Of a stretch of 64,000 bases of DNA, positions 1 through 64,000 are shown piece by piece (the stretch's first letter is position 1; every line of letters begins with the position of its first letter). The notes beneath the pieces are model-generated. The model did no database searches, had not been told where the DNA came from, and worked only from the letters and a program-made list of their open reading frames with translations. The position numbers and the translations under genes were made by a program. The stretch is from Hymenobacter jeollabukensis. Its GTDB lineage: Bacteria > Bacteroidota > Bacteroidia > Cytophagales > Hymenobacteraceae. The stretch covers positions 186,001 to 250,000 of the forward strand of contig NZ_VAJM01000006.1 in NCBI RefSeq assembly GCF_005771675.1, read 5' to 3'.

Positions 1-1
1 G

Positions 2-367
2 GGCAATGCCCGGGTGGTGGCCGACTTTCTGACCGACAAGGCGGCCCCGGCCGTGAAAGCCCTGCTGCTGGAGCGCATGACCATCCGGCTGCTGGCCCGC
101 CTGGGTTTGCGCGGGGTGCTGGCCTCGAACGTGGTCGGCTGGATTCTGCCCTTCGTGGTGGAGAAAATCGTGCGGGCCGTGCTCAAGACCGAAGCCGCCG
201 CCAAGCTGCAGCAACACCCCACCGTCACGAACGTGCGCCAGACCCTCGACGAGCTCAAAAACCGCCTGCGCCGGGCCGTGGCGCCAGACTTCGGCTCCAA
301 AGCCGAGGTACTGGAGCACGACCTGCCGGAGCTGCCGGCCGCCGCACCAACGGCCGGGGCTATGTAG
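2..367 (+). CDS. Conserved hypothetical protein, 5' end probably outside window
   Basis: I do not recognise this protein. The frame is open to the left edge, so it probably starts outside the window; the first possible internal start is a GTG at 14. The visible part (about 120 residues) has a hydrophobic stretch, LRGVLASNVVGWILPFVV, at roughly residues 34-51. It could be one membrane segment or an amphipathic helix. A charged, helical C-terminal half and an Ala/Pro tail follow. The stop is at 365-367, and the next gene starts 33 bases later on the same strand. No catalytic motif is visible. Confidence 0.55.
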   Translation, partial: GNARVVADFLTDKAAPAVKALLLERMTIRLLARLGLRGVLASNVVGWILPFVVEKIVRAVLKTEAAAKLQQHPTVTNVRQTLDELKNRLRRAVAPDFGSKAEVLEHDLPELPAAAPTAGAM

Positions 368-400
368 CGTACAAAGCTCGTCCGCCCACCACGCCGCCCC

Positions 401-901
401 ATGCGCCCCGACCACCTCGCGCTCTGGCAGAAAATCGAGGCTTTCGAGCTCGACGACCCGCACGCGGCCCTCACCTTTACCGACCGCCTGGCCCGCGAAA
501 ACGGCTGGCCGCTGAGCTTTAGCCTGCGCGCTGTGCACGAGTACAAGCGCTTCATGCTGCTGCTCTGCGTGGCCGAGCACCTGCTCACGCCCTCCGACCA
601 GATCGACCAGGTCTGGCACCTGCACCTGCTCTACACCCGCTCCTACTGGGACGACTTTTGCCGCGACACGCTGGGCCGCGCCATTCACCACGGCCCTACC
701 CGCGGCGGCAGTCAGCAGCAGGCCCAGTTTACCGACTGGTACGCCCGTACCCAGGAACTGTACGCCCACACCTTCGGCCACGCGCCGCCCGCCGACCTCT
801 GGCCCGACAGCCCCACGCGCTTCGGCGACATCAACTTCCAGCGCGTCAACCTCGGCCGCTACTGGCTGCTGCCCAAATTCCGCTTCTTCCGTCGTTTCTG
901 A
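401..901 (+). CDS. DUF1399-like (glycine-rich-domain-containing family) protein
   Basis: A 166-residue soluble protein. It contains the pattern DQVWHLHLLYTRSYWDDFC (about residues 68-86), the WHxHxxxTxxYxxF signature I associate with the DUF1399 / glycine-rich domain-containing family. The biochemical function of that family is not established. No signal peptide or membrane segment is seen. Its stop TGA shares one base with the ATG of the next gene (TGATG at 899-903), so the two are probably translationally coupled. The next gene has a Gly/Cys-rich tail, which suggests the two products act together. The family call is from memory of the motif. Confidence 0.7.
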   Translation: MRPDHLALWQKIEAFELDDPHAALTFTDRLARENGWPLSFSLRAVHEYKRFMLLLCVAEHLLTPSDQIDQVWHLHLLYTRSYWDDFCRDTLGRAIHHGPTRGGSQQQAQFTDWYARTQELYAHTFGHAPPADLWPDSPTRFGDINFQRVNLGRYWLLPKFRFFRRF

Positions 902-1728
902 TGCAGCTGGCCCGTTTCTCTCCCGCCGAAATCCTCATTCTGCAGCGCATGGCCCAGGCGCCCGTGCGCCACATGCTGCGTCTCACCTTCGCCGACCTCG
1001 TGCTGCGCGACGTGTTGCGGCTCGAAAACCGCCCTTTCCAGGCCTCCCCCTACGACCCGCCCGCCCCCTGCTACTACGTGCGCCCCGGCGACGCCTGGCT
1101 GGCCCACCGGCCCCGGCCCCACGAGCTGCCGCTGCTACAGGTGCTGCCCGAGGCCCGTCAGATGATATTGCTGCGGCACTACGTGGGCGTGCTGCTGGAA
1201 GAGCTGCCTGCCCCGCCCAATTTCCGCCAGCTGGTGACCGAAGCGCCGGGCCTGCAGGGCTGCGTGCGGCGCAACGGCTGGCACAAGCTCGTCCAGTCGT
1301 TTGCGCTGACCGACCAAGGTATCGACCTAGGCATAATACTGCGACAGGAAACGGAGGCGCTTATGGCGCAGGTAGCCGCCGGTGACCCGGATATGGTTCA
1401 GCTGCTGCCGCCGCTCTACGGCAGCGCGCTGCTGGCCGGTATGGCCCCGCCGCCAGAGCTGCACCTTTTCGACCAGGAGCTTCTGCGGGCGTTGCGGGCG
1501 CAGCGCGAGCAGCGTTTCAGTTCTTCCGACTGGGCTGCCGGCATTGGCGGCTGCGGCGGCCACAGCTCCAGCGACGGTTCCGACAGCCCCGGCGGCGGCG
1601 GGGCGGACTTTGGCGGCGGCCACTCCGGCGGCGGCGGGGCCAGTGGGGACTTCGGCGGCGACAGCGGCTGCTCCTCGGGCTGCTCCGGCTGCAGCGGCAG
1701 CGGGTGCGGGGGCTGCGGTGGCGACTAA
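901..1728 (+). CDS. Uncharacterised protein with Gly/Ser/Cys-rich C-terminal tail
   Basis: A 275-residue protein starting at ATG 901, coupled to the DUF1399-like gene. A longer reading of the frame starts inside that gene and is not needed. Residues 1-215 are a globular, Leu-rich region without obvious membrane segments. The last 60 residues are almost only Gly, Ser, Asp and Cys, with six cysteines in GC/SGC steps (SGCSSGCSGC). The tail resembles that of TIGR04222-type proteins, which usually have membrane segments; those are absent here, so that link is weak. The tail could bind metal, be a modification substrate, or be a flexible interaction surface. Confidence 0.6.
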   Translation: MQLARFSPAEILILQRMAQAPVRHMLRLTFADLVLRDVLRLENRPFQASPYDPPAPCYYVRPGDAWLAHRPRPHELPLLQVLPEARQMILLRHYVGVLLEELPAPPNFRQLVTEAPGLQGCVRRNGWHKLVQSFALTDQGIDLGIILRQETEALMAQVAAGDPDMVQLLPPLYGSALLAGMAPPPELHLFDQELLRALRAQREQRFSSSDWAAGIGGCGGHSSSDGSDSPGGGGADFGGGHSGGGGASGDFGGDSGCSSGCSGCSGSGCGGCGGD

Positions 1729-1739
1729 CCGGTCAACAA

Positions 1740-1774
1740 AAAGCCCGGCCGCCAGAACTGGCAGACCGGGCTTT
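1740..1774 (+). terminator. Rho-independent-type hairpin after the Gly/Cys-rich gene
   Basis: AAAGCCCGG at 1740-1748 pairs with CCGGGCTTT at 1766-1774. A second stem, GCCAG/CTGGC, lies inside it. It sits 12 bases after the stop at 1728. The T-run is short (TTT), so strength is uncertain. Confidence 0.65.
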
Positions 1775-1805
1775 GGTCGTCGGCACGTAAAACCGACTAA
1801 AAATG

Positions 1806-1850
1806 AAAAAACCCGCCGGCTCCCGCACTTGCTGCGGGGCCAACGGGCTT
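1806..1850 (-). terminator. Strong terminator of glnN
   Basis: Read on the minus strand, AAGCCCGTTGGC-CCCGCA and TGCGGG-GCCGGCGGGTT pair around a GCAAG loop and are followed by six Ts (plus positions 1811-1806). It lies about 60 bases past the glnN stop. Between the two, an imperfect inverted repeat (AACCGGTCGAA 1858-1868, TTCGAACCGGTT 1886-1897) could form another hairpin. Confidence 0.8.
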
Positions 1851-1910
1851 AGTGGCGAACCGGTCGAACTGCATTCCCACCCGAATTCGAACCGGTTGCA
1901 CCGGCGGCTG

Positions 1911-4097
1911 CTAATGCAAGAAGAGCAGCTCGCGGTATTTTACTAGGGGCCAATCTTCGTCGGCCACTAGAAGTTCCAATTTGTCAACCTGCCGACGAAT
2001 GACGTCGAACAGCGGACGAATAGTTGCGCCGTAGGCCAGGGCCCGCTCGCGCGTATCCTCTAGCTTGTTGGCTTTTTTCCGTTCGTCAATCATCTCCCCC
2101 ACCGTGTTCTTGATGGTGGCGATGCGCCGCGAAATTTCCTTGATGGAGTCCACAGTCACCTGCGAGTACTCGTCATCGAGGCCCAGTTCGCGCAAGCCGC
2201 GCACGTTTTGCACGAGCTTGTTCTGGTACGCTACCGCGGTCGGAATAATGTGGTTTACGGCCAAATCCCCCATCACGCGGCTCTCGATCTGCACCCGCTT
2301 GATGTAATCCTCGAGGAGGATTTCGTGGCGGGCGTGCAGTTCAACGTGCGAATATATACCCAAACGCTCGAATAACTGCGAAGAGGGCTCCGTGACGAAG
2401 GCGTCGAGGGCCGGCGGCGTGGTCGGCACGTTCGACAAACCGCGGCTGGCGGCCTCGTCCTTCCACTCGTCGCTGTAGCCGTTGCCCTCGAAGCGGATGG
2501 CTTTCGAGTCAATCACGTACTGGCGCAGCACGTCGATGATGGCCATTTCCTTTTTGCGGCCGGTCTCGATCAGCGCGTCCACTTCCTTGCGGAACACCTC
2601 CAGCTGGTCGGCCACGATGGCGTTGAGCACGGTCATGGCCGAGGAGCAGTTGGCCGACGAACCCACGGCGCGGAACTCGAACTTGTTGCCGGTGAAGGCG
2701 AAGGGCGAGGTACGGTTGCGGTCGGTATTGTCGAGCAGGATGGGCGGAATCTTGTCGATGCCCAGCTTCAGGTACAGGTTGTCGCCCTTGTCGAGGGGCA
2801 GCTTGGCGTTGCGCTCCAGCTCGTCGAGCACTTCCGACAGCTGCTTGCCCACGAACACCGACATGATGGCCGGCGGTGCCTCGTTGGCGCCGAGGCGGTG
2901 GTCATTGGAGGCCGAGGCAATGCTGGCGCGCAGCAAATCGGCGTGCTGGTGCACCGCCTTCACCGTGTTGATGAAGAAAGTGAGGAACTGCAGGTTTTCC
3001 TTGGGCTTGCGGCCGGGCGAGAACAGGTTCACGCCGGTGTCGGTGCTCATTGCCCAGTTGTTGTGCTTGCCCGAGCCGTTGACGCCCGCGAAAGGCTTCT
3101 CGTGCAGCAGCACTTTCAGGTCGTGCTTGTCGGCCACCTTGTCCATGACGTCCATCAGGAGCTGGTTGTGGTCGATGGCCAGGTTGGCGTCCTCGAAGGT
3201 GGGGGCGCACTCAAACTGGTGCGGGGCCACTTCGTTGTGGCGGGTGCGCAGCGGAATGCCCAGCTTGTTGCATTCCTCCTCAAACTCCAGCATGAAGGCG
3301 TGGAAGCGGGGCGGAATCGAGCCGAAGTAGTGGTCTTCGAGCTGCTGGCCCTTGGCCGGGGCGTGGCCGAACAGCGTGCGGCCGGTCATCAGCAAATCGG
3401 GACGGGCCGAGTACAGCGCCTTGTCGACCAGGAAGTACTCCTGCTCGATGCCCAGCGTGGTGTTCACGCGCTGCACGTCCTTGTCGAAGTAGTGGCAGAT
3501 GGGCAGGGCGGCGGCTTCCAGGGCGGCCAGCGACTTCAGCAGCGGGGCTTTATAGTCGAGGGCCTCGCCGGTGTAGGCCACGAAGATGGTCGGAATGCAC
3601 AGCGTTTTGGCGCCGGCGGTTTCCAGGATGAAGGCGGGGGAAGTCGGGTCCCAGGCGGTGTAGCCGCGGGCCTCAAAGGTGTTGCGGATGCCGCCGTTGG
3701 GGAACGACGAGGCATCGGGCTCCTGCTGCACCAGCGCCGAACCTTTAAAGTTCTCGATGGGACGGCCGTCGGAGTTCAGGTCAAAAAACGAGTCGTGCTT
3801 TTCGGCGGTGGCGCCGGTCAGGGGCTGGAACCAGTGCGTGTAGTGCGTGGCGCCCTTGCTCATGGCCCAGGTTTTCATGGCGCCGGCGACGGCGTCGGCC
3901 ACGCTGCGCTCCACCGGCTGGCCCTGCTTGATGGCCGCCTGCAGTTTCTTGAAATAGTCGCCCGACATGGTGGCCCGCATGGCCTCCAGGTTGAACACAT
4001 TGCGACCAAACGACTCAGAGCGACGTTCGGAGGAAGTCACCGGCACGGGTTTGCGCTGGTCGACCAAATTCAAAGCACGAAAACGGAGGGTTGCCAC
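1911..4097 (-). CDS. glnN: Glutamine synthetase type III
   Basis: Makes glutamine from glutamate, ammonia and ATP; the main ammonia-assimilating enzyme in many Bacteroidota. The product is about 728 residues, the usual GSIII size, far longer than GSI. GSIII hallmarks are visible: ESFGRNVF near the N-terminus, NSDGRPIENFKGS, GIEQEYFLVDK, HEVAPHQFE-type metal/substrate motifs (RHNEVAPHQFECAP), GVNGSGKHNNWAMS and NRTSPFAFTGNKFEFRAVGS. I choose the GTG at 4097. An upstream in-frame TTG at 4172 is the -33 element of the gene's own promoter (4142-4172) and cannot lie in the transcript. It is followed by a strong terminator. Confidence 0.95.
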   Translation of the reverse strand: MATLRFRALNLVDQRKPVPVTSSERRSESFGRNVFNLEAMRATMSGDYFKKLQAAIKQGQPVERSVADAVAGAMKTWAMSKGATHYTHWFQPLTGATAEKHDSFFDLNSDGRPIENFKGSALVQQEPDASSFPNGGIRNTFEARGYTAWDPTSPAFILETAGAKTLCIPTIFVAYTGEALDYKAPLLKSLAALEAAALPICHYFDKDVQRVNTTLGIEQEYFLVDKALYSARPDLLMTGRTLFGHAPAKGQQLEDHYFGSIPPRFHAFMLEFEEECNKLGIPLRTRHNEVAPHQFECAPTFEDANLAIDHNQLLMDVMDKVADKHDLKVLLHEKPFAGVNGSGKHNNWAMSTDTGVNLFSPGRKPKENLQFLTFFINTVKAVHQHADLLRASIASASNDHRLGANEAPPAIMSVFVGKQLSEVLDELERNAKLPLDKGDNLYLKLGIDKIPPILLDNTDRNRTSPFAFTGNKFEFRAVGSSANCSSAMTVLNAIVADQLEVFRKEVDALIETGRKKEMAIIDVLRQYVIDSKAIRFEGNGYSDEWKDEAASRGLSNVPTTPPALDAFVTEPSSQLFERLGIYSHVELHARHEILLEDYIKRVQIESRVMGDLAVNHIIPTAVAYQNKLVQNVRGLRELGLDDEYSQVTVDSIKEISRRIATIKNTVGEMIDERKKANKLEDTRERALAYGATIRPLFDVIRRQVDKLELLVADEDWPLVKYRELLFLH

Positions 4098-4141
4098 GAA
4101 ACGGGAAAGGTTAAAAAGCGGGGAAATGCTTTTGATAGGGC

Positions 4142-4172
4142 CAAAGGTAGAAGCGAAAGTTATTTTTCGCAA
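4142..4172 (-). promoter_or_regulatory. Bacteroidota-type promoter of glnN
   Basis: On the minus strand TACCTTTG (plus 4149-4142) matches the Bacteroidota -7 box TANNTTTG. A TTG (plus 4172-4170) lies 20 bases upstream, close to the usual -33 spacing. Predicted transcription start is near 4136, giving a leader of about 40 bases to the GTG at 4097. Confidence 0.75.
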
Positions 4173-4207
4173 CTACCCCCTGTTTTTTTAGGGCCATTTT
4201 CGACTAC

Positions 4208-4219
4208 GCAAACGTTTTC
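4208..4219. promoter_or_regulatory. LacI-type near-palindrome GCAAACGTTTTC
   Basis: One base away from the perfect palindrome GCAAACGTTTGC, which occurs in this window upstream of pckA (41369-41380). It lies in the glnN/LTA-synthase intergenic region, about 36 bases upstream of the glnN -33 element. LacI-family regulators often bind AAACGTTT-centred sites. No LacI-family gene is in the window, so this is only a candidate site. Confidence 0.3.
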
Positions 4220-4303
4220 ATCGACCACACCCCCTAAAATAGTTACCAATCCGTTGGCCAAACCCTTTACAAAAGTACGAACCAACCGTCCTTTTGTAAG
4301 GGG

Positions 4304-4330
4304 CTATCAATAGTAGGGACTATCAATAGT
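4304..4330. repeat. Two 11-bp direct repeats CTATCAATAGT, 16 bp apart
   Basis: CTATCAATAGT occurs at 4304-4314 and 4320-4330. Each copy is itself a small palindrome (CTAT-CA-ATAG). The pair sits 30 bases upstream of the -7 box of the LTA-synthase-like gene, and the 16-bp period puts the copies 1.5 helical turns apart. This is a plausible regulator site for that gene. Just upstream, TTACAAAAG (4268-4276) and CTTTTGTAA (4291-4299) form an additional inverted repeat. Confidence 0.4.
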
Positions 4331-4359
4331 TATGTATCCGGCGGCACGGGCGCGGCCGT

Positions 4360-4367
4360 TACCTTTG
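4360..4367 (+). promoter_or_regulatory. -7 box TACCTTTG of the LTA-synthase-like gene
   Basis: Exact TANNTTTG match 19 bases before the GTG at 4386. No TTG is seen at the -33 position. If used, it excludes the upstream ATG at 4332 as the start codon. Confidence 0.55.
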
Positions 4368-4385
4368 CGGCTTCGCACTCCGCCC

Positions 4386-6254
4386 GTGAGAAACCGTTTT
4401 CATTACCAGCCGCGCTATTTTCTGTTCTGGCTGCTGCTGTTCGCCCTCGGGCGCGCCGTCTTCCTCCTCTACCACTACGCGCCGCACACCGCCGCCCTCG
4501 ACGCGGGCACCGTGGCGCGCACCTTTCTCTACGGCCTGCGCCTCGACGGCTCGGCCGCGGCCTACCTGAGTTTGCCGGCCTTCCTGCTGCTGGCCCTCGG
4601 CGGCCTGTTTCCGCGCTGGCGCGGCGCCAAGGCCGTGGGCGCCTACACGGCCCTGGCCGGCGTGGTGGTCGGGCTGCTGACCACCGTCGACCTGGAGCTG
4701 TACAAGGCCTGGGGCTTCCGCCTCGACAGCACCCCATTGCAGTACCTCGACACCCCGGGCGAAATGGCAGCCTCGGCCGGCTCGGCCCCGCTGCTGCTGC
4801 TGACGCTGATTTTTCTGGGGCTGCTGGCGGCGGGTTACGGGCTGTACCGGCGCCTGCTCACGCCGCTGCCGCTGGCCCCGGCCTGGTTTCCGCGCTGGCG
4901 GGCGGTGCTCGTCGGCCTCCTGTATATAGCCTTGGTGGTGGTGCCGCTGCGCGGCGGCGTGCAGCAGATTCCGGTCAACCAGAGCGACGTGTACTTCTCC
5001 ACGAAGTTTCCCTTCGCCAACCACGCGGCCATCAACGTGCCCTGGAACGTGGTGCAGTCCCTGCAGCTGGGCGAGGTGCAGCCCAGCACTACCGTGTATC
5101 TGCCCGACAGCACCGCCCGCCGCGTGGTGGCCGAGCTGTACCGCCCCGCCCCCGATTCGGCGCCGGTGCGGCTGCTGCGCGCCCCGCGGCCCAACGTGCT
5201 GTTTATCATCCTGGAAAGCTTCACGGCCAAGCTGGTGGGCCACCTCGGCGGCGAGCCGGGCGTCACGCCCACCCTCGATAGCCTGGCGCGCACGGACGTG
5301 TCGTTCCGCAACCTCTACGCCAGCGGCGACCGGAGCCAGAAGGGCATCGTAGCCCTGCTCAGCGGCTACCCCAACCAGCCCACCACCAGCATCATCAAGT
5401 ACCCGCGCAAGACCGAGGGGCTACCCAGCCTGGCCCGCACCCTGGGCCGGCAGGGCTACCAGTCGGCCTTTTACTACGGCGGCGAGCTGGCTTTTGCCAA
5501 CATGAAATCCTACCTGCTGGCCGGGGGCTACCAGCGGCTGGTGGAGCGGCAGGACTTCCACCAGCGCGACCAGAACTCGAAGTGGGGCGCCCACGACCAC
5601 GTGCTGCTCGGGCGTTTGCTGCGCGACCTGCGCCAGCCCCAGCCGGCCCCGTTCTTCGTCACGGCCTTCACCCTGAGCAGCCACGAGCCTTTCGAGGTGC
5701 CCATGCGCCCGCGCTTCCCCGGCCCCGACCCCGACAACCAGTTCCGCAGCTCGGTGGCCTATACCGACCACGCCCTGGGCCAGTTTCTGCGAGCCGCCCG
5801 GCAGGAAGCCTGGTGGTCGAATACCCTGGTGGTCATCGTAGCCGACCACGGCCACCCGCAGCCGGGCTGGTCGGCCATTCAGTCGCCGGAGAAGTTCCGG
5901 ATTCCGCTGCTGCTCACCGGCGGGGCCCTGCGGCCCGAGGCGGCGGGCCGCCAGGTAAGCACCTTCGGCAGCCAGACCGACGTGGCCGCCACCCTGCTCA
6001 CTCAGCTCGGCCTGCCCGCCCGCGACTACGCCTGGAGCCGCAACCTGCTGGCTCCCGCCCCGGCCGCGGCGCCCGGCGGCTTTGCCTTCTACTGCTTCAC
6101 CGACGGCTTCGGCATGATGACGCCCGACGGGGAATTGACCATGGACAACGTGGCGCACCGGCTGATGTACCGGGCGCCGGCCGTGAAAGACCGGCAGCTG
6201 CTCCAGGGCCAGGCGTACCAGCAGGAGTCGTTTGCCGATTTTATGCGACGCTGA
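4386..6254 (+). CDS. LTA synthase family membrane sulfatase (phosphoglycerol/phosphoethanolamine transferase-like)
   Basis: A 622-residue inner-membrane enzyme. The first ~190 residues form about five membrane helices (YFLFWLLLFALGRAVFLLYH, then LSLPAFLLLALGGLF and others). An extracytoplasmic sulfatase-fold (PF00884-type) domain starts near residue 267 with RPNVLFIILESF. The metal motif ADHGH is at 486-490. The nucleophile position, usually Thr, appears to be Ser317 in SGDRSQKG. Relatives transfer phosphoglycerol or phosphoethanolamine head groups; the Bacteroidota substrate is not known to me. The GTG start is chosen because the -7 box at 4360 overlaps the longer frame beginning at ATG 4332. 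Confidence 0.85.
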   Translation: MRNRFHYQPRYFLFWLLLFALGRAVFLLYHYAPHTAALDAGTVARTFLYGLRLDGSAAAYLSLPAFLLLALGGLFPRWRGAKAVGAYTALAGVVVGLLTTVDLELYKAWGFRLDSTPLQYLDTPGEMAASAGSAPLLLLTLIFLGLLAAGYGLYRRLLTPLPLAPAWFPRWRAVLVGLLYIALVVVPLRGGVQQIPVNQSDVYFSTKFPFANHAAINVPWNVVQSLQLGEVQPSTTVYLPDSTARRVVAELYRPAPDSAPVRLLRAPRPNVLFIILESFTAKLVGHLGGEPGVTPTLDSLARTDVSFRNLYASGDRSQKGIVALLSGYPNQPTTSIIKYPRKTEGLPSLARTLGRQGYQSAFYYGGELAFANMKSYLLAGGYQRLVERQDFHQRDQNSKWGAHDHVLLGRLLRDLRQPQPAPFFVTAFTLSSHEPFEVPMRPRFPGPDPDNQFRSSVAYTDHALGQFLRAARQEAWWSNTLVVIVADHGHPQPGWSAIQSPEKFRIPLLLTGGALRPEAAGRQVSTFGSQTDVAATLLTQLGLPARDYAWSRNLLAPAPAAAPGGFAFYCFTDGFGMMTPDGELTMDNVAHRLMYRAPAVKDRQLLQGQAYQQESFADFMRR

Positions 6255-6286
6255 AGCCGGCCCGCCGTTTCGTCCGCCTCCGTCCC

Positions 6287-6679
6287 ATGCGCCAGCTGCT
6301 CTTCGTCTACAACGCCACCGCCGGCCCGGGCCACGCCCTGCTCGATTCGCTGCATAAGGTCCTCTCGCCCGGCACCTACCCCTGCACGCTGTGCGGCCTC
6401 ACCTACGGCCTGACCAGCATGCGCCCCGAATGGAAGGCGTTTCTGCGGACCCTGCCCCTGCCCGCCCGCTTCCTCTACCGCGACCAGCTGCCCGACACGT
6501 ACCCGGCCCTTGTGGGCCAGCCGCTGTCGGCGGTGTTCATCGAGGACGAAGCCGGCCAGGTGGCCCCGCTGGTGACGGCGGCGGACATGCAGCCGCTGGA
6601 TCTGCCGGGCCTGATGGCGCTGCTGCGGCAGCGGCTGGGCGGGGCACTGGCGGAATCGAAAACCAGCGCCTTGCTCTAA
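6287..6679 (+). CDS. Conserved hypothetical protein with CxxC motif
   Basis: A 130-residue soluble protein, 32 bases after the LTA-synthase-like gene and probably in the same transcript. It starts MRQLLFVYNATAG and has YPCTLCGLTYGL near residues 30-41. The two cysteines in CTLC could be a redox or metal site. I recall this protein type (FVYNA...SPxTYPCxLCxxT) as widespread and uncharacterised. No membrane segment or signal peptide is seen. The region is GC-rich and several longer frames overlap it; ATG 6287 fits the conserved N-terminus. Confidence 0.7.
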   Translation: MRQLLFVYNATAGPGHALLDSLHKVLSPGTYPCTLCGLTYGLTSMRPEWKAFLRTLPLPARFLYRDQLPDTYPALVGQPLSAVFIEDEAGQVAPLVTAADMQPLDLPGLMALLRQRLGGALAESKTSALL

Positions 6680-6720
6680 CTTGGCGTTATATAACTTTCC
6701 GGGTTGGCAAACAGCACCAT

Positions 6721-7074
6721 ATGGACCTTACTTCTTGGACCGAACGAGTCGTTGCGGCCATCGGTGACGTGGCAGATCTGGTCTTTCAACAACGTGCTTG
6801 GCTGGGTACTGGCCCCGAAATATCTTCTTTTGTCGAAACCTATTGCACCCTCTACGACGACAATGCCTTTGCTGCCTTTCTGGCCCAGCAAGCGTGGCCG
6901 CAAACGGGCCTAGCGCCTGCCGTACGACAGGAAATGATCCTGCTGGACCAGTTACTCCGAGCTTACCAGGAACCGGGGTCCGACGCGGAGATTCTAGCTG
7001 ACCCCAGGTGGCGGGAGGTGGCCCATCAGGCGCAACGGGTCCTGCAAGCAATAGAGGAAGGAGCAAGTAAGTAA
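6721..7074 (+). CDS. Hypothetical acidic protein
   Basis: A 117-residue acidic, helical protein (MDLTSWTERVVAAIGDVADL at the start). I do not recognise it. Tryptophans are spaced along the chain (WTER, WLGTG, WPQTG, WREV), and no catalytic motif, signal peptide or membrane segment is seen. A long frame begins upstream inside the preceding gene, but ATG 6721 follows a 41-base AT-richer gap and is the likely start. Third-position GC is lower than in its neighbours, so it may be a more recent acquisition. Confidence 0.6.
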   Translation: MDLTSWTERVVAAIGDVADLVFQQRAWLGTGPEISSFVETYCTLYDDNAFAAFLAQQAWPQTGLAPAVRQEMILLDQLLRAYQEPGSDAEILADPRWREVAHQAQRVLQAIEEGASK

Positions 7075-7202
7075 AGGGAACGGGAAGATGCTGGCACCGA
7101 ATTTCCGACCGCTGGGTGACGGTAGTAGGTTTGATAGGCTTAGCTATCCGGTAGACTCACCAACAGCAGAGGTCTAGCAACCAGTCGCCTCCGCCAATGA
7201 CT

Positions 7203-7293
7203 TTGCGCGGTATTCGCAAAAAGTCCATAATACCGCGCAAGGTTCGGCGTTGCTTTTGCGCGGTATTTCGGTAAATTCAGGAATACCGCGCAA
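7203..7293. promoter_or_regulatory. Two identical 12-bp-arm dyads upstream of HTH gene
   Basis: TTGCGCGGTATT at 7203-7214 pairs with AATACCGCGCAA at 7229-7240. The same arms recur at 7256-7267 and 7282-7293. Both dyads have perfect 12-bp arms and a 14-base spacer, and their centres are 53 bp apart (about five helical turns). They end 17 bases before the ATG of the HTH gene at 7311. Most likely they are paired operators for that protein; a REP-like hairpin element is the alternative. The rest of the 7075-7310 gap shows nothing recognisable. Confidence 0.6.
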
Positions 7294-7310
7294 ATTTTCC
7301 GCCGCATCCT

Positions 7311-7970
7311 ATGCCCCGCCGCTCTGCCCCTGCTACTTCACTTGTCGGCCGCATTCAGACCTGGTTTGGGCTTCGGCAAGACCAGTTAGCCCTTTACCTG
7401 GGCATCAGCCCTTCCCTGGTACGCGACCTGGCTACGGGCCGCCGCTCCATGACCTACTCCGTCAGCGTGGCTTTGGGGCCGCTGCTGCACCAGTTGCCCC
7501 CGCCTGCGGTGGTGGTGGCAGTGCCTGACCCCGCCGCCCCCCTGCCGCCCGCCACGCCCGCGCCCGACGCGGCCGACCTCGACTTTCGGCGGCGCGAGTG
7601 CCTGCACCGTGCCGCCCGGCTGCTTGGCGAGGCCGAGCAACTGGCGGCCCGCGCCCACACCGCCGCCCGCTGGCAGGCCGCCTTGCCCGCCCTGCTCCCG
7701 CCCGAGCCGGGTACCGCGCTACCCGCCACCCCGGCCGGGCAGGCGCTGGCCGCCGCCCTGGAGCAGGCCGCCGACCCCACCGACCCCAACCGCGCCACGG
7801 ACCACACCCGCTGGCTGCGGGGCTGGTTGCAGCGCCGCGCCCGACCCCTGTCGGTGCAGGAGACGACGCGCTACCACCGCCTGCGCGCCCAGGCCGCCGG
7901 GCTACAGGCTGAAGCTGCCGCGCTGGCGGCTGTTCTGGGCGGAGGCAATGGAGCGGCTGTAGCTGACTAA
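7311..7970 (+). CDS. HTH (Cro/C1-like) DNA-binding protein
   Basis: A 219-residue protein. Residues ~12-55 (RIQTWFGLRQDQLALYLG, then SPSLVRDLATGRRSMTYSV) look like a Cro/C1-type helix-turn-helix: glutamine-starting helix 2, then a recognition helix with an R-x-L-x-x-GRR end. The remainder is Pro/Ala/Arg-rich and helical, possibly for oligomerisation, with no enzymatic motif. Directly upstream lie two identical dyads in phase, so it probably represses its own promoter. It converges with the pirin gene, whose 3' end is 7 bases away. Confidence 0.65.
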   Translation: MPRRSAPATSLVGRIQTWFGLRQDQLALYLGISPSLVRDLATGRRSMTYSVSVALGPLLHQLPPPAVVVAVPDPAAPLPPATPAPDAADLDFRRRECLHRAARLLGEAEQLAARAHTAARWQAALPALLPPEPGTALPATPAGQALAAALEQAADPTDPNRATDHTRWLRGWLQRRARPLSVQETTRYHRLRAQAAGLQAEAAALAAVLGGGNGAAVAD

Positions 7971-7977
7971 AGCAGCC

Positions 7978-8850
7978 CTAGCGCGTTTCGCTTTCCATCA
8001 GCATGCCCATACGCCCCATCTGGTAGTCGCGCACGGCTTCCATGAGTTGGGTAGTGGTGTTCATCACGAAAGGGCCCTGCCGGGCCAGCGGCTCGTTGAG
8101 GGGCGCGGCGGCCCCGAGCAGCAGCAGCGCGTCGGCCTCGGCCCGCAGCTCGACGGTGTCGCCGTCGGCCGCCAGGGGCAGCAATTCGCGAGTCTGTAGG
8201 GGCTGGTTGTTCGCCCGCACGGTGCCGCGCACCGCGTACACGAAGGCGTTGGCCGGCTCGTCGACGCGCCATTCGTAGCGGCCACCGGCCTGCAGCTGCA
8301 GCAGCGCCAGCTGCACCGGGTGCAGGGGCTGCGCCGGTCCGGCAGCTGCAGGCCAGTTGCCGGCCACGGCCGTCAGCCGGGCCCGGCCCTCGTCCGACAC
8401 CACCTGCGGCAGCCGCTCGGCGGGCAGGCCCTGGTAGGCGGGCTGCTCCATTTTCAGCGCCGCCGGCAGGTTGATCCAGAGCTGCAGCAGCTCCAGCTCC
8501 CCGCCCGTTTCGCGCAGCTCGCGCGGCAGGTTTTCGGCGTGAATGATACCCCGGGCCGCCGTCATCCACTGCACCCCGCCGGCCCCTACCGTCTGCCGGT
8601 TGCCGCGGCTGTCGTGGTGGAGCACGGCTCCGGCCAGCACCAGCGTGACGGTGGCAAAGCCCCGGTGCGGGTGCGGGCCGAAGGGCAGGCCGGCGTTGTG
8701 GGGCTCCAGCGTGACGGGCCCGATGTGGTCGAGCAGCAGAAACGGGTCGATTTGCTCCAGCGCCCCCACTGGCAGGGCGTGGTGCATGGGCACGCCGTCG
8801 AGGTCGGCGGCGCGGGCGGGCTGGGGCGGCTGGGGCGTACGGAGCGTCAT
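7978..8850 (-). CDS. Pirin family protein
   Basis: A 290-residue bicupin. The N-terminal metal-binding cupin shows GPHPHRGFATVTLVL with the two conserved His, and WMTAARGIIHAE with the third His and the Glu ligand. Family members are Fe-dependent; some have quercetinase activity and others are redox-sensitive cofactors, so the substrate cannot be told. The C-terminal region matches Pirin_C in position (AVRGTV..., ELLLLG-type strands). ATG 8850 is preferred over an upstream TTG at 8862, which lies inside a near -7 box (TTGTTTTG, plus 8862-8855). Confidence 0.9.
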   Translation of the reverse strand: MTLRTPQPPQPARAADLDGVPMHHALPVGALEQIDPFLLLDHIGPVTLEPHNAGLPFGPHPHRGFATVTLVLAGAVLHHDSRGNRQTVGAGGVQWMTAARGIIHAENLPRELRETGGELELLQLWINLPAALKMEQPAYQGLPAERLPQVVSDEGRARLTAVAGNWPAAAGPAQPLHPVQLALLQLQAGGRYEWRVDEPANAFVYAVRGTVRANNQPLQTRELLPLAADGDTVELRAEADALLLLGAAAPLNEPLARQGPFVMNTTTQLMEAVRDYQMGRMGMLMESETR

Positions 8851-8961
8851 GGCGCAAAACAACCACAGAAAACCCAGCGACGCACACCGCCCGGCCGCAA
8901 AATCAGACCGGCATCAGTGACTACGGAGTAACCGGCGGAACCACGACCCCGGCCGGCGTTG

Positions 8962-8969
8962 TATCTTTG
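8962..8969 (+). promoter_or_regulatory. -7 box TATCTTTG of mtaB
   Basis: Exact TANNTTTG match ending 8 bases before the mtaB ATG at 8978, implying a nearly leaderless mRNA. No TTG is seen at -33. Confidence 0.6.
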
Positions 8970-8977
8970 CCGATCCT

Positions 8978-10327
8978 ATGAACACGCGCACCGTTGCCTT
9001 TTACACGCTGGGCTGCAAGCTCAACTTCTCCGAAACCTCGGCCCTGGGCCGGCAGTTCGAGGAGCGTGGCTTCGCGAAAGTAGCCTTCGAGCAGGGCGCC
9101 GACGTTTACGTCATCAATACCTGCTCCGTCACCGACCACGCCGACCGGAAGTGCCGCAAGGTGGTGCAGCAGGCCCTCAAGCACAACTCCGAGGCCTACG
9201 TGACCATCGTGGGCTGCTACGCCCAGCTCAAGCCCCAGGAAATTGCCACGATTCCTGGCGTCCACGCCGTGCTCGGTGCCGCCGAAAAATTCCGCCTGGC
9301 CGAAATCCTGGCCGAAACCGCGTTCAGCAAGCCCGCCGCCGGGCAGCCCGGGCAGGTGTTTGCCTCGCCGATTTCGGAGGCCACCGAGTTTCACGCCGCC
9401 CACAGCTTCGGCGACCGGACGCGCACGTTTCTGAAAGTGCAGGACGGCTGCGACTACAGCTGCTCGTTCTGCACCATTCCGCTGGCCCGCGGCCACAGCC
9501 GCTCCGGCTCGGTGCAGAGCGTGGTGGAGCGCGTGCAGAAGCTGGCCGACACGGGCGTGAAGGAAATCGTGCTGACGGGCGTCAACCTGGGCGACTTTGG
9601 CCTGCAGGGCGCGGAACGGCAGCGGCTCGAAACGTTTACCGATTTGGTAAAACACCTCGATCAAATCGAAGGCATTCAGCGTTTTCGCATCAGCAGCTGC
9701 GAGCCAAACCTGCTCACCGACGAGATTATCCGCACGGTGGCCCAGTCGGAGCGCTTCATGCCGCACTTCCACATTCCGTTGCAGTCGGGCTCCAATAAAA
9801 TACTGGGGTTGATGCGCCGCCGCTACCGCCGCGAGCTGTACGCCGAGCGGGTGGCCCTCATCAAGGAGGTCATGCCCCACGCCTGCATCGGCGTCGACGT
9901 CATCGTGGGCTTCCCGGGCGAAACAGAGGCCGATTTCCGGGACACCTACCAGTTCCTGAACGAGCTGCCGATTTCCTACCTGCACGTATTCCCCTATTCC
10001 GAGCGCGACAACACCCTGGCCCCTACGCTGCCCGGCCGGGTGCAGGACCGCGTGCGGCACGAGCGCACCACCCAGCTACGCAGCCTCTCGGAAAAGAAGA
10101 AGCGCTTTTTCTACGAGCAGCACCTGGGCCTGGAAACCACTGTGCTCTTCGAAGACGACCTGGGCCCCGACGGCCGCATGGAAGGCTTCACGCCGAACTA
10201 CATCCGCGTGGTGGCCAACTACGACCCGCTGCTGGTGGGCGAACTGAAGAAAGTGCGCCTCACGCAGGTCAATGCCGCGGGCCTGATGGAAGCCGAAGAG
10301 CTGGGCTTCGAGGTACTGGCACATTAA
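8978..10327 (+). CDS. mtaB: tRNA t6A37 methylthiotransferase MtaB
   Basis: A radical-SAM methylthiotransferase that converts t6A37 to ms2t6A37 in ANN-reading tRNAs. At 449 residues it is full length. The N-terminal UPF0004 domain has the first cluster cysteines in TLGCKLN, NTCSVTD and GCYAQ. The radical-SAM CxxxCxxC is C158-C162-C165 (CDYSCSFC), followed by the TIM-barrel motifs ILTGVNLGDFG-like (VLTGVNLGDFG) and HIPLQSGS. A C-terminal TRAM-like domain follows. SFCTIPLARG and TLGCKLN place it with MtaB rather than MiaB. The start is set by the -7 box at 8962. Confidence 0.95.
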   Translation: MNTRTVAFYTLGCKLNFSETSALGRQFEERGFAKVAFEQGADVYVINTCSVTDHADRKCRKVVQQALKHNSEAYVTIVGCYAQLKPQEIATIPGVHAVLGAAEKFRLAEILAETAFSKPAAGQPGQVFASPISEATEFHAAHSFGDRTRTFLKVQDGCDYSCSFCTIPLARGHSRSGSVQSVVERVQKLADTGVKEIVLTGVNLGDFGLQGAERQRLETFTDLVKHLDQIEGIQRFRISSCEPNLLTDEIIRTVAQSERFMPHFHIPLQSGSNKILGLMRRRYRRELYAERVALIKEVMPHACIGVDVIVGFPGETEADFRDTYQFLNELPISYLHVFPYSERDNTLAPTLPGRVQDRVRHERTTQLRSLSEKKKRFFYEQHLGLETTVLFEDDLGPDGRMEGFTPNYIRVVANYDPLLVGELKKVRLTQVNAAGLMEAEELGFEVLAH

Positions 10328-10359
10328 CCAACCTGATACCGCTGACAAACGTGCTGCTG

Positions 10360-10983
10360 TTAGCGCGCCGGCCGCAGCATTTCCATCATTTGCTGCATCA
10401 TCCGCTGCTGGTCGAGCAGCATCTTCTGCTGCTCCAGCAAGTGCTGGTTGCGCTGCTCGGCCAACGCCAGCTGATGCTGCAGCTGCTGAGCATAAAGCGC
10501 GGCTTCCCAGTTAGGCGCCGGGGCTACGGCGGGTACAGGCAGGGGTGGAGCGGGTTGAGCCGCGGGACCTGGTGCCACGGGCTCGGCTTGCGACGCGGGG
10601 GCAGCGCTGGTTACGTCTTGTTCTGCGGGCACCGCCGCAGAAGCCGTCGTTTCGGCCGCCCGCACGTGGGCAGCTGCAGTGGTATCAGGTACCGGCAGGT
10701 CCTCGGGCTGTCCCGCGTCGACGCGTGGTGTTACCGCGTTTTGTGCTGCTTCGGCGTCATTATACATTTGGCCAAAACCCTGCAACAGCCAATCTTTTGA
10801 CACATTTGGATACACATCAAATACCTTACACAAAAGGTCAAACCCCGGCTTATTACGCTCCTCCACAATGTGTTGAATAACCGTTGCCGTTTTGTCCAAT
10901 GATAACGCAAATGCGTTTTTTGAAAGCCCCACTGCCTGGATCAGCTGAGTAAAACGCTGTCCAACTGTTTCTACATTTGCCAT
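10360..10983 (-). CDS. XRE-like HTH regulator with Gln/Met-rich coiled-coil tail
   Basis: A 207-residue protein. Residues 1-65 form a helix-turn-helix domain (VGQRFTQLIQAVGLSKNAFA, then a DKTATVIQHIVEERNKPG recognition region), the type found in many Bacteroidota XRE regulators. A Pro/Ala/Val-rich linker (about 75-150) is followed by a Gln/Leu/Met-rich helix (HQLALAEQRNQHLLEQQ), probably a coiled coil for dimerisation. A TACATTTG -7 box lies 23 bases upstream, which supports ATG 10983 over the longer frame. It converges with mtaB. The target genes are unknown. Confidence 0.8.
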   Translation of the reverse strand: MANVETVGQRFTQLIQAVGLSKNAFALSLDKTATVIQHIVEERNKPGFDLLCKVFDVYPNVSKDWLLQGFGQMYNDAEAAQNAVTPRVDAGQPEDLPVPDTTAAAHVRAAETTASAAVPAEQDVTSAAPASQAEPVAPGPAAQPAPPLPVPAVAPAPNWEAALYAQQLQHQLALAEQRNQHLLEQQKMLLDQQRMMQQMMEMLRPAR

Positions 10984-11005
10984 ATACCCAAATGGTTTTA
11001 CAGAA

Positions 11006-11013
11006 CAAATGTA
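11006..11013 (-). promoter_or_regulatory. -7 box TACATTTG of the XRE-like gene
   Basis: Exact TANNTTTG match on the minus strand in the 46-base gap between two reverse genes. It implies that the HTH gene has its own promoter. No well-spaced -33 TTG is visible. Confidence 0.5.
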
Positions 11014-11029
11014 CAAACAAAATCTATTC

Positions 11030-11893
11030 CTACTTCTTGCGGCTGGGCTTCGGGGCACCGGCCTTACGCGCTATTGGCACGAGCAGGCTTTTGGGCTGTA
11101 CCCGCTCGTAAGGGAAGCGGTACATTTCGTCGGGCAGAAACTCGAAGTCGAGGCGCGACATGCCCACCGGATGAAACAGCAGCAGCTCCTTCGGCGTCAG
11201 GGCGAATTCGAGGTGTTCGGGAAAATCTTCATCCGGCGCGGCCAGATCTTCGGCTAGGCCGCGGGCGGGCGCCGCGTTCCAGTTGGCGAGTTGGTACAGC
11301 TCCGCTACGTGCGCCACCGTGGCCGAGTCGCCGTAATTGGCGGCTACCTGCGACAACTCCTCGCGCAGCCGCCGACTCACGGCCGCCCGCAGGCGGCGGC
11401 GCAGTTGGAGCGGCGAATCGGCCAGCAGATCGGTTACGCGAAGTAGGTTGCCGGTGCGCAGATCAAACGTGAGATGCTGGGTTGCGGGGTAGTTGAGCCC
11501 CTGGTAGTAGAGCTGAAACTCGACCGACAGCAGGTAATCCTGGTTCAGCAGCACGGTGTATTCCAGCTCGGTCAGGCCGTTGCCGCCCGCGCGCCAGCGT
11601 TCCGTTAGCTCGTCGTAGCAACACTCGCGGGCGGCCGCGGTCAGCAACTGGCGCGGGCTGGCCGTGGCGTTTTCCAGCCCGTGCTGCTCCACAACCAGCC
11701 GCAGCAATTCCTGGTTGATGCGCCGGGCCACGGCCGCGTTGGGTAGCTTCACCTGGGGCACCTGAAAGCGGGCGGCCGGGCCGGTGGTAGCTACGGGCGC
11801 AACGGAGGCCTGACTACCTGGCGCTACCTGGGCCTGAGCCCCGGCCCCGCTCAGCAGCGCGGCCGCCAGCCACGCGCACAGCACTTGTTTCAT
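11030..11893 (-). CDS. Secreted DUF3298-like protein
   Basis: A 287-residue exported protein with signal peptide MKQVLCAWLAAALLSGAGAQAQ. The mature part includes LSVEFQLYYQGLNYPATQHL and TFDLRTGNLLRVTDLL, the pattern of the DUF4163/DUF3298 (RsiV/PdaC-like) fold, which in other proteins binds muramyl or other ligands. The C-terminus is basic (SRKK). It follows a MacB-type permease gene by 18 bases on the same strand and is probably co-transcribed with it. Its specific role is unknown; the family call is from motif memory. Confidence 0.65.
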   Translation of the reverse strand: MKQVLCAWLAAALLSGAGAQAQVAPGSQASVAPVATTGPAARFQVPQVKLPNAAVARRINQELLRLVVEQHGLENATASPRQLLTAAARECCYDELTERWRAGGNGLTELEYTVLLNQDYLLSVEFQLYYQGLNYPATQHLTFDLRTGNLLRVTDLLADSPLQLRRRLRAAVSRRLREELSQVAANYGDSATVAHVAELYQLANWNAAPARGLAEDLAAPDEDFPEHLEFALTPKELLLFHPVGMSRLDFEFLPDEMYRFPYERVQPKSLLVPIARKAGAPKPSRKK

Positions 11894-11911
11894 GACCGGG
11901 CAACCGCGGAT

Positions 11912-13162
11912 TTACTCGTAGCGCAGCGCCTCGATGGGGTCCAGGTCGGCGGCCTTGCTGGCCGGGTAATAGCCCGAGGCCAGGCCCACGGTGATGCAGA
12001 TGACCAGGCCCACCGTCATCCACAGCCAGGGCACCAGAAAGCCCCCCTCGCCCACCAGCAGCGACACCGCGTTGCCGGCCGAGACGCCGAGCACGATGCC
12101 GAAGGCCCCGCCCATCACGCAGATGACAATGGCCTCGATCAGGAACTGCTGGCGGATCTGCAGGGAAGTGGCGCCAAGAGCTTTACGCACCCCGATTTCG
12201 CGGGTGCGCTCTGTCACCGACACCATCATGATGTTCATCAAGGCGATGCTGGCGCCGAGCAGGGTGATGAAGCCCACCACGCCCCCGCCGATGCGCAGGC
12301 TGCCCGACATGCTGTCGAGCTTGCCGGCCAGCGAGTCGCTGCTTTCCATCTCGAAGCTGTCTTCCTGCCCGAGCCGGTCGTGGCGCACGGCGCGCATCAG
12401 GCCGCGGGCCTGGTCCATGGCGAAGGGCAGGTTTTCGGGTCGGGCCACGGCCGTTTTGATATCGTAGGTCAGGGCCTGCTGGCGCGGCATCTGGTTGCCG
12501 GTGGTCAGCGGAATGAGCACCATGCGGTCGGCACCGCCCCCGCCGCCCATGCCCGAGCCGCTGCGCTCCAGGGAGCCCACCACCAGGAAGCGGCGGCCGA
12601 GCAGGTACACGTACTTGCCCAGGGCCCGAGCCTCCGAGCCGCTGCCAAAGAGCTTTTCGCGGATTTCGGCGCCGATGATGGCCACGCTGCCGCCGCTTTC
12701 CAACTCCTGCTGCGAAAAGGTGCGGCCCGAAGCGAGGTTGTAGCTCTGGTTGAGCAGGTAGTTTTCGTCGCCGGCCACCACGTTGGTGTTCGGGTTGGTT
12801 TCCTCGGTGCCGGCTTTCACCTTCACCGCTCCGCGGATAAAGGCCGAAATGCCCACCCGGCCTTCCTCACCGAGCTGCTGCTTGTACTGCGTGGCCTGCA
12901 GGTAGTTGATGGCCGGGTATACTTTGCCCCGCACCCCGCCGCGGCGGAACTGGTTGCTGTAGCCCTTGGCCTGAATGTCGAAGGAGTTGGCGCCGAGACT
13001 GGCAAAGGTGGAGTTCAGCGAGGCCTTCATGGCGTCGATGGCGGTGAGGATGCCCACCAACGACATGATGCCGATGCTCACGATGAGTGCCGTCAGGACG
13101 GTACGCAGCAGGTTACTTTGAATGGAACGGAACGCTTCGCGAATGTTTTCCAGCAAATGCAT
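11912..13162 (-). CDS. MacB/FtsX-type ABC transporter permease
   Basis: A 416-residue inner-membrane protein of the MacB_PCD + FtsX architecture: one N-terminal helix ([20 protein letters not shown]), a large periplasmic domain (about 45-275), then three C-terminal helices. The FtsX signature [20 protein letters not shown] is clear. Such permeases work in mechanotransmission or lipoprotein/drug efflux with a separate ATPase, which is not encoded nearby. Residues 210-220 have a glycine run ([11 protein letters not shown]). It is probably the first gene of a two-gene unit with the DUF3298-like protein. Confidence 0.92.
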
Positions 13163-13274
13163 GCCTACCGGGGGTCAAAAAGCCAACAAAACCAACCAAC
13201 GGCCGCGGGACAGCACCTGCCCAATCAGCCCGCCGAAAGGTAATGGCTTTGGGGTAAACCTGTAGGCGTTTCGC

Positions 13275-13282
13275 TACATTTG
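13275..13282 (+). promoter_or_regulatory. Possible -7 box TACATTTG
   Basis: Exact TANNTTTG with TTTG at 13248-13251 upstream (23-base spacing, slightly long). It would give a 150-base leader to the ATG at 13433. The rest of the 13163-13432 divergent gap shows no other clear element. Confidence 0.35.
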
Positions 13283-13432
13283 TTTGGCCGGCTTCCGGCC
13301 CGCAGGAGGCTGCTGGCGCGGCCGGCTGGTTGGCCTCAAAAACCACTGCCGCCACCTCGGCGGAACGCCGAGCGACCCGCCGCCGTTCAGGAATGCAACG
13401 AACCGGCCGTTTCCTTCTTCTTTTGCCTTGTG

Positions 13433-14713
13433 ATGCATAGTGTTGTTAATCGTTTGCTGACCGGCGGGCTCTTGCTGCTCGCCACGCTGCTGCCCGCGGC
13501 GGTGCGCGCCAGCGAGATTCTGATTCCCATGGACGAGGCCCAAAAGGAGCACCTGAAGGCCTACGGCGCGGCGTACTGGCTACTGACCAAGGAAGTGGAG
13601 GTAGACTGGCTGCTGAACTACCGCGGCGGGGCCTTTGCCTGCCCGGCCATGCAGGGCATGGAGCAGGAGCTGGCCATCCGCGGGGTGAGCTACCAGGTTA
13701 TCAGCGACGCCCAGTACGCGGGCATCCTGGGCCAGATAGCCGACCCCAACGCCAACATGGACGTGATGAAGCTGGAGAAGGCGCCCAAGATTGCCGTGTA
13801 CACGCCCAAGGGCAAGCAGCCCTGGGACGACGCGGTGACGCTGGTGCTGACCTACGCCCAGATTCCCTACACCGAAATCTACGACGACGAGGTGCTCGAC
13901 GGCAAGCTCACCAAGTACGACTGGCTGCACCTGCACCACGAGGACTTCACCGGGCAGTACGGCAAGTTCTTCGCCTCCTACCGCAACCGCCCCTGGTACC
14001 AGCAGCAGCAGCGCGACTCCGAAGCCGCCGCCAAGCGCCACGGCTTCGGCAAAGTGTCGCAGATGAAGGCCTCGGTGGTGACCAAGATGCAGGAATTCGT
14101 GGCTGGCGGGGGCTTCCTGTTTGCCATGTGCTCGGCCACCGATACCTACGACATTGCCCTGGCCGGCCTGGGCGTGGACTTGGTGGAGAGCATGTACGAC
14201 GGCGACCCGGCCGACCCGCAGGCCCAGCAGAAGCTCAACTACAACCGCACGCTGGCCTTCAAGGACTTCCAGATCGTGCGCGACCCGTACCAGTACGAGT
14301 ACAGCAACATCGACATGCAGCCCTACGAGCGGGGCGTAGGCGAAGACAACGACTACTTCCAGCTGTTCACCTTCTCGGCCAAAAACGACCCGGTGCCCAC
14401 CATGCTCACCCAGGACCACGAGAAAACCGTGAAAGGCTTCATGGGCCAGACCACGGCCTTCCGCAAGTCCCTGATCAAGTCCGACGTGCTGGTGCTCGGG
14501 GAAAACAAGACTTCGGGCGAGGTGCGCTACATGCACGGCGAGCTGGGCAAGGGCACCTGGACCTTTTTCGGCGGCCACGACCCCGAGGACTACCAGCACC
14601 TGGTGGAAGAAGAGCCCACCGACCTCTCGCTGCACCCCAACTCCCCGGGCTACCGCCTGATTCTGAACAATATTCTGTTTCCGGCGGCCAAAAAGAAAAA
14701 GCAAAAAACCTGA
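13433..14713 (+). CDS. Secreted conserved protein of Bacteroidota ('asparagine synthetase B'-labelled family)
   Basis: A 426-residue exported protein with signal peptide (LLTGGLLLLATLLPAAVRAS). The mature start, ILIPMDEAQKEHLKAYG, is a pattern I recall from Bacteroidota proteins often labelled asparagine synthetase B. I see no glutaminase or ATP-pyrophosphatase motif that would justify that name. Features are WLLNYRGGAFAC, YDWLHLHHEDF and GGGFLFAMCSATDTYD, compatible with a glutamine-amidotransferase-like fold. ATG 13433 gives the proper signal peptide; the frame is open further upstream. Its stop overlaps the GH53 start (TGATG), so the two are coupled. Function unknown. Confidence 0.65.
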   Translation: MHSVVNRLLTGGLLLLATLLPAAVRASEILIPMDEAQKEHLKAYGAAYWLLTKEVEVDWLLNYRGGAFACPAMQGMEQELAIRGVSYQVISDAQYAGILGQIADPNANMDVMKLEKAPKIAVYTPKGKQPWDDAVTLVLTYAQIPYTEIYDDEVLDGKLTKYDWLHLHHEDFTGQYGKFFASYRNRPWYQQQQRDSEAAAKRHGFGKVSQMKASVVTKMQEFVAGGGFLFAMCSATDTYDIALAGLGVDLVESMYDGDPADPQAQQKLNYNRTLAFKDFQIVRDPYQYEYSNIDMQPYERGVGEDNDYFQLFTFSAKNDPVPTMLTQDHEKTVKGFMGQTTAFRKSLIKSDVLVLGENKTSGEVRYMHGELGKGTWTFFGGHDPEDYQHLVEEEPTDLSLHPNSPGYRLILNNILFPAAKKKKQKT

Positions 14714-15855
14714 TGCCATCTTTCCTTACCAAATGGAGCCGCGCCGGCCTCGGCGCGGCTTTTTTGTCAGTGGGGCTTACCCTAGCGGGCTGCCAGTCCT
14801 CGCCCACCCCCGCTCCTGATCCAACGCCTACCGCCCCCACGTTCTACCGCGGGGCCGACCTGTCGTTTTCGGCGGAGATTGAAGCGGCCGGCACCCGCTT
14901 TACCGACCAGGGCCAGACCGGCACGCCGCTGGCGCTGCTGCAGCGGCGCGGCCTGAACCTGGTGCGCCTGCGCCTGTGGCACACCCCGGCATCGGGGCAC
15001 AGCAACCTGGCCGAGGTCGTTGGTTACGCCCGCCGCGCCCGCCAAGCCGGCTTGGCCGTACTCCTCGACCTGCACTACTCCGATACCTGGACCGACCCCG
15101 GCCAGCAGGCCCCGCCCCGCGCCTGGCAAAACCTCGCGGCTCCGGCGTTGCAGGACAGCGTGTACCAGTACACCCGCCGCGTGCTGCGCGCTTTCGAGGC
15201 CCAGCAGGCCACGCCCGATCTGGTGCAGATTGGCAACGAGATAAACGGCGGGATGCTCTGGCCGCAGGGCCGCATTCAGTCGGCCAGTGACTACCCGGCC
15301 CTGGCGGCGCTGCTGCGGCGCGGCCTGCAGGCCGTGACCGATGCCGACCCCGCGCACCGCATCCGCACGGTGCTGCACTTCGCCGGGCCCGTCGGGGCCG
15401 AGTTTTTCTTCGACCAGATGCAGCGGCAAAACGTGGCCTACGACGTGCAGGCGCTGTCGTATTACCCGCAGTTTCACGGCCGCAGCCTCGCCACGCTGCA
15501 GCAGCAGTTGACGGGCCTGGTCAACCGCTTCGGCAAGGACTTGCTGGTGGTGGAAACGGCCTACCCCTTCACGCTAGGCTGGAACGACTATACCCATAAC
15601 TCCGTCGGGCAGGCCGATCAGCTGGTGCCGGGCTACGACGCGACGCCGGCCGGGCAGCGAGCCTACCTACTAGCGCTTCGTCAGTTAATCAAGGAGTTAC
15701 CCGGCGGCCACGGCCTCGGCTTCTGCTACTGGGCGCCCGACTGGGTGGCCTTTAAAGGCCCCACGGCCACCAACGGCTCCGCCGCCGAAAACCAGGCCCT
15801 GTTCGACTTCACCAACGCGGGCGTGCCGGCGCTGGAGGCCTTCGGTGCCAATTAA
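14713..15855 (+). CDS. GH53 arabinogalactan endo-beta-1,4-galactanase (lipoprotein)
   Basis: Cleaves beta-1,4-galactan, as in pectin side chains. A 380-residue protein with a lipoprotein signal (LTLAGC lipobox), so probably anchored to a membrane, possibly on the surface. The GH53 fold is clear from YRGADLSF, LVRLRLWHTP and DLHYSDTW. The acid/base is Glu176 in IGNEINGG, and the nucleophile is Glu281 in VVETAYP. The start shares one base with the preceding stop. It is followed 113 bases later by a GH2 gene, which fits stepwise galactan or galactoside degradation. No SusC/SusD pair is in the window. Confidence 0.92.
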   Translation: MPSFLTKWSRAGLGAAFLSVGLTLAGCQSSPTPAPDPTPTAPTFYRGADLSFSAEIEAAGTRFTDQGQTGTPLALLQRRGLNLVRLRLWHTPASGHSNLAEVVGYARRARQAGLAVLLDLHYSDTWTDPGQQAPPRAWQNLAAPALQDSVYQYTRRVLRAFEAQQATPDLVQIGNEINGGMLWPQGRIQSASDYPALAALLRRGLQAVTDADPAHRIRTVLHFAGPVGAEFFFDQMQRQNVAYDVQALSYYPQFHGRSLATLQQQLTGLVNRFGKDLLVVETAYPFTLGWNDYTHNSVGQADQLVPGYDATPAGQRAYLLALRQLIKELPGGHGLGFCYWAPDWVAFKGPTATNGSAAENQALFDFTNAGVPALEAFGAN

Positions 15856-15968
15856 CTCCGCCGCTCCCGCGGCCCTCGAGCCCGGGCCTAAATTCCATCG
15901 GTAATGCTTTGAGGGTATCCGCCGGCGCGGCTTATGCGTTTGAATGGGCTGCACCCACCCCAGCCTGC

Positions 15969-17849
15969 ATGGATACGGACCACGTCAACTACGGCCTCTC
16001 GGCCGCCAGCGCCGAAGAAAAAACGCCCATCGAAGACGCGCCCAACCCGCTGCCGCGGGCGGTGCTGCGCCTCAACAACGTGATGCTGCTCGACGGCGAG
16101 TGGCGCTTTGCCCTCGACGCCGACGACGCGGGCCTCAACGAAAGCTGGTACCTCGGCCGCGACTACGAGCACGTGGCCACCTGGCCCGGCTCGGTGGAAA
16201 TGCACTTGGCCGAAGCCCGCGGCCTGAGCGACCCGGCCCGCTGGCACGACCAGGTGGTGGCCTGGTACGAGCGGGAATTCACCGTGCCGGCCTGCGCCGA
16301 GCCCGGCGGGCGCTGCATGTATCAGCTCACCTTCGGGGCCTGCGGCTACGAAACCCGGGTGTGGCTCAACGGCCGCCCGCTGCGCACCATCGAGGGCGAA
16401 GACGTGCACTACGGCGAGTACACCTCGTTTTCCTTCGAGCTGGACGAGAGCCTGCTGCTGCCCGTCAACCGTCTCACCGTGCGCATTGCCGACACGATGG
16501 ACGCCGAGACACCGCGGGGCAAGCAGGAGTCGCACGTGTACAAGCGCGGCGGCATCTGGTACCAGACCTACACCGGGGCCGTGCGCTCGGTGTGGCTGGA
16601 AGTGGTGGAGCGCAACCGCCTCCGCTCCCGCGTGAGCGTGGTGAGCTTGGTGGAAGACCGGCTGGTGCGCTTCAATGTGGCTACCCGCATCCACGACCCG
16701 GGCCAGTACACGCTGCGCCTGCAGGTGTTTGAGCGCCCCAACGGGCACGGCCCCGCCACCGAGCCGCTGGCCTCGTCGGACTTCCCGCTGCGGCTGGAAG
16801 CGGGCCAGAAGCAGCAGCGCGTGGTGCTGGAAGTGCCCGGCGCGGAGCTTTGGTCGCCGGAGCACCCGCAGCTCTACCGCCTGGTGGCCGAGCTCATCGA
16901 CGAGCACGGGTACGCAGCCCGCATCGAGGCGCAGTTTGGGCTGCGCAAGATCGAGGCGCGGGGCCGCTACGTGTACCTCAACAACGAGCCCACCTACCTC
17001 GACGGCATCCTCTACCAGCCCGGCACGGCCAGCTACGAGGAAATACGCCGCCATTTCCGGGCCATGAAGGAGCTGGGCTGCAACCTGGTGCGCGTACACA
17101 TTGCCGGCGTCGACCCGCGCATCTACCAGCTGGCCGACGAGCTGGGCCTGCTGCTGTGGGTGGAAGTGCCCAGTCCGCACTCCTCCACCCCGCGCAGCCG
17201 CCAGAACCACCGCGCCGAGCTGCTGCGCATGCTGGCTTTGATGGAAACGCACCCGTCCATCGTCATCTGGAGCCTCTACAACGAGGACTGGGGCGCCCAG
17301 GACATTGCCTCCAACGCCGCCACCCGCCGCTACATCATCGACACCTACCACTACATGCACCTGGAGCACCCGCAGTTCCTGGTGGTCGACAACGACGGCT
17401 GGCAGCACATTTCCTGGGAGGGTCGGCTGAAGTCGGACCTGCTCACGGCCCACCTCTATACGCCCGCCCTGGACCGCTGGCGCGAGCTGCTCGACCAGCT
17501 CACCGCCGGCCAGCTGGAGGGCGTGGCGGCCTTTCCGCTGGTGGTCGGCGACCCGTTTTTCTACCGCCATCAGGTGCCGCTCATCGTCAGCGAGTGGGGC
17601 GGCTTCGGCTTCTCCGACTACGGCGGCCCCCAGGACGCGGCCGCCCGCACCGAGCAGATCCGGCAGTTCAAGCACGAGCTGCGCCAGCGCCCCATTGCCG
17701 GCGATGTGTACACCCAGGCCACCAACATCGAGGATGAGCGCAACGGCCTGATCGACCCGCAGACGGGCGAGCTGTCGGTGCCGGCGGGGCTGCTGGACTC
17801 ACGCACTAAGCCGGAGCCGCCGCCTGCCACACCTAAACCAATAGTGTAG
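15969..17849 (+). CDS. Glycoside hydrolase family 2 (beta-galactosidase/glucuronidase-like)
   Basis: A 626-residue GH2 enzyme: sugar-binding jelly roll (GEWRFALD, GACGYETRVWLNGR), immunoglobulin-like domain, then TIM barrel. The acid/base is Glu439 (SLYNEDWG) and the nucleophile Glu542 (SEWGGFG). I prefer ATG 15969; the longer frame starts at a TTG (15909). No signal peptide is visible, so it is probably cytoplasmic, or exported by an unusual route. The barrel motif NLVRVHIAG lacks the usual His-Tyr-Pro sequence, which leaves the sugar specificity open. Proximity to GH53 suggests galactosides. Confidence 0.88.
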   Translation: MDTDHVNYGLSAASAEEKTPIEDAPNPLPRAVLRLNNVMLLDGEWRFALDADDAGLNESWYLGRDYEHVATWPGSVEMHLAEARGLSDPARWHDQVVAWYEREFTVPACAEPGGRCMYQLTFGACGYETRVWLNGRPLRTIEGEDVHYGEYTSFSFELDESLLLPVNRLTVRIADTMDAETPRGKQESHVYKRGGIWYQTYTGAVRSVWLEVVERNRLRSRVSVVSLVEDRLVRFNVATRIHDPGQYTLRLQVFERPNGHGPATEPLASSDFPLRLEAGQKQQRVVLEVPGAELWSPEHPQLYRLVAELIDEHGYAARIEAQFGLRKIEARGRYVYLNNEPTYLDGILYQPGTASYEEIRRHFRAMKELGCNLVRVHIAGVDPRIYQLADELGLLLWVEVPSPHSSTPRSRQNHRAELLRMLALMETHPSIVIWSLYNEDWGAQDIASNAATRRYIIDTYHYMHLEHPQFLVVDNDGWQHISWEGRLKSDLLTAHLYTPALDRWRELLDQLTAGQLEGVAAFPLVVGDPFFYRHQVPLIVSEWGGFGFSDYGGPQDAAARTEQIRQFKHELRQRPIAGDVYTQATNIEDERNGLIDPQTGELSVPAGLLDSRTKPEPPPATPKPIV

Positions 17850-17906
17850 GCTACAGCCCTGAATTGACGCCATAACAAGCGCTTGTACCAACAAACACTG
17901 ACACGC

Positions 17907-19040
17907 TTACCGCTTCATCCGCAGCGTCGCGGCCACTTTGCGAAAGTCCGCCACCGGATCGGTGACGGCAGCCGGCTTGGCAGTTGGTACTTTACCCTTC
18001 ACCGGATTCTTTGGCGCTGGTTTGGCCGCTGAGGCCGGCGGTCCAAACACTACGCCGTGGAAAATCAGCGTAGCGTCCTCGTCGGTGCGGATGAGTTGGT
18101 AAAAGCTGTTGCGCCGCCCGCGCAGCGTGCTGCTGCCGCTGACTTCGTAGCCCGAACCGGACGGCAGCTGCCGCTCCTGGCTCTGCAGGGTAGCACCGGG
18201 CGTGGTCAGGGCCCGGACCAGGCGCAGCAGCCGCAGCCGGGCTTCTTCGGCGGGCAGCGGCGGCAGCACCTGCACGGAAAAGCGGGTGGCGAACGTATCG
18301 GGCACGGCGCCGGCGCTGCCCGCCGGGCCAAACACGTAGGTTTTGTCGGCGCGGCGCACTTCCAGCAGCTGGTAGGGCGTGCCGGTCAGGCTGAGGACGA
18401 AGGGCGCCAGCTCCAGCGGCGGCACCTGCCCTTGGGGGTCGTAGTAGCCGGTGAGCAGCATCTGCCGCAGCTCGGCTTCGGCCGCCGCGTCGTTATCGGG
18501 GTAGAGGCCAAACACCAGCGTGAAGCTGGCCGAGTCGCCGAAGGCCAGCATCATCAGGTCTTTGCCCGGTTCCAGGCTGGCGCCTTCGCCAAATACGGCC
18601 GGGTAGCCGTTGAACTGCAGCTCGTGCTGCCGCACTTCCTTGGCGCGACCAGCTAGGTACTGCTCGACCACTAGGCCGCGTATTTTCAGGAAGTTCCCCT
18701 CGCTCACGCGCAGCACTTCCAGCAGGGAGCCATCGGGTCGGGCCAGGCCATTGAGCGACTCTTCCGGCGCGTAGCCCGGGGCGGCCTGCACGTAGAACGT
18801 GGAGCCGGGCACGCGTCGGTGCCGGGCCGTGAGGGTGCTACGCACGGTGTCGGGCACAGTGCTTTCGGCCGTTTTTTCAGGCGTTTGGGCCGCAGCGGGT
18901 AGTCCGAAGCCCAGCAGGAGGCTCGCCAGCAGCCAGTGCCACAACACGTTAGCAGCCCGTCCTGGTCGGCTTGCAGATAGAGCCTTGGCTGCTTGGGCAC
19001 TGGCCCGGCGTACGGAGAGTATCGTGTTGATGATGAGCAT
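17907..19040 (-). CDS. Secreted hypothetical protein
   Basis: A 377-residue protein. Residues ~32-52 form a hydrophobic segment (VLWHWLLASLLLGFGLPAAAQ) that looks like a signal peptide after a long basic N-terminus, so the true start may lie further in. The mature part contains LEVLRVSEGNFLKIRGLVVEQYLAG and VFGLYPDNDA, with an Ala/Pro/Lys-rich tail. I do not recognise a family. It follows the membrane-protein gene by 13 bases, so it is in an operon with that gene and miaE. A 12-bp palindrome, ACAAGCGCTTGT, lies just past its 3' end at 17875-17886. Confidence 0.6.
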   Translation of the reverse strand: MLIINTILSVRRASAQAAKALSASRPGRAANVLWHWLLASLLLGFGLPAAAQTPEKTAESTVPDTVRSTLTARHRRVPGSTFYVQAAPGYAPEESLNGLARPDGSLLEVLRVSEGNFLKIRGLVVEQYLAGRAKEVRQHELQFNGYPAVFGEGASLEPGKDLMMLAFGDSASFTLVFGLYPDNDAAAEAELRQMLLTGYYDPQGQVPPLELAPFVLSLTGTPYQLLEVRRADKTYVFGPAGSAGAVPDTFATRFSVQVLPPLPAEEARLRLLRLVRALTTPGATLQSQERQLPSGSGYEVSGSSTLRGRRNSFYQLIRTDEDATLIFHGVVFGPPASAAKPAPKNPVKGKVPTAKPAAVTDPVADFRKVAATLRMKR

Positions 19041-19053
19041 ACGTAAGCACCCG

Positions 19054-19638
19054 TTAGCCGGTCCTGGTCTGCGAGCCACCAAAGCCTTGTTCGGGGGCCC
19101 AGTCAGGCAGTTTGGCTATCCAGGGGGTTTGGGTGTGCCAGGGTACCCCGGGCAGCGCACGGCGCAGCTTCCCCGCATCAATCAGCTCAGAGGAAAGACA
19201 AAGTACCTGCCCGTTCCGTAGCCACAACTCGCTGTAACCGAGAGGCCGCCACGGGGCTATTTTCACATCCTGAGATTGGTAATGCACCACTTCCAGCACA
19301 TCTACCTTAGGAAAGCAGCGCCATTGTGTTGGGAAGCCGTAGCATAGCCCGAGTATGTCAACGCGCAGCTCCGCCCCTTTATGAAAATTACGGTGCGTGC
19401 GATAAGCCCGAAAATCCAGCCGGGAGTACAGCAACAGAGGCGAAAAGCACAGCGTTAGTAGACCTGCGGTTGTGAGCCGGCTGGTGAAAGACTTTTCTGC
19501 GGGGTAACCCAGCATAATCACCAGCAGCATTCCTCCAAACATGGCGAAGAGCGGCAGCCAGTGCCAGCGGCGAAGCAGGTAACCGCGCCAGCTTCGGGGA
19601 AAAGTGTGCAGACCGACGGCCTTAACGGCAGCTGCCAT
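19054..19638 (-). CDS. Small membrane protein, possibly PH-like C-terminal domain
   Basis: A 194-residue protein with two membrane helices (LPLFAMFGGMLLVIMLGY and TTAGLLTLCFSPLLLYS) followed by a cytoplasmic region (GYSELWLRNGQVLCLSSELI) that resembles bacterial PH-like domains. The ATG shares one base with the miaE stop (ATGA), so it is translationally coupled to miaE. The product has no known function; the coupling does not by itself imply a role in tRNA modification. Longer antisense-like frames over this region are ignored. Confidence 0.6.
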   Translation of the reverse strand: MAAAVKAVGLHTFPRSWRGYLLRRWHWLPLFAMFGGMLLVIMLGYPAEKSFTSRLTTAGLLTLCFSPLLLYSRLDFRAYRTHRNFHKGAELRVDILGLCYGFPTQWRCFPKVDVLEVVHYQSQDVKIAPWRPLGYSELWLRNGQVLCLSSELIDAGKLRRALPGVPWHTQTPWIAKLPDWAPEQGFGGSQTRTG

Positions 19639-20279
19639 CAGTGCATTCGGTCGTCGCGCACCGGCAGGCTGGTCACGATGTCGCCCTCGATTTTGAGCAG
19701 CTCCTGCAGGCGCGCGTCCACTTCCTGCGGGTCGCAGTATTCCTTGGCTAGGTCCACGTAGGCCACGAAGTGCCCGGCCTCGGACACCATCAGCTCGTAG
19801 TAAAACTTGCTCAGCTCCTGGTCGGGAATGTGCTTCCAGAGCAGTTTGAACCGCTCGCAGCTGCGCGCTTCGATGAGCGCCGACACCAGCAGCTGGTCCA
19901 TGAGCTGCCGCTCGCGGGCCCCGCCGCGGCGCACGTGCTTGAGCAGTTCCACCACGTACTCGTCGCGGCGCGGGCGGCCCAGCGGCAGACCGCGCTTGCG
20001 CAGCTCCTGCAGCACCCGCTCGAAGTGGCTCCATTCCTCGGCCACCAGCTCGGTCAGCTCGTCGACGAGGCGGGTTTTCTCGGGGTAGCTCACGATCAGC
20101 GAAATGCCGGTGCTGGCCGCTTTCTGCTCGCAGTAGGCGTGGTCGACGAGGATGTCGCCGATGTTTTTGCTGGCAATATCGACCCAGCGTGGGTCGGTGT
20201 TGAGCTTGAGCTTGAGGATGGTTTTTTCGCGCTGCTGAGCTACCTCGGTCGAGGGCAGCGCGGCGTTATGATCGGTCAT
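19638..20279 (-). CDS. miaE: tRNA-(ms2i6A37) hydroxylase MiaE
   Basis: Non-haem diiron monooxygenase that hydroxylates the isopentenyl group of ms2i6A37 to ms2io6A37. At 213 residues it has the family length. Diiron ligands sit in a four-helix arrangement: Glu51, Glu82-x-x-His85 (EEWSHFERV), Glu137, and Glu167-x-x-His170 (SEAGHFVAY). The start ATG 20279 is preferred over an upstream ATG lying in an intergenic repeat. MiaB, which makes its substrate, is encoded at 30143. An octad-type inverted repeat sits directly upstream of both genes. Confidence 0.93.
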   Translation of the reverse strand: MTDHNAALPSTEVAQQREKTILKLKLNTDPRWVDIASKNIGDILVDHAYCEQKAASTGISLIVSYPEKTRLVDELTELVAEEWSHFERVLQELRKRGLPLGRPRRDEYVVELLKHVRRGGARERQLMDQLLVSALIEARSCERFKLLWKHIPDQELSKFYYELMVSEAGHFVAYVDLAKEYCDPQEVDARLQELLKIEGDIVTSLPVRDDRMH

Positions 20280-20291
20280 AGTCGAGGATTG

Positions 20292-20400
20292 TCGAATGGC
20301 TAAATGGTCAAATTGCTGGTCGTTCTGCACTTGAAGCTATTATTCAGCCCACACATCAGAACAGCCAATCATTTAACTATTTAACAATTCAATCATTCAA
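20292..20400. repeat. Octad-type inverted repeat, copy A
   Basis: The left arm (20292-20327) is made of 8-bp units such as CTAAATGG and TCAAATTG, then GGTCGTTCTG. The right arm (20357-20400) begins CAGAACAGCC and continues with CATTTAA-type units. It forms an imperfect hairpin. A second copy is at 29982-30070 and a right-arm-like fragment at 33762-33786. It fills the gap between the porin and miaE. Confidence 0.7.
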
Positions 20401-20406
20401 AGTCGT

Positions 20407-22356
20407 TTAGTCGAAGAAGTTCCACTTCAGCCCGAGCTGGAAGCTGCGGGGGTTGCCGGTGTAGAAGGGCGTGGGGAAGTAGCCGGCTTCGGGCAAACCC
20501 TGGTTGACGTACGCCATTTTCAGGAACACCGATACCGTTTTGATGTCGGCCGTGAAGAACACGTCGGCCACCGCGAAGCCGCGGGAGGTGAAGTGGTCCT
20601 GCACGTAGAACTGCTGCACGCTCGGCGCATAGTCGTAGGGCGTCCAGCTCGACTGGAAGTAGGTCTCGACCCCGAACTGGCTGAACAGGGCTTTTTTGAA
20701 GATGAAGCCCTCGGCGTAGATGCGCGAGTTGCCCACCAGCTTCGGAACGCGCAGGCCCTCCCCTTCGCCGCCCTGCGTGAAGGTCACCTGGTTGTCGAGG
20801 CGCAGCAGGCCGTAGCTCAGCTGGTGGCGCAGAAAGCCCACCAACAGCTGCTTGCTGCCGTCGATCTGACGAGGCAGCAGGTCGCGGCGGTAGTTTTCGC
20901 GCTGGCCGTAATACACCAGGTTGTAGATGGTCACGAACGAGGCCGAGACCTGCACGCGCTGCTGCCAGGCCGCGTCGGCGCGGCTCAGGCGCTGGTTCAG
21001 GCTCACCGTGAGCTGGTCGACGGTGGTATTACCCACTCTGAGAATGTCGCCGGTGGCGGTGGTATCGGGCCAGGCGTGGTGGTTGCCCCGGAACTGCTGC
21101 TGGGTGAGCGTGGGCGCGTAGGTGGAGTGCAGAACCTCGCCGGTCAGCGGGCCGAAGCGCACGCGCCCGCGCAGCCATACTTCGTTGAAGAACTTGTACT
21201 CCCCGGCCGCTTCCACGTCGAACAGCTTGCGCCAGCGGAAGGAGGCCGTGCCGCCCACAAACAGCTGATTCGCCGTTACTTCGGGCAGCACGTCGATTTC
21301 CTGATCCGGGTTGCTGGCGCGCGACTGCGTGCGCAGCCGGGCGTTGCGGTAGCGGCCGTAGAGGCGGTATTCCAGAAAATCGGTGCGCCCAAGCAGGCCC
21401 AGGGTGTTTTCCAGCTGCCGGTAGGTGGAGCGGTCATCGGTCTGGGTCGAGCTGCGCAACACCTGGGCGTAGTAGTCGCGGTCAAGGGGGCCGAGGGTGA
21501 AGTCGTCGGTGTAGCGGTTGTACTGCCGGCGCCAGTCGAGCAGGTGGTAGGCGGTCAGGCCCCGGCCCACCAGGTTGTAGGTGTGGGTGAGGTGAAACTG
21601 GTCGCGGTGGTCCTTGTTCTGGGCCTGACGCAGCCACACATCCTCGCTGCGGTAGTCGAAAAGGAAGGAGAGCGTGTCTCCGTCGGTGGCGCGGGGCTTG
21701 ATGCCGCCCTGCTCGATGGCACGGTGCCGGGCCTCGTAGTAGTTGAGCAGCACGTGGTACCGCTCGTCCTTGGTCTGGTAGCGGGCAAAGATGAGCACCC
21801 CGGCGTGCGTCACCTGCGGGTCGCGGCTGTTGGTAGTGCCCAGCTGCTTGTTGGCCCCGAACCGCTCGTAGGCAATGCCCACGTTCACCGCCTTTTTGAT
21901 GCTGCGGGTGTAGGCGCCCTCGAAAATCTGCTCGCCGGCCCCGCCCTGCACGAAGCGGAAAAAGCTGTAGGGCGAGCGGGTGTCGTAGTACGGAATAGTG
22001 GCCGGGTCGCGGAAGTAGCGGTCGAAGGCGTTGCGGCCGACGCGGGCGCCGAGGCGGGTGTTGGGCTCCCACAGCAGGCGGCGCGAGGCCAGGGCCACGT
22101 TGCCCAGGCTTTGCTGGAAGGTACTGTCGTAGTACCAGTTGCGACTGTTGTGCATACCCGTCAGGGTGGTATCCAGCGGGTGACCGTCGGGCTGGTTGCG
22201 CAGCACATCCACCTCCCGCACGACGAGGGTGGTCTTGGGGCCGTAGATGGCCCGGGTGGAATCGTCGACCACCTGGGCGCGGCTCAGCGTGGGCAGCAGG
22301 CCCAGCGGCAGCCCCAGCAGGGGCAGCCACCAGCGGCCAGGGCGCGGGGAGGTCAA
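20407..22356 (-). CDS. Putative outer-membrane beta-barrel porin (Porin_10-like)
   Basis: About 649 residues with a signal peptide (WWLPLLGLPLGLLPTLSRAQ), then a short plug-like region and many alternating amphipathic strands with aromatic girdles, ending SFQLGLKWNFFD, a typical beta-barrel C-terminus ending in Phe. It matches what I recall as the Bacteroidota 'putative porin' family. The start is a TTG at 22356, 16 bases after the lpxK stop; a much longer open frame overlaps lpxK and is not used. Co-transcription with lpxK links it to the outer membrane. Confidence 0.8.
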   Translation of the reverse strand: MTSPRPGRWWLPLLGLPLGLLPTLSRAQVVDDSTRAIYGPKTTLVVREVDVLRNQPDGHPLDTTLTGMHNSRNWYYDSTFQQSLGNVALASRRLLWEPNTRLGARVGRNAFDRYFRDPATIPYYDTRSPYSFFRFVQGGAGEQIFEGAYTRSIKKAVNVGIAYERFGANKQLGTTNSRDPQVTHAGVLIFARYQTKDERYHVLLNYYEARHRAIEQGGIKPRATDGDTLSFLFDYRSEDVWLRQAQNKDHRDQFHLTHTYNLVGRGLTAYHLLDWRRQYNRYTDDFTLGPLDRDYYAQVLRSSTQTDDRSTYRQLENTLGLLGRTDFLEYRLYGRYRNARLRTQSRASNPDQEIDVLPEVTANQLFVGGTASFRWRKLFDVEAAGEYKFFNEVWLRGRVRFGPLTGEVLHSTYAPTLTQQQFRGNHHAWPDTTATGDILRVGNTTVDQLTVSLNQRLSRADAAWQQRVQVSASFVTIYNLVYYGQRENYRRDLLPRQIDGSKQLLVGFLRHQLSYGLLRLDNQVTFTQGGEGEGLRVPKLVGNSRIYAEGFIFKKALFSQFGVETYFQSSWTPYDYAPSVQQFYVQDHFTSRGFAVADVFFTADIKTVSVFLKMAYVNQGLPEAGYFPTPFYTGNPRSFQLGLKWNFFD

Positions 22357-22372
22357 ACGGCAGATAATAACG

Positions 22373-23437
22373 TCAGGCAACGGCACGGGGCGTAAGCAAG
22401 GGCGTGAGCAGGGCCTGCAGGCGCGCAGCGCCGTCGGCCAGGAAAGCGACCCGGATGGGAACGTAAAACAACGGCAAACTCGCCGCGCTGGTGTGCAAGG
22501 CCGGCTCGCGCAGGCGGGCGGCGTCCTTTTCGGTGGTAATAATAACGGCCCCGGCCGGCAACGCGGCGCCCAGCTGCCGCAGCTCGGCCGCCGTGAAGGC
22601 GTGGTGGTCGGCAAAGCGGTGGTGGGCGGCAATCGGGTGGCCGCGCCGCCGCAGCTCGGCCAGCAGGGGCTCGGGCTGGGCAATGCCGGTGAGTACCACG
22701 ACGGGCTGACCGGCAGCGGGCAGCGGGCCCGCTTCGGCAAAAACCGGCTGCGGCGGGCCGTATTCGTAGCTCGAAAACAGCACGGGCACCCCGGAGCGGG
22801 CGTAGCGAAGGGCCCGGGCCGTGGCCTGCTGCCGGGCCGCCGCGGGCAGCTCCGCCGGACACTTGGTCACCACGATGACGTCGGCGCGGCGGGCGCCGCG
22901 GCGGCTTTCGCGCAGGCGGCCAGCGGGCAGCACGTGGTCGAGCCAGAAGGGCCGGGCCAGTTCGGTGAGCAGAATATTCAGGTCGGGGCGCACGCGGCGG
23001 TGCTGGTAGGAGTCGTCGAGCACCACGGCCGTCACCCCGGGCGCCTGGGCGGCCAGTTCGGCCAGGCCGTGGCGGCGGTCTTCGTCGACCACCACCGGCA
23101 CCCGGCCGCCGAAGCCGTGAAAGTGCTGCCAGGGCTCGTCGCCGATGCTGGCGGCCGTGTCGGCGCTGGTGGCGCGGCGGAAGCCCCGGGTCTGGCGGCC
23201 GTAGCCGCGGCTGAGGATGGCCGGCTGCTGGCCCAGGTCGAGCAGCTGCTGCGTCAGCCAGGCCACGTGCGGGGTTTTGCCGGTGCCGCCTACGCGCAAG
23301 TTGCCCACGTTGATGAGCGGTACGGCCGCCGCCGTGCTTTGCCAGAAGCCCGTATCGTAGAGCCAGTTGCGCACCGCCGCCACGCCGGCGTACAGCCAGC
23401 TCAGGGGCAAGAGCAACAGGGTCAGCAAACGGGGCAT
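22373..23437 (-). CDS. lpxK: Tetraacyldisaccharide 4'-kinase LpxK
   Basis: Phosphorylates the 4' position of the lipid A disaccharide at the inner membrane. At 354 residues it is normal length. There is an N-terminal membrane anchor (LLTLLLLPLSWLYAGVAAV) and a Walker A motif GGTGKT at 50-55 within NVGNLRVGGTGKTP. DDSYQHRRV at 141-149 corresponds to the usual DDGFQHR, here with Gly-to-Ser and Phe-to-Tyr changes. A TATTTTTG -7 box lies 37 bases upstream. It is followed closely by a porin gene. Confidence 0.95.
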   Translation of the reverse strand: MPRLLTLLLLPLSWLYAGVAAVRNWLYDTGFWQSTAAAVPLINVGNLRVGGTGKTPHVAWLTQQLLDLGQQPAILSRGYGRQTRGFRRATSADTAASIGDEPWQHFHGFGGRVPVVVDEDRRHGLAELAAQAPGVTAVVLDDSYQHRRVRPDLNILLTELARPFWLDHVLPAGRLRESRRGARRADVIVVTKCPAELPAAARQQATARALRYARSGVPVLFSSYEYGPPQPVFAEAGPLPAAGQPVVVLTGIAQPEPLLAELRRRGHPIAAHHRFADHHAFTAAELRQLGAALPAGAVIITTEKDAARLREPALHTSAASLPLFYVPIRVAFLADGAARLQALLTPLLTPRAVA

Positions 23438-23474
23438 GGCAGGCAGCCGCGCGGCACACGGCCACGACGGGCGG

Positions 23475-23482
23475 CAAAAATA
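23475..23482 (-). promoter_or_regulatory. -7 box TATTTTTG of lpxK operon
   Basis: Exact TANNTTTG match on the minus strand, 37 bases before the lpxK ATG, in the divergent gap with the SMUG2-like gene. Confidence 0.5.
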
Positions 23483-23537
23483 CGCGAAATGCCGCCGCCC
23501 CGGCCGCCCGCAGCGCTATTGCGTACTGATTTGGCCT

Positions 23538-24221
23538 ATGACCGCGCCCTCCACCTTCGCCGACCGCCTGCTGGCCCTGCTCACCGCCTTCCCCGCCGCC
23601 CCGCCCCTGCCCGACGGCGTGCAGGCCCTGAACCCCTACCAAACCGAGCCCGCCCGCGGCCTGCTCACGCAGTTTGCCCAGCGCTACTACGCTGATAATA
23701 AGCCCCGCGTGGCCTTGCTCGGCATCAACCCCGGCCGCTTCGGCGCCGGAAGCACCGGCGTGGCTTTCACCGACCCGGCCGCCCTGGCCACGCACTGCGG
23801 CATTCCCAACGAGTTGCCGCGGCGGCCGGAGCTGTCGAGCCAGTTCGTGTACCAGCTCATCGACGCAGTGGGCGGGCCGGCGGCGTTCTACAGGCATTTT
23901 TACCTTGGTTCGCTGTATCCGCTGGTGCTCATGCGGGCGGGCCGCAACTACAATTATTACGATTCCCGGGCCGTGACGCAGGCGCTCTGGCCCGATTTGC
24001 AGCGGTCCTTGCAGCAGCAGGTGGCCGCCGGCCTGCGCCGCGACGTGGCCATCAGCCTGGGCCGCCGCAACGGGGAATATTTCACCAAGCTCAACCAGGA
24101 GCTGGGCCTGTTCGAGCGGATTCTCGTCTTCGACCACCCGCGCTTTATCATGCAGTACAAGCGCCGTGAAGCCCCCGATTACGCCCTGCGCTACGCGGCA
24201 CGGCTTGCGGACCTGTTGTAA
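23538..24221 (+). CDS. SMUG2-like uracil-DNA glycosylase family protein (DUF4918)
   Basis: A 227-residue protein. The uracil-DNA-glycosylase-fold motifs are LLGINPGRFGAGSTGVAFTD (water-activating loop, about 57-76), GSLYPLVL in the middle, and VFDHPRFIMQY near the C-terminus as the His-Pro leucine-loop motif. These match DUF4918/SMUG2-like proteins, presumed to remove uracil or damaged bases from DNA. ATG 23538 lies in the 100-base gap after the divergent lpxK; the frame is open further upstream. A weak hairpin AAGCGG/CCGCTT (24230-24250) follows the stop. Confidence 0.85.
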   Translation: MTAPSTFADRLLALLTAFPAAPPLPDGVQALNPYQTEPARGLLTQFAQRYYADNKPRVALLGINPGRFGAGSTGVAFTDPAALATHCGIPNELPRRPELSSQFVYQLIDAVGGPAAFYRHFYLGSLYPLVLMRAGRNYNYYDSRAVTQALWPDLQRSLQQQVAAGLRRDVAISLGRRNGEYFTKLNQELGLFERILVFDHPRFIMQYKRREAPDYALRYAARLADLL

Positions 24222-24294
24222 AGGCATTCAAGCGGGCACGGGGTCCGCTTAAGCTTTGCAGCCCCAGCAGACCCGGATGCATAACGAGCCGGGG

Positions 24295-25035
24295 CTAATC
24301 CACCCGAATCCAACGAAGCGTGAAGGTGGCCTGACCGCTGGTCTGGGTGTTGCGCAGCCAGACGTTGGTGGAGTTGTTGTCCACGTTCTCGTAGCTGACG
24401 GAGATAGACATACCTGTGCCACCCGCCCCGCTATCATCTACGCTAAACATTAGCGTGGGCTTGTAGCCCAGGTTGTGAAACCAGGTGAAGTGGCCCTGCA
24501 CGCCGGCGTTCAGAGTTAGGGGGTTCGAGTACACGGCCTGGCGGATGCTCCCGTTCACGTCGAGCTTGCGCTGGGGCGTTGCGGTGCCCACGCCCACGTT
24601 GCCCGTGTTGTCGATGCGCAGGCCCTCGGTACCGCCGTCGTTGCTGAGCCAGTTGTTGTTGAGCCGCACGTTGGCCGTGGCCGTGTGGTTGCCCAGGTTG
24701 TCGGCCCCCGAGGGCAGCGTCACGCTGTTGCCCCCGCTGATGCTCAGCGACTGGCCGCTCACGTTCAGGGTTTGCGTCAGGTTAAACCAGCTTGTGCCGT
24801 TGAAATAGTAGTAGCCGGCCGTGCCATCGGTCTGATATACCAGCAGGCCCTGGGCCGGAGTGCTGATGGCCGTGCGCTGGGCCGCCGTCATGCGCGGGGC
24901 CAGCAGGCCCTTGCTGGTGGACTTCACCTCCAAGGCGGCGGAAGGATCGGGGCTGGCGGTGCCCACGCCCACCGACTGCGCCAAGGCAACTGGAGCGGTG
25001 AGCAGGAACAAGAGCAAAGTAGTAGTGTGCTTCAT
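24295..25035 (-). CDS. Secreted VGIGT-motif protein with lectin-like C-terminus
   Basis: A 246-residue exported protein with signal peptide MKHTTTLLLFLLTAPVALAQ, directly followed by SVGVGTASPDPSAALEV, the first of two VG(I/V)GT-x-x-P motifs (second: NVGVGTATPQRKLDVNGSIR). The middle has the GLLVYQTDGTAGYYYFNGTSW module. The C-terminal ~75 residues (HFTWFHNLGYKPTLMFS ... ATFTLRWIRVD) are beta-rich and resemble an H-type-lectin-like fold. The family is common on Bacteroidota cell surfaces and phage-like fibres; function unknown. Two larger relatives are at 44540 and 46713. Confidence 0.7.
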   Translation of the reverse strand: MKHTTTLLLFLLTAPVALAQSVGVGTASPDPSAALEVKSTSKGLLAPRMTAAQRTAISTPAQGLLVYQTDGTAGYYYFNGTSWFNLTQTLNVSGQSLSISGGNSVTLPSGADNLGNHTATANVRLNNNWLSNDGGTEGLRIDNTGNVGVGTATPQRKLDVNGSIRQAVYSNPLTLNAGVQGHFTWFHNLGYKPTLMFSVDDSGAGGTGMSISVSYENVDNNSTNVWLRNTQTSGQATFTLRWIRVD

Positions 25036-25251
25036 AGCAGGTAGTTGGTCGTGAATGCCCAATGCCTCACCTCGGGGCCGGGCTTGGGGCGAAACTATTT
25101 TTCCGCCCGACATCGTCCAACTGCGCAGCACACTTTATCCATAAAATCAGGTATTTACACTTAGAACGTCCCCGCATCGGGCAGCCGGGCTGACTTCGCG
25201 GGGCAGAGGAGTTCCGGTTCCTGAAGCCGCAAGCGAAAAGCCGCTACCGTA

Positions 25252-25259
25252 TACCTTCG
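25252..25259 (+). promoter_or_regulatory. Near -7 box TACCTTCG before Nif3-like gene
   Basis: One mismatch to TANNTTTG, ending 7 bases before the ATG at 25267, as for mtaB and rsmE. The remainder of the 25036-25266 gap shows nothing clear. Confidence 0.35.
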
Positions 25260-25266
25260 CAGCACT

Positions 25267-26370
25267 ATGTCCGCAACCGTCCAAGACCTCACCCGCGCCC
25301 TCGAAGCCTGGGCGCCCCTGCCCTACCAGGAAAGCTACGACAACGCCGGCCTGCAGTGCGGCGACCCGCAGATGCTCGTCAAGGGCGTGCTTATTGCCCT
25401 CGACTGCACGCCAGCCATCATCGACGAGGCCGTGCGCCGGGGCTGCAACGTGGTCGTGGTGCACCACCCGGTCATTTTCGTGCCCCTCAAGCGCCTCACC
25501 GGGGCCACCGAGGTGGAGCGCACCATCATGCGCGCCCTGCGCCTCGACGTGGCCGTGTACGCGGCCCACACCAACCTCGACAACGTGCGTCACGGCGTGA
25601 GCCGCCACCTGGCCGAAAAGCTGGGCCTGACCAACCTGCGCATCCTCGACCCCAAGCCCGGCCTGCTCGGCAAGCTCATCACCTACGTGCCGCCCGCTCA
25701 CACCGCAGCCGTGCTGCAGGCCCTCTACGCCGCCGGCGCCGGCCAGGTGGGCGACTACCACGACTGCAGCTTTCGCCTCGACGGCACCGGCACCTTCACG
25801 CCCGGCCCCCATACGAACCCGACCGAAGGCGAAAGGAATGTTCCGCAAACCGTGCCGGAGCAGCGGGTGGAAGTGCTGCTGCCGCTGCACCTGCAGCACA
25901 AAGCGTTGGCGGCGCTGCGCCAGGCGCATCCCTACGAGGAAGTGGCCTACGAGCTGATCAAGCTGGAAAACGTAAACCAGGAAGTTGGCTCCGGCATGAT
26001 CGGGGAGCTGCCCGAGGCGCTGCCGGCCAAGGACTTTCTGCGCCTGCTGCGCGAGCGGCTCGGCGTGCCGGTGGTCAGGCACACCGAGTTCCACGCCGTG
26101 ATTCGCCGGGTGGCGGTGTGCGGCGGGGCCGGCTCCTTCCTCACGAAGAAAGCCGTGGCCGCCGGCGCCGATGCCTACGTGACCGGCGACATCAAATACC
26201 ACGAGTTTTTTGCCCCCGAAGGCCGCCTGCTGCTCTGTGACGTGGGCCACTACGAGAGCGAGCAATATACCGGGGAGTTGTTTCGCGAATTGCTTAGGGA
26301 GAAATTTGCGCGTACTTTTGCGGTCTTGTTAGCCGAGACCCCCACGAACCCTGTTCGCTATGATTTCTAA
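25267..26370 (+). CDS. Nif3-like dinuclear metal centre protein
   Basis: A 367-residue protein of the Nif3/YqfO family, the long form with an inserted PII-like domain (about 135-230; LVTYVP-type start LITYVPPAHTAAVLQALYAAGAGQVGDYHDCSF). Metal ligands are visible in VVVHHPVIF and in the C-terminal DVGHYESE. The family is sometimes annotated GTP cyclohydrolase I type 2, but activity is not established. It overlaps the next gene (zinc-ribbon protein) by 11 bases, a conserved pairing in Bacteroidota, and is likely co-transcribed and functionally linked. Confidence 0.92.
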   Translation: MSATVQDLTRALEAWAPLPYQESYDNAGLQCGDPQMLVKGVLIALDCTPAIIDEAVRRGCNVVVVHHPVIFVPLKRLTGATEVERTIMRALRLDVAVYAAHTNLDNVRHGVSRHLAEKLGLTNLRILDPKPGLLGKLITYVPPAHTAAVLQALYAAGAGQVGDYHDCSFRLDGTGTFTPGPHTNPTEGERNVPQTVPEQRVEVLLPLHLQHKALAALRQAHPYEEVAYELIKLENVNQEVGSGMIGELPEALPAKDFLRLLRERLGVPVVRHTEFHAVIRRVAVCGGAGSFLTKKAVAAGADAYVTGDIKYHEFFAPEGRLLLCDVGHYESEQYTGELFRELLREKFARTFAVLLAETPTNPVRYDF

Positions 26371-27106
26371 TTCCGCTTCGGACATCACCGTAGCCAGCAA
26401 GCTGGAAGCCCTGCTCAACCTGCAACGCATTGACTCGCAGCTCGACGAAATTCGGCGCGTGCGCGGCGACTTGCCGGAGGAAGTGCGCGACCTGGAAGAC
26501 GAAATTGCCGGCTACGAAGTCCGCGTTTCGAAATTCGACGAGGAAGTAGCGAGCCTGAACGACCAGATCAAGGCCCGCAAGCAAGCCGCCAAAGACGCCG
26601 AAGTACTGATCCGTCGCTACGAGGACCAGCAGCAGAACGTGCGCAACAACCGCGAGTACGAAGCCATCGGCAAGGAAATGGAGCTGCAGAAGCTCGAAAT
26701 CCAGATTTCCGAGAAGAAGATTCGCGAGTTCCAGTACCAGATCGACCAGAAAAACCAGGAAATCAGCGGCACCAAGCTGCGCCTGGACGAGCGCCGCAAG
26801 GACCTGACCAACAAGCAGTCGGAACTGCAGGTTATCGTGGGCGAGAGCGAAGCCGATGAGCAGAAGCTCGTGGCTGAGCGCGAAGTAGCCGCCAAGCCTG
26901 TGGAAGACCGCCTGCTGTCGGCCTACACCCGCATCCGCGGCAACGCCCGCAACGGCCTGGCCGTGGTGATGGTGAAGCGCGACGCCTGCGGCGGCTGCTT
27001 CAACACGGTGCCCCCGCAGCGCCAGGCCGACATCATTGCCCACAAGAAAATCATCGTGTGTGAGCACTGCGGCCGCATTCTGGCCGACGTGGAAGCCCGC
27101 GCATAA
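26360..27106 (+). CDS. Coiled-coil protein with C-terminal zinc ribbon (CT398-like)
   Basis: A 248-residue protein. Residues ~10-185 are one long charged coiled coil (VSKFDEEVASLNDQIKARKQ and similar). The C-terminus has a C4 zinc ribbon: CGGCF near 213-217 and CEHCG near 236-240. CT398/zf-RING_7-type proteins often sit next to Nif3 genes, as here. CT398 has been linked to RpoN and type III secretion in Chlamydia, but its role in Bacteroidota is unknown. A clear terminator follows. Confidence 0.88.
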   Translation: MISNSASDITVASKLEALLNLQRIDSQLDEIRRVRGDLPEEVRDLEDEIAGYEVRVSKFDEEVASLNDQIKARKQAAKDAEVLIRRYEDQQQNVRNNREYEAIGKEMELQKLEIQISEKKIREFQYQIDQKNQEISGTKLRLDERRKDLTNKQSELQVIVGESEADEQKLVAEREVAAKPVEDRLLSAYTRIRGNARNGLAVVMVKRDACGGCFNTVPPQRQADIIAHKKIIVCEHCGRILADVEARA

Positions 27107-27320
27107 GTTTTCGTTGCGCGTTTTGCGTTGTTTGTTTTTCGAAAAGGAACGGCCCCGTGTCGTTCCTTTTTTCATTGTTCGGATGAAGGTTCTCGCAGAG
27201 GTGCGCCGAGGGTTGCGCGCAGGCGCGCTACGAGCGGCCCTGCTCCTGCTGCCGCTTTGCGTCTGCGCGGCGCAGGAACCGGATTCGAACAACGAACAAC
27301 GAACAACAAACAACGAAACG
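27107..27320. repeat. Heptad inverted repeat pair (CGTTGTT/AACAACG units)
   Basis: The left arm (27107-27141) is intergenic, directly after a TAA. The right arm (27286-27320) consists of AACAACG units in exact 7-bp periodicity and lies inside the next gene, encoding NNEQRTTNNET. By eye 26 of 35 positions pair. The 144-bp spacer holds a terminator and a signal-peptide-coding region. Confidence 0.6.
27142..27170 (+). terminator. Terminator of the Nif3-like/zinc-ribbon operon
   Basis: AAAAGGAACG (27142-27151) pairs with CGTTCCTTTT (27161-27170), with six Ts ending at 27172. It ends only ~10 bases before the ATG of the next gene. Confidence 0.75.
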
Positions 27321-28727
27321 GCGTCCGACCAGCTCAGCCCCGCCGCCCGCCGCGCCTATACCGAGCTGCTGAAGCTGCGCACCGGCACGGCCCAGGCCCT
27401 GGCGCGGACGGAGCTGCGGCAACAGCCCGGCAGCCCCGGCGCCCTGCTGGTGGCCGAGGGCGCGGGTTTTGCCGAGCTGGTCATCAGCCAGGACGCCAGT
27501 CGCTACCAAACCATTATCGACCAGCAGGATGCCGCCCTGGCGGCCCTGGACGCGCAGCCGCGCACGGCCCTGCGCGACTACGTGCGCGGCGAGATTCGCC
27601 TGCACCAGGCCGTGGCCCAGGTGATGTTCGGCCACGAACTGCAGGGCGCCTGGAGTTTGCGCCAGGCCTACCTGCAGGTGCAGCAGAACGCCCGGCGCTG
27701 GCCCGGCTACCTGCCTACGGTAAAGACCCTGGGTTTGTGCGAGTTTCTGATCGGCTCGGTGCCCGAGGGCTACCGCTGGTTTCTGAACCTGCTGGGCCTG
27801 CCCGGCAACACCGAAGCCGGGCTGCAGCACCTGCGCACCGCCGCCCAGCGCCCCCACGACTTCCAGCCCGAAGCGCAGATTCTGGTGGCCCTGATCCGGC
27901 AGACCTACTACGGCGCCGATGAGGAAGCCGCCGCGCTGGTAGCCCGCCTCAGCCGCGAGCAGCCCGATAACCTGCTGTTCAGCTACCTGGGCATGTCGGT
28001 GCAGAAAAAGCTGCACCACGCCGACCAGGCCCTGGCCTACTACCGCAATCAGCCCACCGGCCCCACCTACGTGCCCGTGGCCTACCTGCACCACATGGCC
28101 GCCGACCTGCTGCTTTACCAGGGTCAGTACACGGCTTCGGAGCGGGCCAACCAGCAGTTTCTGAGCGAGTACCGCGGCGTGCACTACCGCAAGGATGCCT
28201 GGTTTAAGCTCTACCTCGCCTACTGGCTCAGCGGCGACGCGGCCCAGGCCGAGCGCAGCCGCCAGCAGATCAGCAAGGGCGGCGACACCACCGTGGAAGA
28301 GGACCGCTACGCCCAGCGCTTCGTCGACGACCGGGTGCCGCTCAGCCGCCCGCTCACCCGCGCCCGCCTGCAAATCGACGGGGGCTACTACCGCCCGGCC
28401 CTGGCCACGCTGGATGAGTTTCGGGCCACCGGTGCCACCCCGCTGCGCGACCGGCTGGAGGAGCCCTACCGCCGCGCCCGCGCCTACCACGGCCTGCAGC
28501 GGCTCGATTCGGCCCGGCTGTACTACGGGCGCTGCATCACGGCCAGCGGCACGGCGCCGTATTATTTTGCCCCGCAGTCGGCCCTACAACTAGGTTATAT
28601 TTGCCAGGAAGCCGGCCAGAAAGCCCAGGCGAAGGCGTATTTTCAGCAGGCGCTGAGCTACGGTAAGCACGAGTATAAAACCAGCACCGACGCCAAGGCC
28701 AAGGTGGCGCTGGCGAGTTTGAAATGA
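27183..28727 (+). CDS. Secreted TPR-like protein
   Basis: A 514-residue exported protein (signal around GALRAALLLLPLCVCAAQ; LPLCVCAAQ could also be read as a lipobox). After a repeat-derived linker (NNEQRTTNNET) it is all helical with TPR-like units (QALAYYRNQPTGPTYVPVAYLHH, RLDSARLYYGRCI, QKAQAKAYFQQALSYGKHEY). It probably acts as a periplasmic scaffold. The start could be ATG 27183 or GTG 27201. A terminator ends just before the ATG, so its promoter is unclear. It overlaps pabB by 4 bases, though a functional link to folate is not obvious. Confidence 0.7.
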   Translation: MKVLAEVRRGLRAGALRAALLLLPLCVCAAQEPDSNNEQRTTNNETASDQLSPAARRAYTELLKLRTGTAQALARTELRQQPGSPGALLVAEGAGFAELVISQDASRYQTIIDQQDAALAALDAQPRTALRDYVRGEIRLHQAVAQVMFGHELQGAWSLRQAYLQVQQNARRWPGYLPTVKTLGLCEFLIGSVPEGYRWFLNLLGLPGNTEAGLQHLRTAAQRPHDFQPEAQILVALIRQTYYGADEEAAALVARLSREQPDNLLFSYLGMSVQKKLHHADQALAYYRNQPTGPTYVPVAYLHHMAADLLLYQGQYTASERANQQFLSEYRGVHYRKDAWFKLYLAYWLSGDAAQAERSRQQISKGGDTTVEEDRYAQRFVDDRVPLSRPLTRARLQIDGGYYRPALATLDEFRATGATPLRDRLEEPYRRARAYHGLQRLDSARLYYGRCITASGTAPYYFAPQSALQLGYICQEAGQKAQAKAYFQQALSYGKHEYKTSTDAKAKVALASLK

Positions 28728-30001
28728 CGCCGACTTTTTCCCCGGCCCAGGCCCTGCGCTGGGCCGCCCGGTTCCCGTACTGCGCCTACTACGTGCCGGC
28801 CGTGGGCACCGCCGCGCCCGGCGGCGCCTTCGCGCACCTGCTGGCCGTGGGCACTGCGGCTATACCCGGCCCCGATTCGTTGGCCGGGCTGGATGCGTGG
28901 CTGGCCGCCCAGGCTGACGCAGCGGCCCCACGCTGCGGCTTGCTCACCTACGACCTCAAAAACGAGGTGGAGCCCCTGCTCCACAGCCGGCACCCCGACG
29001 GTCTGCACTGGCCCGCCCTGCACTTCTTCGTGCCCGACAAGTGGCTGCGCTGGCACCCCGACGGCCGCCTGGAAACCCACGGCCTGACCGCCGACGACCT
29101 GCACACCATTGAAGCCACACCTACGGCTGCCGCCCCCACCGCCCCGGTGCCCGCGCTACGCCCCCGCCTGCCCCGCGCCGAGTATCTGCGGGCCGTGGAA
29201 GCCGTGCGCGAGGACATTCTCAACGGCGAAGTCTACGAGCTGAACCTCTGCCAGGAGTTTTTCGCCGAAGGCGTCCAGCTGGAGCCCGTCGACACGTTTC
29301 TGAAGCTGCTCGATGCCTCGCCCACGCCCTTCGCCGGCTTTTATAAGTGGCAGGACCGGTTTCTGCTCTGCGCCTCGCCCGAACGGTTTCTGCGCCGCGA
29401 CGGGGAGCAGCTGCTGTCCCAGCCCATCAAGGGCACCAGCCGACGCGGCGCCACGCCCGAGGAAGATGAGCAGCAGCGCCACGCCTTGTTGCACGACGAA
29501 AAGGAGCGCGCCGAGAACCTGATGATTGTGGACCTGGTGCGCAACGACCTGGCCCGCGTCAGCCGCCCCGGCACGGTGCAAGTGCCCGAGCTGTTCGGCC
29601 TCTACCCCTTCCGCCACGTCTGGCAGATGATTTCGACCGTCACCAGCCAGCCCGCGCCCGGCACAACTCTCGCCGATACCTTACGCGCCACCTTCCCGAT
29701 GGGCTCCATGACCGGCGCGCCCAAGGTGCGGGCCATGCAGCTCATCGAGCAGTACGAGCGGGCCCGCCGCGGCCTCTACAGCGGCAGCATCGGCTACACC
29801 TGGCCCGGTGGCGACTTCGACTTCAACGTGGTCATCCGCAGCCTGCAGTACCGCCAGGATACCGGCTACCTCAGCTTCCAGGTCGGCTCGGCCATTACCT
29901 ACGACTCGGTACCGGAACGCGAATACGAGGAGTGCCTGTTGAAAGCCAAAGCCCTGCTGGAAGTGCTGGACAGTGAAATTGTTGAATGGTCAAATGGCTA
30001 A
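28724..30001 (+). CDS. pabB: Aminodeoxychorismate synthase component I (PabB)
   Basis: Aminates chorismate to 4-amino-4-deoxychorismate for folate synthesis. At 425 residues it is the length of a chorismate-binding enzyme. The catalytic PIKGTSRRG (234 onward) contains Lys236, typical of PabB, whereas anthranilate synthases have PIAGTR. Other conserved blocks are ERAENLMIVDLVRNDLARV, FPMGSMTGAPKVRAM and GLYSGSIGY. The last residues (IVEWSNG) are encoded by the left arm of octad repeat copy B, which also supplies the stop. The start overlaps the TPR gene stop. Confidence 0.9.
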   Translation: MTPTFSPAQALRWAARFPYCAYYVPAVGTAAPGGAFAHLLAVGTAAIPGPDSLAGLDAWLAAQADAAAPRCGLLTYDLKNEVEPLLHSRHPDGLHWPALHFFVPDKWLRWHPDGRLETHGLTADDLHTIEATPTAAAPTAPVPALRPRLPRAEYLRAVEAVREDILNGEVYELNLCQEFFAEGVQLEPVDTFLKLLDASPTPFAGFYKWQDRFLLCASPERFLRRDGEQLLSQPIKGTSRRGATPEEDEQQRHALLHDEKERAENLMIVDLVRNDLARVSRPGTVQVPELFGLYPFRHVWQMISTVTSQPAPGTTLADTLRATFPMGSMTGAPKVRAMQLIEQYERARRGLYSGSIGYTWPGGDFDFNVVIRSLQYRQDTGYLSFQVGSAITYDSVPEREYEECLLKAKALLEVLDSEIVEWSNG

Positions 30002-30070
30002 ATGGTTGGTCGTTCAGGCGTGCCGCAGGAACACACAGCCATTTAACAGTTTAACCGTTTAGCCATTCAA
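29982..30070. repeat. Octad-type inverted repeat, copy B
   Basis: The left arm 29982-30016 (TTGAATGG, TCAAATGG, CTAAATGG, then TTGGTCGTTC) overlaps the end of pabB. The right arm 30029-30070 has GGAACACACAGCC, then ATTTAACA/GTTTAACC/GTTTAGCC units ending CATTCAA. It belongs to the same family as copy A at 20292-20400 and lies just upstream of the miaB promoter. Confidence 0.7.
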
Positions 30071-30107
30071 CGAAACTGCCAAACTGTCATTTCTCCCCCG
30101 GAAGCCG

Positions 30108-30115
30108 TACCTTTG
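30108..30115 (+). promoter_or_regulatory. -7 box TACCTTTG of miaB
   Basis: Exact TANNTTTG match 27 bases before the miaB ATG, downstream of octad repeat copy B. Confidence 0.55.
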
Positions 30116-30142
30116 CCCTCCTTACGCTGATTTTCCGAGGCC

Positions 30143-31582
30143 ATGTCTCAACCCCTGCTTACGCTCGATTTCCTGGATAACGCCCCCGCGCCGGCCGCCG
30201 ACCAGCTGCCCGCCGACGTGCGCGTGACCGAAGCTACCCACACCGGCCGGCAGCGCCGGCTCTACATCGAGAGCTACGGCTGCCAGATGAACTACTCCGA
30301 CTCCGAAATCGTGTCGAGCATCCTCTACGACGAGGGCTTCGACACCACCACGGAGCTTTCGGAGGCTGACCTGGTGCTGCTCAATACCTGCTCCATCCGC
30401 GAAAAGGCGGAGGTGACGGTGCGGCAGCGCCTCAAGGAAATCAACTCCCACAAGCGCAAGCGGCCGGGCCTGCTGGTGGGCGTGCTGGGCTGCATGGCCG
30501 AGCGCCTGAAGAGCAAGTTCCTGGAGGAGGAGAAGATTGTGGACCTGGTGGTCGGCCCCGATGCCTACCGCGACCTGCCGAACCTGATCCGGGACGTGGA
30601 CAATGGGCAGCGGGCGGTGAACGTGCTGCTGAGCCGGGAGGAAACCTACGCCGATATCACGCCGGTGCGCCTGAACTCCAACGGCATCACCGCCTTCGTG
30701 AGCATCATGCGCGGCTGCGACAACATGTGCTCGTTCTGTGTGGTACCCTTCACCCGGGGCCGGGAGCGGAGCCGCGACGCCCACAGCATCGTGGCCGAAG
30801 CTCAGTCGTTGTTCAACCAGGGCTTCAAGGAAGTAACGCTACTGGGCCAGAACGTAGATAGTTACAAGTGGCAGTCGGAAGACGGCACTGAGCAAGTGAA
30901 CTTCGCCGGCCTGCTGGAACGGGTGGCCCTTGTCAGCCCCGAGCTGCGCATCCGCTTCTCCACCTCCCACCCCAAGGACATCACCGACGAGGTACTGCAC
31001 ACGATGGCCAAGTACGACAACGTGTGCAACTACATCCACCTGCCCGCCCAGAGCGGCAACTCCCGGGTGCTCAAGCTGATGAACCGCACCTACGACCGCC
31101 CGTGGTACCTCGACCGCGTGGCCGCCATCCGCCGCATCCTCGGCGAGGACTGCGGCATCTCGACCGACATGATTGCCGGCTTCTGCTCCGAAACCGAGGA
31201 GGAGCACCAGGAAACGCTGAGCCTCATGGACCACGTCAAATACGACATGGCCTACATGTTCTTCTACTCGGAGCGCCCCGGCACCCTGGCCGCCCGCAAG
31301 CTGGAGGACGACATTCCGCTGGACGTGAAAAAGCGCCGCCTGGCCGAAATCATCGAGCGGCAGCAGCAGCACAGCCTCGTGCGCAGCCAGCAGGGCGTGG
31401 GCAAGGTCCACCGCGTGCTGGTGGAGGGCGTCTCGAAGCGCAGCGAAGAGCACCTGAGCGGCCGCAACGACCAGAATAAAGTGGTCATCTTCCCCCGCCA
31501 GCACTTCAAAAAAGGCGACTACGTGAACGTGCTCGTCCACGAATGCACCAGCACGACCCTACTCGGCAACGCGGTAGCGTAA
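30143..31582 (+). CDS. miaB: tRNA (i6A37) methylthiotransferase MiaB
   Basis: Radical-SAM enzyme adding a methylthio group to i6A37, giving ms2i6A37. At 479 residues it is full length for Bacteroidota, with a ~37-residue N-terminal extension. The N-terminal cluster cysteines are in [17 protein letters not shown] and GCMAER. The radical-SAM CxxxCxxC is C192-C196-C199 (CDNMCSFC), followed by RGRERSR and LLGQNVDSY, which identify MiaB. A C-terminal TRAM domain follows. Its product is the substrate of MiaE, encoded at 19638. A MITE-like hairpin starts 9 bases after the stop. Confidence 0.96.
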
Positions 31583-31590
31583 GCTCCCAT

Positions 31591-31709
31591 GAACGTCATG
31601 CCGAGCGCAGTCGAGGCATCTCGCTAGATAGTAATCTACTCGTTGGACGAAAAAATTACTATCCGCTATCAGCACGCGAGATGCTTCGGCTTCGCTCAGC
31701 ATGACGTTC
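31591..31709. mobile_element. MITE-like inverted repeat, GAACGTCATGC family, copy 1
   Basis: GAACGTCATG (31591-31600) pairs with CATGACGTTC (31700-31709). Inner stems are GCATCTCGC/GCGAGATGC (31616-31624, 31676-31684) and GATAGTAAT/ATTACTATC (31626-31634, 31655-31663). The first 32 bases differ at only 3 positions from the arm at 56659-56690. No coding capacity. It sits between miaB and the sigma-54 activator and provides a misleading ATG at 31701. Confidence 0.75.
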
Positions 31710-31778
31710 TGGATTTCTACCGCCGCTGGTAAAATATCCGCCGCCGCTGTTCGTCTATTCCCCGAAAACCACTCGGAT

Positions 31779-33104
31779 TTGACACCTTCTGAAATACAGT
31801 CCATCAAGCAGCGCTTCGGCATCATCGGCAATGCCGCGTCGCTGAACTTCGCCATTCAGGTGGCCGCGCAGGTGGCCCCGACCGACATGACCGTGCTCAT
31901 CACGGGCGAAAGCGGCTCGGGCAAGGAATCGTTTTCCAAGATCATCCACGCCCTCTCCCCGCGCAAGCACGGGCAGTTTATTGCCGTCAACTGCGGCGCC
32001 ATCCCGGAGGGCACGATTGATTCGGAGCTGTTTGGGCACGAAAAGGGCTCGTTTACGGGCGCCACGGAGGCCCGCAAGGGCTACTTTGAGGTGACCAACG
32101 GCGGCACCATTTTCCTGGACGAAATCGGAGAAATGCCGCTGGGCACCCAGGCCCGGCTGCTGCGCGTGCTCGAAAACGGGGAATTTATCCGCGTCGGCTC
32201 GTCGAAAGTGCAGAAAACCGACGTGCGCGTGGTGGCGGCCACCAACGTGAACCTGCTCAACGCGGTGCAGGAAGGCCGCTTCCGCGAGGATCTGTACTAC
32301 CGCCTCAACACGGTGCCCATCACGGTGCCGCCGCTGCGCGAGCGGGGCGAGGATATCTACCTGCTGTTCCGCAAGTTCGCCACCGACTTTGCCGAGCGCT
32401 ACCGCGTAAAGCCCATCACCCTCACGCCCGACGCCCAGCAGGAGCTGATGCGCTTCCGCTTCCCCGGCAACATCCGCCAGCTCAAGAACATAGCCGAACA
32501 GATGTCGGTGCTGGAAACCGACCGCGAAATCGAAACCCGCGGGCTGCGCCGCTACCTGCCCCAGGACCAGTCGTCGAACCTGCCGATGCTGCTGGGCGCC
32601 ACCGCCGACGGCACCGCCCCGCAGGGCCTCTCCGAGCGCGACCTGCTCTACAAGGTGCTCTTCGATATGCGCCGCGACATGACCGACCTCAAGCGCCTGG
32701 TGCTGGAAGTAGCGGCCGGCGCGGCCCGCGGCGGCGACGGCGCCGGGCAGGCCCAGGAGCTGGTGCGCCAGAACAGCCACCTCTTCACCAACGTGGGCAG
32801 CAACCTGAGCGTGACGCCCTACGACGGCGGCAGCCGCCTCGGCGGGCGCCCGACCGAATCAGCAGAGCCCTTTATTCTCAGCGCCGAGCCGGCCGACGCC
32901 GACTACGTGGACGACGAGGTGCAGCGCGTGGAGGACATCACCCACGAGACCGAGGAGGAGAGCCTTTCGCTGGAAGCCAAGGAAAAGGAAATGATTATCA
33001 AGGCGCTCAAAAAGCACCACAACAAGCGCAAGTACGCCGCCCAGGATTTGGGCATCTCGGAACGCACGCTCTACCGCAAGCTCAAGCAGTATGACCTGGA
33101 ATAA
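31779..33104 (+). CDS. Sigma-54-dependent transcriptional activator lacking a receiver domain
   Basis: A 441-residue enhancer-binding protein. The AAA+ domain begins almost at the N-terminus, without a receiver, GAF or PAS sensor. Walker A is GESGSGK at 43-49, the sigma-54 contact loop GSFTGA at 90-95, and Walker B TIFLDEIGEM. After a linker, the Fis-type HTH (YAAQDLGISERTLYRKLKQY) ends the protein. The start is TTG 31779, giving MTPSEIQSIKQRFGIIG; the upstream ATG at 31701 belongs to the MITE-like repeat. lptE overlaps it by 14 bases. It may drive groES (35944 promoter). Confidence 0.9.
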   Translation: MTPSEIQSIKQRFGIIGNAASLNFAIQVAAQVAPTDMTVLITGESGSGKESFSKIIHALSPRKHGQFIAVNCGAIPEGTIDSELFGHEKGSFTGATEARKGYFEVTNGGTIFLDEIGEMPLGTQARLLRVLENGEFIRVGSSKVQKTDVRVVAATNVNLLNAVQEGRFREDLYYRLNTVPITVPPLRERGEDIYLLFRKFATDFAERYRVKPITLTPDAQQELMRFRFPGNIRQLKNIAEQMSVLETDREIETRGLRRYLPQDQSSNLPMLLGATADGTAPQGLSERDLLYKVLFDMRRDMTDLKRLVLEVAAGAARGGDGAGQAQELVRQNSHLFTNVGSNLSVTPYDGGSRLGGRPTESAEPFILSAEPADADYVDDEVQRVEDITHETEEESLSLEAKEKEMIIKALKKHHNKRKYAAQDLGISERTLYRKLKQYDLE

Positions 33105-33639
33105 GCCCCGCGTGCTCCGCCCCTTCGGGCTGCTGACGGCCTTGCTGCTCAGCCTATTGCCGCTGTCGGGCTGCGGCGTATACTCCTTCACCGGCACCAG
33201 CATCGACTACACCCAGATCAAGACCTTCTCGATTGCGGTGTTTCAGAATAATGCCTCCAACGGCCCCTCTTTCCTCGCCCAGCGCCTCACCGAGGACATG
33301 AAGGACTACTTCCTGCGCAACACCACCCTGAAGCTGGTGCCCCGCGATGGGGACTTGCAGTTCGAGGGGCAGATTGTGGCCTACGACTTTGCCCCGGCGG
33401 CCATTCAGAGCACCAACGGGCAGGACCAGGCCGGCATCAACCGCCTCACCATCCAAGTGCGGGTGAAATTCACCAATACCAAGGACTCCAAGCAGGACTT
33501 CGAGCAGACGTTTCAGAGCAACGCCGACTTCCCGGCGGCTACCAACGTATCGAGCATCATGAACGATCCGGCGGCCAACCGCCGCATCACCGACCGCATC
33601 ATCACCGACGTGTTCAATAAATCGGTAGCCAACTGGTAA
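33091..33639 (+). CDS. lptE: LPS-assembly lipoprotein LptE-like
   Basis: A 182-residue outer-membrane lipoprotein (signal LLTALLLSLLPLSGCGVYSF, lipobox Cys at about 28). The mature start GCGVYSFTGTSI and the later FLAQRLTEDMKDYFLRNTTL fit the Bacteroidota LptE family, which plugs the LptD barrel for LPS export. It starts inside the 3' end of the sigma-54 activator gene, so it is co-transcribed. Its position between that gene and the secG-groESL genes is conserved in Bacteroidota as I recall. Confidence 0.85.
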   Translation: MTWNKPRVLRPFGLLTALLLSLLPLSGCGVYSFTGTSIDYTQIKTFSIAVFQNNASNGPSFLAQRLTEDMKDYFLRNTTLKLVPRDGDLQFEGQIVAYDFAPAAIQSTNGQDQAGINRLTIQVRVKFTNTKDSKQDFEQTFQSNADFPAATNVSSIMNDPAANRRITDRIITDVFNKSVANW

Positions 33640-33761
33640 GCGGGCGGTTTTTGGCTTGCCAACTGGCTAAATTCCCGTATTGTTGCGGCCCCATTTGGCG
33701 AATTCGCCTTTTCCGCGTCTTTGCGTCAAGGGCTGACCGGCCACCGGCCGCTGTCATCAGC

Positions 33762-33786
33762 CATTTAACAATCAAATAGTTAACCA
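33762..33786 (+). repeat. Right-arm-like octad repeat fragment
   Basis: CAGCCATTTAACAATC-type sequence resembles the right arm of the octad repeats at 20292 and 29982, without a left arm. It lies directly before the ATG at 33787. The rest of the 33640-33786 gap has no clear promoter. Confidence 0.4.
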
Positions 33787-35328
33787 ATGAACCGCGCCTC
33801 GCTGTTGCACATCCTGGACCACGCCAGCGGTATTTCGGAGGCCGAAGTGCGGGAGTTGGAGCAACTGGCCGCGGCCTTTCCTTACTGCCAGACGGCCCAC
33901 CTGCTGCTGGCCAAAGCCGCCCACGACCGCGGCAGCATGCTGGCCGGCCAGCGCCTGCGCCGCGCCGCCACCTACGCCGCCGACCGGGAGTTGTTGCGCG
34001 CCCTGATCGAGCAGCCAGCCGCTGACCGCCTGGCCGTGAGTGCGGAAGCCGTAGCGGCACCGTATTCGCCCGCTGCGCCAGTTGCAGAGACCGTAGCCGT
34101 TCGTGCTGCTGATCAGGCTTCTAGCACTGATTCGTTGGTCGCGGCCGAGGAACCAGAGGTCAGCGAAGTCACTGCCCCCGCTGCCGATCAGACCGCTACG
34201 GCCGCAACGGCCGCCCCGCCTGACGCGCTGGTTGCTGCCCCCGATGCCGGGTCCGCTAGGGTTCCGGCGCCGGATTCAGCACACTCTGCGGCTGAAACCT
34301 CAGCAGTGGGGGCTGATTCGGCGGCGGAAGAGCAGTTAGCAGATGAAGCTGCTATTGCTGCTTCGGCCGAAGCGAGCAGCGACATACCAGTCGCAACCAC
34401 GGAAGAGGAGGTCTTCGATGCCGAGGCAGCAGCTGCAGCCGGTGCCAGCAAGACAGCAGAAGAACTAGCTGACATTGAGCCGATTGACGTTGAACCGACT
34501 GATGTAGCGCCAGCTGACACGCCGGTGAAACCCACTGCCGATAGCCCGGGCACCGAGCTGACAGCCGCTGAGGCGGAACCGGTATCCACGGACACTGCGC
34601 CCGAAGTCATAACGACGGCAGAACCAGAAGTGGCTCCGGCCGCCCCGGAAACGGACCTGACCATGCCCGGGGCAGCGGCCGAAGCTGTGCCCGCGCCTCT
34701 GGTGGCCCAGCTTGCCGCCGCCGATGAGCTGCCCCTGGCCGCGCCGCCCATCCGGCCGCCGGTGGAAGCGGGCAGCTCCCGCTTCGAATTCGGCCTGGGC
34801 GACGCGCCCGAGCCCGACCCGGCTTACCTGCTGCCGGAAATACCCGAGGCCCCCGCACCCGGCACCATCCCGCCCTACCGCGCCGACGAACTGCTGGCCT
34901 ACGCCCTGAGCAGCGGCAGCCGCTTCGGCGCCGCCCTCACCCTGCGCGTCGCCGAGCTGACCCAGGACCTGCCCACCGCCGCCACGTGGCACCCCGACGC
35001 GGCCCTGCAGGCTCACGCCGCCGCTCACCGCCCCGCGCCGCCCGCCCTGCCCTCGTCGCTGGCGCTGATTGACAAGTTCTTGCGCAGCCAGCCGCGCATC
35101 AAAACCGCCCAGCGCCCCGCCCCGACCGATTCGCCGCAGGCCGATTTGTCGGTGCGCAGCACCAGCGCGGCACCCAGCCTGGCGTCCGAGAGCCTGGCCA
35201 AAATCATGGTCCGGCAGGGCAAAATCGGGCGGGCCATTGAAATTTACGAGCAGCTGATGCAGCGGCAGCCGGAAAAAAAGGCGTATTTTGCCGCTCAAAT
35301 TGACTTACTGAACCAACAACCGGAGTAG
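33787..35328 (+). CDS. Acidic Ala/Glu-rich protein with conserved ends
   Basis: A 513-residue protein. The N-terminal ~75 residues (LLHILDHASGISEAEVRELE, AAFPYCQTAHLLLAKAAHD) and the C-terminal ~50 residues (LAKIMVRQGKIGRAIEIYEQ) are conserved-looking helical, TPR-like segments. Between them, about residues 80-320 are low complexity, rich in Ala, Glu, Asp, Pro and Thr, and use less GC-rich codons than the ends. It probably acts as a cytoplasmic scaffold with a disordered acidic linker. It is followed without a gap by secG. Function unknown. Confidence 0.7.
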   Translation: MNRASLLHILDHASGISEAEVRELEQLAAAFPYCQTAHLLLAKAAHDRGSMLAGQRLRRAATYAADRELLRALIEQPAADRLAVSAEAVAAPYSPAAPVAETVAVRAADQASSTDSLVAAEEPEVSEVTAPAADQTATAATAAPPDALVAAPDAGSARVPAPDSAHSAAETSAVGADSAAEEQLADEAAIAASAEASSDIPVATTEEEVFDAEAAAAAGASKTAEELADIEPIDVEPTDVAPADTPVKPTADSPGTELTAAEAEPVSTDTAPEVITTAEPEVAPAAPETDLTMPGAAAEAVPAPLVAQLAAADELPLAAPPIRPPVEAGSSRFEFGLGDAPEPDPAYLLPEIPEAPAPGTIPPYRADELLAYALSSGSRFGAALTLRVAELTQDLPTAATWHPDAALQAHAAAHRPAPPALPSSLALIDKFLRSQPRIKTAQRPAPTDSPQADLSVRSTSAAPSLASESLAKIMVRQGKIGRAIEIYEQLMQRQPEKKAYFAAQIDLLNQQPE

Positions 35329-35733
35329 ATGTACACCGCTATTATTGTCATTGCCCTCTTCGTCTGCTTGCTGCTGGCCCTCGTAGTGCTGGCCCAAAAC
35401 TCGAAGGGCGGCGGCCTGGCCGGTGGCTTTTCGGCCGGCGGCACGGCCCAGCTCATGGGCGTAAAGCGCACCGGCGACCTGCTGGAGCGCCTGACCTGGG
35501 GCTTCGCCATTGCCCTGATGGTACTGGCGCTTGGCTCGCACGTGGTGCTGAGCACCTCGGGCAACGGCCCGGTACGCAGCGTGAACCAGCAAAAAGCCAT
35601 GGAGGCCCGCCTGCCCGCAGCGGCGCCTGTAACGGCCCCCGGCGCCGCTGCTCCGGCGCAGCCTGGCGCTACGGCTCCCGCCGCCGCCCCGGCTGCGCAG
35701 CCCGCAGCTCCCGCAACTGCTCCGGCTCAGTAA
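35329..35733 (+). CDS. secG: Preprotein translocase subunit SecG
   Basis: A 134-residue protein with two membrane helices (YTAIIVIALFVCLLLALVVL and LTWGFAIALMVLALGSHVVL) flanking the SecG signature LAQNSKGGGLAGGFSAGGTAQLMG. It supports SecYEG-mediated export. The last 45 residues are an Ala/Pro extension, usual in Bacteroidota. Its ATG directly abuts the stop of the acidic protein gene. A strong terminator follows, separating it from groES. Confidence 0.93.
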   Translation: MYTAIIVIALFVCLLLALVVLAQNSKGGGLAGGFSAGGTAQLMGVKRTGDLLERLTWGFAIALMVLALGSHVVLSTSGNGPVRSVNQQKAMEARLPAAAPVTAPGAAAPAQPGATAPAAAPAAQPAAPATAPAQ

Positions 35734-35753
35734 CCAACTCAGCCCCGTTTCAG

Positions 35754-35797
35754 ACCGGCGGCTTTTCGCAGCAGCGAAAAGCCGCCGGTTCTTTTTT
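35754..35797 (+). terminator. Strong terminator after secG
   Basis: ACCGGCGGCTTTTCGC (35754-35769) pairs perfectly with GCGAAAAGCCGCCGGT (35774-35789) around a 4-base loop, followed by TCTTTTTTT. It isolates groES-groEL from the upstream genes. Confidence 0.9.
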
Positions 35798-35850
35798 TGC
35801 GGCGCGGCGGCGGCAGTTTGCCTATACTTGCGCCGCTCCGGCCGCCGTCC

Positions 35851-35957
35851 TGTCAGGTCGCGTGTCAGGTGCGGCGCCCAACTCCGGCTGAAAGCTCTTC
35901 AGACGGGGGCATTCTGTCAGTTTTGAGCCGATTGGCTACGGCTGGCACAAGAAATGC
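35851..35957 (+). promoter_or_regulatory. Candidate sigma-54 promoter and upstream TGTCAG sites of groESL
   Basis: TGGCACAAGAAATGC at 35943-35957 has the GG-N10-GC spacing of a -24/-12 sigma-54 promoter (GG 35944-35945, GC 35956-35957), with TGC instead of TTGC at -12. Upstream are TGTCAGGT at 35851-35858 and 35863-35870 and TGTCAG at 35915-35920, possible activator sites. No TANNTTTG box and no CIRCE element is visible in the 35799-36024 gap. Predicted start is near 35969. Confidence 0.45.
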
Positions 35958-36024
35958 CCGGCCGCTGCCGACTCTATAGTCGTCTTTCCCTCCAACTTCA
36001 ACATACCAAACCTAACACCACAGT

Positions 36025-36312
36025 ATGGCAGTTAGCATCAAACCGCTGGCCGACCGCGTTATCATCGCGCCGGCTGCCGCCGAAGAGAAAACCAAGTCGG
36101 GCATCATCATCCCCGACACGGCCAAGGAAAAGCCGCAGCGCGGCGAAGTAGTAGCCGTGGGCTCCGGTAAGACCGAAAACGGGACGCTGGTGAAGCCGCA
36201 GGTATCGGTGGGCGACCAAGTGCTCTACGGCAAGTACGCCGGCACCGAAATTACCGTCGACGGCCAGGACTACCTCATCATGAAGGAGTCGGACATTTTC
36301 GCCATCCTGTAA
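36025..36312 (+). CDS. groES: Co-chaperonin GroES
   Basis: 95 residues, the normal length. It caps the GroEL folding chamber. The N-terminus [19 protein letters not shown] and the mobile loop region [18 protein letters not shown] are typical; the C-terminus [16 protein letters not shown] is canonical. It is 33 bases upstream of groEL in the usual bicistron. The 290-base gap upstream contains the secG terminator and a candidate sigma-54 promoter instead of a standard Bacteroidota promoter. Confidence 0.98.
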
Positions 36313-36336
36313 GCATTTCCCCTCTAATACCCATAG

Positions 36337-37989
<1,653 letters not shown>

Positions 37990-38023
37990 TCAGCCGGCCC
38001 GAGCTGCACTGCTCTGGTTCAAT

Positions 38024-38060
38024 AAAAAGCCCTGCCGGACCTGGTCCGGCGGGGCTTTTT
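38024..38060 (+). terminator. groEL terminator
   Basis: AAAAAGCCCTGCCGGAC and GTCCGGCGGGGCTTTTT pair around CTG. The symmetry lets it serve the converging gene at 38078 as well. Confidence 0.88.
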
Positions 38061-38077
38061 GCGTGTGGTAACCGGCT

Positions 38078-39406
38078 TTAGCTGCCTTGCCACCAGGCCA
38101 GCAGCGCTTCGCCCAGCACCCCACCGAGGCGGCTCATGATGAACCCCGCCGCCATCAGCAGGGCCAGGTACCGGACCGGGGCGCGCCGGGCTGTCAGCGT
38201 AGGCAACAGTACGTTCAGGACGTTGTTGGCCGGATAGAGCAGCACCATGGCGGCCAAGGCCATGGCCCAGCTGTTAGCCGACGAGGCTACGGCGTCGGCA
38301 GCGGGCGTGGTGTTCAGGGCCAGGGCAGCTCCCCAAAGCAGTACCGATAGTCCGAGCACAATTCCGCAGGCGACAACGAGGCGGCCCAGTGGCCCCGGCC
38401 CGCCAGCCGGCTGCCGGCTGACCCACAGCCAAGCGAGCAGCAGCCCCACCAACGGCCCGGCCACCATCAGTCCGATGCTCAGCGACGACCCGACTTGCAC
38501 GCCGTCGTAAGTTAGGCTGGGCATCAGCACCATTAGCACCACCGTCAGCACGTCGGCCAGCATGAGCACGACCAGCAGCCCGAGGCTGCGCAGGCCGACC
38601 CGGAAGCTGCAGTAAATCAAGGCAGCCGAAATCAATGCTGCACTGAGCAGCTGCAATATCCAAACGGGCTCGGCTCGCAACAGCCACCAAGCGCTGCCGG
38701 CTGCCAGGAACAGCAGCCCGATTGATGGGCCCAGCCACAAACGGCCCGGCGACGCGGATTCTTCGGTTTCCGATGCACCCGCCTTGGGCAGCAGCGCCAG
38801 CAACATGACCACTGCGGCAGCACTGGCGGCCGTCATACCCAAGCCCGTGGGGTAGCCAAACCCCGAGGCAAGAGGTATGACCACCGTCGAGGCCATGAAC
38901 GCCCCGGCCATGACGAAAGCCGTTAGCAGCACGAAGCCCGTCAGCTGGTTGCGCGAATCGTCGCGGGCGAATAGCTGCCCAACCGAGGCATACAGGGCGG
39001 GCGCCAATAGGGCATTGCCCAGCACCTGCAGCACCAAGCCCATGCATACCAGCTCCCACCCCAACGCACCACTCAGGCTGGCGCCAACCAGCACCAGTTG
39101 CCCCAGCAGCAGCACCACGCCGCCAGCCAGCCGGGCGCGGGCTAGGCCCCAATACCGGTCGGCAATGAACGCCCCGGCCAGCGGCAGCAGGCACAGCAGC
39201 GCATCGATGGTAGTGAGCAAGGGGCTGACCTGAGTCCGTGGCACCTGCAGCTGCTCCTCCAGAAAGATGGTCAGGACGCTGCGGGTGCCATAGTACGTCA
39301 GGCGCTCCAGGCCGATAATCATGCCCAGCCAAAGCAGGTTCGGGGCGGCCGAGGTACGGGGGCGGGCCTGCGGCCGGGCTGGTAAGGTGACGTATTGGTG
39401 CGTCAT
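38078..39406 (-). CDS. POT/MFS-family transporter, divergent paralogue
   Basis: A 442-residue membrane protein with about 12 helices. It begins LLWLGMIIGLERLTYYGTRSVLTIFL, the POT-family helix 1 pattern (ERxxYYGxR), followed by PLAGAFIADRYWG. It is about 135 residues shorter than the neighbouring POT gene and lacks the FKPNISS-type motif, so its substrate may differ from di/tripeptides. ATG 39406 is the start; the frame stays open upstream across the terminator of the next gene. It converges with groEL. Confidence 0.8.
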   Translation of the reverse strand: MTHQYVTLPARPQARPRTSAAPNLLWLGMIIGLERLTYYGTRSVLTIFLEEQLQVPRTQVSPLLTTIDALLCLLPLAGAFIADRYWGLARARLAGGVVLLLGQLVLVGASLSGALGWELVCMGLVLQVLGNALLAPALYASVGQLFARDDSRNQLTGFVLLTAFVMAGAFMASTVVIPLASGFGYPTGLGMTAASAAAVVMLLALLPKAGASETEESASPGRLWLGPSIGLLFLAAGSAWWLLRAEPVWILQLLSAALISAALIYCSFRVGLRSLGLLVVLMLADVLTVVLMVLMPSLTYDGVQVGSSLSIGLMVAGPLVGLLLAWLWVSRQPAGGPGPLGRLVVACGIVLGLSVLLWGAALALNTTPAADAVASSANSWAMALAAMVLLYPANNVLNVLLPTLTARRAPVRYLALLMAAGFIMSRLGGVLGEALLAWWQGS

Positions 39407-39424
39407 ATGCGCGAATAAGGGCGG

Positions 39425-39456
39425 AAAAAAGCCCGCCGAAATCAATCGACGGGCTT
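39425..39456 (-). terminator. Terminator between the two POT transporter genes
   Basis: On the minus strand AAGCCCG-TCGATTGATTTCGG-CGGGCTT followed by TTTTCC. It lies after the DtpT-like gene stop at 39490, suggesting separate transcripts. Confidence 0.75.
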
Positions 39457-39489
39457 GGTAACAATCAGAATGAGCGGAGTGGCTTGCGC

Positions 39490-41226
39490 TTACGCTACCG
39501 GCGCCACCGGCTCGTCCATCATCTTCGTCAGTCTGCGGTAGATGACGAACAGGATCAACGAAGCGGCGGCCGACAGCACCACGAAAATCATGAAGAAGTC
39601 GTAGAGGCTGTGGATCTGGTAGCCCAGGAACGAGGGCCACTGGTAGGGAATTTCCAGCTCTTTCAGCTTGGTTACCACCTCGGCCGTGGCCTGCTGGGTG
39701 CCGTTGAGGATGGCGGGCAGGTCGATGCCAGCGTCGGCGGCTTTCTTGAACTCGCCGGGGCCAGCCGGGTACAGGCCCGACAGCACGCCGGCCAGCTTGT
39801 TGCCGGCGGCGGTGGCCAGGAACCACACGGCCATCAGCAGCGAAGCGAAGCGGGCCGGGGCCAGCTTATTGACCAGCGCCAGGCCGATGGGCGACAAACA
39901 CAGCTCGCCGAAGGTGTGCAGCAGGTACATGGTAATCAGCCAGAACATGCTCACTTTGGTGTTGGCATCCACGCCCTTCACGCCGAAGGCAATGATGAGG
40001 TAGCCCACGGCCAGCAGCATCAGGCCGATGGACATCTTCAGCGGCGAGGAAGGCTCGTTGCGGCCCAGGCCGCCCCAGAGTACGGCGAAAATCGGGGCGA
40101 AGATGATGATGAACAGCGCGTTGGCCGACTGGAAGAACGAGGCCGGTACGGTGTAGGTGCTGGTCAGCTGGCGGTTGGTTTGCTCGTCGGCGAAGAAGGT
40201 GAGCGAGGCACCGGCCTGCTCGAACGCGCCCCAGAAGAAGATTACGAAGAAGCTCAGGATGAGAATCACGTAGATTTTCTCCCGCTCCCGCGAGGTCAGC
40301 GAGTTGTCGGCCAGCACGGCCATGGGCATCACAATCATGGCCGAGAAGACTAGCGCGCCCACCCAGTCGTAGTTCATCAGCCAGGCAATGGCGGCGTACA
40401 CCACCACGAACACGCCGATGAGCATGGGCAGCTTGCTGGCGAAGCTTTTGGCGGCCGGCTGGGCAATGGTTTCGCTGCGCACCGGCGAATCGGTGTTTAC
40501 CGGCACCTGCGTGGCGTGCTCCACGGTGCGCTCGGGCTTGGCGCCCAGTGGGGCACCCGAGGCGGTTACCACGTACTTCTTTTTGAACAGCTCGAAGGTG
40601 AGCGAGCCGATGAGCATGCCGATGCCAGCGGCGAGGAAGCCCCACTTAAAGTCGGCGGGGTTGCCGGTGTCGCCTAGGGTACCGCAGACCAGCGGCGAGA
40701 AGAACGCGCCGAGGTTGATGCCCATGTAGAAGATGGTGTAGGCCGCGTCGATGCGCTTGTCGCCGGCCGGGTACAGCGTACCCACCATCGAGGAAATATT
40801 CGGTTTGAAGAAGCCGTTGCCGAAAATCAGGCAGCCCAGACCCAGGAAAAACAGCGCCAGCTGTGCGGCGGGCACGCTGGTTTGGCCGGCCTGGTAGAAC
40901 GAAGCACTGAAAAACAGCGCGAACTGGCCCAAGGCCATAACCAGGCCGCCGACGAGGATAGAGCGGCGGTTGCCCCAGTAGCGGTCGGCCACGTAGCCCC
41001 CGAGCAGCGGCGTGAGGTAGACCAGCGAGGTGTAGTTGCCGTAGATAAGCGAGGACGTCTCCTTGTTGAGGAGCAGCGCCTTGATCATGTACAGCGACAA
41101 CAGGGCGCGCATGCCGTAATAGCTGAAACGCTCCCACATTTCGGTGGCGAAGAGCACGTACAGGCCCTTCGGGTGCCCGGAGCTGGTGGGAGTCGGCGGC
41201 GGCGCCTGGGCGGTGGCTACTTGCAT
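39490..41226 (-). CDS. POT family proton-coupled di/tripeptide transporter
   Basis: A 578-residue inner-membrane symporter. POT hallmarks are ATEMWERFSYYGMRALLSLY (helix 1, ExxER-type motif), GGYVADRYWGNRRSI (the PTR2_1 region) and GNGFFKPNISSMVG (FKPNISS). A long cytoplasmic loop is at about 220-270. Ends are hydrophilic. ATG 41226 gives a Pro/Thr-rich N-terminus. A near -7 box TACCTTTT lies at plus 41259-41266. It faces pckA divergently across a 232-base gap that contains a LacI-like palindrome. Confidence 0.93.
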   Translation of the reverse strand: MQVATAQAPPPTPTSSGHPKGLYVLFATEMWERFSYYGMRALLSLYMIKALLLNKETSSLIYGNYTSLVYLTPLLGGYVADRYWGNRRSILVGGLVMALGQFALFFSASFYQAGQTSVPAAQLALFFLGLGCLIFGNGFFKPNISSMVGTLYPAGDKRIDAAYTIFYMGINLGAFFSPLVCGTLGDTGNPADFKWGFLAAGIGMLIGSLTFELFKKKYVVTASGAPLGAKPERTVEHATQVPVNTDSPVRSETIAQPAAKSFASKLPMLIGVFVVVYAAIAWLMNYDWVGALVFSAMIVMPMAVLADNSLTSREREKIYVILILSFFVIFFWGAFEQAGASLTFFADEQTNRQLTSTYTVPASFFQSANALFIIIFAPIFAVLWGGLGRNEPSSPLKMSIGLMLLAVGYLIIAFGVKGVDANTKVSMFWLITMYLLHTFGELCLSPIGLALVNKLAPARFASLLMAVWFLATAAGNKLAGVLSGLYPAGPGEFKKAADAGIDLPAILNGTQQATAEVVTKLKELEIPYQWPSFLGYQIHSLYDFFMIFVVLSAAASLILFVIYRRLTKMMDEPVAPVA

Positions 41227-41368
41227 GAGTGCGGGGTAAGTGGGGTAAGAGTGAGAGAAAAAGGTAGCAAAAAAGCCCGACAGCGGCCGTGGCGGGGCTG
41301 GGGCTTACGGGTAAATCTAAGAAATCTTTCTAATTTCTGGTGTCGTAACTAACCTTACAAGTGTTAGC

Positions 41369-41380
41369 GCAAACGTTTGC
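41369..41380. promoter_or_regulatory. Perfect palindrome GCAAACGTTTGC over pckA promoter
   Basis: A 12-bp palindrome with the AAACGTTT core typical of LacI/PurR-family operators. Its TTG (41377-41379) is the -33 element for the TACTTTTG at 41401, so a bound protein would block the promoter. Confidence 0.5.
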
Positions 41381-41400
41381 AGTCCTAACGGTTTTTCGCC

Positions 41401-41408
41401 TACTTTTG
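41401..41408 (+). promoter_or_regulatory. -7 box TACTTTTG of pckA
   Basis: Exact TANNTTTG match, 21 bases after a TTG that lies within the palindrome. It gives a leader of about 45 bases to ATG 41459. Confidence 0.6.
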
Positions 41409-41458
41409 CCTTACCAATCCCCTGTCCCCACCCATTTCCAATCCCACAGTCCGTGCTT

Positions 41459-43084
<1,626 letters not shown>

Positions 43085-43130
43085 CACTGCCCAACAACAC
43101 CCTACAACCACTCATTCACTCACCAAGGAA

Positions 43131-43163
43131 AACCCCGCTGGCAGCTGCCGGCGGGGCTTTTTG
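43131..43163 (+). terminator. pckA terminator
   Basis: CCCCGCTGGCAG and CTGCCGGCGGGG form a perfect stem (about 43133-43156) followed by CTTTTTG. Confidence 0.85.
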
Positions 43164-43174
43164 TTTGCGAGAAT

Positions 43175-43723
43175 TTACTGCTCGTGGTGGGTTTCGATGG
43201 GGTGGCCCAGTGCCCCCAGTAGCTGCCGTAGCTGGTCGTATACCGATGCATCGGCTTCAATAAGCTGCCCGGATTCGCTCTGCAGGTAATGACACTGCAA
43301 GCAGATGTTCAATACCTCCACGATGTGGCCCGCGGAATCGTGAAACCCCAGGGCGTCGCGGAAAACCGGTCGGCAGCCTGCGGCCCAGTTACTGCTTACC
43401 GGAGTGGTTAGAATGCTGCGTAGCCGTTCGGTGTGCTCATCGGTTCGAGCGAATTGGGTAACGGGGCTGGCGGTAATGTCGAAACTGCCAGCGGCAGTAG
43501 TCAGGGGCACATCCTGCCGCTGGTCAAACTGCGCCAGCTCCTCCATACGCTGTCCTAGCAGACGCTGGCGCATGAAGCGGGCTGTCATCAGCTCTACCTG
43601 AGTGGCTTGTCGAAGCTCCGCGGCGGCCTGTTTCAGCCGCTGCAGCTTGGGGCCGCGGTTGAAGGAATAAGTGACAACGTAATCAAACGGGGGCAGGCGC
43701 TGCCAGTAGTCGTTGCTGGTCAT
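43175..43723 (-). CDS. Hypothetical protein
   Basis: A 182-residue soluble protein I do not recognise. It is helical and Gln/Arg-rich in the N-terminal half (LQRLKQAAAELRQATQVEL) with CLQCHYLQSESG near residue 145; the CxxCH could bind haem c, but there is no signal peptide, so that is unlikely. ATG 43723 gives MTSNDYWQRLPPFDYVVTYS. It converges with pckA across its terminator. The 209-base gap upstream (43724-43932) shows nothing identifiable. Confidence 0.6.
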   Translation of the reverse strand: MTSNDYWQRLPPFDYVVTYSFNRGPKLQRLKQAAAELRQATQVELMTARFMRQRLLGQRMEELAQFDQRQDVPLTTAAGSFDITASPVTQFARTDEHTERLRSILTTPVSSNWAAGCRPVFRDALGFHDSAGHIVEVLNICLQCHYLQSESGQLIEADASVYDQLRQLLGALGHPIETHHEQ

Positions 43724-43932
43724 GATGTCGTGGGGTCGGTCTACTTGCTCAGCGCTTTTCCGTCGGCCGGGCATAAGATACATTCGACGGCCCCCAAACC
43801 AACACACAGGAGTGGAGCCCGCGTCACATGCTTGTGCGATTGTCAGCGACGAATCCAGGGCCCACCTTCGCAGCGGCAGTTGGCTGGCACCCGCGCAGGT
43901 TGCGCGTCCGGCGCAGTCGGCGGCCCCTTCCG

Positions 43933-44460
43933 ATGCTCCTTGCCGCTCCCCGCACGCCCGTTATCGAAGTCACGCGCCGCATCCGCCTGGCCGCGCCCCT
44001 GCCCGCCGTCTTTGCCCTGGCCGCCGACCTGCGCCACGACGCCCGCTGGCGCCGGGAAATTCACCAGACCCGGCTCGACGCGCCCGCGCCCGGCCCCGGC
44101 GTGGTAGCTACCGAAGACGCCTTCCTCTCGCCCCGCTGCCCCCACGCCCTGACGCGCCTGGTCTACGTGGCCTATGAGCCCGACCGCTACGTGCGCTGCA
44201 CCGCCCTGCCCGGCGAGGCGGCCTGGCAGGACGTGGAGCGGCAGTTTCGGGCCCTGGGCCCAAGCCACACCGAGCTGACCTACACGCTGCGCTTCGAGCA
44301 AGCCGTGGTGCGGCGGGGGCTGCCCTTCGCGCCGCCCGTATGGTTTCTGCGCTGGTACACTGGCTGGATGATGACGCGCTACCTGCGCACCCTGCGTCAG
44401 CTGCTCGAAACCGGCACGGCGGCAACGCCTGCCCGCCCGGAGCTGGTAGCCAGCCACTAA
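43933..44460 (+). CDS. SRPBCC-superfamily (polyketide cyclase/START-like) protein
   Basis: A 175-residue protein. VIEVTRRIRLAAPLPAVFAL followed by ADLRHDARWRREI is the typical N-terminal strand-helix of SRPBCC proteins, with later strands and a long C-terminal helix (FLRWYTGWMMTRYLRTLRQL). Such proteins bind hydrophobic ligands or act as cyclases; the ligand is unknown. ATG 43933 is chosen because the upstream extension from 43828 is Arg-rich and unlike the fold. Confidence 0.75.
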   Translation: MLLAAPRTPVIEVTRRIRLAAPLPAVFALAADLRHDARWRREIHQTRLDAPAPGPGVVATEDAFLSPRCPHALTRLVYVAYEPDRYVRCTALPGEAAWQDVERQFRALGPSHTELTYTLRFEQAVVRRGLPFAPPVWFLRWYTGWMMTRYLRTLRQLLETGTAATPARPELVASH

Positions 44461-44539
44461 GGAGTACGCAAGTCTGGTTTGCGCCGGAGCCGGCCTTCCC
44501 TTGGGGGTAGTCACCACGCGCTACCAAGGTGGCCGGCCA

Positions 44540-46035
44540 TTAGCGTGCGGCTTGGGCGGTAGCGGCTTCCAGGGCCCGCACCCGCTGCTCCAACCGCTGG
44601 AGGCCGGCCTGCTGGGCTTGCAGGGTATCGACCTGCGTCTGCAGGGCCTGGTTCTGGGCCGCCAGCTCCCGGAGGGCTTCCAGGAGCACGGGCGTGAGCT
44701 GGGCGTAATTGACGGCTTTGTAGCCCGCGGCGTCGGTGCTGACCAGCTCGGGGTAAACCTGCTCCACCTCCTGCGCCAGCAAGCCCACCTGCTCGGCTCC
44801 GGCCACGCCGCCGCGCTGCACGCCCAGCGCATTCCAGCGGTAGCGCACCCCGCGCAGGGCCAGCGCCCCGGCCAGAGCCCCGCGCAGCGGCCGCACCTGC
44901 TGCTTGAAGCGCGCGTCGGAGGGTGAAACGTTGTTGCCGCGAATGGTGCCGGCCACGTCGAGCGTGTAAGCCGGGGCCGCGGTGCCGATGCCCACGTTGC
45001 CGCCGCTGGGGTTGAACAGCAGGCTGCCGGCCGTGTTTTCCACCACGCTGGCCGGCCCGCCCCCGCTGAGCGGGCGCACAATCAGGTTGGAGCCGCGGTG
45101 CTCCAGCTTGAGCGACGCCGCCGCCGTGGCCGAAGGCAGCTGCACCTCCAGTTGCGCCACGGGCGTGCCGATGCCCACCCGCACGGCCTCGGAGCCAGTG
45201 CCGCCCAGCGCCAGGGTGTTGCTCTGGCCGACCAGGGCCCGGTAGCCAATGGCCTCGGCGTTGGTCAGGTTGCCGGTGGTGGGGCCACTCTGGTACCCGA
45301 AGGCCCAGTTGCTGCTGCCGGTGGTGTTGTTGTAGCCGCTGCGGTAGCCGCTGAACTGGTTGAAGTTGCCCGTCGTGTTCGAATACCCGCTCAGCATGCC
45401 GTCGAACTGATTGTCGAGGCCGGTCGTGTTCGAGAAGCCGCTCTGGTTCCCGCTACACTGGTTGAAGTTGCCGGTCGTGTTTGAGAAGCCGCTCTGGAGG
45501 CCAATAAACCGATTGAAAAAACCGCTGGTGTTGGCGCGGCCGCTCTGGTAGCCGACGAACAGGTTGCCGGCCGTATTCTGGCCGAGGTTCAGGCCCCCGT
45601 CGGCGCGCACGCCCACGCCCACCACCCCGGCCGGCAGCTCGGCCCCGGTGCCCACCAAGGCGTTGCCCTGCAGGTTATGGCCCGGGTGGCCACGCCATTG
45701 CCCAGGTTGTCGCCGCCGCGGGCCTTGTCGGCCAGGAACAGCCAGCCCGCCGCGCCGCCGTAGTAGTAGAAGCCCGGGCGCGGCGCGGTCTGGAACACGA
45801 GCAGGCCCGTGGCCGGCGCGGTAATGGCCACGCGCGCGGCCGAGTCCAGGCGCGGGATGAGCAGGCCCTTGCCCGCCGCCGCCAGCTCCAGCACGGCAGA
45901 GGCATCCGGCGCCGTGGTGCCGATGCCCACGCTTTGCCCCTGGCCGACCAGCGGCAGCCCCAGCAACAATGAAACGGCCAGGATCAGTCGGGCGCGGCGG
46001 CCGCGTGACGCAGCGGCGGGTAGCAGTGTAGTCAT
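44540..46035 (-). pseudogene. VGIGT/S74 tail-fibre-like surface protein, frameshifted
   Basis: Two overlapping frames make one gene. The first (ATG 46035, stop 45589) has a signal peptide (LILAVSLLLGLPLVGQGQ), SVGIGTTAPD and GLLVFQTAPRPGFYYYGGAA. The second (to 44540) continues with six ~17-residue repeats (FIGLQSGFSNTTGNFNQ), VGIGTAAPAYTLDVAGTIRG and a C-terminal peptidase-S74/endosialidase chaperone domain (SPSDARFKQQVRPL, LLAQEVEQVYPELV). The frame breaks near 45678-45690 at GGCCCGGG. One missing base would restore about 500 residues. It is either a decayed gene or a sequencing error. Last gene of the operon headed by the propeller protein. Confidence 0.75.
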
Positions 46036-46068
46036 GCCGGCAAAAATCCGGCTCGGGCGCATGCGCCC

Positions 46069-46713
46069 TCAGCCCCGGCGCGGGGTGCGGGCCAGCAGCT
46101 CGCCCTTGCTGTTGATGTGCAGCTTGGCGTACACGCTCTTGATGTGGCGGCGCACGGTGTTGAGCGTGATGCCCAGCTGATCGGCAATGAGCTTGTAGCT
46201 CAGCCCCTGCTCGATGGCGCGCACCACCTGCTGCTCCCGGGCCGACAGCACCTGCTCGGGGTCGGGCGTGGGCTGAAAGTACCGGACTACCTCCCGCGCT
46301 ACGGCCGGGCTCATGCTGCTGCCGCCCTCGGCCACGGCCAGCAGGCCGGCTTTGAGCTCAGGCAGCGGGGTAGTTTTCAGAAAAAAGCCCACGGCGCCGG
46401 CGCACAGCGCCTGAAACACCCGGGCCGGGTCGCCGAGCGTGGCCGTGAGCAGCACCACTTCGGCCTGGGGCAGGCGCTGCCTGATCAGGCCCACGCCCTC
46501 GATACCCGAGCGCCCGGGCAGGCCAATGTCGCTGAGTACCAGCCGGGGTAGCGTGGCGGCGTGCTCGATTTGTTCCAGAAACTCCTCGACCGAGCCCACC
46601 ACCAGCGCGCAGCTGAACTCGGGCTGGGCGCAGAGGTAAGTTTCGAGGCCCCGGCGCACGGCGGGCAGGTCTTCGATAATGGCCAGGGGCAGGGGCATGG
46701 TGGAGGTAAGCAT
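46069..46713 (-). CDS. NarL/LuxR-type response regulator
   Basis: A 214-residue regulator. The receiver domain has IIED at 12-15, the phospho-acceptor Asp62 in VLSDIGLPG, Thr in LLTAT and Lys in FFLKTT. The C-terminal LuxR HTH is LSAREQQVVRAIEQGLSYKL followed by LGITLNTVRRHIKSVYAKL. The ATG shares one base with the stop of the propeller-protein gene, so the two are translationally coupled. The cognate kinase is probably the TPR histidine kinase at 50032. A 7-2-7 palindrome upstream of the operon (49878) fits its family's binding pattern. Confidence 0.92.
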   Translation of the reverse strand: MLTSTMPLPLAIIEDLPAVRRGLETYLCAQPEFSCALVVGSVEEFLEQIEHAATLPRLVLSDIGLPGRSGIEGVGLIRQRLPQAEVVLLTATLGDPARVFQALCAGAVGFFLKTTPLPELKAGLLAVAEGGSSMSPAVAREVVRYFQPTPDPEQVLSAREQQVVRAIEQGLSYKLIADQLGITLNTVRRHIKSVYAKLHINSKGELLARTPRRG

Positions 46714-49700
46714 CAGGGCTGGAAAATTACGAAGCTGAAGCCCCGGTCGGTGAGCGTGCCGCCGGTGTTGTAGGTGCGCACCAGCAGCTTGCCGGGGCCG
46801 CTGCCGCTCACGAAGCTGATGAAGCCCGGCCCGTTGTAGAGCGTCAAGGCCACGGCCCGGCTGCCCAGATCGGCCGTGGCCAGCGGGCCGGTAAAGGTCA
46901 GCACGTACTCGCCCGGGCCGGCGTGGGCCACGGTTACGTTGGCCGAGGCGCTGGAGAGCGTGCCCACGCCGAACACGTTGCCGTAGCCGGCGGCCACCAT
47001 ATTGGCCGTGCCGGTGGCGGGCGAAGTCACGGCACTGGTAGTCACTGTGGTGGCATTCACGGTAGTGGCATTGGCCGTGGTGGCGGTTAGCGTGGTGGTC
47101 GTCACGGCCGGCGCGGTGAGGGGACCCGCCAGCGCGGCCGTGCCGTCGGCGGCCAAGGTGAGGGCGTCTACCAGGCTGGTGCCGTTGGTGGTGCGCAGGG
47201 TGAGGCCGATGCGGGTGCTGGCGGAGGCATTGGGCACCCGGGCCTGCAGGTAAGCCATGCCACTGTTGCCACTAAACGGCGTCAGCCACAGGTGCCCGGG
47301 CAGGAACAGGCTCTGGGAGCTGCCATTGTTGGGGTCGGGCACGAGGTAACTGTCGCCGGTACCGGCCACGTCCAGCAGGCCACGCGGGGCGGTGGTGCCC
47401 ACCCCCACCCGGCCGTTGGCCAGCACCGTCAGGTCGGGGCTGCTGGGGTCGCCGTCGCCGCTGAGCTGCACCGAGGAGGCGCCCCGCAGCTCCAGCGCCC
47501 CGCCCCGGGTGCCGCCGAAATCCGTGCCGATGTAGTCGATGTTGGCAAGCCCGGCGCCCGGCTTGCGCAGCTCCAGGTGGGGGCCGGCGTTGCTGCCTTC
47601 CAGCACCGCCGCCGGCACGGCGCCGGTGGCCACGTGCAGCGGCGCGGCCGGGCTGGCCGTGCCGATGCCTACCGAGCCGCCGCTGCTGATGCTCAGGCCC
47701 GCGGTGCCGCCGTTGCCCACGAGCTGAAAAGCGCCCAGGCTCAGGTTGCGGGTGGCCAGGTGGTTGCCCAGGTTGTCGCCCAGCGTGCTGGCCGCCGCGC
47801 TGCTCAGGTTGCCGTTGGCGTCGGTGGTGACGATGCCGGCCGTGGTCAGCCCCCGCAGGCGGGTGCTGCCGGCCACGTCGAGCCGGGCGCTGGGCCCCCC
47901 GGTGCCGATGCCCACGTTGCCGTCGGCCCGCACCCGCAGCAGCGTCGTGCCCGCCGTCGAGACGCCGGGGCCCTGGCTCACGTCCAGGGCGGTGGTGTTG
48001 CTGCCGCTGTCGGCCACTTTCACGGCCAGGCCGTTGCCGCCGTACCCGGCCAGCGTGTTGCCCACGGCGGCGGCGTAGCCCTGGTTGTCGTGCAGCCAGG
48101 TCAGCGACTTCTCATTGATGCCCAGCTGATCCGAGCCGATAATGTTCAGGTTGGTGTTGGCCAGCTGCGAGGCGGGCTCGGTGGTGCTAAGCCCGATGCG
48201 CCCATTGCTTTGCGCCGATAGCACCGTGGCAAACCCCGTCCCGAACACACTGCTGTACTGCAGCGCCAGGTCCAGGCGCGAGGCAGAGGCGTTGTCGGCC
48301 GAGAATGAGCCCAGGCGCCACTCGGCCACGCTGGCAACTTTGGCACCCTGGTACGGGCGCGTGAGGCGCACGATGGTTTCGACGCCCTGACTGGCGGACG
48401 AGCCAAAGATGCCCAGGCGCGGCGGGGCATAATCGAGGAATCGGCCGGTGCCAATGCCCACGTTGCCGTCTTTGTCGAGGGCGAGGCCCTGGCTGCCCCC
48501 ACTCACCAGAAGTTTGCCGGCCAGGTTCAGGTTCCGGGTGGCGGTATGGTCGCCCAGGTTGTCCTTGAACAGCGCAGGGTCCACGCTACCGAGCGACCCG
48601 TCGCTGCCCACGGCCAGCACCCGCGGGGCGGCCAGCAGCACGGTCCGCAGGGTATTGCCGGCGTAGGTCAGGTAAGCGCGCGAGCCGTCCGGGCTCAGGG
48701 CCAGGCCGCCCCCGGTTATGCCCGGGGCAGCGGCCCGCGCCACGGGCAGGCCGCTGCCGTTTACGTCGTACACAAGCAACGTTCCATCGATAAAGTTTTG
48801 CACCGCCAGCACCGCCCCGTTGGCACTGTTGACCAGACCGTAGGAGTAATACGTGCCCGCTGCGACTGGGGTGCCCACGGCTACGGGCAGGCCGCTGCTG
48901 ATGTCGTAGGAGCTCAGCATGCTGGGCGCGCTACTAAGTAGGTATAGGCGGGTTCCGCTGGGACTCACCGCCAGCTCATCCGAGTAGCCGCTCGTAGTTA
49001 CCGAGCTGCCGACGGCTACGGGCAGGCCGCTGCTGATGTCGTAGGTTGTCAACTCCTGGCTGCCATCAACAGCGTACAGACGAGTACCGGCCAGGTTCAC
49101 CGCCAGGTCCTGAATCCACGCGACGGGTAACGCGTTCAGCTGCACCGGGGTGCCCCCCTGGCTGAGGTCAAACGTCACGAGCTCCTGAGTGGAATCCCAC
49201 ACGAAGGCCCGCGTACCGGTGGGGTTCACCGCTATAGTCTGGGGCGAATACCCAACAGGCGCCTCCCCGCCCAGCGCCACCGGCTGCCCCTGGCTGAGGT
49301 CGAAGCCCTGGATGAAGCCGTTGGAACTGCCGGGCTCGTACCCCAGCACCCAGACCCGTGTACCGGCCTGGTTCAGCGCCATATCAATGCCGCCCGCCAC
49401 CGTCAGCACCGGGCTGCCCACTGGCGCGGGCGTGGGGCCGCTCACGTCGAAGACTTGCAGGGAAGCCCGCTTTTGCCCGGCGGGATTGGTCAGGCTGACG
49501 CGCGTGAGCACGTAGGCGCGGGTGCCGGCGGGGTTGAGCAGCACCTTTACCGGCTCGCCATCGGTGGCGGCGGCGCTGCCCACCAGGGCGGGCGCCTGGG
49601 GGCTGGGCGTGGCCGCGGCCCCGAACAACGGGGGCTGCACTTTCAAGGTGCCGTCGGCCTCCACGCCCAGCAGGCGGCCGTCGCCGGTGCCCGCGGCGGC

Positions 49701-49841
49701 CCGCACCCGCACGTTGCCGTTCACGTCCAGCTTCTGGGTGGGCGCGGTCGTGCCGATGCCCACGTTCTGGGCCCAGCCGGCGCCCATCGATAGTAATACG
49801 AGACTCCAGATCAGGGCCGCCGAACGTAGCAGTGTTTTCAT
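46713..49841 (-). CDS. Large secreted beta-propeller/VGIGT-repeat protein
   Basis: 1042 residues with signal peptide (LIWSLVLLSMGAGWAQ). After NVGIGTTAPTQKLDVNGNVR come seven propeller-like units (NPAGTRAYVL, NQAGTRVWVL, NPTGTRAFVW, NLAGTRLYAV, SPSGTRLYLL, a degenerate sixth, SPDGSRAYLT), fitting a seven-bladed beta-propeller at about 85-400. Then come at least four more VGIGT-type motifs with fibre-like spacers, a Thr-rich stretch (TTTTLTATTANATTV), and a ~75-residue beta-sandwich-like end (LLVRTYNTGGTLTDRGFSFV). Probably exported to the surface; no sorting signal is evident. ATG 49841 is preferred. It heads the operon with the response regulator. Confidence 0.8.
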   Translation of the reverse strand: MKTLLRSAALIWSLVLLSMGAGWAQNVGIGTTAPTQKLDVNGNVRVRAAAGTGDGRLLGVEADGTLKVQPPLFGAAATPSPQAPALVGSAAATDGEPVKVLLNPAGTRAYVLTRVSLTNPAGQKRASLQVFDVSGPTPAPVGSPVLTVAGGIDMALNQAGTRVWVLGYEPGSSNGFIQGFDLSQGQPVALGGEAPVGYSPQTIAVNPTGTRAFVWDSTQELVTFDLSQGGTPVQLNALPVAWIQDLAVNLAGTRLYAVDGSQELTTYDISSGLPVAVGSSVTTSGYSDELAVSPSGTRLYLLSSAPSMLSSYDISSGLPVAVGTPVAAGTYYSYGLVNSANGAVLAVQNFIDGTLLVYDVNGSGLPVARAAAPGITGGGLALSPDGSRAYLTYAGNTLRTVLLAAPRVLAVGSDGSLGSVDPALFKDNLGDHTATRNLNLAGKLLVSGGSQGLALDKDGNVGIGTGRFLDYAPPRLGIFGSSASQGVETIVRLTRPYQGAKVASVAEWRLGSFSADNASASRLDLALQYSSVFGTGFATVLSAQSNGRIGLSTTEPASQLANTNLNIIGSDQLGINEKSLTWLHDNQGYAAAVGNTLAGYGGNGLAVKVADSGSNTTALDVSQGPGVSTAGTTLLRVRADGNVGIGTGGPSARLDVAGSTRLRGLTTAGIVTTDANGNLSSAAASTLGDNLGNHLATRNLSLGAFQLVGNGGTAGLSISSGGSVGIGTASPAAPLHVATGAVPAAVLEGSNAGPHLELRKPGAGLANIDYIGTDFGGTRGGALELRGASSVQLSGDGDPSSPDLTVLANGRVGVGTTAPRGLLDVAGTGDSYLVPDPNNGSSQSLFLPGHLWLTPFSGNSGMAYLQARVPNASASTRIGLTLRTTNGTSLVDALTLAADGTAALAGPLTAPAVTTTTLTATTANATTVNATTVTTSAVTSPATGTANMVAAGYGNVFGVGTLSSASANVTVAHAGPGEYVLTFTGPLATADLGSRAVALTLYNGPGFISFVSGSGPGKLLVRTYNTGGTLTDRGFSFVIFQP

Positions 49842-49877
49842 ACCCGCAAAGCAAGCTCCCGGCCCCATGCGGCGTAA

Positions 49878-49893
49878 GTACATCTTGATGTAC
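49878..49893. promoter_or_regulatory. 7-2-7 palindrome GTACATCTTGATGTAC
   Basis: Perfect 7-bp arms with a 2-base centre, 37 bases upstream of ATG 49841. NarL-type regulators bind 7-2-7 heptamer pairs, and the operon encodes one. The rest of the 49842-50031 gap (190 bases) has no exact TANNTTTG box. Confidence 0.5.
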
Positions 49894-50031
49894 CCCGGGG
49901 TGGCTTAGCCGTGTGCGGGGGAGAGGTGTTTACGGTCTGAATTGCGCATTCTCTGACTCTGCTGCCCAGCCCCTATCCTGCAACCGTCCTAAACCCTTAT
50001 CCTCATACCCGCCCCCCTCCTATCTTTTAAT

Positions 50032-52059
50032 CTACACCGGCACGCGCACGCGCACGCCCCAGCCGGGCTGGCCGGGCACCGCGCCGTAGCCGGCCGCGCA
50101 AGTGCCGCCCACGGCCTCGGCGCGAGCCCGCATGTTGCGCAGGCCGTGGCCGCTGGCCCGGGGCAGCTGCGCGGGCGCGGGCCCGTCGTCAGCTACGGCC
50201 AGCTGCAGGGTATCGTCGGCCAGGGTCAGCGCCACGGTGACGTGCCGGGCCTGGCGGGCGTGCTTGGCCACGTTGTGCAGAGCTTCCTTGAAAATCAGGT
50301 ACACGGCCCGGCGGGCTTCCATCGGCAGGGCGCGGGCGGGCAGGTGGGGGTCGGCGTCGAAGGCAATGGTCAGCTCGCCGCTGCCCAGCAGCTCGTAGGC
50401 GTAGTCGCGCATGCGGTCGAGCAGGCTGCGGGCCGAGTCGTTGTGGGCGTCGTAGCCCCACACCACGTCCTGGAGCTGGGCGGCGGCGGCGCGGCTGGCG
50501 GCGGCCATTTCCTGCAGCTGGGGCTGCTGCTCCTCGGGGGCGTAGAGGCCGGCGCCCAGTAGGTTGGCCTGCATGGAAATCTGGGTGAGCAGGCCGCCGA
50601 CCTCGTCGTGCAGGTCGGCGGAAAGGCGCGTACGCAGGGCCAGCTCGCGGCGGAGCTGGCGGCGGCGGTAGGCCCCCAGCCCCAGACCCGCCCCGGCCAG
50701 CAGCACCACCGCGCCGAGCGCGGTGGCCAGGGTCTGCTGCTGACGGCGCAGACGCAGCACTTCCCGCTCGCGGGTGAGGGTCTGCACTTGGGCCAGAGCC
50801 TGGTCGGTTTCGTACTCGTTGCGCAGGGCCTCGGTCAGCTGGCGGTTGTCGAGGGCCCGTAGGGAGTCCTGCAAGGCCCGTTCGTGGGCCAGGGCGGCGT
50901 AAGCGGCCGGGTAGTTGCCCTGGTGCAGCGCCACTTCCCGTCGGATGCCCCAGGCCTGGGCCTGCCAGTTGAAATTGGTACCCGAGGCGGCCGGTACCTG
51001 CCGCGCCGTTTGCTCGGCCAACGCCCACTGGCCCTGCTGCCGGTAAAAATCGGCCAACGACACCAGCGCCACCGCCGCCGCGCCGGCCGCCCCGCGCTGA
51101 CGCTGGGTGGCCACGGCCCGCAGCAGATAGGGCCGGGCGGAGTCGGGCTGCTGCAGGCGCTGGTAGGCCTGCCCCATCAACATCCAGGCCTGGGGGAGGT
51201 AGTTGGCCAAGTGGCTGCGCCGGGCCAGCCGCTCCGAGAGTCGCAGGCAGCGCAGGGCCGCCGCGAGACTGTCGCGCCCCATCAGCGCCCGCCCCAGGTA
51301 TTGCCACGACGAGGCCAGCGCCATCGTATCGCCCTGGGCCGCTTCCAGGGCCTTGCCGGCCCGGAAATAGCGCGCCGCCTCGGCCCAGCGCTGCTGGCGC
51401 AGGTACACCAGCCCCAGGTTGCCCAGCGTCGAGGCTTCGATGCCGGTGCTGGCCAGGCCCGGCGTCAGGCGCAAGGCCCGGAAGTAATTGGCCACCGCCG
51501 AGTCGAGGCGGTTTTGCTTGTAGTACACCAGACCGCGCGAGTTGTAGACGTTGGCCCGAAGTTTCCGGTCGGCGGTGCCCAGCTGCAGGGCTTCGCGGTA
51601 GAGAGCCAGGGCGCGGCCGGGCTGTCCCAGGTCGCCGTAGGCCATGCCGAGGTGGTAGCGCTGCTGGGCCTGCAGCGCGGCCGGGGCGGCGGCCAGCAGC
51701 CGGCCGGCCCGCAGCAGCAGCGGCAGGGCCAGCGCGGGCCGGCCCGATTCGCGGTAATAGTCGCCGCGCACGTCCAGGGCCTGGCCGGCCAGCGCGGGCT
51801 GCTGGGTGCGGTAGGCGGTTTGCTCGGCCGCCCGCGCGTAGCCCACCACGCCCGCCGAGTCGAACGGCCCCAGGTAGGCGCGGGCAACCCGGAGCAAGGC
51901 TTCGGCCGCGGGCGGCTGGTGGGTCGTCACGGCCGCCCGCAGGCTGTCGGGCACGGGCGGCAGCGGCTGGGCCAGGGTGCGGCCCGCCAGTAGTACTACC
52001 AACAGCCCGGCCAGCCACCAGCTCCATCTTTGTCCACCACCGGGCGGCCGCCTTGCCAT
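50032..52059 (-). CDS. TPR sensor histidine kinase (HisKA_3/HPK7 type)
   Basis: A 675-residue membrane kinase. Signal/anchor WWLAGLLVVLLAGRTLAQ, a periplasmic TPR array (about 50-400; units such as QPGRALALYREALQLG and RQQRWAEAARYFRAG), a coiled coil, a membrane helix (ALGAVVLLAGAGLGLGAY), then dimerisation/phospho-acceptor His484 in ADLHDEVGGLLTQI, N box FKEALHNVAKHA and G box GHGLRNMRARAE. HisKA_3 kinases pair with NarL-type regulators; the one at 46069 is the probable partner. ATG 52059 avoids an unlikely hydrophilic extension. Confidence 0.92.
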   Translation of the reverse strand: MARRPPGGGQRWSWWLAGLLVVLLAGRTLAQPLPPVPDSLRAAVTTHQPPAAEALLRVARAYLGPFDSAGVVGYARAAEQTAYRTQQPALAGQALDVRGDYYRESGRPALALPLLLRAGRLLAAAPAALQAQQRYHLGMAYGDLGQPGRALALYREALQLGTADRKLRANVYNSRGLVYYKQNRLDSAVANYFRALRLTPGLASTGIEASTLGNLGLVYLRQQRWAEAARYFRAGKALEAAQGDTMALASSWQYLGRALMGRDSLAAALRCLRLSERLARRSHLANYLPQAWMLMGQAYQRLQQPDSARPYLLRAVATQRQRGAAGAAAVALVSLADFYRQQGQWALAEQTARQVPAASGTNFNWQAQAWGIRREVALHQGNYPAAYAALAHERALQDSLRALDNRQLTEALRNEYETDQALAQVQTLTREREVLRLRRQQQTLATALGAVVLLAGAGLGLGAYRRRQLRRELALRTRLSADLHDEVGGLLTQISMQANLLGAGLYAPEEQQPQLQEMAAASRAAAAQLQDVVWGYDAHNDSARSLLDRMRDYAYELLGSGELTIAFDADPHLPARALPMEARRAVYLIFKEALHNVAKHARQARHVTVALTLADDTLQLAVADDGPAPAQLPRASGHGLRNMRARAEAVGGTCAAGYGAVPGQPGWGVRVRVPV

Positions 52060-52245
52060 ATTCTTCTGAAAATCAGCAGTAGTAAGTAATGCCCACGGCG
52101 GGCCTGGTCGGCGCGTAGCGCTGGCCTGCCGACGGCCGCAGGTGGCGCGGCGCACCGGGCAATAGCCAAAGCAGCGCTCCAAGATATGCCCACCGGGAGC
52201 CAACCCCCAAACGCAACTTCAAGGTCACCGCGCCCCGCAAAAGCA

Positions 52246-52279
52246 CCACGGGCCGCTTCCGTGCGGAAGCGGCCCGTGG
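52246..52279 (-). terminator. SDR gene terminator
   Basis: CCACGGGCCGCTTCCG (52246-52261) and CGGAAGCGGCCCGTGG (52264-52279) form a perfect 16-bp stem with a TG loop. On the minus strand it is followed by TGCTTTTG. It lies 25 bases after the SDR stop. Confidence 0.8.
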
Positions 52280-52303
52280 GTTTACGGCTGGCGGAGCCGG
52301 GCA

Positions 52304-53485
52304 TTACGGCAGGTCCTCGTGCCGGGTCTGGGTGGAGTAGCGGTGGTCATGGCCCGCTAAAGTAGCCGAGTCGGGGTGGTTGAGGCTGGCCGCGTAGCTG
52401 GCGGGGCGGCCGTCGTCGGGGGTGCTGCGGGGGTGGTAGTGCCGCCCGTTACGCACCCCTGCGCCACCGCTGGGGCTGCGTGACTTGCTCAGCCAGGTGG
52501 CCAGGGCCAGGCCGGCGCCCACGGCCAGGGCGGTTTTCAGCACCGGGCTCTTGCTGGTCACGGCCTCGGTGTAGTAGCTGGTTTCGCGGGCGTGGCCGTC
52601 GTAGTTGCCGCGCTCCTCCAGGCTGCCCATGGCCCGGTCGAGGCCGTTCTGGCTGAGGGGGCGCGGGGCGTAGTCGGCCTTGGTTTGCTTGGCGAAGGAC
52701 TTCTCCATGAACTTGTCGAGCAGGCCGGGCGTCCAGTGCTCCATGCCAATCATGGCGCGGCCGCCGCCGCCCACCACCACGCTGCGCTCGGGCGTAGCGC
52801 AGCTGTGCAGGATGGCGCGAGCCACCGTTTCGGGGGCGTAGGTGGGCGGGGCCTGAATGGCCTCGCGCTCCATGTAGTTTTTGGCGTGGATGGGGTACGG
52901 CGTGTCGATGGCGGCGGGCTGAATGAGCGTGACGGACACCGGGGCGCCGTCCATTTCCAGCTCCATGCGCAGCCCGTCGGTGAAGCCCTTCACGGCGTGC
53001 TTGCTGGCCGAGTAGGCCGTCTGCAGAATGGCCGTCACGTCGGAGAGGATGCTGCCCACGTTGATGAGCGCGCCGCCCTTGGTTTTGAGGTGCTTCACGG
53101 CTTCCAGCGAGCCTTGCACCAGGCCCCAGAAGTTCACTTCAAACAGCTGGCGCATGTCCTCGATGGGCACTTCCTCCACCTTGCCGTAAATGCTCACGCC
53201 GGCGTTGTTCACCCAGGTGTCGAAGCCGCCGAAGGCCTGCTGGGCTTTCTGGGCAATGGTGCGGGCGGCGGTGGGCTCGGCCACGTCGGCCACCACGTAC
53301 ACGGCTTGGCCGCCGTCCTGCCGGATTTCGCTGGTGAGCTGGCGCAGGGCTTCTTCGGAGCGGGCGGCCAGCACCAGCCGGGCGCCCTTTTTGGCGGCCA
53401 TACGGGCCGTAACGAGGCCAATGCCGGAGCTGGCACCGGTGATGACGATAACCTGGTCGTTGAGCTTTTTGAGTTTCAGGGCCAT
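52304..53485 (-). CDS. Short-chain dehydrogenase/reductase with C-terminal extension
   Basis: A 393-residue NAD(P)-dependent oxidoreductase. The Rossmann motif is ITGASSGIG near 15-23, then NNAGVS, the catalytic Ser in NVGSILSD and YSASKHA (Tyr-x-x-x-Lys). The core ends near 250. The following ~140 residues include a predicted membrane-like stretch (TALAVGAGLALATWL) and a His/Arg/Ser-rich tail, a form seen in several Bacteroidota SDRs. The substrate cannot be told. Divergent from the S1/P1 nuclease gene. Confidence 0.9.
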   Translation of the reverse strand: MALKLKKLNDQVIVITGASSGIGLVTARMAAKKGARLVLAARSEEALRQLTSEIRQDGGQAVYVVADVAEPTAARTIAQKAQQAFGGFDTWVNNAGVSIYGKVEEVPIEDMRQLFEVNFWGLVQGSLEAVKHLKTKGGALINVGSILSDVTAILQTAYSASKHAVKGFTDGLRMELEMDGAPVSVTLIQPAAIDTPYPIHAKNYMEREAIQAPPTYAPETVARAILHSCATPERSVVVGGGGRAMIGMEHWTPGLLDKFMEKSFAKQTKADYAPRPLSQNGLDRAMGSLEERGNYDGHARETSYYTEAVTSKSPVLKTALAVGAGLALATWLSKSRSPSGGAGVRNGRHYHPRSTPDDGRPASYAASLNHPDSATLAGHDHRYSTQTRHEDLP

Positions 53486-53639
53486 TGGTTGGGAGCTTGG
53501 TTGTGGATTTAAGAATGAAGGCTTGTAAGCTTTCTTCTACGGCGGGGCGGCGGCTTCGGTGCGAACTTTTTTTGCCGGACCTTTGTGCAGCCTCCGGCGT
53601 GCCACGCGCGTCGTTGGGCTCTTTTTTCCCCTTTCCCGC

Positions 53640-54461
53640 ATGCGTTCTTTGTCCCGTTTGCTCCGCCGCGCCGCCCGCACGGCGGCTTCGCTTACTGCCG
53701 CGGCCCTGCTGCTGCTTTCTTCCCTCGATGCGGCGGCCTGGGGCCGCGAAGGGCACCGCACCATTGCCCTGATTGCCCAAAAGCACCTCTCCAACAAGGC
53801 CGCGGCCCAGATCAAGGAGCTGCTGGGCGACAAGTCCATTGCCGACGTGGCCTCCTGGGCCGACGAGGTGCGCAACCAGCCCGAGTACAAGGGCACCGGC
53901 GCCTGGCACTTCGTCAACCTGCCGCTGGGCTACGGCTTCGGCGAGTTCAACCAGCAGCTCAAGGCCAAAACCGAGGCCAACGCCTACCAGGCTTTCAACG
54001 ACAACCTCAAGCTGCTCGCCGACAAGACCCAGCCCCGCGAAAAGCGCCTTGACGCGCTCAAATTCGTGGTGCACCTGGTCGGCGACATCCACGAGCCCAT
54101 GCACGTGAGCCGGGCCGAGGACAAGGGCGGCAACGACATTCAGCTGCAGTTTCAGGGCGAGGGCACCAACCTGCACCGCATGTGGGACAGCGGCCTGATT
54201 CACGCCCAGGGCCTCTCCGACGACAAAATGGCCGCCGACTACGACCACCCCGACAAGCAGCTGGCCGCCATCTGGGCCAAGTCGCCGGTGGAGCAGTGGC
54301 TGTTTGAGTCGTACCTGGTGAGCACCAAGCAGTACGCCGAGGCGCCCAACGGCACCACGCTCGACGCGGAATACTACAAAAAGCACATCGACGAGGTACG
54401 CGTGCGCCTACAGCAGGGCGGCATCCGCCTGGCCGAAGTGCTGAACGAGGCGCTGAAGTAA
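53640..54461 (+). CDS. S1/P1-type nuclease
   Basis: A 273-residue exported, Zn-dependent nuclease for single-stranded nucleic acids. Signal peptide to about residue 33 (SLTAAALLLLSSLDAAA), giving mature N-terminal Trp34, which as in P1 ligates zinc (WGREGHRTIALIA). Further ligands are in ADVASWADEVR, WHFVNLP, FVVHLVGDIHEPMHV and GGNDIQ/NLHRMWD. The length is normal. It probably works in the periplasm or outside the cell in nutrient scavenging. An inverted repeat, GCAACGCCCGCG/CGCGGGCGTTGC, follows. Confidence 0.93.
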   Translation: MRSLSRLLRRAARTAASLTAAALLLLSSLDAAAWGREGHRTIALIAQKHLSNKAAAQIKELLGDKSIADVASWADEVRNQPEYKGTGAWHFVNLPLGYGFGEFNQQLKAKTEANAYQAFNDNLKLLADKTQPREKRLDALKFVVHLVGDIHEPMHVSRAEDKGGNDIQLQFQGEGTNLHRMWDSGLIHAQGLSDDKMAADYDHPDKQLAAIWAKSPVEQWLFESYLVSTKQYAEAPNGTTLDAEYYKKHIDEVRVRLQQGGIRLAEVLNEALK

Positions 54462-54483
54462 GCCATCGAACTTGGGACCAACT

Positions 54484-54521
54484 GCAACGCCCGCGCTGAA
54501 GCCTTCAGTCGCGGGCGTTGC
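54484..54521. terminator. Hairpin between converging genes
   Basis: GCAACGCCCGCG (54484-54495) pairs with CGCGGGCGTTGC (54510-54521), with an inner CTGAAG/CTTCAG stem. The T-run is weak on either strand, so termination is likely but not strong. Confidence 0.55.
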
Positions 54522-54527
54522 GCGTTG

Positions 54528-54995
54528 TTATTGAGGCGGAGTGATGCGGACATCCGAGCCGTTTACCTCAATTAAGGCCATTTCCTCCGTGTTTTCGGGC
54601 GTCAGCCGCACGGGTTTCTGCAGGGCTTCCGACACCCGTTGCAGGTACAGCAGAAGCGCTTCATGGTCTTCGATTGACTGAAAGTCCTTGGGGTCGATGT
54701 CGTTTTCGATGTCGCCTTCCCAGAAGAATAGGCAGTTGATGGTAAAGTTGCGCAGCTGAATTCGTGCCGTGCTCCATTCTCTTTCTTCAGGCTTAGCCCA
54801 CATACGCTCGACCACGGCAAAATCAATCCAGTCCTGGGTTTGGCCGCTGTCGAGGCCACTGAACGTCACAGAGTAATTGGCATTTACCAGTTCTACCCAG
54901 CGCCACCAGTCTTCCGCAGTGGTGTTCAGCACGTAGATGTCAAGCAGGGAGCCATCGACATAGTAGATTTCTTCTTTTAGCTGATTCCAATCCAT
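54528..54995 (-). CDS. Hypothetical acidic protein
   Basis: A 155-residue acidic soluble protein (MDWNQLKEEIYYVDGSLLDI). DWWRWVELVNANYSVTF and NFTINCLFFWEGDIENDID are Trp/Asp-rich, as in small immunity-like proteins of polymorphic toxin systems, but I see no toxin nearby and cannot assign a family. AT content is somewhat higher than in its neighbours. ATG 54995 starts 79 bases from the rsmE ATG in a divergent gap. Confidence 0.65.
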   Translation of the reverse strand: MDWNQLKEEIYYVDGSLLDIYVLNTTAEDWWRWVELVNANYSVTFSGLDSGQTQDWIDFAVVERMWAKPEEREWSTARIQLRNFTINCLFFWEGDIENDIDPKDFQSIEDHEALLLYLQRVSEALQKPVRLTPENTEEMALIEVNGSDVRITPPQ

Positions 54996-55057
54996 AAGCC
55001 CGGTGGCGGTAGGGTGATGCCGCAAGGTAACCGGGCGCCGGCAACCCCTGCTCGTCC

Positions 55058-55065
55058 TACCTTTG
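55058..55065 (+). promoter_or_regulatory. -7 box TACCTTTG of rsmE
   Basis: Exact TANNTTTG match ending 8 bases before ATG 55074; implies an almost leaderless transcript. Confidence 0.6.
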
Positions 55066-55073
55066 CCCCTGCC

Positions 55074-55781
55074 ATGCCCCACACCTTCTACGCCCCCGAC
55101 CTCGCCGGCCTCACCTACACCCTGCCCGAAGACGAAAGCAAGCACGCCGTGCGGGTGCTGCGCCTGCAGCCCGGCAGCCCGGTGGAGCTCATCGACGGGC
55201 GCGGCGGGGTGTACCAGGCCGAAGTCAGCGACGACAACCCCAAGCGCTGCCAGCTGCGCATCACGCAGGAGCAGCAGGTGGCGCGCCGGCCCTACTTCGT
55301 GCACGTGGCCGTGGCGCCCACCAAGAACCTGGACCGCATGGAGTGGCTGGTGGAAAAAGCCACCGAAATCGGCATCGACCGGCTTTCGTTTCTGCGCTGC
55401 GCCCGCTCCGAGCGGCGCGAGCTGAAGCTCGACCGGCTGGAGCGCATAGCCGTCAGCGCCCTGAAGCAGTCGGGCCAGGCCTGGCTGCCGCAGCTGGAGG
55501 AGCTGACGGATTTCGCCGCTTTCGTGCGCGGGCTGGCGCCCGAAACCACCTTCATTGCCCATTTGGTCGATGACCACCGGATTTCGCTGGCCCAGGTGGC
55601 GGCGCAGGGCGCGGGCTGCTGCATCCTCATCGGCCCCGAAGGCGACTTTACCCCCGACGAACTGCAATTGGCGCTGGCGCGGGGCATCCGGCCGGTGGCG
55701 CTGGGCCTCACCCGCCTGCGCACCGAAACGGCCGCGCTGGCCGCCTGCCACACGGTGCACGTGGCGCGGGAATTAGTCTAG
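55074..55781 (+). CDS. rsmE: 16S rRNA (uracil-1498-N3)-methyltransferase RsmE
   Basis: Methylates U1498 in the decoding centre of 16S rRNA. 235 residues, SPOUT-fold. The N-terminal PUA-like domain is ~1-70. Then come VAPTKNLDRMEWLVEKATEI, RSERRELKLDRLERIAVSAL, ALKQSGQAWLPQL, and the knot/SAM site LIGPEGDFTPDEL and LTRLRTETAALAA. All are the family's expected motifs. The -7 box placement fixes the start. It is followed 79 bases later by the DUF4159 gene, an arrangement I recall as common in Bacteroidota. Confidence 0.96.
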   Translation: MPHTFYAPDLAGLTYTLPEDESKHAVRVLRLQPGSPVELIDGRGGVYQAEVSDDNPKRCQLRITQEQQVARRPYFVHVAVAPTKNLDRMEWLVEKATEIGIDRLSFLRCARSERRELKLDRLERIAVSALKQSGQAWLPQLEELTDFAAFVRGLAPETTFIAHLVDDHRISLAQVAAQGAGCCILIGPEGDFTPDELQLALARGIRPVALGLTRLRTETAALAACHTVHVARELV

Positions 55782-55860
55782 CCGCCGCGTTGTCCTTAGC
55801 TTGGGCGGGCCGTTGCACCGTGGGCCGCCTCGCTCCTTTCCGCCTTTTCCGGCTTTTTCG

Positions 55861-56529
55861 ATGAATCTGCTTTCCCGTTTTCTGCTTTTGCTGGTGCTCC
55901 TGCTGCCGCTCACGGCCGCCGGCCCGGCCGCGCCCAGCTTCCAGATTGCCCGCCTGCAGTACGGCGGCGGGGGCGACTGGTACGGCAACAAAACCTCGCT
56001 GCCCAACCTGATCCGCTTCTGCAACCAGACGCTCAAGACCAACATCGCGCCCGAGGAAGCCGTGGTGGAGCCCGGCTCGCCCCTGCTGCTGCAGTACCCC
56101 TTCGTGCACCTGACCGGCCACGGCAACGTCACCTTCACCGACGCCGAAGCCCGTAACCTGCGGCGCTACCTGCTCGGCGGCGGCTTCCTGCACATCGACG
56201 ACAACTACGGCCTCGACAAGTACATCCGGCCCGAGATGAAGAAGGTGCTGCCCGAGCTGGACTTCGTGGAGCTGCCCTTCACCCACCCCATCTACCACCA
56301 GAAATTCGCCTTTCCCAAGGGCCTGCCCAAAATCCACGAGCACGACGGCAAGCGGCCCCAGGGCTTTGGCCTGATTTACAAGGGCCGGATGGTGTGCTTC
56401 TACACCTACGAGTGCGACCTGGGCAACGGCTGGGAAGACCCCGAGGTGTACAAGGACCCGGTGGAAAAGCACGAAGAAGCCCTGCGCATGGGCGCCAACC
56501 TGCTGGCCTACGCCCTGACGCAGCAGTAA
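55861..56529 (+). CDS. DUF4159 family secreted protein
   Basis: A 222-residue exported protein (signal LLSRFLLLLVLLLPLTAAGPA). Mature FQIARLQYGGGGDWYGNKTS, PFVHLTGHGNVTFTDAEARN, LRRYLLGGGFLHIDDNYGLD and EHDGKRPQGFGLIYKGRM fit DUF4159, which has a glutamine-amidotransferase-like fold without proven activity. The conserved HIDDNYG stretch may be a ligand site. Co-directional with rsmE. It is followed by heptad repeats and a MITE-like element. Confidence 0.85.
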   Translation: MNLLSRFLLLLVLLLPLTAAGPAAPSFQIARLQYGGGGDWYGNKTSLPNLIRFCNQTLKTNIAPEEAVVEPGSPLLLQYPFVHLTGHGNVTFTDAEARNLRRYLLGGGFLHIDDNYGLDKYIRPEMKKVLPELDFVELPFTHPIYHQKFAFPKGLPKIHEHDGKRPQGFGLIYKGRMVCFYTYECDLGNGWEDPEVYKDPVEKHEEALRMGANLLAYALTQQ

Positions 56530-56533
56530 TTGG

Positions 56534-56564
56534 GTGATGAGGTGACAGGTAACATGTGACAGGA
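56534..56564 (+). repeat. GTRACAN heptad repeats, half copy
   Basis: GTGACAG, GTAACAT and GTGACAG units in 7-bp register, right after the DUF4159 stop. It is the same family as 58039-58140 and 60145-60214, but no matching inverted arm is seen here. Confidence 0.6.
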
Positions 56565-56627
56565 AATCAGCTCGCGAAAGATGCCCAGGAGTATATTGTT
56601 CGGTATCGGCGCAGCCACGCTCCTTTT

Positions 56628-56808
56628 GAAGCTGTTTAGAAAGTTGCCGACAGTTACCAGAACGTCATGCTGAGCGAAGTCGAAGCATCTCTACCGCTTC
56701 GCCAGATAGAAAATTCACAATCCGTAGAGATGCTTGGCTACGCCGACCTTCGGTTTGACAAGCGGACAACAGCTAAAGTAGGACGTTCTGGACTTTCTAA
56801 ACAGCTTC
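56628..56808. mobile_element. MITE-like element, GAACGTCATGC family, copy 2 with 16-bp terminal repeats
   Basis: Perfect outer inverted repeats GAAGCTGTTTAGAAAG (56628-56643) and CTTTCTAAACAGCTTC (56793-56808). Inner CCAGAACGTC/GACGTTCTGG (56657-56666, 56782-56791) and AAGCATCTCTAC/GTAGAGATGCTT (56683-56694, 56724-56735). The left inner arm matches the element at 31591. No coding capacity. The downstream membrane-protein frame begins exactly at its right edge. Confidence 0.75.
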
Positions 56809-56809
56809 T

Positions 56810-57097
56810 TTGTGTACCGCCTGTCAGCCGACCAACGACCGGGACGTGCTGGCCTACCAGTTCATTGGACTGGTTGTGTGGACGCCACAGCTGCTGTGGG
56901 CGCTGCTGTGCTGGTGGAGCTACCGTTGGCAGAACATTTCCTTTACCACGGCCTCCTGCCTGATCTTTCTGCCCGCCATGCTGCTGGGACCTGCGCTGTT
57001 TGGAGCACTCAAGTTTTACTTCATGCTGGCCTGGCCCGCGTACGTGCTGACCTTGATGGTTTTGCTGCTGCGTTTCCTGGAGCAGAATCCCGAGTAG
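56810..57097 (+). CDS. Small membrane protein, N-terminus possibly lost to the adjacent element
   Basis: An open frame of up to 95 residues with three hydrophobic helices (LAYQFIGLVVWTPQLLWALL, TTASCLIFLPAMLLGPALFG, FYFMLAWPAYVLTLMVLLL). The frame begins with a TTG (56810) at the very edge of the MITE-like element; the only other early start is GTG 56846. The coding-like part runs straight into the repeat, suggesting the element inserted in or next to the gene's 5' end. Function not recognised. No promoter seen. Confidence 0.5.
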   Translation: MCTACQPTNDRDVLAYQFIGLVVWTPQLLWALLCWWSYRWQNISFTTASCLIFLPAMLLGPALFGALKFYFMLAWPAYVLTLMVLLLRFLEQNPE

Positions 57098-57156
57098 GTT
57101 TTTCCGGCCTGAAGAAAAATTAAGCCCGGCTTCAGCCCGGCTTCAGCCCGCCGCGC

Positions 57157-57164
57157 CAATTTTG
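57157..57164 (+). promoter_or_regulatory. Near -7 box CAATTTTG
   Basis: One mismatch to TANNTTTG, 45 bases before ATG 57210. Just upstream is a tandem 11-bp repeat, AGCCCGGCTTC, twice (57123-57144). Confidence 0.3.
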
Positions 57165-57209
57165 GAGCACCCCAACGGAACAACCCGTTGGATCCACACT
57201 CCTAAAATC

Positions 57210-58031
57210 ATGGTACGTCCCCTGTTCACGGCTACGCTGCTGCTGCTGCTGGCCGCCCCGCTGGCCGAGGCCCAGCAAACGCCCGCCAAAACCAAAGTCA
57301 AAACCAAGCGCACCGCCGCCAGCGCCACGGCCGCGCCGAGCAACTCGCCCGCCGCCCCCGCCGAAGCCACCCTGCCAGCCCCGCCGCCCGGTGGTCCGGC
57401 CGGCCCCGCGGGCCCGCGCCCGCCCCACCCCGGCCCGGGCGCCCCCCGCGCCAAGGGCGGCGCCCAGGCCCTGAGCAACTTCAGCGGCACGCTCACCGAG
57501 TACACGGCCGGTAACGACGAGCAGGTGTACGACGGCTTCACGCTGAAAACCAGCGCCGGCACCGAAACCGTGCGCTTCCCGCGCCACCTCGGTCGGGAGC
57601 TGATGGCCGCCGCCAAGGCCGGTAGCAACGTGAGCCTGACGGGCTTCCGCGACACCGACCCGGAGGGCCGCAGCGCCCTGCACCTGGTGAGCCTGACGGC
57701 CGGCGGCCAGACGGTGCAGGCCACCCTGCCGCCGCCCCCGCCGCCCACCACCCCGCGCACGCCCGAAGCGGCCAGCGCCCAGGGCACCATCAGCCGCCTC
57801 GACGCCGACCCGCAGGGCCGCACCCGCGCCGTGTTGCTCAATGACGGCACCATCCTGCACCTGCCGCCCGCGGCCGTCGAGCAGCTGGCCGAAAAGCTCA
57901 AGGTAGGCGCCCGCGTGGCCGCCACCGGCGACCTGCGCCCCCGCCCGGAGGGCGAAGTGGCCATCCGCCCGGTGCGCGTGCTGCGCACCCAGACCATCAC
58001 CCTCGACGGCGTGCAGTTCCTGGTGCGCTAA
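57210..58031 (+). CDS. Secreted Pro/Ala-rich protein
   Basis: A 273-residue exported protein with signal peptide VRPLFTATLLLLLAAPLAEA. A basic stretch (TKVKTKR) and a Pro/Gly/Ala-rich region (about 45-90) follow. Then come two similar beta-rich units (FSGTLTEYTAGNDEQVYDGF ... and GTISRLDADPQGRTRAVLLN ...), each ending in a short 'VGARVAATGDLRP'-like strand, as in OB-fold/DUF5666-type domains. The two units are joined by a polyproline linker. Function unknown. It precedes an OmpR-type regulator pair, separated by heptad repeats. Confidence 0.65.
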   Translation: MVRPLFTATLLLLLAAPLAEAQQTPAKTKVKTKRTAASATAAPSNSPAAPAEATLPAPPPGGPAGPAGPRPPHPGPGAPRAKGGAQALSNFSGTLTEYTAGNDEQVYDGFTLKTSAGTETVRFPRHLGRELMAAAKAGSNVSLTGFRDTDPEGRSALHLVSLTAGGQTVQATLPPPPPPTTPRTPEAASAQGTISRLDADPQGRTRAVLLNDGTILHLPPAAVEQLAEKLKVGARVAATGDLRPRPEGEVAIRPVRVLRTQTITLDGVQFLVR

Positions 58032-58038
58032 GTTGGGG

Positions 58039-58140
58039 GTGACAAGTAACACGTGACAGGTGACACGTAACAGGTCTAGATACCGACCCGGTCCCGTATT
58101 ATCTGTCACGTGCTACCCCCAACCTGTCACGTGTTACCCC
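58039..58140. repeat. GTRACAN heptad inverted repeat, full copy 1
   Basis: The left arm 58039-58075 is five 7-bp units (GTGACAA, GTAACAC, GTGACAG, GTGACAC, GTAACAG). The right arm 58103-58140 carries CTGTCACGTG and CTGTCACGTGTTACC. The arms can pair around GTAACACGTGACAGG. It starts 8 bases after the secreted-protein stop and ends 6 bases before the response regulator ATG. Confidence 0.75.
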
Positions 58141-58146
58141 AAACCC

Positions 58147-58833
58147 ATGCGTATTCTGATTATTGAGGACGAGGCCCGGCTGGCCAGCTTCGTACGCCAG
58201 GGCTTGAGCCAGGCCGGCCACGTGGCCGACGTAGCCGACAACGGCGCCACCGGCCTGGAAATGGCCGCCGCCACGCCCTACGACGCCATCCTGCTTGATC
58301 TGATGCTGCCCGGCCAGAACGGCTTTGAGGTGCTGCGCAACCTGCGCGAGTTCGGCCTGCGCGCCCCGGTCATCATCTTGAGCGCCCTGAGCGGCACCGA
58401 GCACGTCATCCGGGGCCTCGACGCCGGGGCCGTGGACTACCTGCGCAAGCCCTTCGAGTTCGACGAGCTGCTGGCCCGGCTGCGGGCGGTGCAGCGCACG
58501 GCCGGCGCCGCCGCCGAAGCTCCCGTGCTGCGCCTGGCCGATCTGGAGCTGGACCTGGTTCACCGCCGCGTGAGCCGGGCCGGGCAGGTGCTCAGCCTCA
58601 CCAACCGCGAATTTGCCCTGCTGGAGCTGCTGCGCCAGGCCGGGCGCGTCGTCACCAAAACCCGCATGGCCGAAAAGGTCTGGGACGTGGACTTCGACAT
58701 GGGCTCCAACGTCATCGAAGTGCACCTCTCGCAGTTGCGCCGCAAAATCGACCGCGCCTTTCCCACCCTCCCGCCCCTGCTCGAAACCGTGGTCGGCCAC
58801 GGCTACCGGCTCCGCGACCCGGCCCAGGTATGA
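58147..58833 (+). CDS. OmpR-family response regulator
   Basis: A 228-residue regulator. The receiver domain has acidic pocket IIEDE at 5-9, phospho-acceptor Asp51 (LLDLMLPG), and Lys in YLRKPFEF. The C-terminal winged helix is LSLTNREFALLELLRQAG ... GSNVIEVHLSQLRRKID. It resembles CusR-type regulators. ATG 58147 is chosen because the upstream in-frame extension is just translated heptad repeat. It overlaps the kinase gene by 4 bases (ATGA). Confidence 0.94.
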   Translation: MRILIIEDEARLASFVRQGLSQAGHVADVADNGATGLEMAAATPYDAILLDLMLPGQNGFEVLRNLREFGLRAPVIILSALSGTEHVIRGLDAGAVDYLRKPFEFDELLARLRAVQRTAGAAAEAPVLRLADLELDLVHRRVSRAGQVLSLTNREFALLELLRQAGRVVTKTRMAEKVWDVDFDMGSNVIEVHLSQLRRKIDRAFPTLPPLLETVVGHGYRLRDPAQV

Positions 58834-60155
58834 ACGTCTTCCGCAGCCTCCGCGGCCAGCTGCTGCTGGCCTTCGCCCTGGTATTCGGCACGGTGGCCCT
58901 GCTGGCCGGGGCCTACCAGTACCGCCAGGTGGGCCGCCTGCTGCACCGCGGCGACGACGCCCGCCTGCGCGCCCGCGCCGAGGGGCTGCTGGCGCAGGTG
59001 GAGCTGGGCCCGCTGCCCGTGCTGCCCCTGCCCGGCCAGGGCGAGCGGATGCGCGTGGTGGTCGAAACCGCCGGCCAGCCGTCCCGGGAGCTGTTTCATT
59101 CCCCCGGCTTCGCCGACCCGCCCCCGCCCGGCTGGCGCGGCGTGATGCTGACCCAGGAGCGCGCGACGGACGCCGGGCAGCGCCAGCGGCTGCGGCTCTG
59201 GCTCAGCCACTCCGCCGCCCCCCTGGCCGCCGACCTCGGCCGGGTGCGCCGCACGCTGGGCTGGGCGCTGGCCGGCAGCCTGGGACTGGCCGCCGCCCTG
59301 GCGGCCCTGCTGGGCCATTGGGCGCTGCGGCCGCTGCGGCGCATCAGCCGGCAGGCCCACCGCATCGGGGCCACGCCCGGCCCGGAGCGCCTGCCCGAGC
59401 CCACCACCGGCGACGAAGTGCAGGAGCTGGCCCGCACCCTCAACCAAATGCTCGGCCGCCTGCAGGCCGGCGCCGAGCAGCAGGACAACTTCCTGGCCGC
59501 CGCCGCCCACGAGCTGCGCACCCCGCTCACCGTGCTGCGCACCGGCCTGGAAGTGGCCCGCCAGCGCCCCGACCTGCCCCCGGACGTGCGCGCCCTGCTC
59601 AGCGGGCAGCTGCTCGAAACCGGCCGCCTGAGCCGGCTGGTCGAGGACTTTCTGCTAGTCAGCCGCCTGCGGGCCGGCGCCCTGCCCCTGGCTCGCCAGC
59701 CCCTCCTGCTCGATGAGCTGGTGCTGGCCGTGGTCGACCGGGAGCTGCCGCGCTTTCGGGAGGCCGGCCGCTCCCTGCACCTGGCCGTGGCCGAAGACGC
59801 CACCGGCTACCAGGTAATGGCCGATGCCGACAAGCTCACCTCGGTGCTGCTCAACCTGCTCGAAAACGCCCTGCGCCACGCCCCCGGCGGCGCGGCGGTA
59901 CAGGTGCAGGTGGGCCAGGAGCCGGCCACGGGCTGGTGCTACGCGGAAGTCAGCAACCCCATCCATACCTCGCTGGGCGACCTGGCACGCCTGACCACGG
60001 CCTACTACCAGGCCAGCGTGCTTAGTCCCGGTGCGGGCCTCGGGCTGTGGCTGAGCAGCCGCCTGGCCGAGCTGCACGGCGGGCAGTTGGCCCTATCCGA
60101 AGCCAACGGCTGCTTCATGGCCCGGCTGCGGCTGCCTTTATCGGGTGACAAGTAA
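58830..60155 (+). CDS. HisKA sensor histidine kinase with degenerate G1 box
   Basis: 441 residues with two membrane helices (LLLAFALVFGTVALLAGAY and LGWALAGSLGLAAALAALLG) and a short periplasmic loop, then HAMP, and phospho-acceptor His227 in AAAAHELRTPL. N box LLNLLENALRHAP. Where the DxGxG G1 box is expected it reads AEVSNPIHTS, although GAGLGLWLSSRLAELHGGQ (G2) is kept. ATP binding may be altered. The last residues (SGDK) and stop are made by the heptad repeat. Partner of the preceding regulator. Confidence 0.9.
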   Translation: MNVFRSLRGQLLLAFALVFGTVALLAGAYQYRQVGRLLHRGDDARLRARAEGLLAQVELGPLPVLPLPGQGERMRVVVETAGQPSRELFHSPGFADPPPPGWRGVMLTQERATDAGQRQRLRLWLSHSAAPLAADLGRVRRTLGWALAGSLGLAAALAALLGHWALRPLRRISRQAHRIGATPGPERLPEPTTGDEVQELARTLNQMLGRLQAGAEQQDNFLAAAAHELRTPLTVLRTGLEVARQRPDLPPDVRALLSGQLLETGRLSRLVEDFLLVSRLRAGALPLARQPLLLDELVLAVVDRELPRFREAGRSLHLAVAEDATGYQVMADADKLTSVLLNLLENALRHAPGGAAVQVQVGQEPATGWCYAEVSNPIHTSLGDLARLTTAYYQASVLSPGAGLGLWLSSRLAELHGGQLALSEANGCFMARLRLPLSGDK

Positions 60156-60214
60156 CAGGTAACACGTGACAGGTCAGAACGAAACTTGTCACGTGTTACC
60201 TGTCAATTGTTACC
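60145..60214. repeat. GTRACAN heptad inverted repeat, full copy 2
   Basis: Left arm 60145-60174 (GTGACAA, GTAACAG, GTAACAC, GTGACAG); right arm 60184-60214 (TTGTCACGTGTTACCTGTCA...). The TAA of the kinase gene and the TGA of the converging Ada/Ogt-like gene both lie inside it. Confidence 0.75.
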
Positions 60215-61063
60215 TTTTCCAAAATGCGCCATTTCCCAGCCGATCAGCGCCTTTTTGGTGGCCGAGCCCCAGCGGTACTCGCCCAGCACCCCTTCTTTGC
60301 GGATGACGCGGTGGCAGGGAATCAGCACGGCCACGGGGTTGGCGCCCACGGCCGAGCCCACGGCCTGCAGGGCCTTGGGCTGCCCGATGGCCCGGGCTAC
60401 GTGCTGGTAGCTGACCACTTGCCCGGCCGGCACGCGCAGCAGCGCCTCCCACACTTTCACCTGGAAGTTGGTGCCGCGCACCAGCAGGTGCAGCGGCTGC
60501 CCGGCCGTCGGCGCAAATGCCCGCGCCGCCAGCGGGGCCGTGCGCTCCGCAGCGGGCTCGAAAGTGGCGTTGGGCCAGTTCCTGCGCAGCTCCTGCAGCG
60601 CCGCGGCTTCGTCGGGCTGGGCGGCATCGAGCAGGTGCAGGCCGCAGATGCCACGCTCGGTGGCCGCCAGCAGCGCCGGGCCGAAGGGCGTCGGGTGCGT
60701 GCCGTAGGCCACGCGCAGGCCCGCACCACCCGTGCGGTACTCCTGGGGCGTCACGGCTTCCAGCGTCACGAACAGGTCGTGCAGGCGCGAGGGGGCCGAC
60801 AGGCCGGCCTCGTCGGCGGCTTCGGCCAGGGAGCCCGCCTGAGCCAGCCGCTGCTTCAGGAAGTCGGCCGTGAGGTATTGCACGAAGCGCTTGGGGCTGA
60901 TACCGGCCCACTCGCTGAACAGCCGCTGGAAGTGAAACGGACTCAGGCTGACGGCCTCGGCCACCTCGTCGAGGCTGGGCTGGCGGCGAAAGTTAGCCTC
61001 CAGAAACTGAATGGCCTGGGCAATGCGCTGGTAGTCGGGGCTGATGGTTTCGGCGGTAGTCAT
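60203..61063 (-). CDS. Ada-like AraC-HTH/methylated-DNA-cysteine S-methyltransferase
   Basis: 286 residues. Residues ~10-110 form an AraC-type HTH (SLDEVAEAVSLSPFHFQRLF) and the rest an O6-alkylguanine-DNA alkyltransferase with the acceptor Cys250 in IPCHRVI, preceded by VGSAVGANP. The N-terminal Zn/methylphosphotriester domain of classical Ada is missing, so transcriptional sensing by that route is not expected. Repairs O6-methylguanine. The C-terminal GKGNN and stop are encoded by the heptad repeat. Confidence 0.93.
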   Translation of the reverse strand: MTTAETISPDYQRIAQAIQFLEANFRRQPSLDEVAEAVSLSPFHFQRLFSEWAGISPKRFVQYLTADFLKQRLAQAGSLAEAADEAGLSAPSRLHDLFVTLEAVTPQEYRTGGAGLRVAYGTHPTPFGPALLAATERGICGLHLLDAAQPDEAAALQELRRNWPNATFEPAAERTAPLAARAFAPTAGQPLHLLVRGTNFQVKVWEALLRVPAGQVVSYQHVARAIGQPKALQAVGSAVGANPVAVLIPCHRVIRKEGVLGEYRWGSATKKALIGWEMAHFGKGNN

Positions 61064-61120
61064 GGGGTAAAATTACCGGGCCTTTTGCGCCCCGCCGACC
61101 CGATTCTTGCGGAGTTGCGC

Positions 61121-61228
61121 GGTTCCGGTTTAGCCCGCAGAGGGCGCGGAGGGAAACGCAGAGGACGCAGAGCTCAGCGCCTGCTGCGCCAGTTTCTGCG
61201 TCCTCTGCGGGCTAAAAACGCCGGAACT
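61121..61228. repeat. Long inverted repeat of CGCAGAG-type words
   Basis: GGTTCCGG and TTTAGCCCGCAGAGG (about 61121-61143) pair with CCTCTGCGGGCTAAA and CCGGAAC (61202-61227). Inside are further ACGCAGAG/TCTGCGT words. It lies between the Ada/Ogt-like and acyltransferase genes; the acyltransferase stop (61227-61229) is at its edge. Confidence 0.65.
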
Positions 61229-61784
61229 ACCGAATGCCCTTCTCCGGGAAGCGGCCTTTCTTGGTGCGGTAGAAGGCTTTGATTTTCTCCTCGTCCTGCT
61301 CGTAGTTGCCGGTGGGGTATATCACCGGGCCCACGCCGGCCTCCTTGCGGCCGTAATCGAGGAAGCCGAGCAGGATGGGCACGCCGGCGGCCAGGGCCAC
61401 GTGGTAGTAGCCGCGGCGCCAGCGGGGCTGGTACTTGCGGGTGCCTTCCGGGGTGATAAGGATGATCAGGTCGGGGTACTGCTGAAACAGCTCGGTCATG
61501 GCTTCCACCATGCTGTTGTTCTTGCTGCGGTCGATGGGCAGCGCACCCAGGCTCAGCATCAGCTTGCCGAGCAGGGGAATGTCGGTCCACTCCTTCTTTA
61601 CCGTGAAGCGCACGTTGCGGCGCATCAGGAAGAAGGCGGCGCGGGCGTACATGAAGTCCCAGTTGCTGGTGTGCGGGGCGGCAATCATCATGGCCTGCCG
61701 CACCTCGGGCGGAATGCTGGAGTGCAGGCGCCAGCCCGTAATCTTAAACCAGAACTTGGAAAAGGCCAGCCAGAAGCTGTTCAT
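61227..61784 (-). CDS. 1-acyl-glycerol-3-phosphate acyltransferase-like (LPLAT) protein
   Basis: A 185-residue membrane-associated acyltransferase. The HxxxxD motif is in AAPHTSNWDFMYA, the substrate motif PEGTR in LIILITPEGTRKY, with GALPIDRS and VPILLGFLDY between and after. It is a short form, usual for PlsC-like proteins of Bacteroidota that act on lysophospholipids. ATG 61784 is chosen; a TAGCTTTG -7 box at plus 61823-61830 lies upstream, inside the end of the patatin gene. Confidence 0.9.
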   Translation of the reverse strand: MNSFWLAFSKFWFKITGWRLHSSIPPEVRQAMMIAAPHTSNWDFMYARAAFFLMRRNVRFTVKKEWTDIPLLGKLMLSLGALPIDRSKNNSMVEAMTELFQQYPDLIILITPEGTRKYQPRWRRGYYHVALAAGVPILLGFLDYGRKEAGVGPVIYPTGNYEQDEEKIKAFYRTKKGRFPEKGIR

Positions 61785-61822
61785 AGGGGCAACGGAAAAA
61801 GGGGCGTCAGGGGAAAAGCCAA

Positions 61823-61830
61823 CAAAGCTA
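61823..61830 (-). promoter_or_regulatory. -7 box TAGCTTTG of the acyltransferase gene
   Basis: Exact TANNTTTG match on the minus strand, 38 bases before ATG 61784 and overlapping the last codons of the patatin gene. Confidence 0.45.
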
Positions 61831-62619
61831 GCCAAAATCCCCGGCGGGGGCCAGCAGCAGGGCTTCCAGCGCGGCGGCGTGCTGCAGGGTGTAGCGGTAG
61901 CCGATATCGAACAGGGCGCCGGCGTGGCGCAGGTCGGCCACGCGGTAGTCGCGCAGCTCGGGCGGCTGCAGCACCAGCGCGCAGCGGGCCAGGCGCGGGG
62001 CTACGTTGGTACCGATGGCGAGCATAAACGTGCGCTCGGCCACGTGCCGAATGCTCTCGATGCGGCCCTCGGGGTTGAACACGTTGGTGTGCGCGCCCAC
62101 CACCACCAGCCCGGGCCGGTCGAGCAGGGGCTCCACCGGCAGGTTGTTGAGCAGGCCGCCGTCCACCAGCACCCGCCCCCGGTAGTCGATGGGCTGGCAG
62201 AGCACCGGCACCGCGCAGGAAGCCAGCAGCGGCGGAATCAGCGGCCCTTCGTCGAAAAACGCGGTTTCGCCGGCCACCAGGTCGGCGGCCGAGAGCGTGA
62301 CGGGCAGGCTCAGGTCGGCGAAGGTCTGGTTGCCGGGCAAGTGGGCCACGAACAGCTTTTCCAGCAGGGCCAGGCTCACCAGCCCGCGCCGGTAGGCCGG
62401 CCGGATCAGCCGCAGGAAGCGCGTATCGGTGAGCAGACGCAGCACTTCGCGCGGCGGGATGCCGGCCGCGTAGAACACCGCCGCCAGCCCGCCCGAACTC
62501 ACGCCCGACATGGCCCCGATGGGCAATTCCAGCTCGCCCAGGGCCTCCAGCATGCCCAGGTGGGCAATGCCCCGGGCCGCGCCGCCCGAGAGGGCAATTC
62601 CTAGCTTGCGCGTAGCCAC
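61828..62619 (-). CDS. Patatin-like phospholipase
   Basis: A 263-residue Ser-Asp dyad lipid hydrolase. The oxyanion motif is LSGGAARGIAHLG, the nucleophile elbow GVSSG with Ser41, and the catalytic Asp in VLVDGGLLNNLP. It starts with GTG 62619, two bases after the stop of the metallo-beta-lactamase-fold gene, so the two are coupled. The frame is open further upstream, but only inside that gene. No signal peptide, so likely cytoplasmic. The exact lipid substrate is unknown. Confidence 0.92.
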   Translation of the reverse strand: MATRKLGIALSGGAARGIAHLGMLEALGELELPIGAMSGVSSGGLAAVFYAAGIPPREVLRLLTDTRFLRLIRPAYRRGLVSLALLEKLFVAHLPGNQTFADLSLPVTLSAADLVAGETAFFDEGPLIPPLLASCAVPVLCQPIDYRGRVLVDGGLLNNLPVEPLLDRPGLVVVGAHTNVFNPEGRIESIRHVAERTFMLAIGTNVAPRLARCALVLQPPELRDYRVADLRHAGALFDIGYRYTLQHAAALEALLLAPAGDFG

Positions 62620-62621
62620 GG

Positions 62622-63470
62622 CTAAAGGTCGGTCAGGCGCAGGGTTTCGTGCAGGCGCACGCCGCGCTCGGTCAGCTGCACGGTGCAGGCCTCGGTGTGG
62701 GCGTCGTGCTCGAGCACCAGCACCCACTGCTCCTCGGCGGCGCGGCGCAGCACCTGCTCCTTCTCGGCCAGCGTCTGCAGGGGGCGCACGTCGTAGCTCA
62801 TCACCCAGGGCATGGGCAGGTGGGCCGTCGAGGGCAGCAAATCAGCCATAAACGCCAGCTTACGGCCCCGGTAGTCGAGCAGCGGCACCATCATCTTCTC
62901 GGTGTGGCCGTCGGCAAACACGATGTCGCGCAGCATGGGCAGCTCCGCCGGCACGCCCGCGGCCGGGTCGATGAAGCGCAGGTGCCCGCTTTCCTGAATG
63001 GGCCGGATGTTTTCAGCCAGAAAGGAGGCCTTCTCGCGGGCGTTGGGCGTCGTGGCCCAGTCCCAGTGGCTTTGGTTCGACCAGTACGTGGCATTCGGAA
63101 AGGCCAATTCCAGCTGGCCCGCCGGCGTGCGGGTCACCGAGCCGCCGCAGTGGTCGAAGTGCAGGTGGGTCAGAAATACGTCCGTCACGTCGGCCGCCGC
63201 GAAGCCCAGCTTGCGCAGCGAGCCGTCGAGCGAGGCGTCGCCGTGCAGGTAGAAGTGCCCGCGGAATTTCTCGTCCTGCTTGTTGCCGATACCGTTGTCG
63301 ACCAGCACCAGCCGCCCCGCGTCCTCGATGAGCAGGCAGCGCATGGCCCAGGTACACATGTTGTTGTCGTCGGCCGGGTACTGCCGCGACCATAAGGATT
63401 TGGGCACGACGCCGAACATGGCGCCGCCGTCAAGCTTGAACAGGCCGGTATCGAGGGTGTAAACGTTCAT
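62622..63470 (-). CDS. Metallo-beta-lactamase-fold hydrolase
   Basis: 282 residues. The metal-binding HxHxDH motif is H102-H104-D106-H107 in THLHFDHCGG; further ligands are probably in ADGHTEKM, FMADLLPS and LEHDAHTEA. The N-terminus lacks a signal peptide (MNVYTLDTGLFKLDGGAMFG), so it is cytoplasmic. It resembles the lactonase/quinolinase-like MBL group, but the substrate is open. First of a probable two-gene unit with the patatin. Confidence 0.92.
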   Translation of the reverse strand: MNVYTLDTGLFKLDGGAMFGVVPKSLWSRQYPADDNNMCTWAMRCLLIEDAGRLVLVDNGIGNKQDEKFRGHFYLHGDASLDGSLRKLGFAAADVTDVFLTHLHFDHCGGSVTRTPAGQLELAFPNATYWSNQSHWDWATTPNAREKASFLAENIRPIQESGHLRFIDPAAGVPAELPMLRDIVFADGHTEKMMVPLLDYRGRKLAFMADLLPSTAHLPMPWVMSYDVRPLQTLAEKEQVLRRAAEEQWVLVLEHDAHTEACTVQLTERGVRLHETLRLTDL

Positions 63471-63485
63471 GCCCGCAAGATGCAC

Positions 63486-63525
63486 AAAGCCGCCGGACCC
63501 CACACGCGGTGGATCCGGCGGCTTT
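63486..63525 (-). terminator. Hairpin after the small secreted protein gene
   Basis: AAAGCCGCCGGA (63486-63497) pairs with TCCGGCGGCTTT (63514-63525). It lies between the small gene's stop and the MBL gene start; the T-run is short. Confidence 0.6.
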
Positions 63526-63550
63526 CATGGATGCCTGAAGCGGGCGGCGC

Positions 63551-63736
63551 CTAGTGTACCCAGGCCAGCATGCCCCGGAAGGGGTTGCCGGCGCCCCGGT
63601 AATGCGTGTAGTTAGGACGATGCGTGTGCGGCTTGCCCTTCATCAGGGACTTTACGTAGCGCGGCCGGGGCCGGGCTTCCGCTTGGCCAGCGCAGCCAAG
63701 CACAATCAGAGCGAGCAGAAGTACCAGTTTGTTCAT
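63551..63736 (-). CDS. Small secreted basic protein
   Basis: A 61-residue protein with signal peptide MNKLVLLLALIVLGCAGQAEA (LGCAG could also be a lipobox, giving a lipoprotein). The mature ~40 residues are basic and His/Tyr/Pro-rich (KGKPHTHRPNYTHYRGAGNP). I recall similar short exported proteins in Hymenobacter and relatives, without known function. Upstream, 63737-63890 is strikingly AT-rich compared with the rest of the window. Confidence 0.7.
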   Translation of the reverse strand: MNKLVLLLALIVLGCAGQAEARPRPRYVKSLMKGKPHTHRPNYTHYRGAGNPFRGMLAWVH

Positions 63737-64000
63737 AACTCAGAAGGCTTAAGGGTCCGTTACTGATACTAATTTATAACATAACCAATCATATAAACCA
63801 TATAACAAGAAAATAATATGATTATTTACACAATTACGCGTTTAAATCAAATTGCATTTTATATAATTTTATCAATAACATGCTTCACAAAACCAACGCC
63901 CTCTCCCGGGCAAACCGCGTTTGCAGCCAGCAGCGGCAGTTCAGGCGCCTGCCAGGGTCGGCCATCACATGATAATGTGATACCTCAAAGGCTGTCCTTT
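63737..64000. other. AT-rich intergenic region with a CRP-like-half-site palindrome
   Basis: No gene is seen in this 264-base stretch. Bases 63760-63890 are strongly AT-rich, in sharp contrast to the GC-rich window. At 63964-63981 ATCACAT-GATA-ATGTGAT is a perfect 7-bp-arm palindrome, the inside-out arrangement of CRP half sites. It may be the control region of a gene to the right of the window. Confidence 0.45.

What the first reader, a model, noticed from the sequence alone, without database searches (positions are those of the whole stretch)
44540..52059. Two-component-controlled tail-fibre-like surface locus
A TPR-sensor HisKA_3 kinase, a 1042-residue exported propeller/VGIGT protein, a NarL-type regulator and an S74-chaperone tail-fibre-like protein lie in one reverse-strand block. 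The regulator is coupled to the propeller gene by a one-base overlap, and a perfect 7-2-7 palindrome sits upstream of the operon. Seen: motifs, overlaps, palindrome. Known: NarL-type regulators bind 7-2-7 sites, and S74 domains assemble trimeric fibres. Inferred: a self-regulated surface structure, perhaps for adhesion or prey/phage recognition, of a type I do not recognise.
Basis: partly seen in the sequence, partly recalled or inferred. Interest (0 to 1): 0.7.

Follow-up and report, generated by a model that had tools for sequence, protein, structure and literature searches.

The report
Self-switching surface-fibre operon with private operator
A Hymenobacter bacterium carries a small genetic cassette in which a sensor pair appears to switch on its own tail-fibre-like surface proteins through a DNA site found once in its genome, and relatives carry similar cassettes with matching but different sites.

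Summary
The palindrome GTACATCAAGATGTAC lies 24 bases (from its 14-base core) before a Bacteroidota-type -7 box. Palindrome and spacing are identical before the same gene in four other Hymenobacter genomes, and occur again before the S74 gene in two. The same layout with other half-sites precedes the regulator's relatives (31 of 46 in loci fetched after the pattern was fixed, against 7 of 570 other genes there and 0 of 265 in control loci) and other fibre or adhesin genes, three of them with no kinase in the fetched stretch. The recognition-helix residue after TVR changes together with the half-site. The window site occurs once in its 6.2 Mb genome. Best reading: a FimS/FimR-like two-component system activating its own fibre operon from about -43.5, paralogues having their own operators and the fibre's passenger domain being exchangeable. 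Binding, activation and adhesion are inferred; the signal is unknown. New variant of a known kind.

The parts
50032..52059 (-). Sensor histidine kinase: N-terminal hydrophobic stretch, TPR region, second hydrophobic stretch, HisKA_3 and HATPase_c
   Evidence: Pfam TPR_1 9.6e-21, HisKA_3 6.7e-9, HATPase_c 1.8e-6; partial NCBIfam match to P. gingivalis FimS, 42.4 bits of a cut-off of 600; start read; hydrophobic stretches by eye
49878..49893 (.). Operator: GTACATC TT GATGTAC, centred about -43.5 from the predicted transcript start
   Evidence: identical 16-mer before the orthologous gene in L111, L112, L113, L114 and before the S74 gene in L112, L113; the only match in the own genome with up to 3 mismatches when spacing and box are required
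49847..49854 (-). Predicted -7 promoter box (TTGCTTTG, cf. TAnnTTTG)
   Evidence: 24 b after the 14-base core of the operator, as in the relatives; box position -12 to -5 from passages of PMC9723704
46713..49841 (-). Exported VGIGT fibre-like protein, 1042 aa: signal peptide (by eye), VGIGT motif, beta-propeller, further VG[IVL]G[TS] motifs (5 in all by script), C-terminal beta domain shared with L111 and L114
46069..46713 (-). NarL/FixJ-type response regulator, 214 aa; ATG overlaps the upstream stop by one base
   Evidence: Response_reg 1.7e-14, GerE 9.8e-14; Asp62 invariant in the 6 regulators of A1
45589..46062 (-). N-terminal piece of the S74 fibre gene (signal peptide by eye, VGIGT)
   Evidence: 62% and 71% identity to the S74 proteins of L112 and L180
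44540..45658 (-). C-terminal piece of the S74 fibre gene, in another frame; S74 chaperone with SDxxxK motif (SDARFK)
   Evidence: Peptidase_S74 1.6e-13; PHROG tail families

Best explanation
A self-contained sense-and-display cassette. The kinase senses an unknown envelope or periplasmic signal with its TPR domain and phosphorylates the NarL-type regulator. The regulator dimer binds its private palindrome centred near -43.5 and activates transcription of VGIGT fibre - regulator - S74 fibre, so the regulator raises its own amount together with the fibres. The fibres are exported; in intact copies the S74 domain folds and trims the second one into a trimer; the interchangeable passenger (here a propeller) is the binding tip. 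Paralogous cassettes in one cell are kept apart because recognition helix and operator have diverged together. Shown by sequence: gene order, operator conservation, fixed spacing, covariation, uniqueness, domain content. Inferred: binding, activation rather than repression, surface display, trimers, adhesion, signal, insulation.
For: Identical palindrome at identical spacing in four other genomes, twice per locus in two of them. In the 57 loci fetched after the pattern was fixed: operator plus box within 250 b before 31 of 46 close regulators, 7 of 31 VG genes, 7 of 570 other genes, 0 of 53 kinases; 0 of 265 genes in 20 control loci; of 33 close regulators with the CATN4ATG core upstream, 31 have the box at exactly 24. 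Three remote VGIGT genes with no kinase annotated in their 16-kb stretches carry TTGTCGCATCAACATGCGACAA with the same spacing (L073, L074, L082). Among the CGCATNANNATGCG sites examined, those with a box at +24 occur only in G000-G003, the 4 of 8 genus genomes that hold a 63-64% identical regulator; the six sites of G004-G007 have none. Over 45 regulators with a site, the residue after TVR goes with the two bases before CAT: Arg with TA 4 of 4, Gly with CC 4 of 4, Thr or Ala with CG 16 of 19, Ser with CA 7 of 10, Asn mixed (8). VG gene within 4 kb: 14 of 53 clade A and 10 of 18 clade B regulators (classes by bit score), 0 of 20 distant NarL regulators of eight of the genomes.
Against: No binding or expression data. 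The loci share descent, so the counts are not independent trials, and the covariation follows the regulator tree. 15 of 46 close regulators have no pattern hit upstream. Only 14 of 53 have a VG gene within 4 kb, and some (L049, L056, L057) sit among housekeeping-type genes. The bare CGCATNANNATGCG pattern is not much commoner than its reversed control over 8 genomes (35 against 24 strand hits); only the added box separates it. In the Gly type the sites are not symmetric: the right half of L115 equals the window's. The window-type sites were taken from the VG promoter with CATCAAGATG prescribed by my script. The S74 gene is broken in this genome. The matches of the VGIGT protein to solved MAT fibres are weak (E 0.048 and 0.17).
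Confidence: 0.74

Rival explanations
1. The regulator binds the palindrome but represses: fibres are made only when the kinase is silent or acts as a phosphatase.
For: Nothing in the sequence distinguishes activator from repressor directly; many autoregulators repress (general knowledge).
Against: A site centred near -43.5 before a poor box (TTGCTTTG instead of TAnnTTTG) fits activation, like E. coli NarL at -44.5 at ogt (PMC7419079, passages); overlap with the box would fit repression better.
Confidence: 0.15
2. The fibre genes are prophage or tailocin tail-fibre remnants that happen to lie beside a two-component system.
For: The C-terminal S74 piece matches 25 PHROG families, mostly tail proteins (best a baseplate wedge initiator, 1.2e-25; tail fibre 3.4e-20), and the VGIGT protein matches tail fibre families at 1.2e-8.
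Against: Signal peptides (by eye); flanking genes are PEP carboxykinase, an SDR reductase and an S1/P1 nuclease; of the four flanking genes given to PHROGs none matched a structural family (the nuclease was not given); the association with this regulator family recurs in many genomes while 20 distant NarL regulators show none.
Confidence: 0.04
3. The palindrome is an RNA hairpin or terminator, or chance.
For: Five perfect 7-2-7 palindromes occur in the 64 kb.
Against: It is invariant in four relatives while flanks vary, lies before the predicted transcript start, is not followed by a T run, and changes in step with the recognition helix. The other intergenic one, at 52255, is part of a terminator-like stem after the SDR gene.
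Confidence: 0.03
4. The cassette and its regulation are real, but the proteins are matrix or envelope parts (biofilm, cell-cell contact), or bind phage or prey, rather than adhesins for surfaces.
For: No ligand known; the passengers differ between loci (propeller, ALK-type glycine-rich, LamG/SprB adhesin).
Against: None decisive; exchangeable tips resemble recognition proteins.
Confidence: 0.35

Closest known systems
FimS-FimR two-component system of Porphyromonas gingivalis (PMC11053733, PMC1974823; passages read)
   Same: Bacteroidota; kinase with a periplasmic TPR sensor and unknown signal; regulator activates surface adhesin genes; the kinase here has a partial match to NCBIfam FimS.
   Different: FimR acts on fimbrial genes (fimA cluster, mfa1); here the targets are VGIGT/S74 fibres, the regulator gene lies inside the target operon, and paralogous cassettes with distinct operators exist. 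NCBIfam FimS cut-off not reached (42.4 of 600 bits).
Mosaic adhesive trimer (MAT) fibres of Bdellovibrio bacteriovorus (PMC10769870; abstract, passages and discussion section read)
   Same: Large tail-fibre-like surface proteins in S74 and non-S74 forms, VGIGT-type stretches alignable to solved Bd2133 and 8ojn chains, exchangeable tips.
   Different: The sequence resemblance is weak (E 0.048 and 0.17). The ~130-aa N-terminal MAT domain was not compared. No two-component control was mentioned in the parts I read.
E. coli NarX/NarL (PMC7419079; passages read)
   Same: HisKA_3-type kinase with NarL-type regulator; 7-2-7 inverted repeat; activation from -44.5 at ogt.
   Different: One global regulator answering nitrate; the NarL heptamer consensus (recalled) differs; NCBIfam NarL cut-off not reached (78.2 of 250 bits).
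Locally regulated polysaccharide utilisation loci of Bacteroides (recalled, no call)
   Same: Each surface system carries its own regulator.
   Different: Other regulator architecture (hybrid two-component or ECF sigma) and targets (SusCD importers).

Membership tests
NarL/FixJ-type two-component system | Receiver plus GerE/LuxR HTH; HisKA_3 plus HATPase kinase | tested here: met
   Pfam above curated cut-offs
NarL/FixJ-type two-component system | Conserved phospho-acceptor Asp | tested here: met
   Asp62 invariant in 6 regulators; that it is the acceptor rests on family knowledge
NarL proper (E. coli equivalog) | NCBIfam NarL cut-off | tested here: not met
   78.2 of 250 bits
NarL-type 7-2-7 operator | Two 7-base inverted half-sites 2 bases apart | tested here: met
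   perfect in the window; in relatives the core is CATN4ATG with variable outer bases, some sites asymmetric
FimS-FimR | TPR sensor kinase recognised as FimS | tested here: not met
   42.4 of 600 bits
FimS-FimR | Controls fimbrial genes | tested here: not met
   The adjoining operon encodes VGIGT and S74 proteins
Peptidase_S74 fibre protein | S74 domain with SDxxxK motif | tested here: met
   51.2 bits, cut-off 22; SDARFK; motif as given in PMC10769870; the gene's frame is broken here
MAT superfamily | Conserved ~130-aa beta-rich domain after the signal peptide | not tested
   No MAT N-terminal sequence was compared; in the window protein the VGIGT motif follows the signal peptide directly
MAT superfamily | Trimeric fibre | not testable with these tools
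   Only monomer prediction on hand; the C-terminal model has mean pLDDT 55.7
MAT superfamily | Mosaic tips on a shared frame | tested here: met
   The orthologous gene shows no match to the propeller in L111, L112 and L114; the C-terminal domain is shared with L111 and L114
Prophage tail module | Neighbouring phage structural genes | tested here: not met
   Four flanking genes scanned with PHROGs, none structural; Pfam of flanking genes

The most novel reading that the evidence does not exclude
Hymenobacter carries a paralogous family of portable fibre-display cassettes in which regulator, private operator and fibre are inherited as a unit and the regulator-operator pair diverges by a simple recognition-helix code (Arg, Gly, Thr/Ala or Ser after TVR), giving one cell several, perhaps up to ten, insulated switches for different surface fibres; one genome (G071) has 11 matches to this regulator at E <= 1e-50, one of them with an internal stop.
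Probability: 0.55. Interest if true: 0.72.

Novelty: new variant of a known kind. Interest (0 to 1): 0.6.

Why it matters
It gives a testable regulon, with sites resolved to the base, for tail-fibre-like surface proteins of Bacteroidota; my searches of an open-licence library listed no paper on their control in Hymenobacter. The parallel sets of regulator and operator offer a natural experiment on how paralogous regulators stay insulated, and the kinase can be used to find what signal calls for which fibre.

Tried and rejected
Scanning the window and 36 loci for the window palindrome with up to 3 mismatches gave scattered hits that I did not follow; the related sites appeared only when upstream regions were read. 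The palindrome at 52255 was considered as a second operator and rejected: it is part of a 15-pair terminator-like stem after the SDR gene. Prophage origin was tested and disfavoured. The C-terminal domain model gave no significant PDB match (0 of 385 matches at E <= 0.001; best E 0.026, a phage tailspike). Clade B regulators do not carry the clade A pattern (0 of 12); other palindromes (CCC...GGG type), centred 40-42 b before the box, were found by script in 8 of 16 (L216, shown, was left out) and seen by eye in some others; not tested further. Weak points of method: the reference sequences of the first annotation script were wrongly sliced for the VGIGT protein and were corrected; gene calls come from a home-made codon model, which lost the regulator in L058, L060, L063 and L203, leaves L052 with only a more distant one, and cut short some genes, so that L054 counts as clade B by bit score; signal peptides were judged by eye or by a crude pattern. 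Two CGCATNANNATGCG sites (G002:C39:114373, G000:C24:141122) were not examined for a box.
Full report
What is there. The window is 64 kb of contig 24 of a 6.18 Mb genome, Hymenobacter by its named relatives. On the reverse strand lie a TPR/HisKA_3 kinase (50032-52059), a 1042-aa exported VGIGT protein (46713-49841), a NarL-type regulator (46069-46713, sharing one base with the upstream stop) and an S74 gene. The S74 gene is split into two frames (45589-46062, 44540-45658). Compared apart, the pieces align collinearly with relatives of 588 and 591 aa, so one frame break separates otherwise intact parts; intact copies exist in relatives.

The surface proteins. The VGIGT protein has a signal peptide (by eye), a VGIGT motif, a beta-propeller (residues about 81-400; model; Foldseek hits to WD propellers, E about 1e-12), further VG[IVL]GT-type motifs and a small C-terminal beta domain (residues 110-205 of a 205-residue model at block pLDDT 73-90, the rest below 50; no significant PDB match). 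Its motif stretches align weakly with two solved Bdellovibrio fibre proteins (E 0.048 and 0.17). The S74 domain matches the chaperones of MyRF (2.2e-6) and of phage tail fibres (0.0008, 0.0033) among solved structures. BLAST matches to the propeller region occur in L112 (two proteins), L115/L183, L186, L069 (two), L076, L120/L187 and, over a short part, L179. The gene orthologous to the window's shows no propeller match in L111, L112 and L114, while the C-terminal domain is kept in L111 and L114 (48-49% identity).

The palindrome. It lies at 49878-49893. By itself it is weak evidence: five perfect 7-2-7 palindromes occur in the window, two outside gene calls. The lead came from a relative, L054, where two near-identical palindromes precede the regulator and a 2378-aa protein with SprB, LamG and Por_Secre_tail matches. 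Reading upstream regions of eight loci showed a common layout: a core CATN4ATG with two variable bases on each side, then 24 bases, then a box like TAnnTTTG. A pattern for this gave 23 hits in 37 stretches (window and L048-L083). Four lie inside genes. Of the other 19, one (L065) lies after the regulator gene and before another gene; the rest precede regulators, neighbouring surface genes (or, in L053, a 419-aa protein without a clear family), or remote VGIGT genes with no kinase annotated nearby (L073, L074, L082). L074 was scored as inside a gene because of a mis-called start.

Conservation. A scan of named genomes found 24 loci with a relative of the regulator, 23 of Hymenobacter and one of Chitinophaga (the tool may leave out the window's own record). 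In L111, L112, L113 and L114 (regulators 86-92% identical) the 16-mer GTACATCAAGATGTAC stands before the VGIGT gene with the same spacing, and again before the S74 gene in L112 and L113. Kinase-VGIGT-regulator order is kept in these four; an S74 gene follows in L112 and L113, is absent in L114, and the L111 contig ends there.

Statistics. The pattern was fixed. In 57 loci fetched later (L160-L216, from regulator hits; some are the same records as named loci), operator and box within 250 b upstream occur for 31 of 46 close regulators (clade A, at least 200 bits), 7 of 31 VG genes, 7 of 570 other genes, 0 of 53 kinases and 0 of 12 clade B regulators (150-200 bits); in 20 control loci around distant NarL regulators of eight genomes, 0 of 265. 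Of the 7 'other' genes, four (in L178, L184, L186, L191) are long proteins with a signal-like start; three (L199, L202, L211) were not inspected. With repeated proteins removed and the first loci included: clade A 37 of 53, VG 10 of 45, long genes 2 of 28, other 7 of 731, kinases 0 of 71, clade B 1 of 18 (this one is L054, cut short by the gene caller), controls 0 of 256. A VG gene lies within 4 kb of 14 of 53 clade A and 10 of 18 clade B regulators, and of 0 of 20 control regulators. Against the reading: 15 of 46 lack a hit, and some regulators (L049, L056, L057) have an operator but no fibre gene near. All these loci share descent, so the numbers are not independent trials.

Specificity. Over the 45 distinct regulators for which a site was found, the residue after TVR in the recognition helix goes with the two bases before CAT: Arg with TA (4 of 4, the window type), Gly with CC (4 of 4), Thr or Ala with CG (16 of 19), Ser with CA (7 of 10), Asn with several (8) (mutual information 1.73 bits, 1.17 above shuffles; not corrected for the tree). 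Gly-type sites are not symmetric. The window-type sites were taken from the VG promoter with CATCAAGATG prescribed by the script. The window site, with spacing and box, is the only match in its genome even with 3 mismatches, and the 14-mer TACATCNNGATGTA also occurs once there. Bare CGCATNANNATGCG sites are not much commoner than the reversed control over 8 genomes (35 against 24 strand hits), but those with a box at +24 were found only in G000-G003, the four genomes with a 63-64% identical regulator; none of the six sites of G004-G007 has one (two sites of G000 and G002 were not examined). One further G002 site misses the box by one base (L085). The window's genome holds three operator types: TACAT (window), CGCAT (L048, L073) and CACAT (L049).

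Mechanism. If the box is at -12 to -5, as in Flavobacterium psychrophilum (PMC9723704, passages), the operator centre is at -43.5, close to the -44.5 at which E. coli NarL activates ogt (PMC7419079, passages). I infer activation. The predicted start for the window is 49842, one base before the ATG. In 35 of 44 regulator promoters the first ATG or GTG comes exactly 4 b after the box, which would make those mRNAs leaderless; leaderless mRNAs were 5.5% in F. psychrophilum (PMC9723704, passage).

Known kinds. The kinase has a partial match to FimS (42.4 of 600 bits), whose periplasmic TPR domain senses an unknown signal and whose partner FimR activates fimbrial genes (PMC11053733 and PMC1974823, passages). 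The fibres resemble MAT proteins, which come in S74 and non-S74 forms with mosaic tips (PMC10769870, abstract, passages and discussion). The regulator has matches at E <= 1e-50 in 36 of 150 sampled family genomes, in 2 of 6 genera, with up to 11 in one genome. I saw no paper on such a combination or operator code in the listings, which cover open-licence papers only; the four papers listed there were not opened. I file it as a new variant of a known kind.

Noticed in passing
window 44540-46062: The S74 gene is split by a frame break near 45589-45658; relatives are intact. Sequencing error and recent loss cannot be told apart here.
   Followed up: partly
L073 6268-6310, L074 8056-8098, L082 6745-6787: Remote VGIGT genes with no kinase annotated in the 16-kb stretch carry the operator TTGTCGCATCAACATGCGACAA with the same spacing: likely trans targets of the CGCAT-type regulator.
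   Followed up: yes
L085 1-1434 (-): A further gene behind a CGCATCAACATGCG site in G002 (box off by one base) encodes a protein with RicinB_lectin_2 and Endotoxin_N matches.
   Followed up: no
L050, L059, L062, L204, L206-L209, L211, L212, L215: Clade B regulators lie at or near a divergent long gene, mostly VGIGT/S74, usually with the kinase on the other side; 8 of 16 clade B upstream regions have a palindrome centred 40-42 b before the box.
   Followed up: partly
L048, L053, L055, L049, L056, L057 and others: Regulator start codons fall exactly at the predicted transcript start (35 of 44 promoters): possibly conserved leaderless regulator mRNAs.
   Followed up: partly
L080 6119-10356, L081 5733-8731, L075 5132-11031: VGIGT genes also lie beside other two-component-like pairs (LytTR-like by eye in L080 and L081, another regulator and kinase-like gene in L075), so the coupling may be wider than the NarL type.
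   Followed up: no
window 24295-25035 (-): A second, short VGVGT protein with a signal-like start in the window, with no NCBIfam match.
   Followed up: no
window 52246-52279 (-): A 15-pair terminator-like stem followed by TTTT closes the SDR gene upstream of the kinase.
   Followed up: yes
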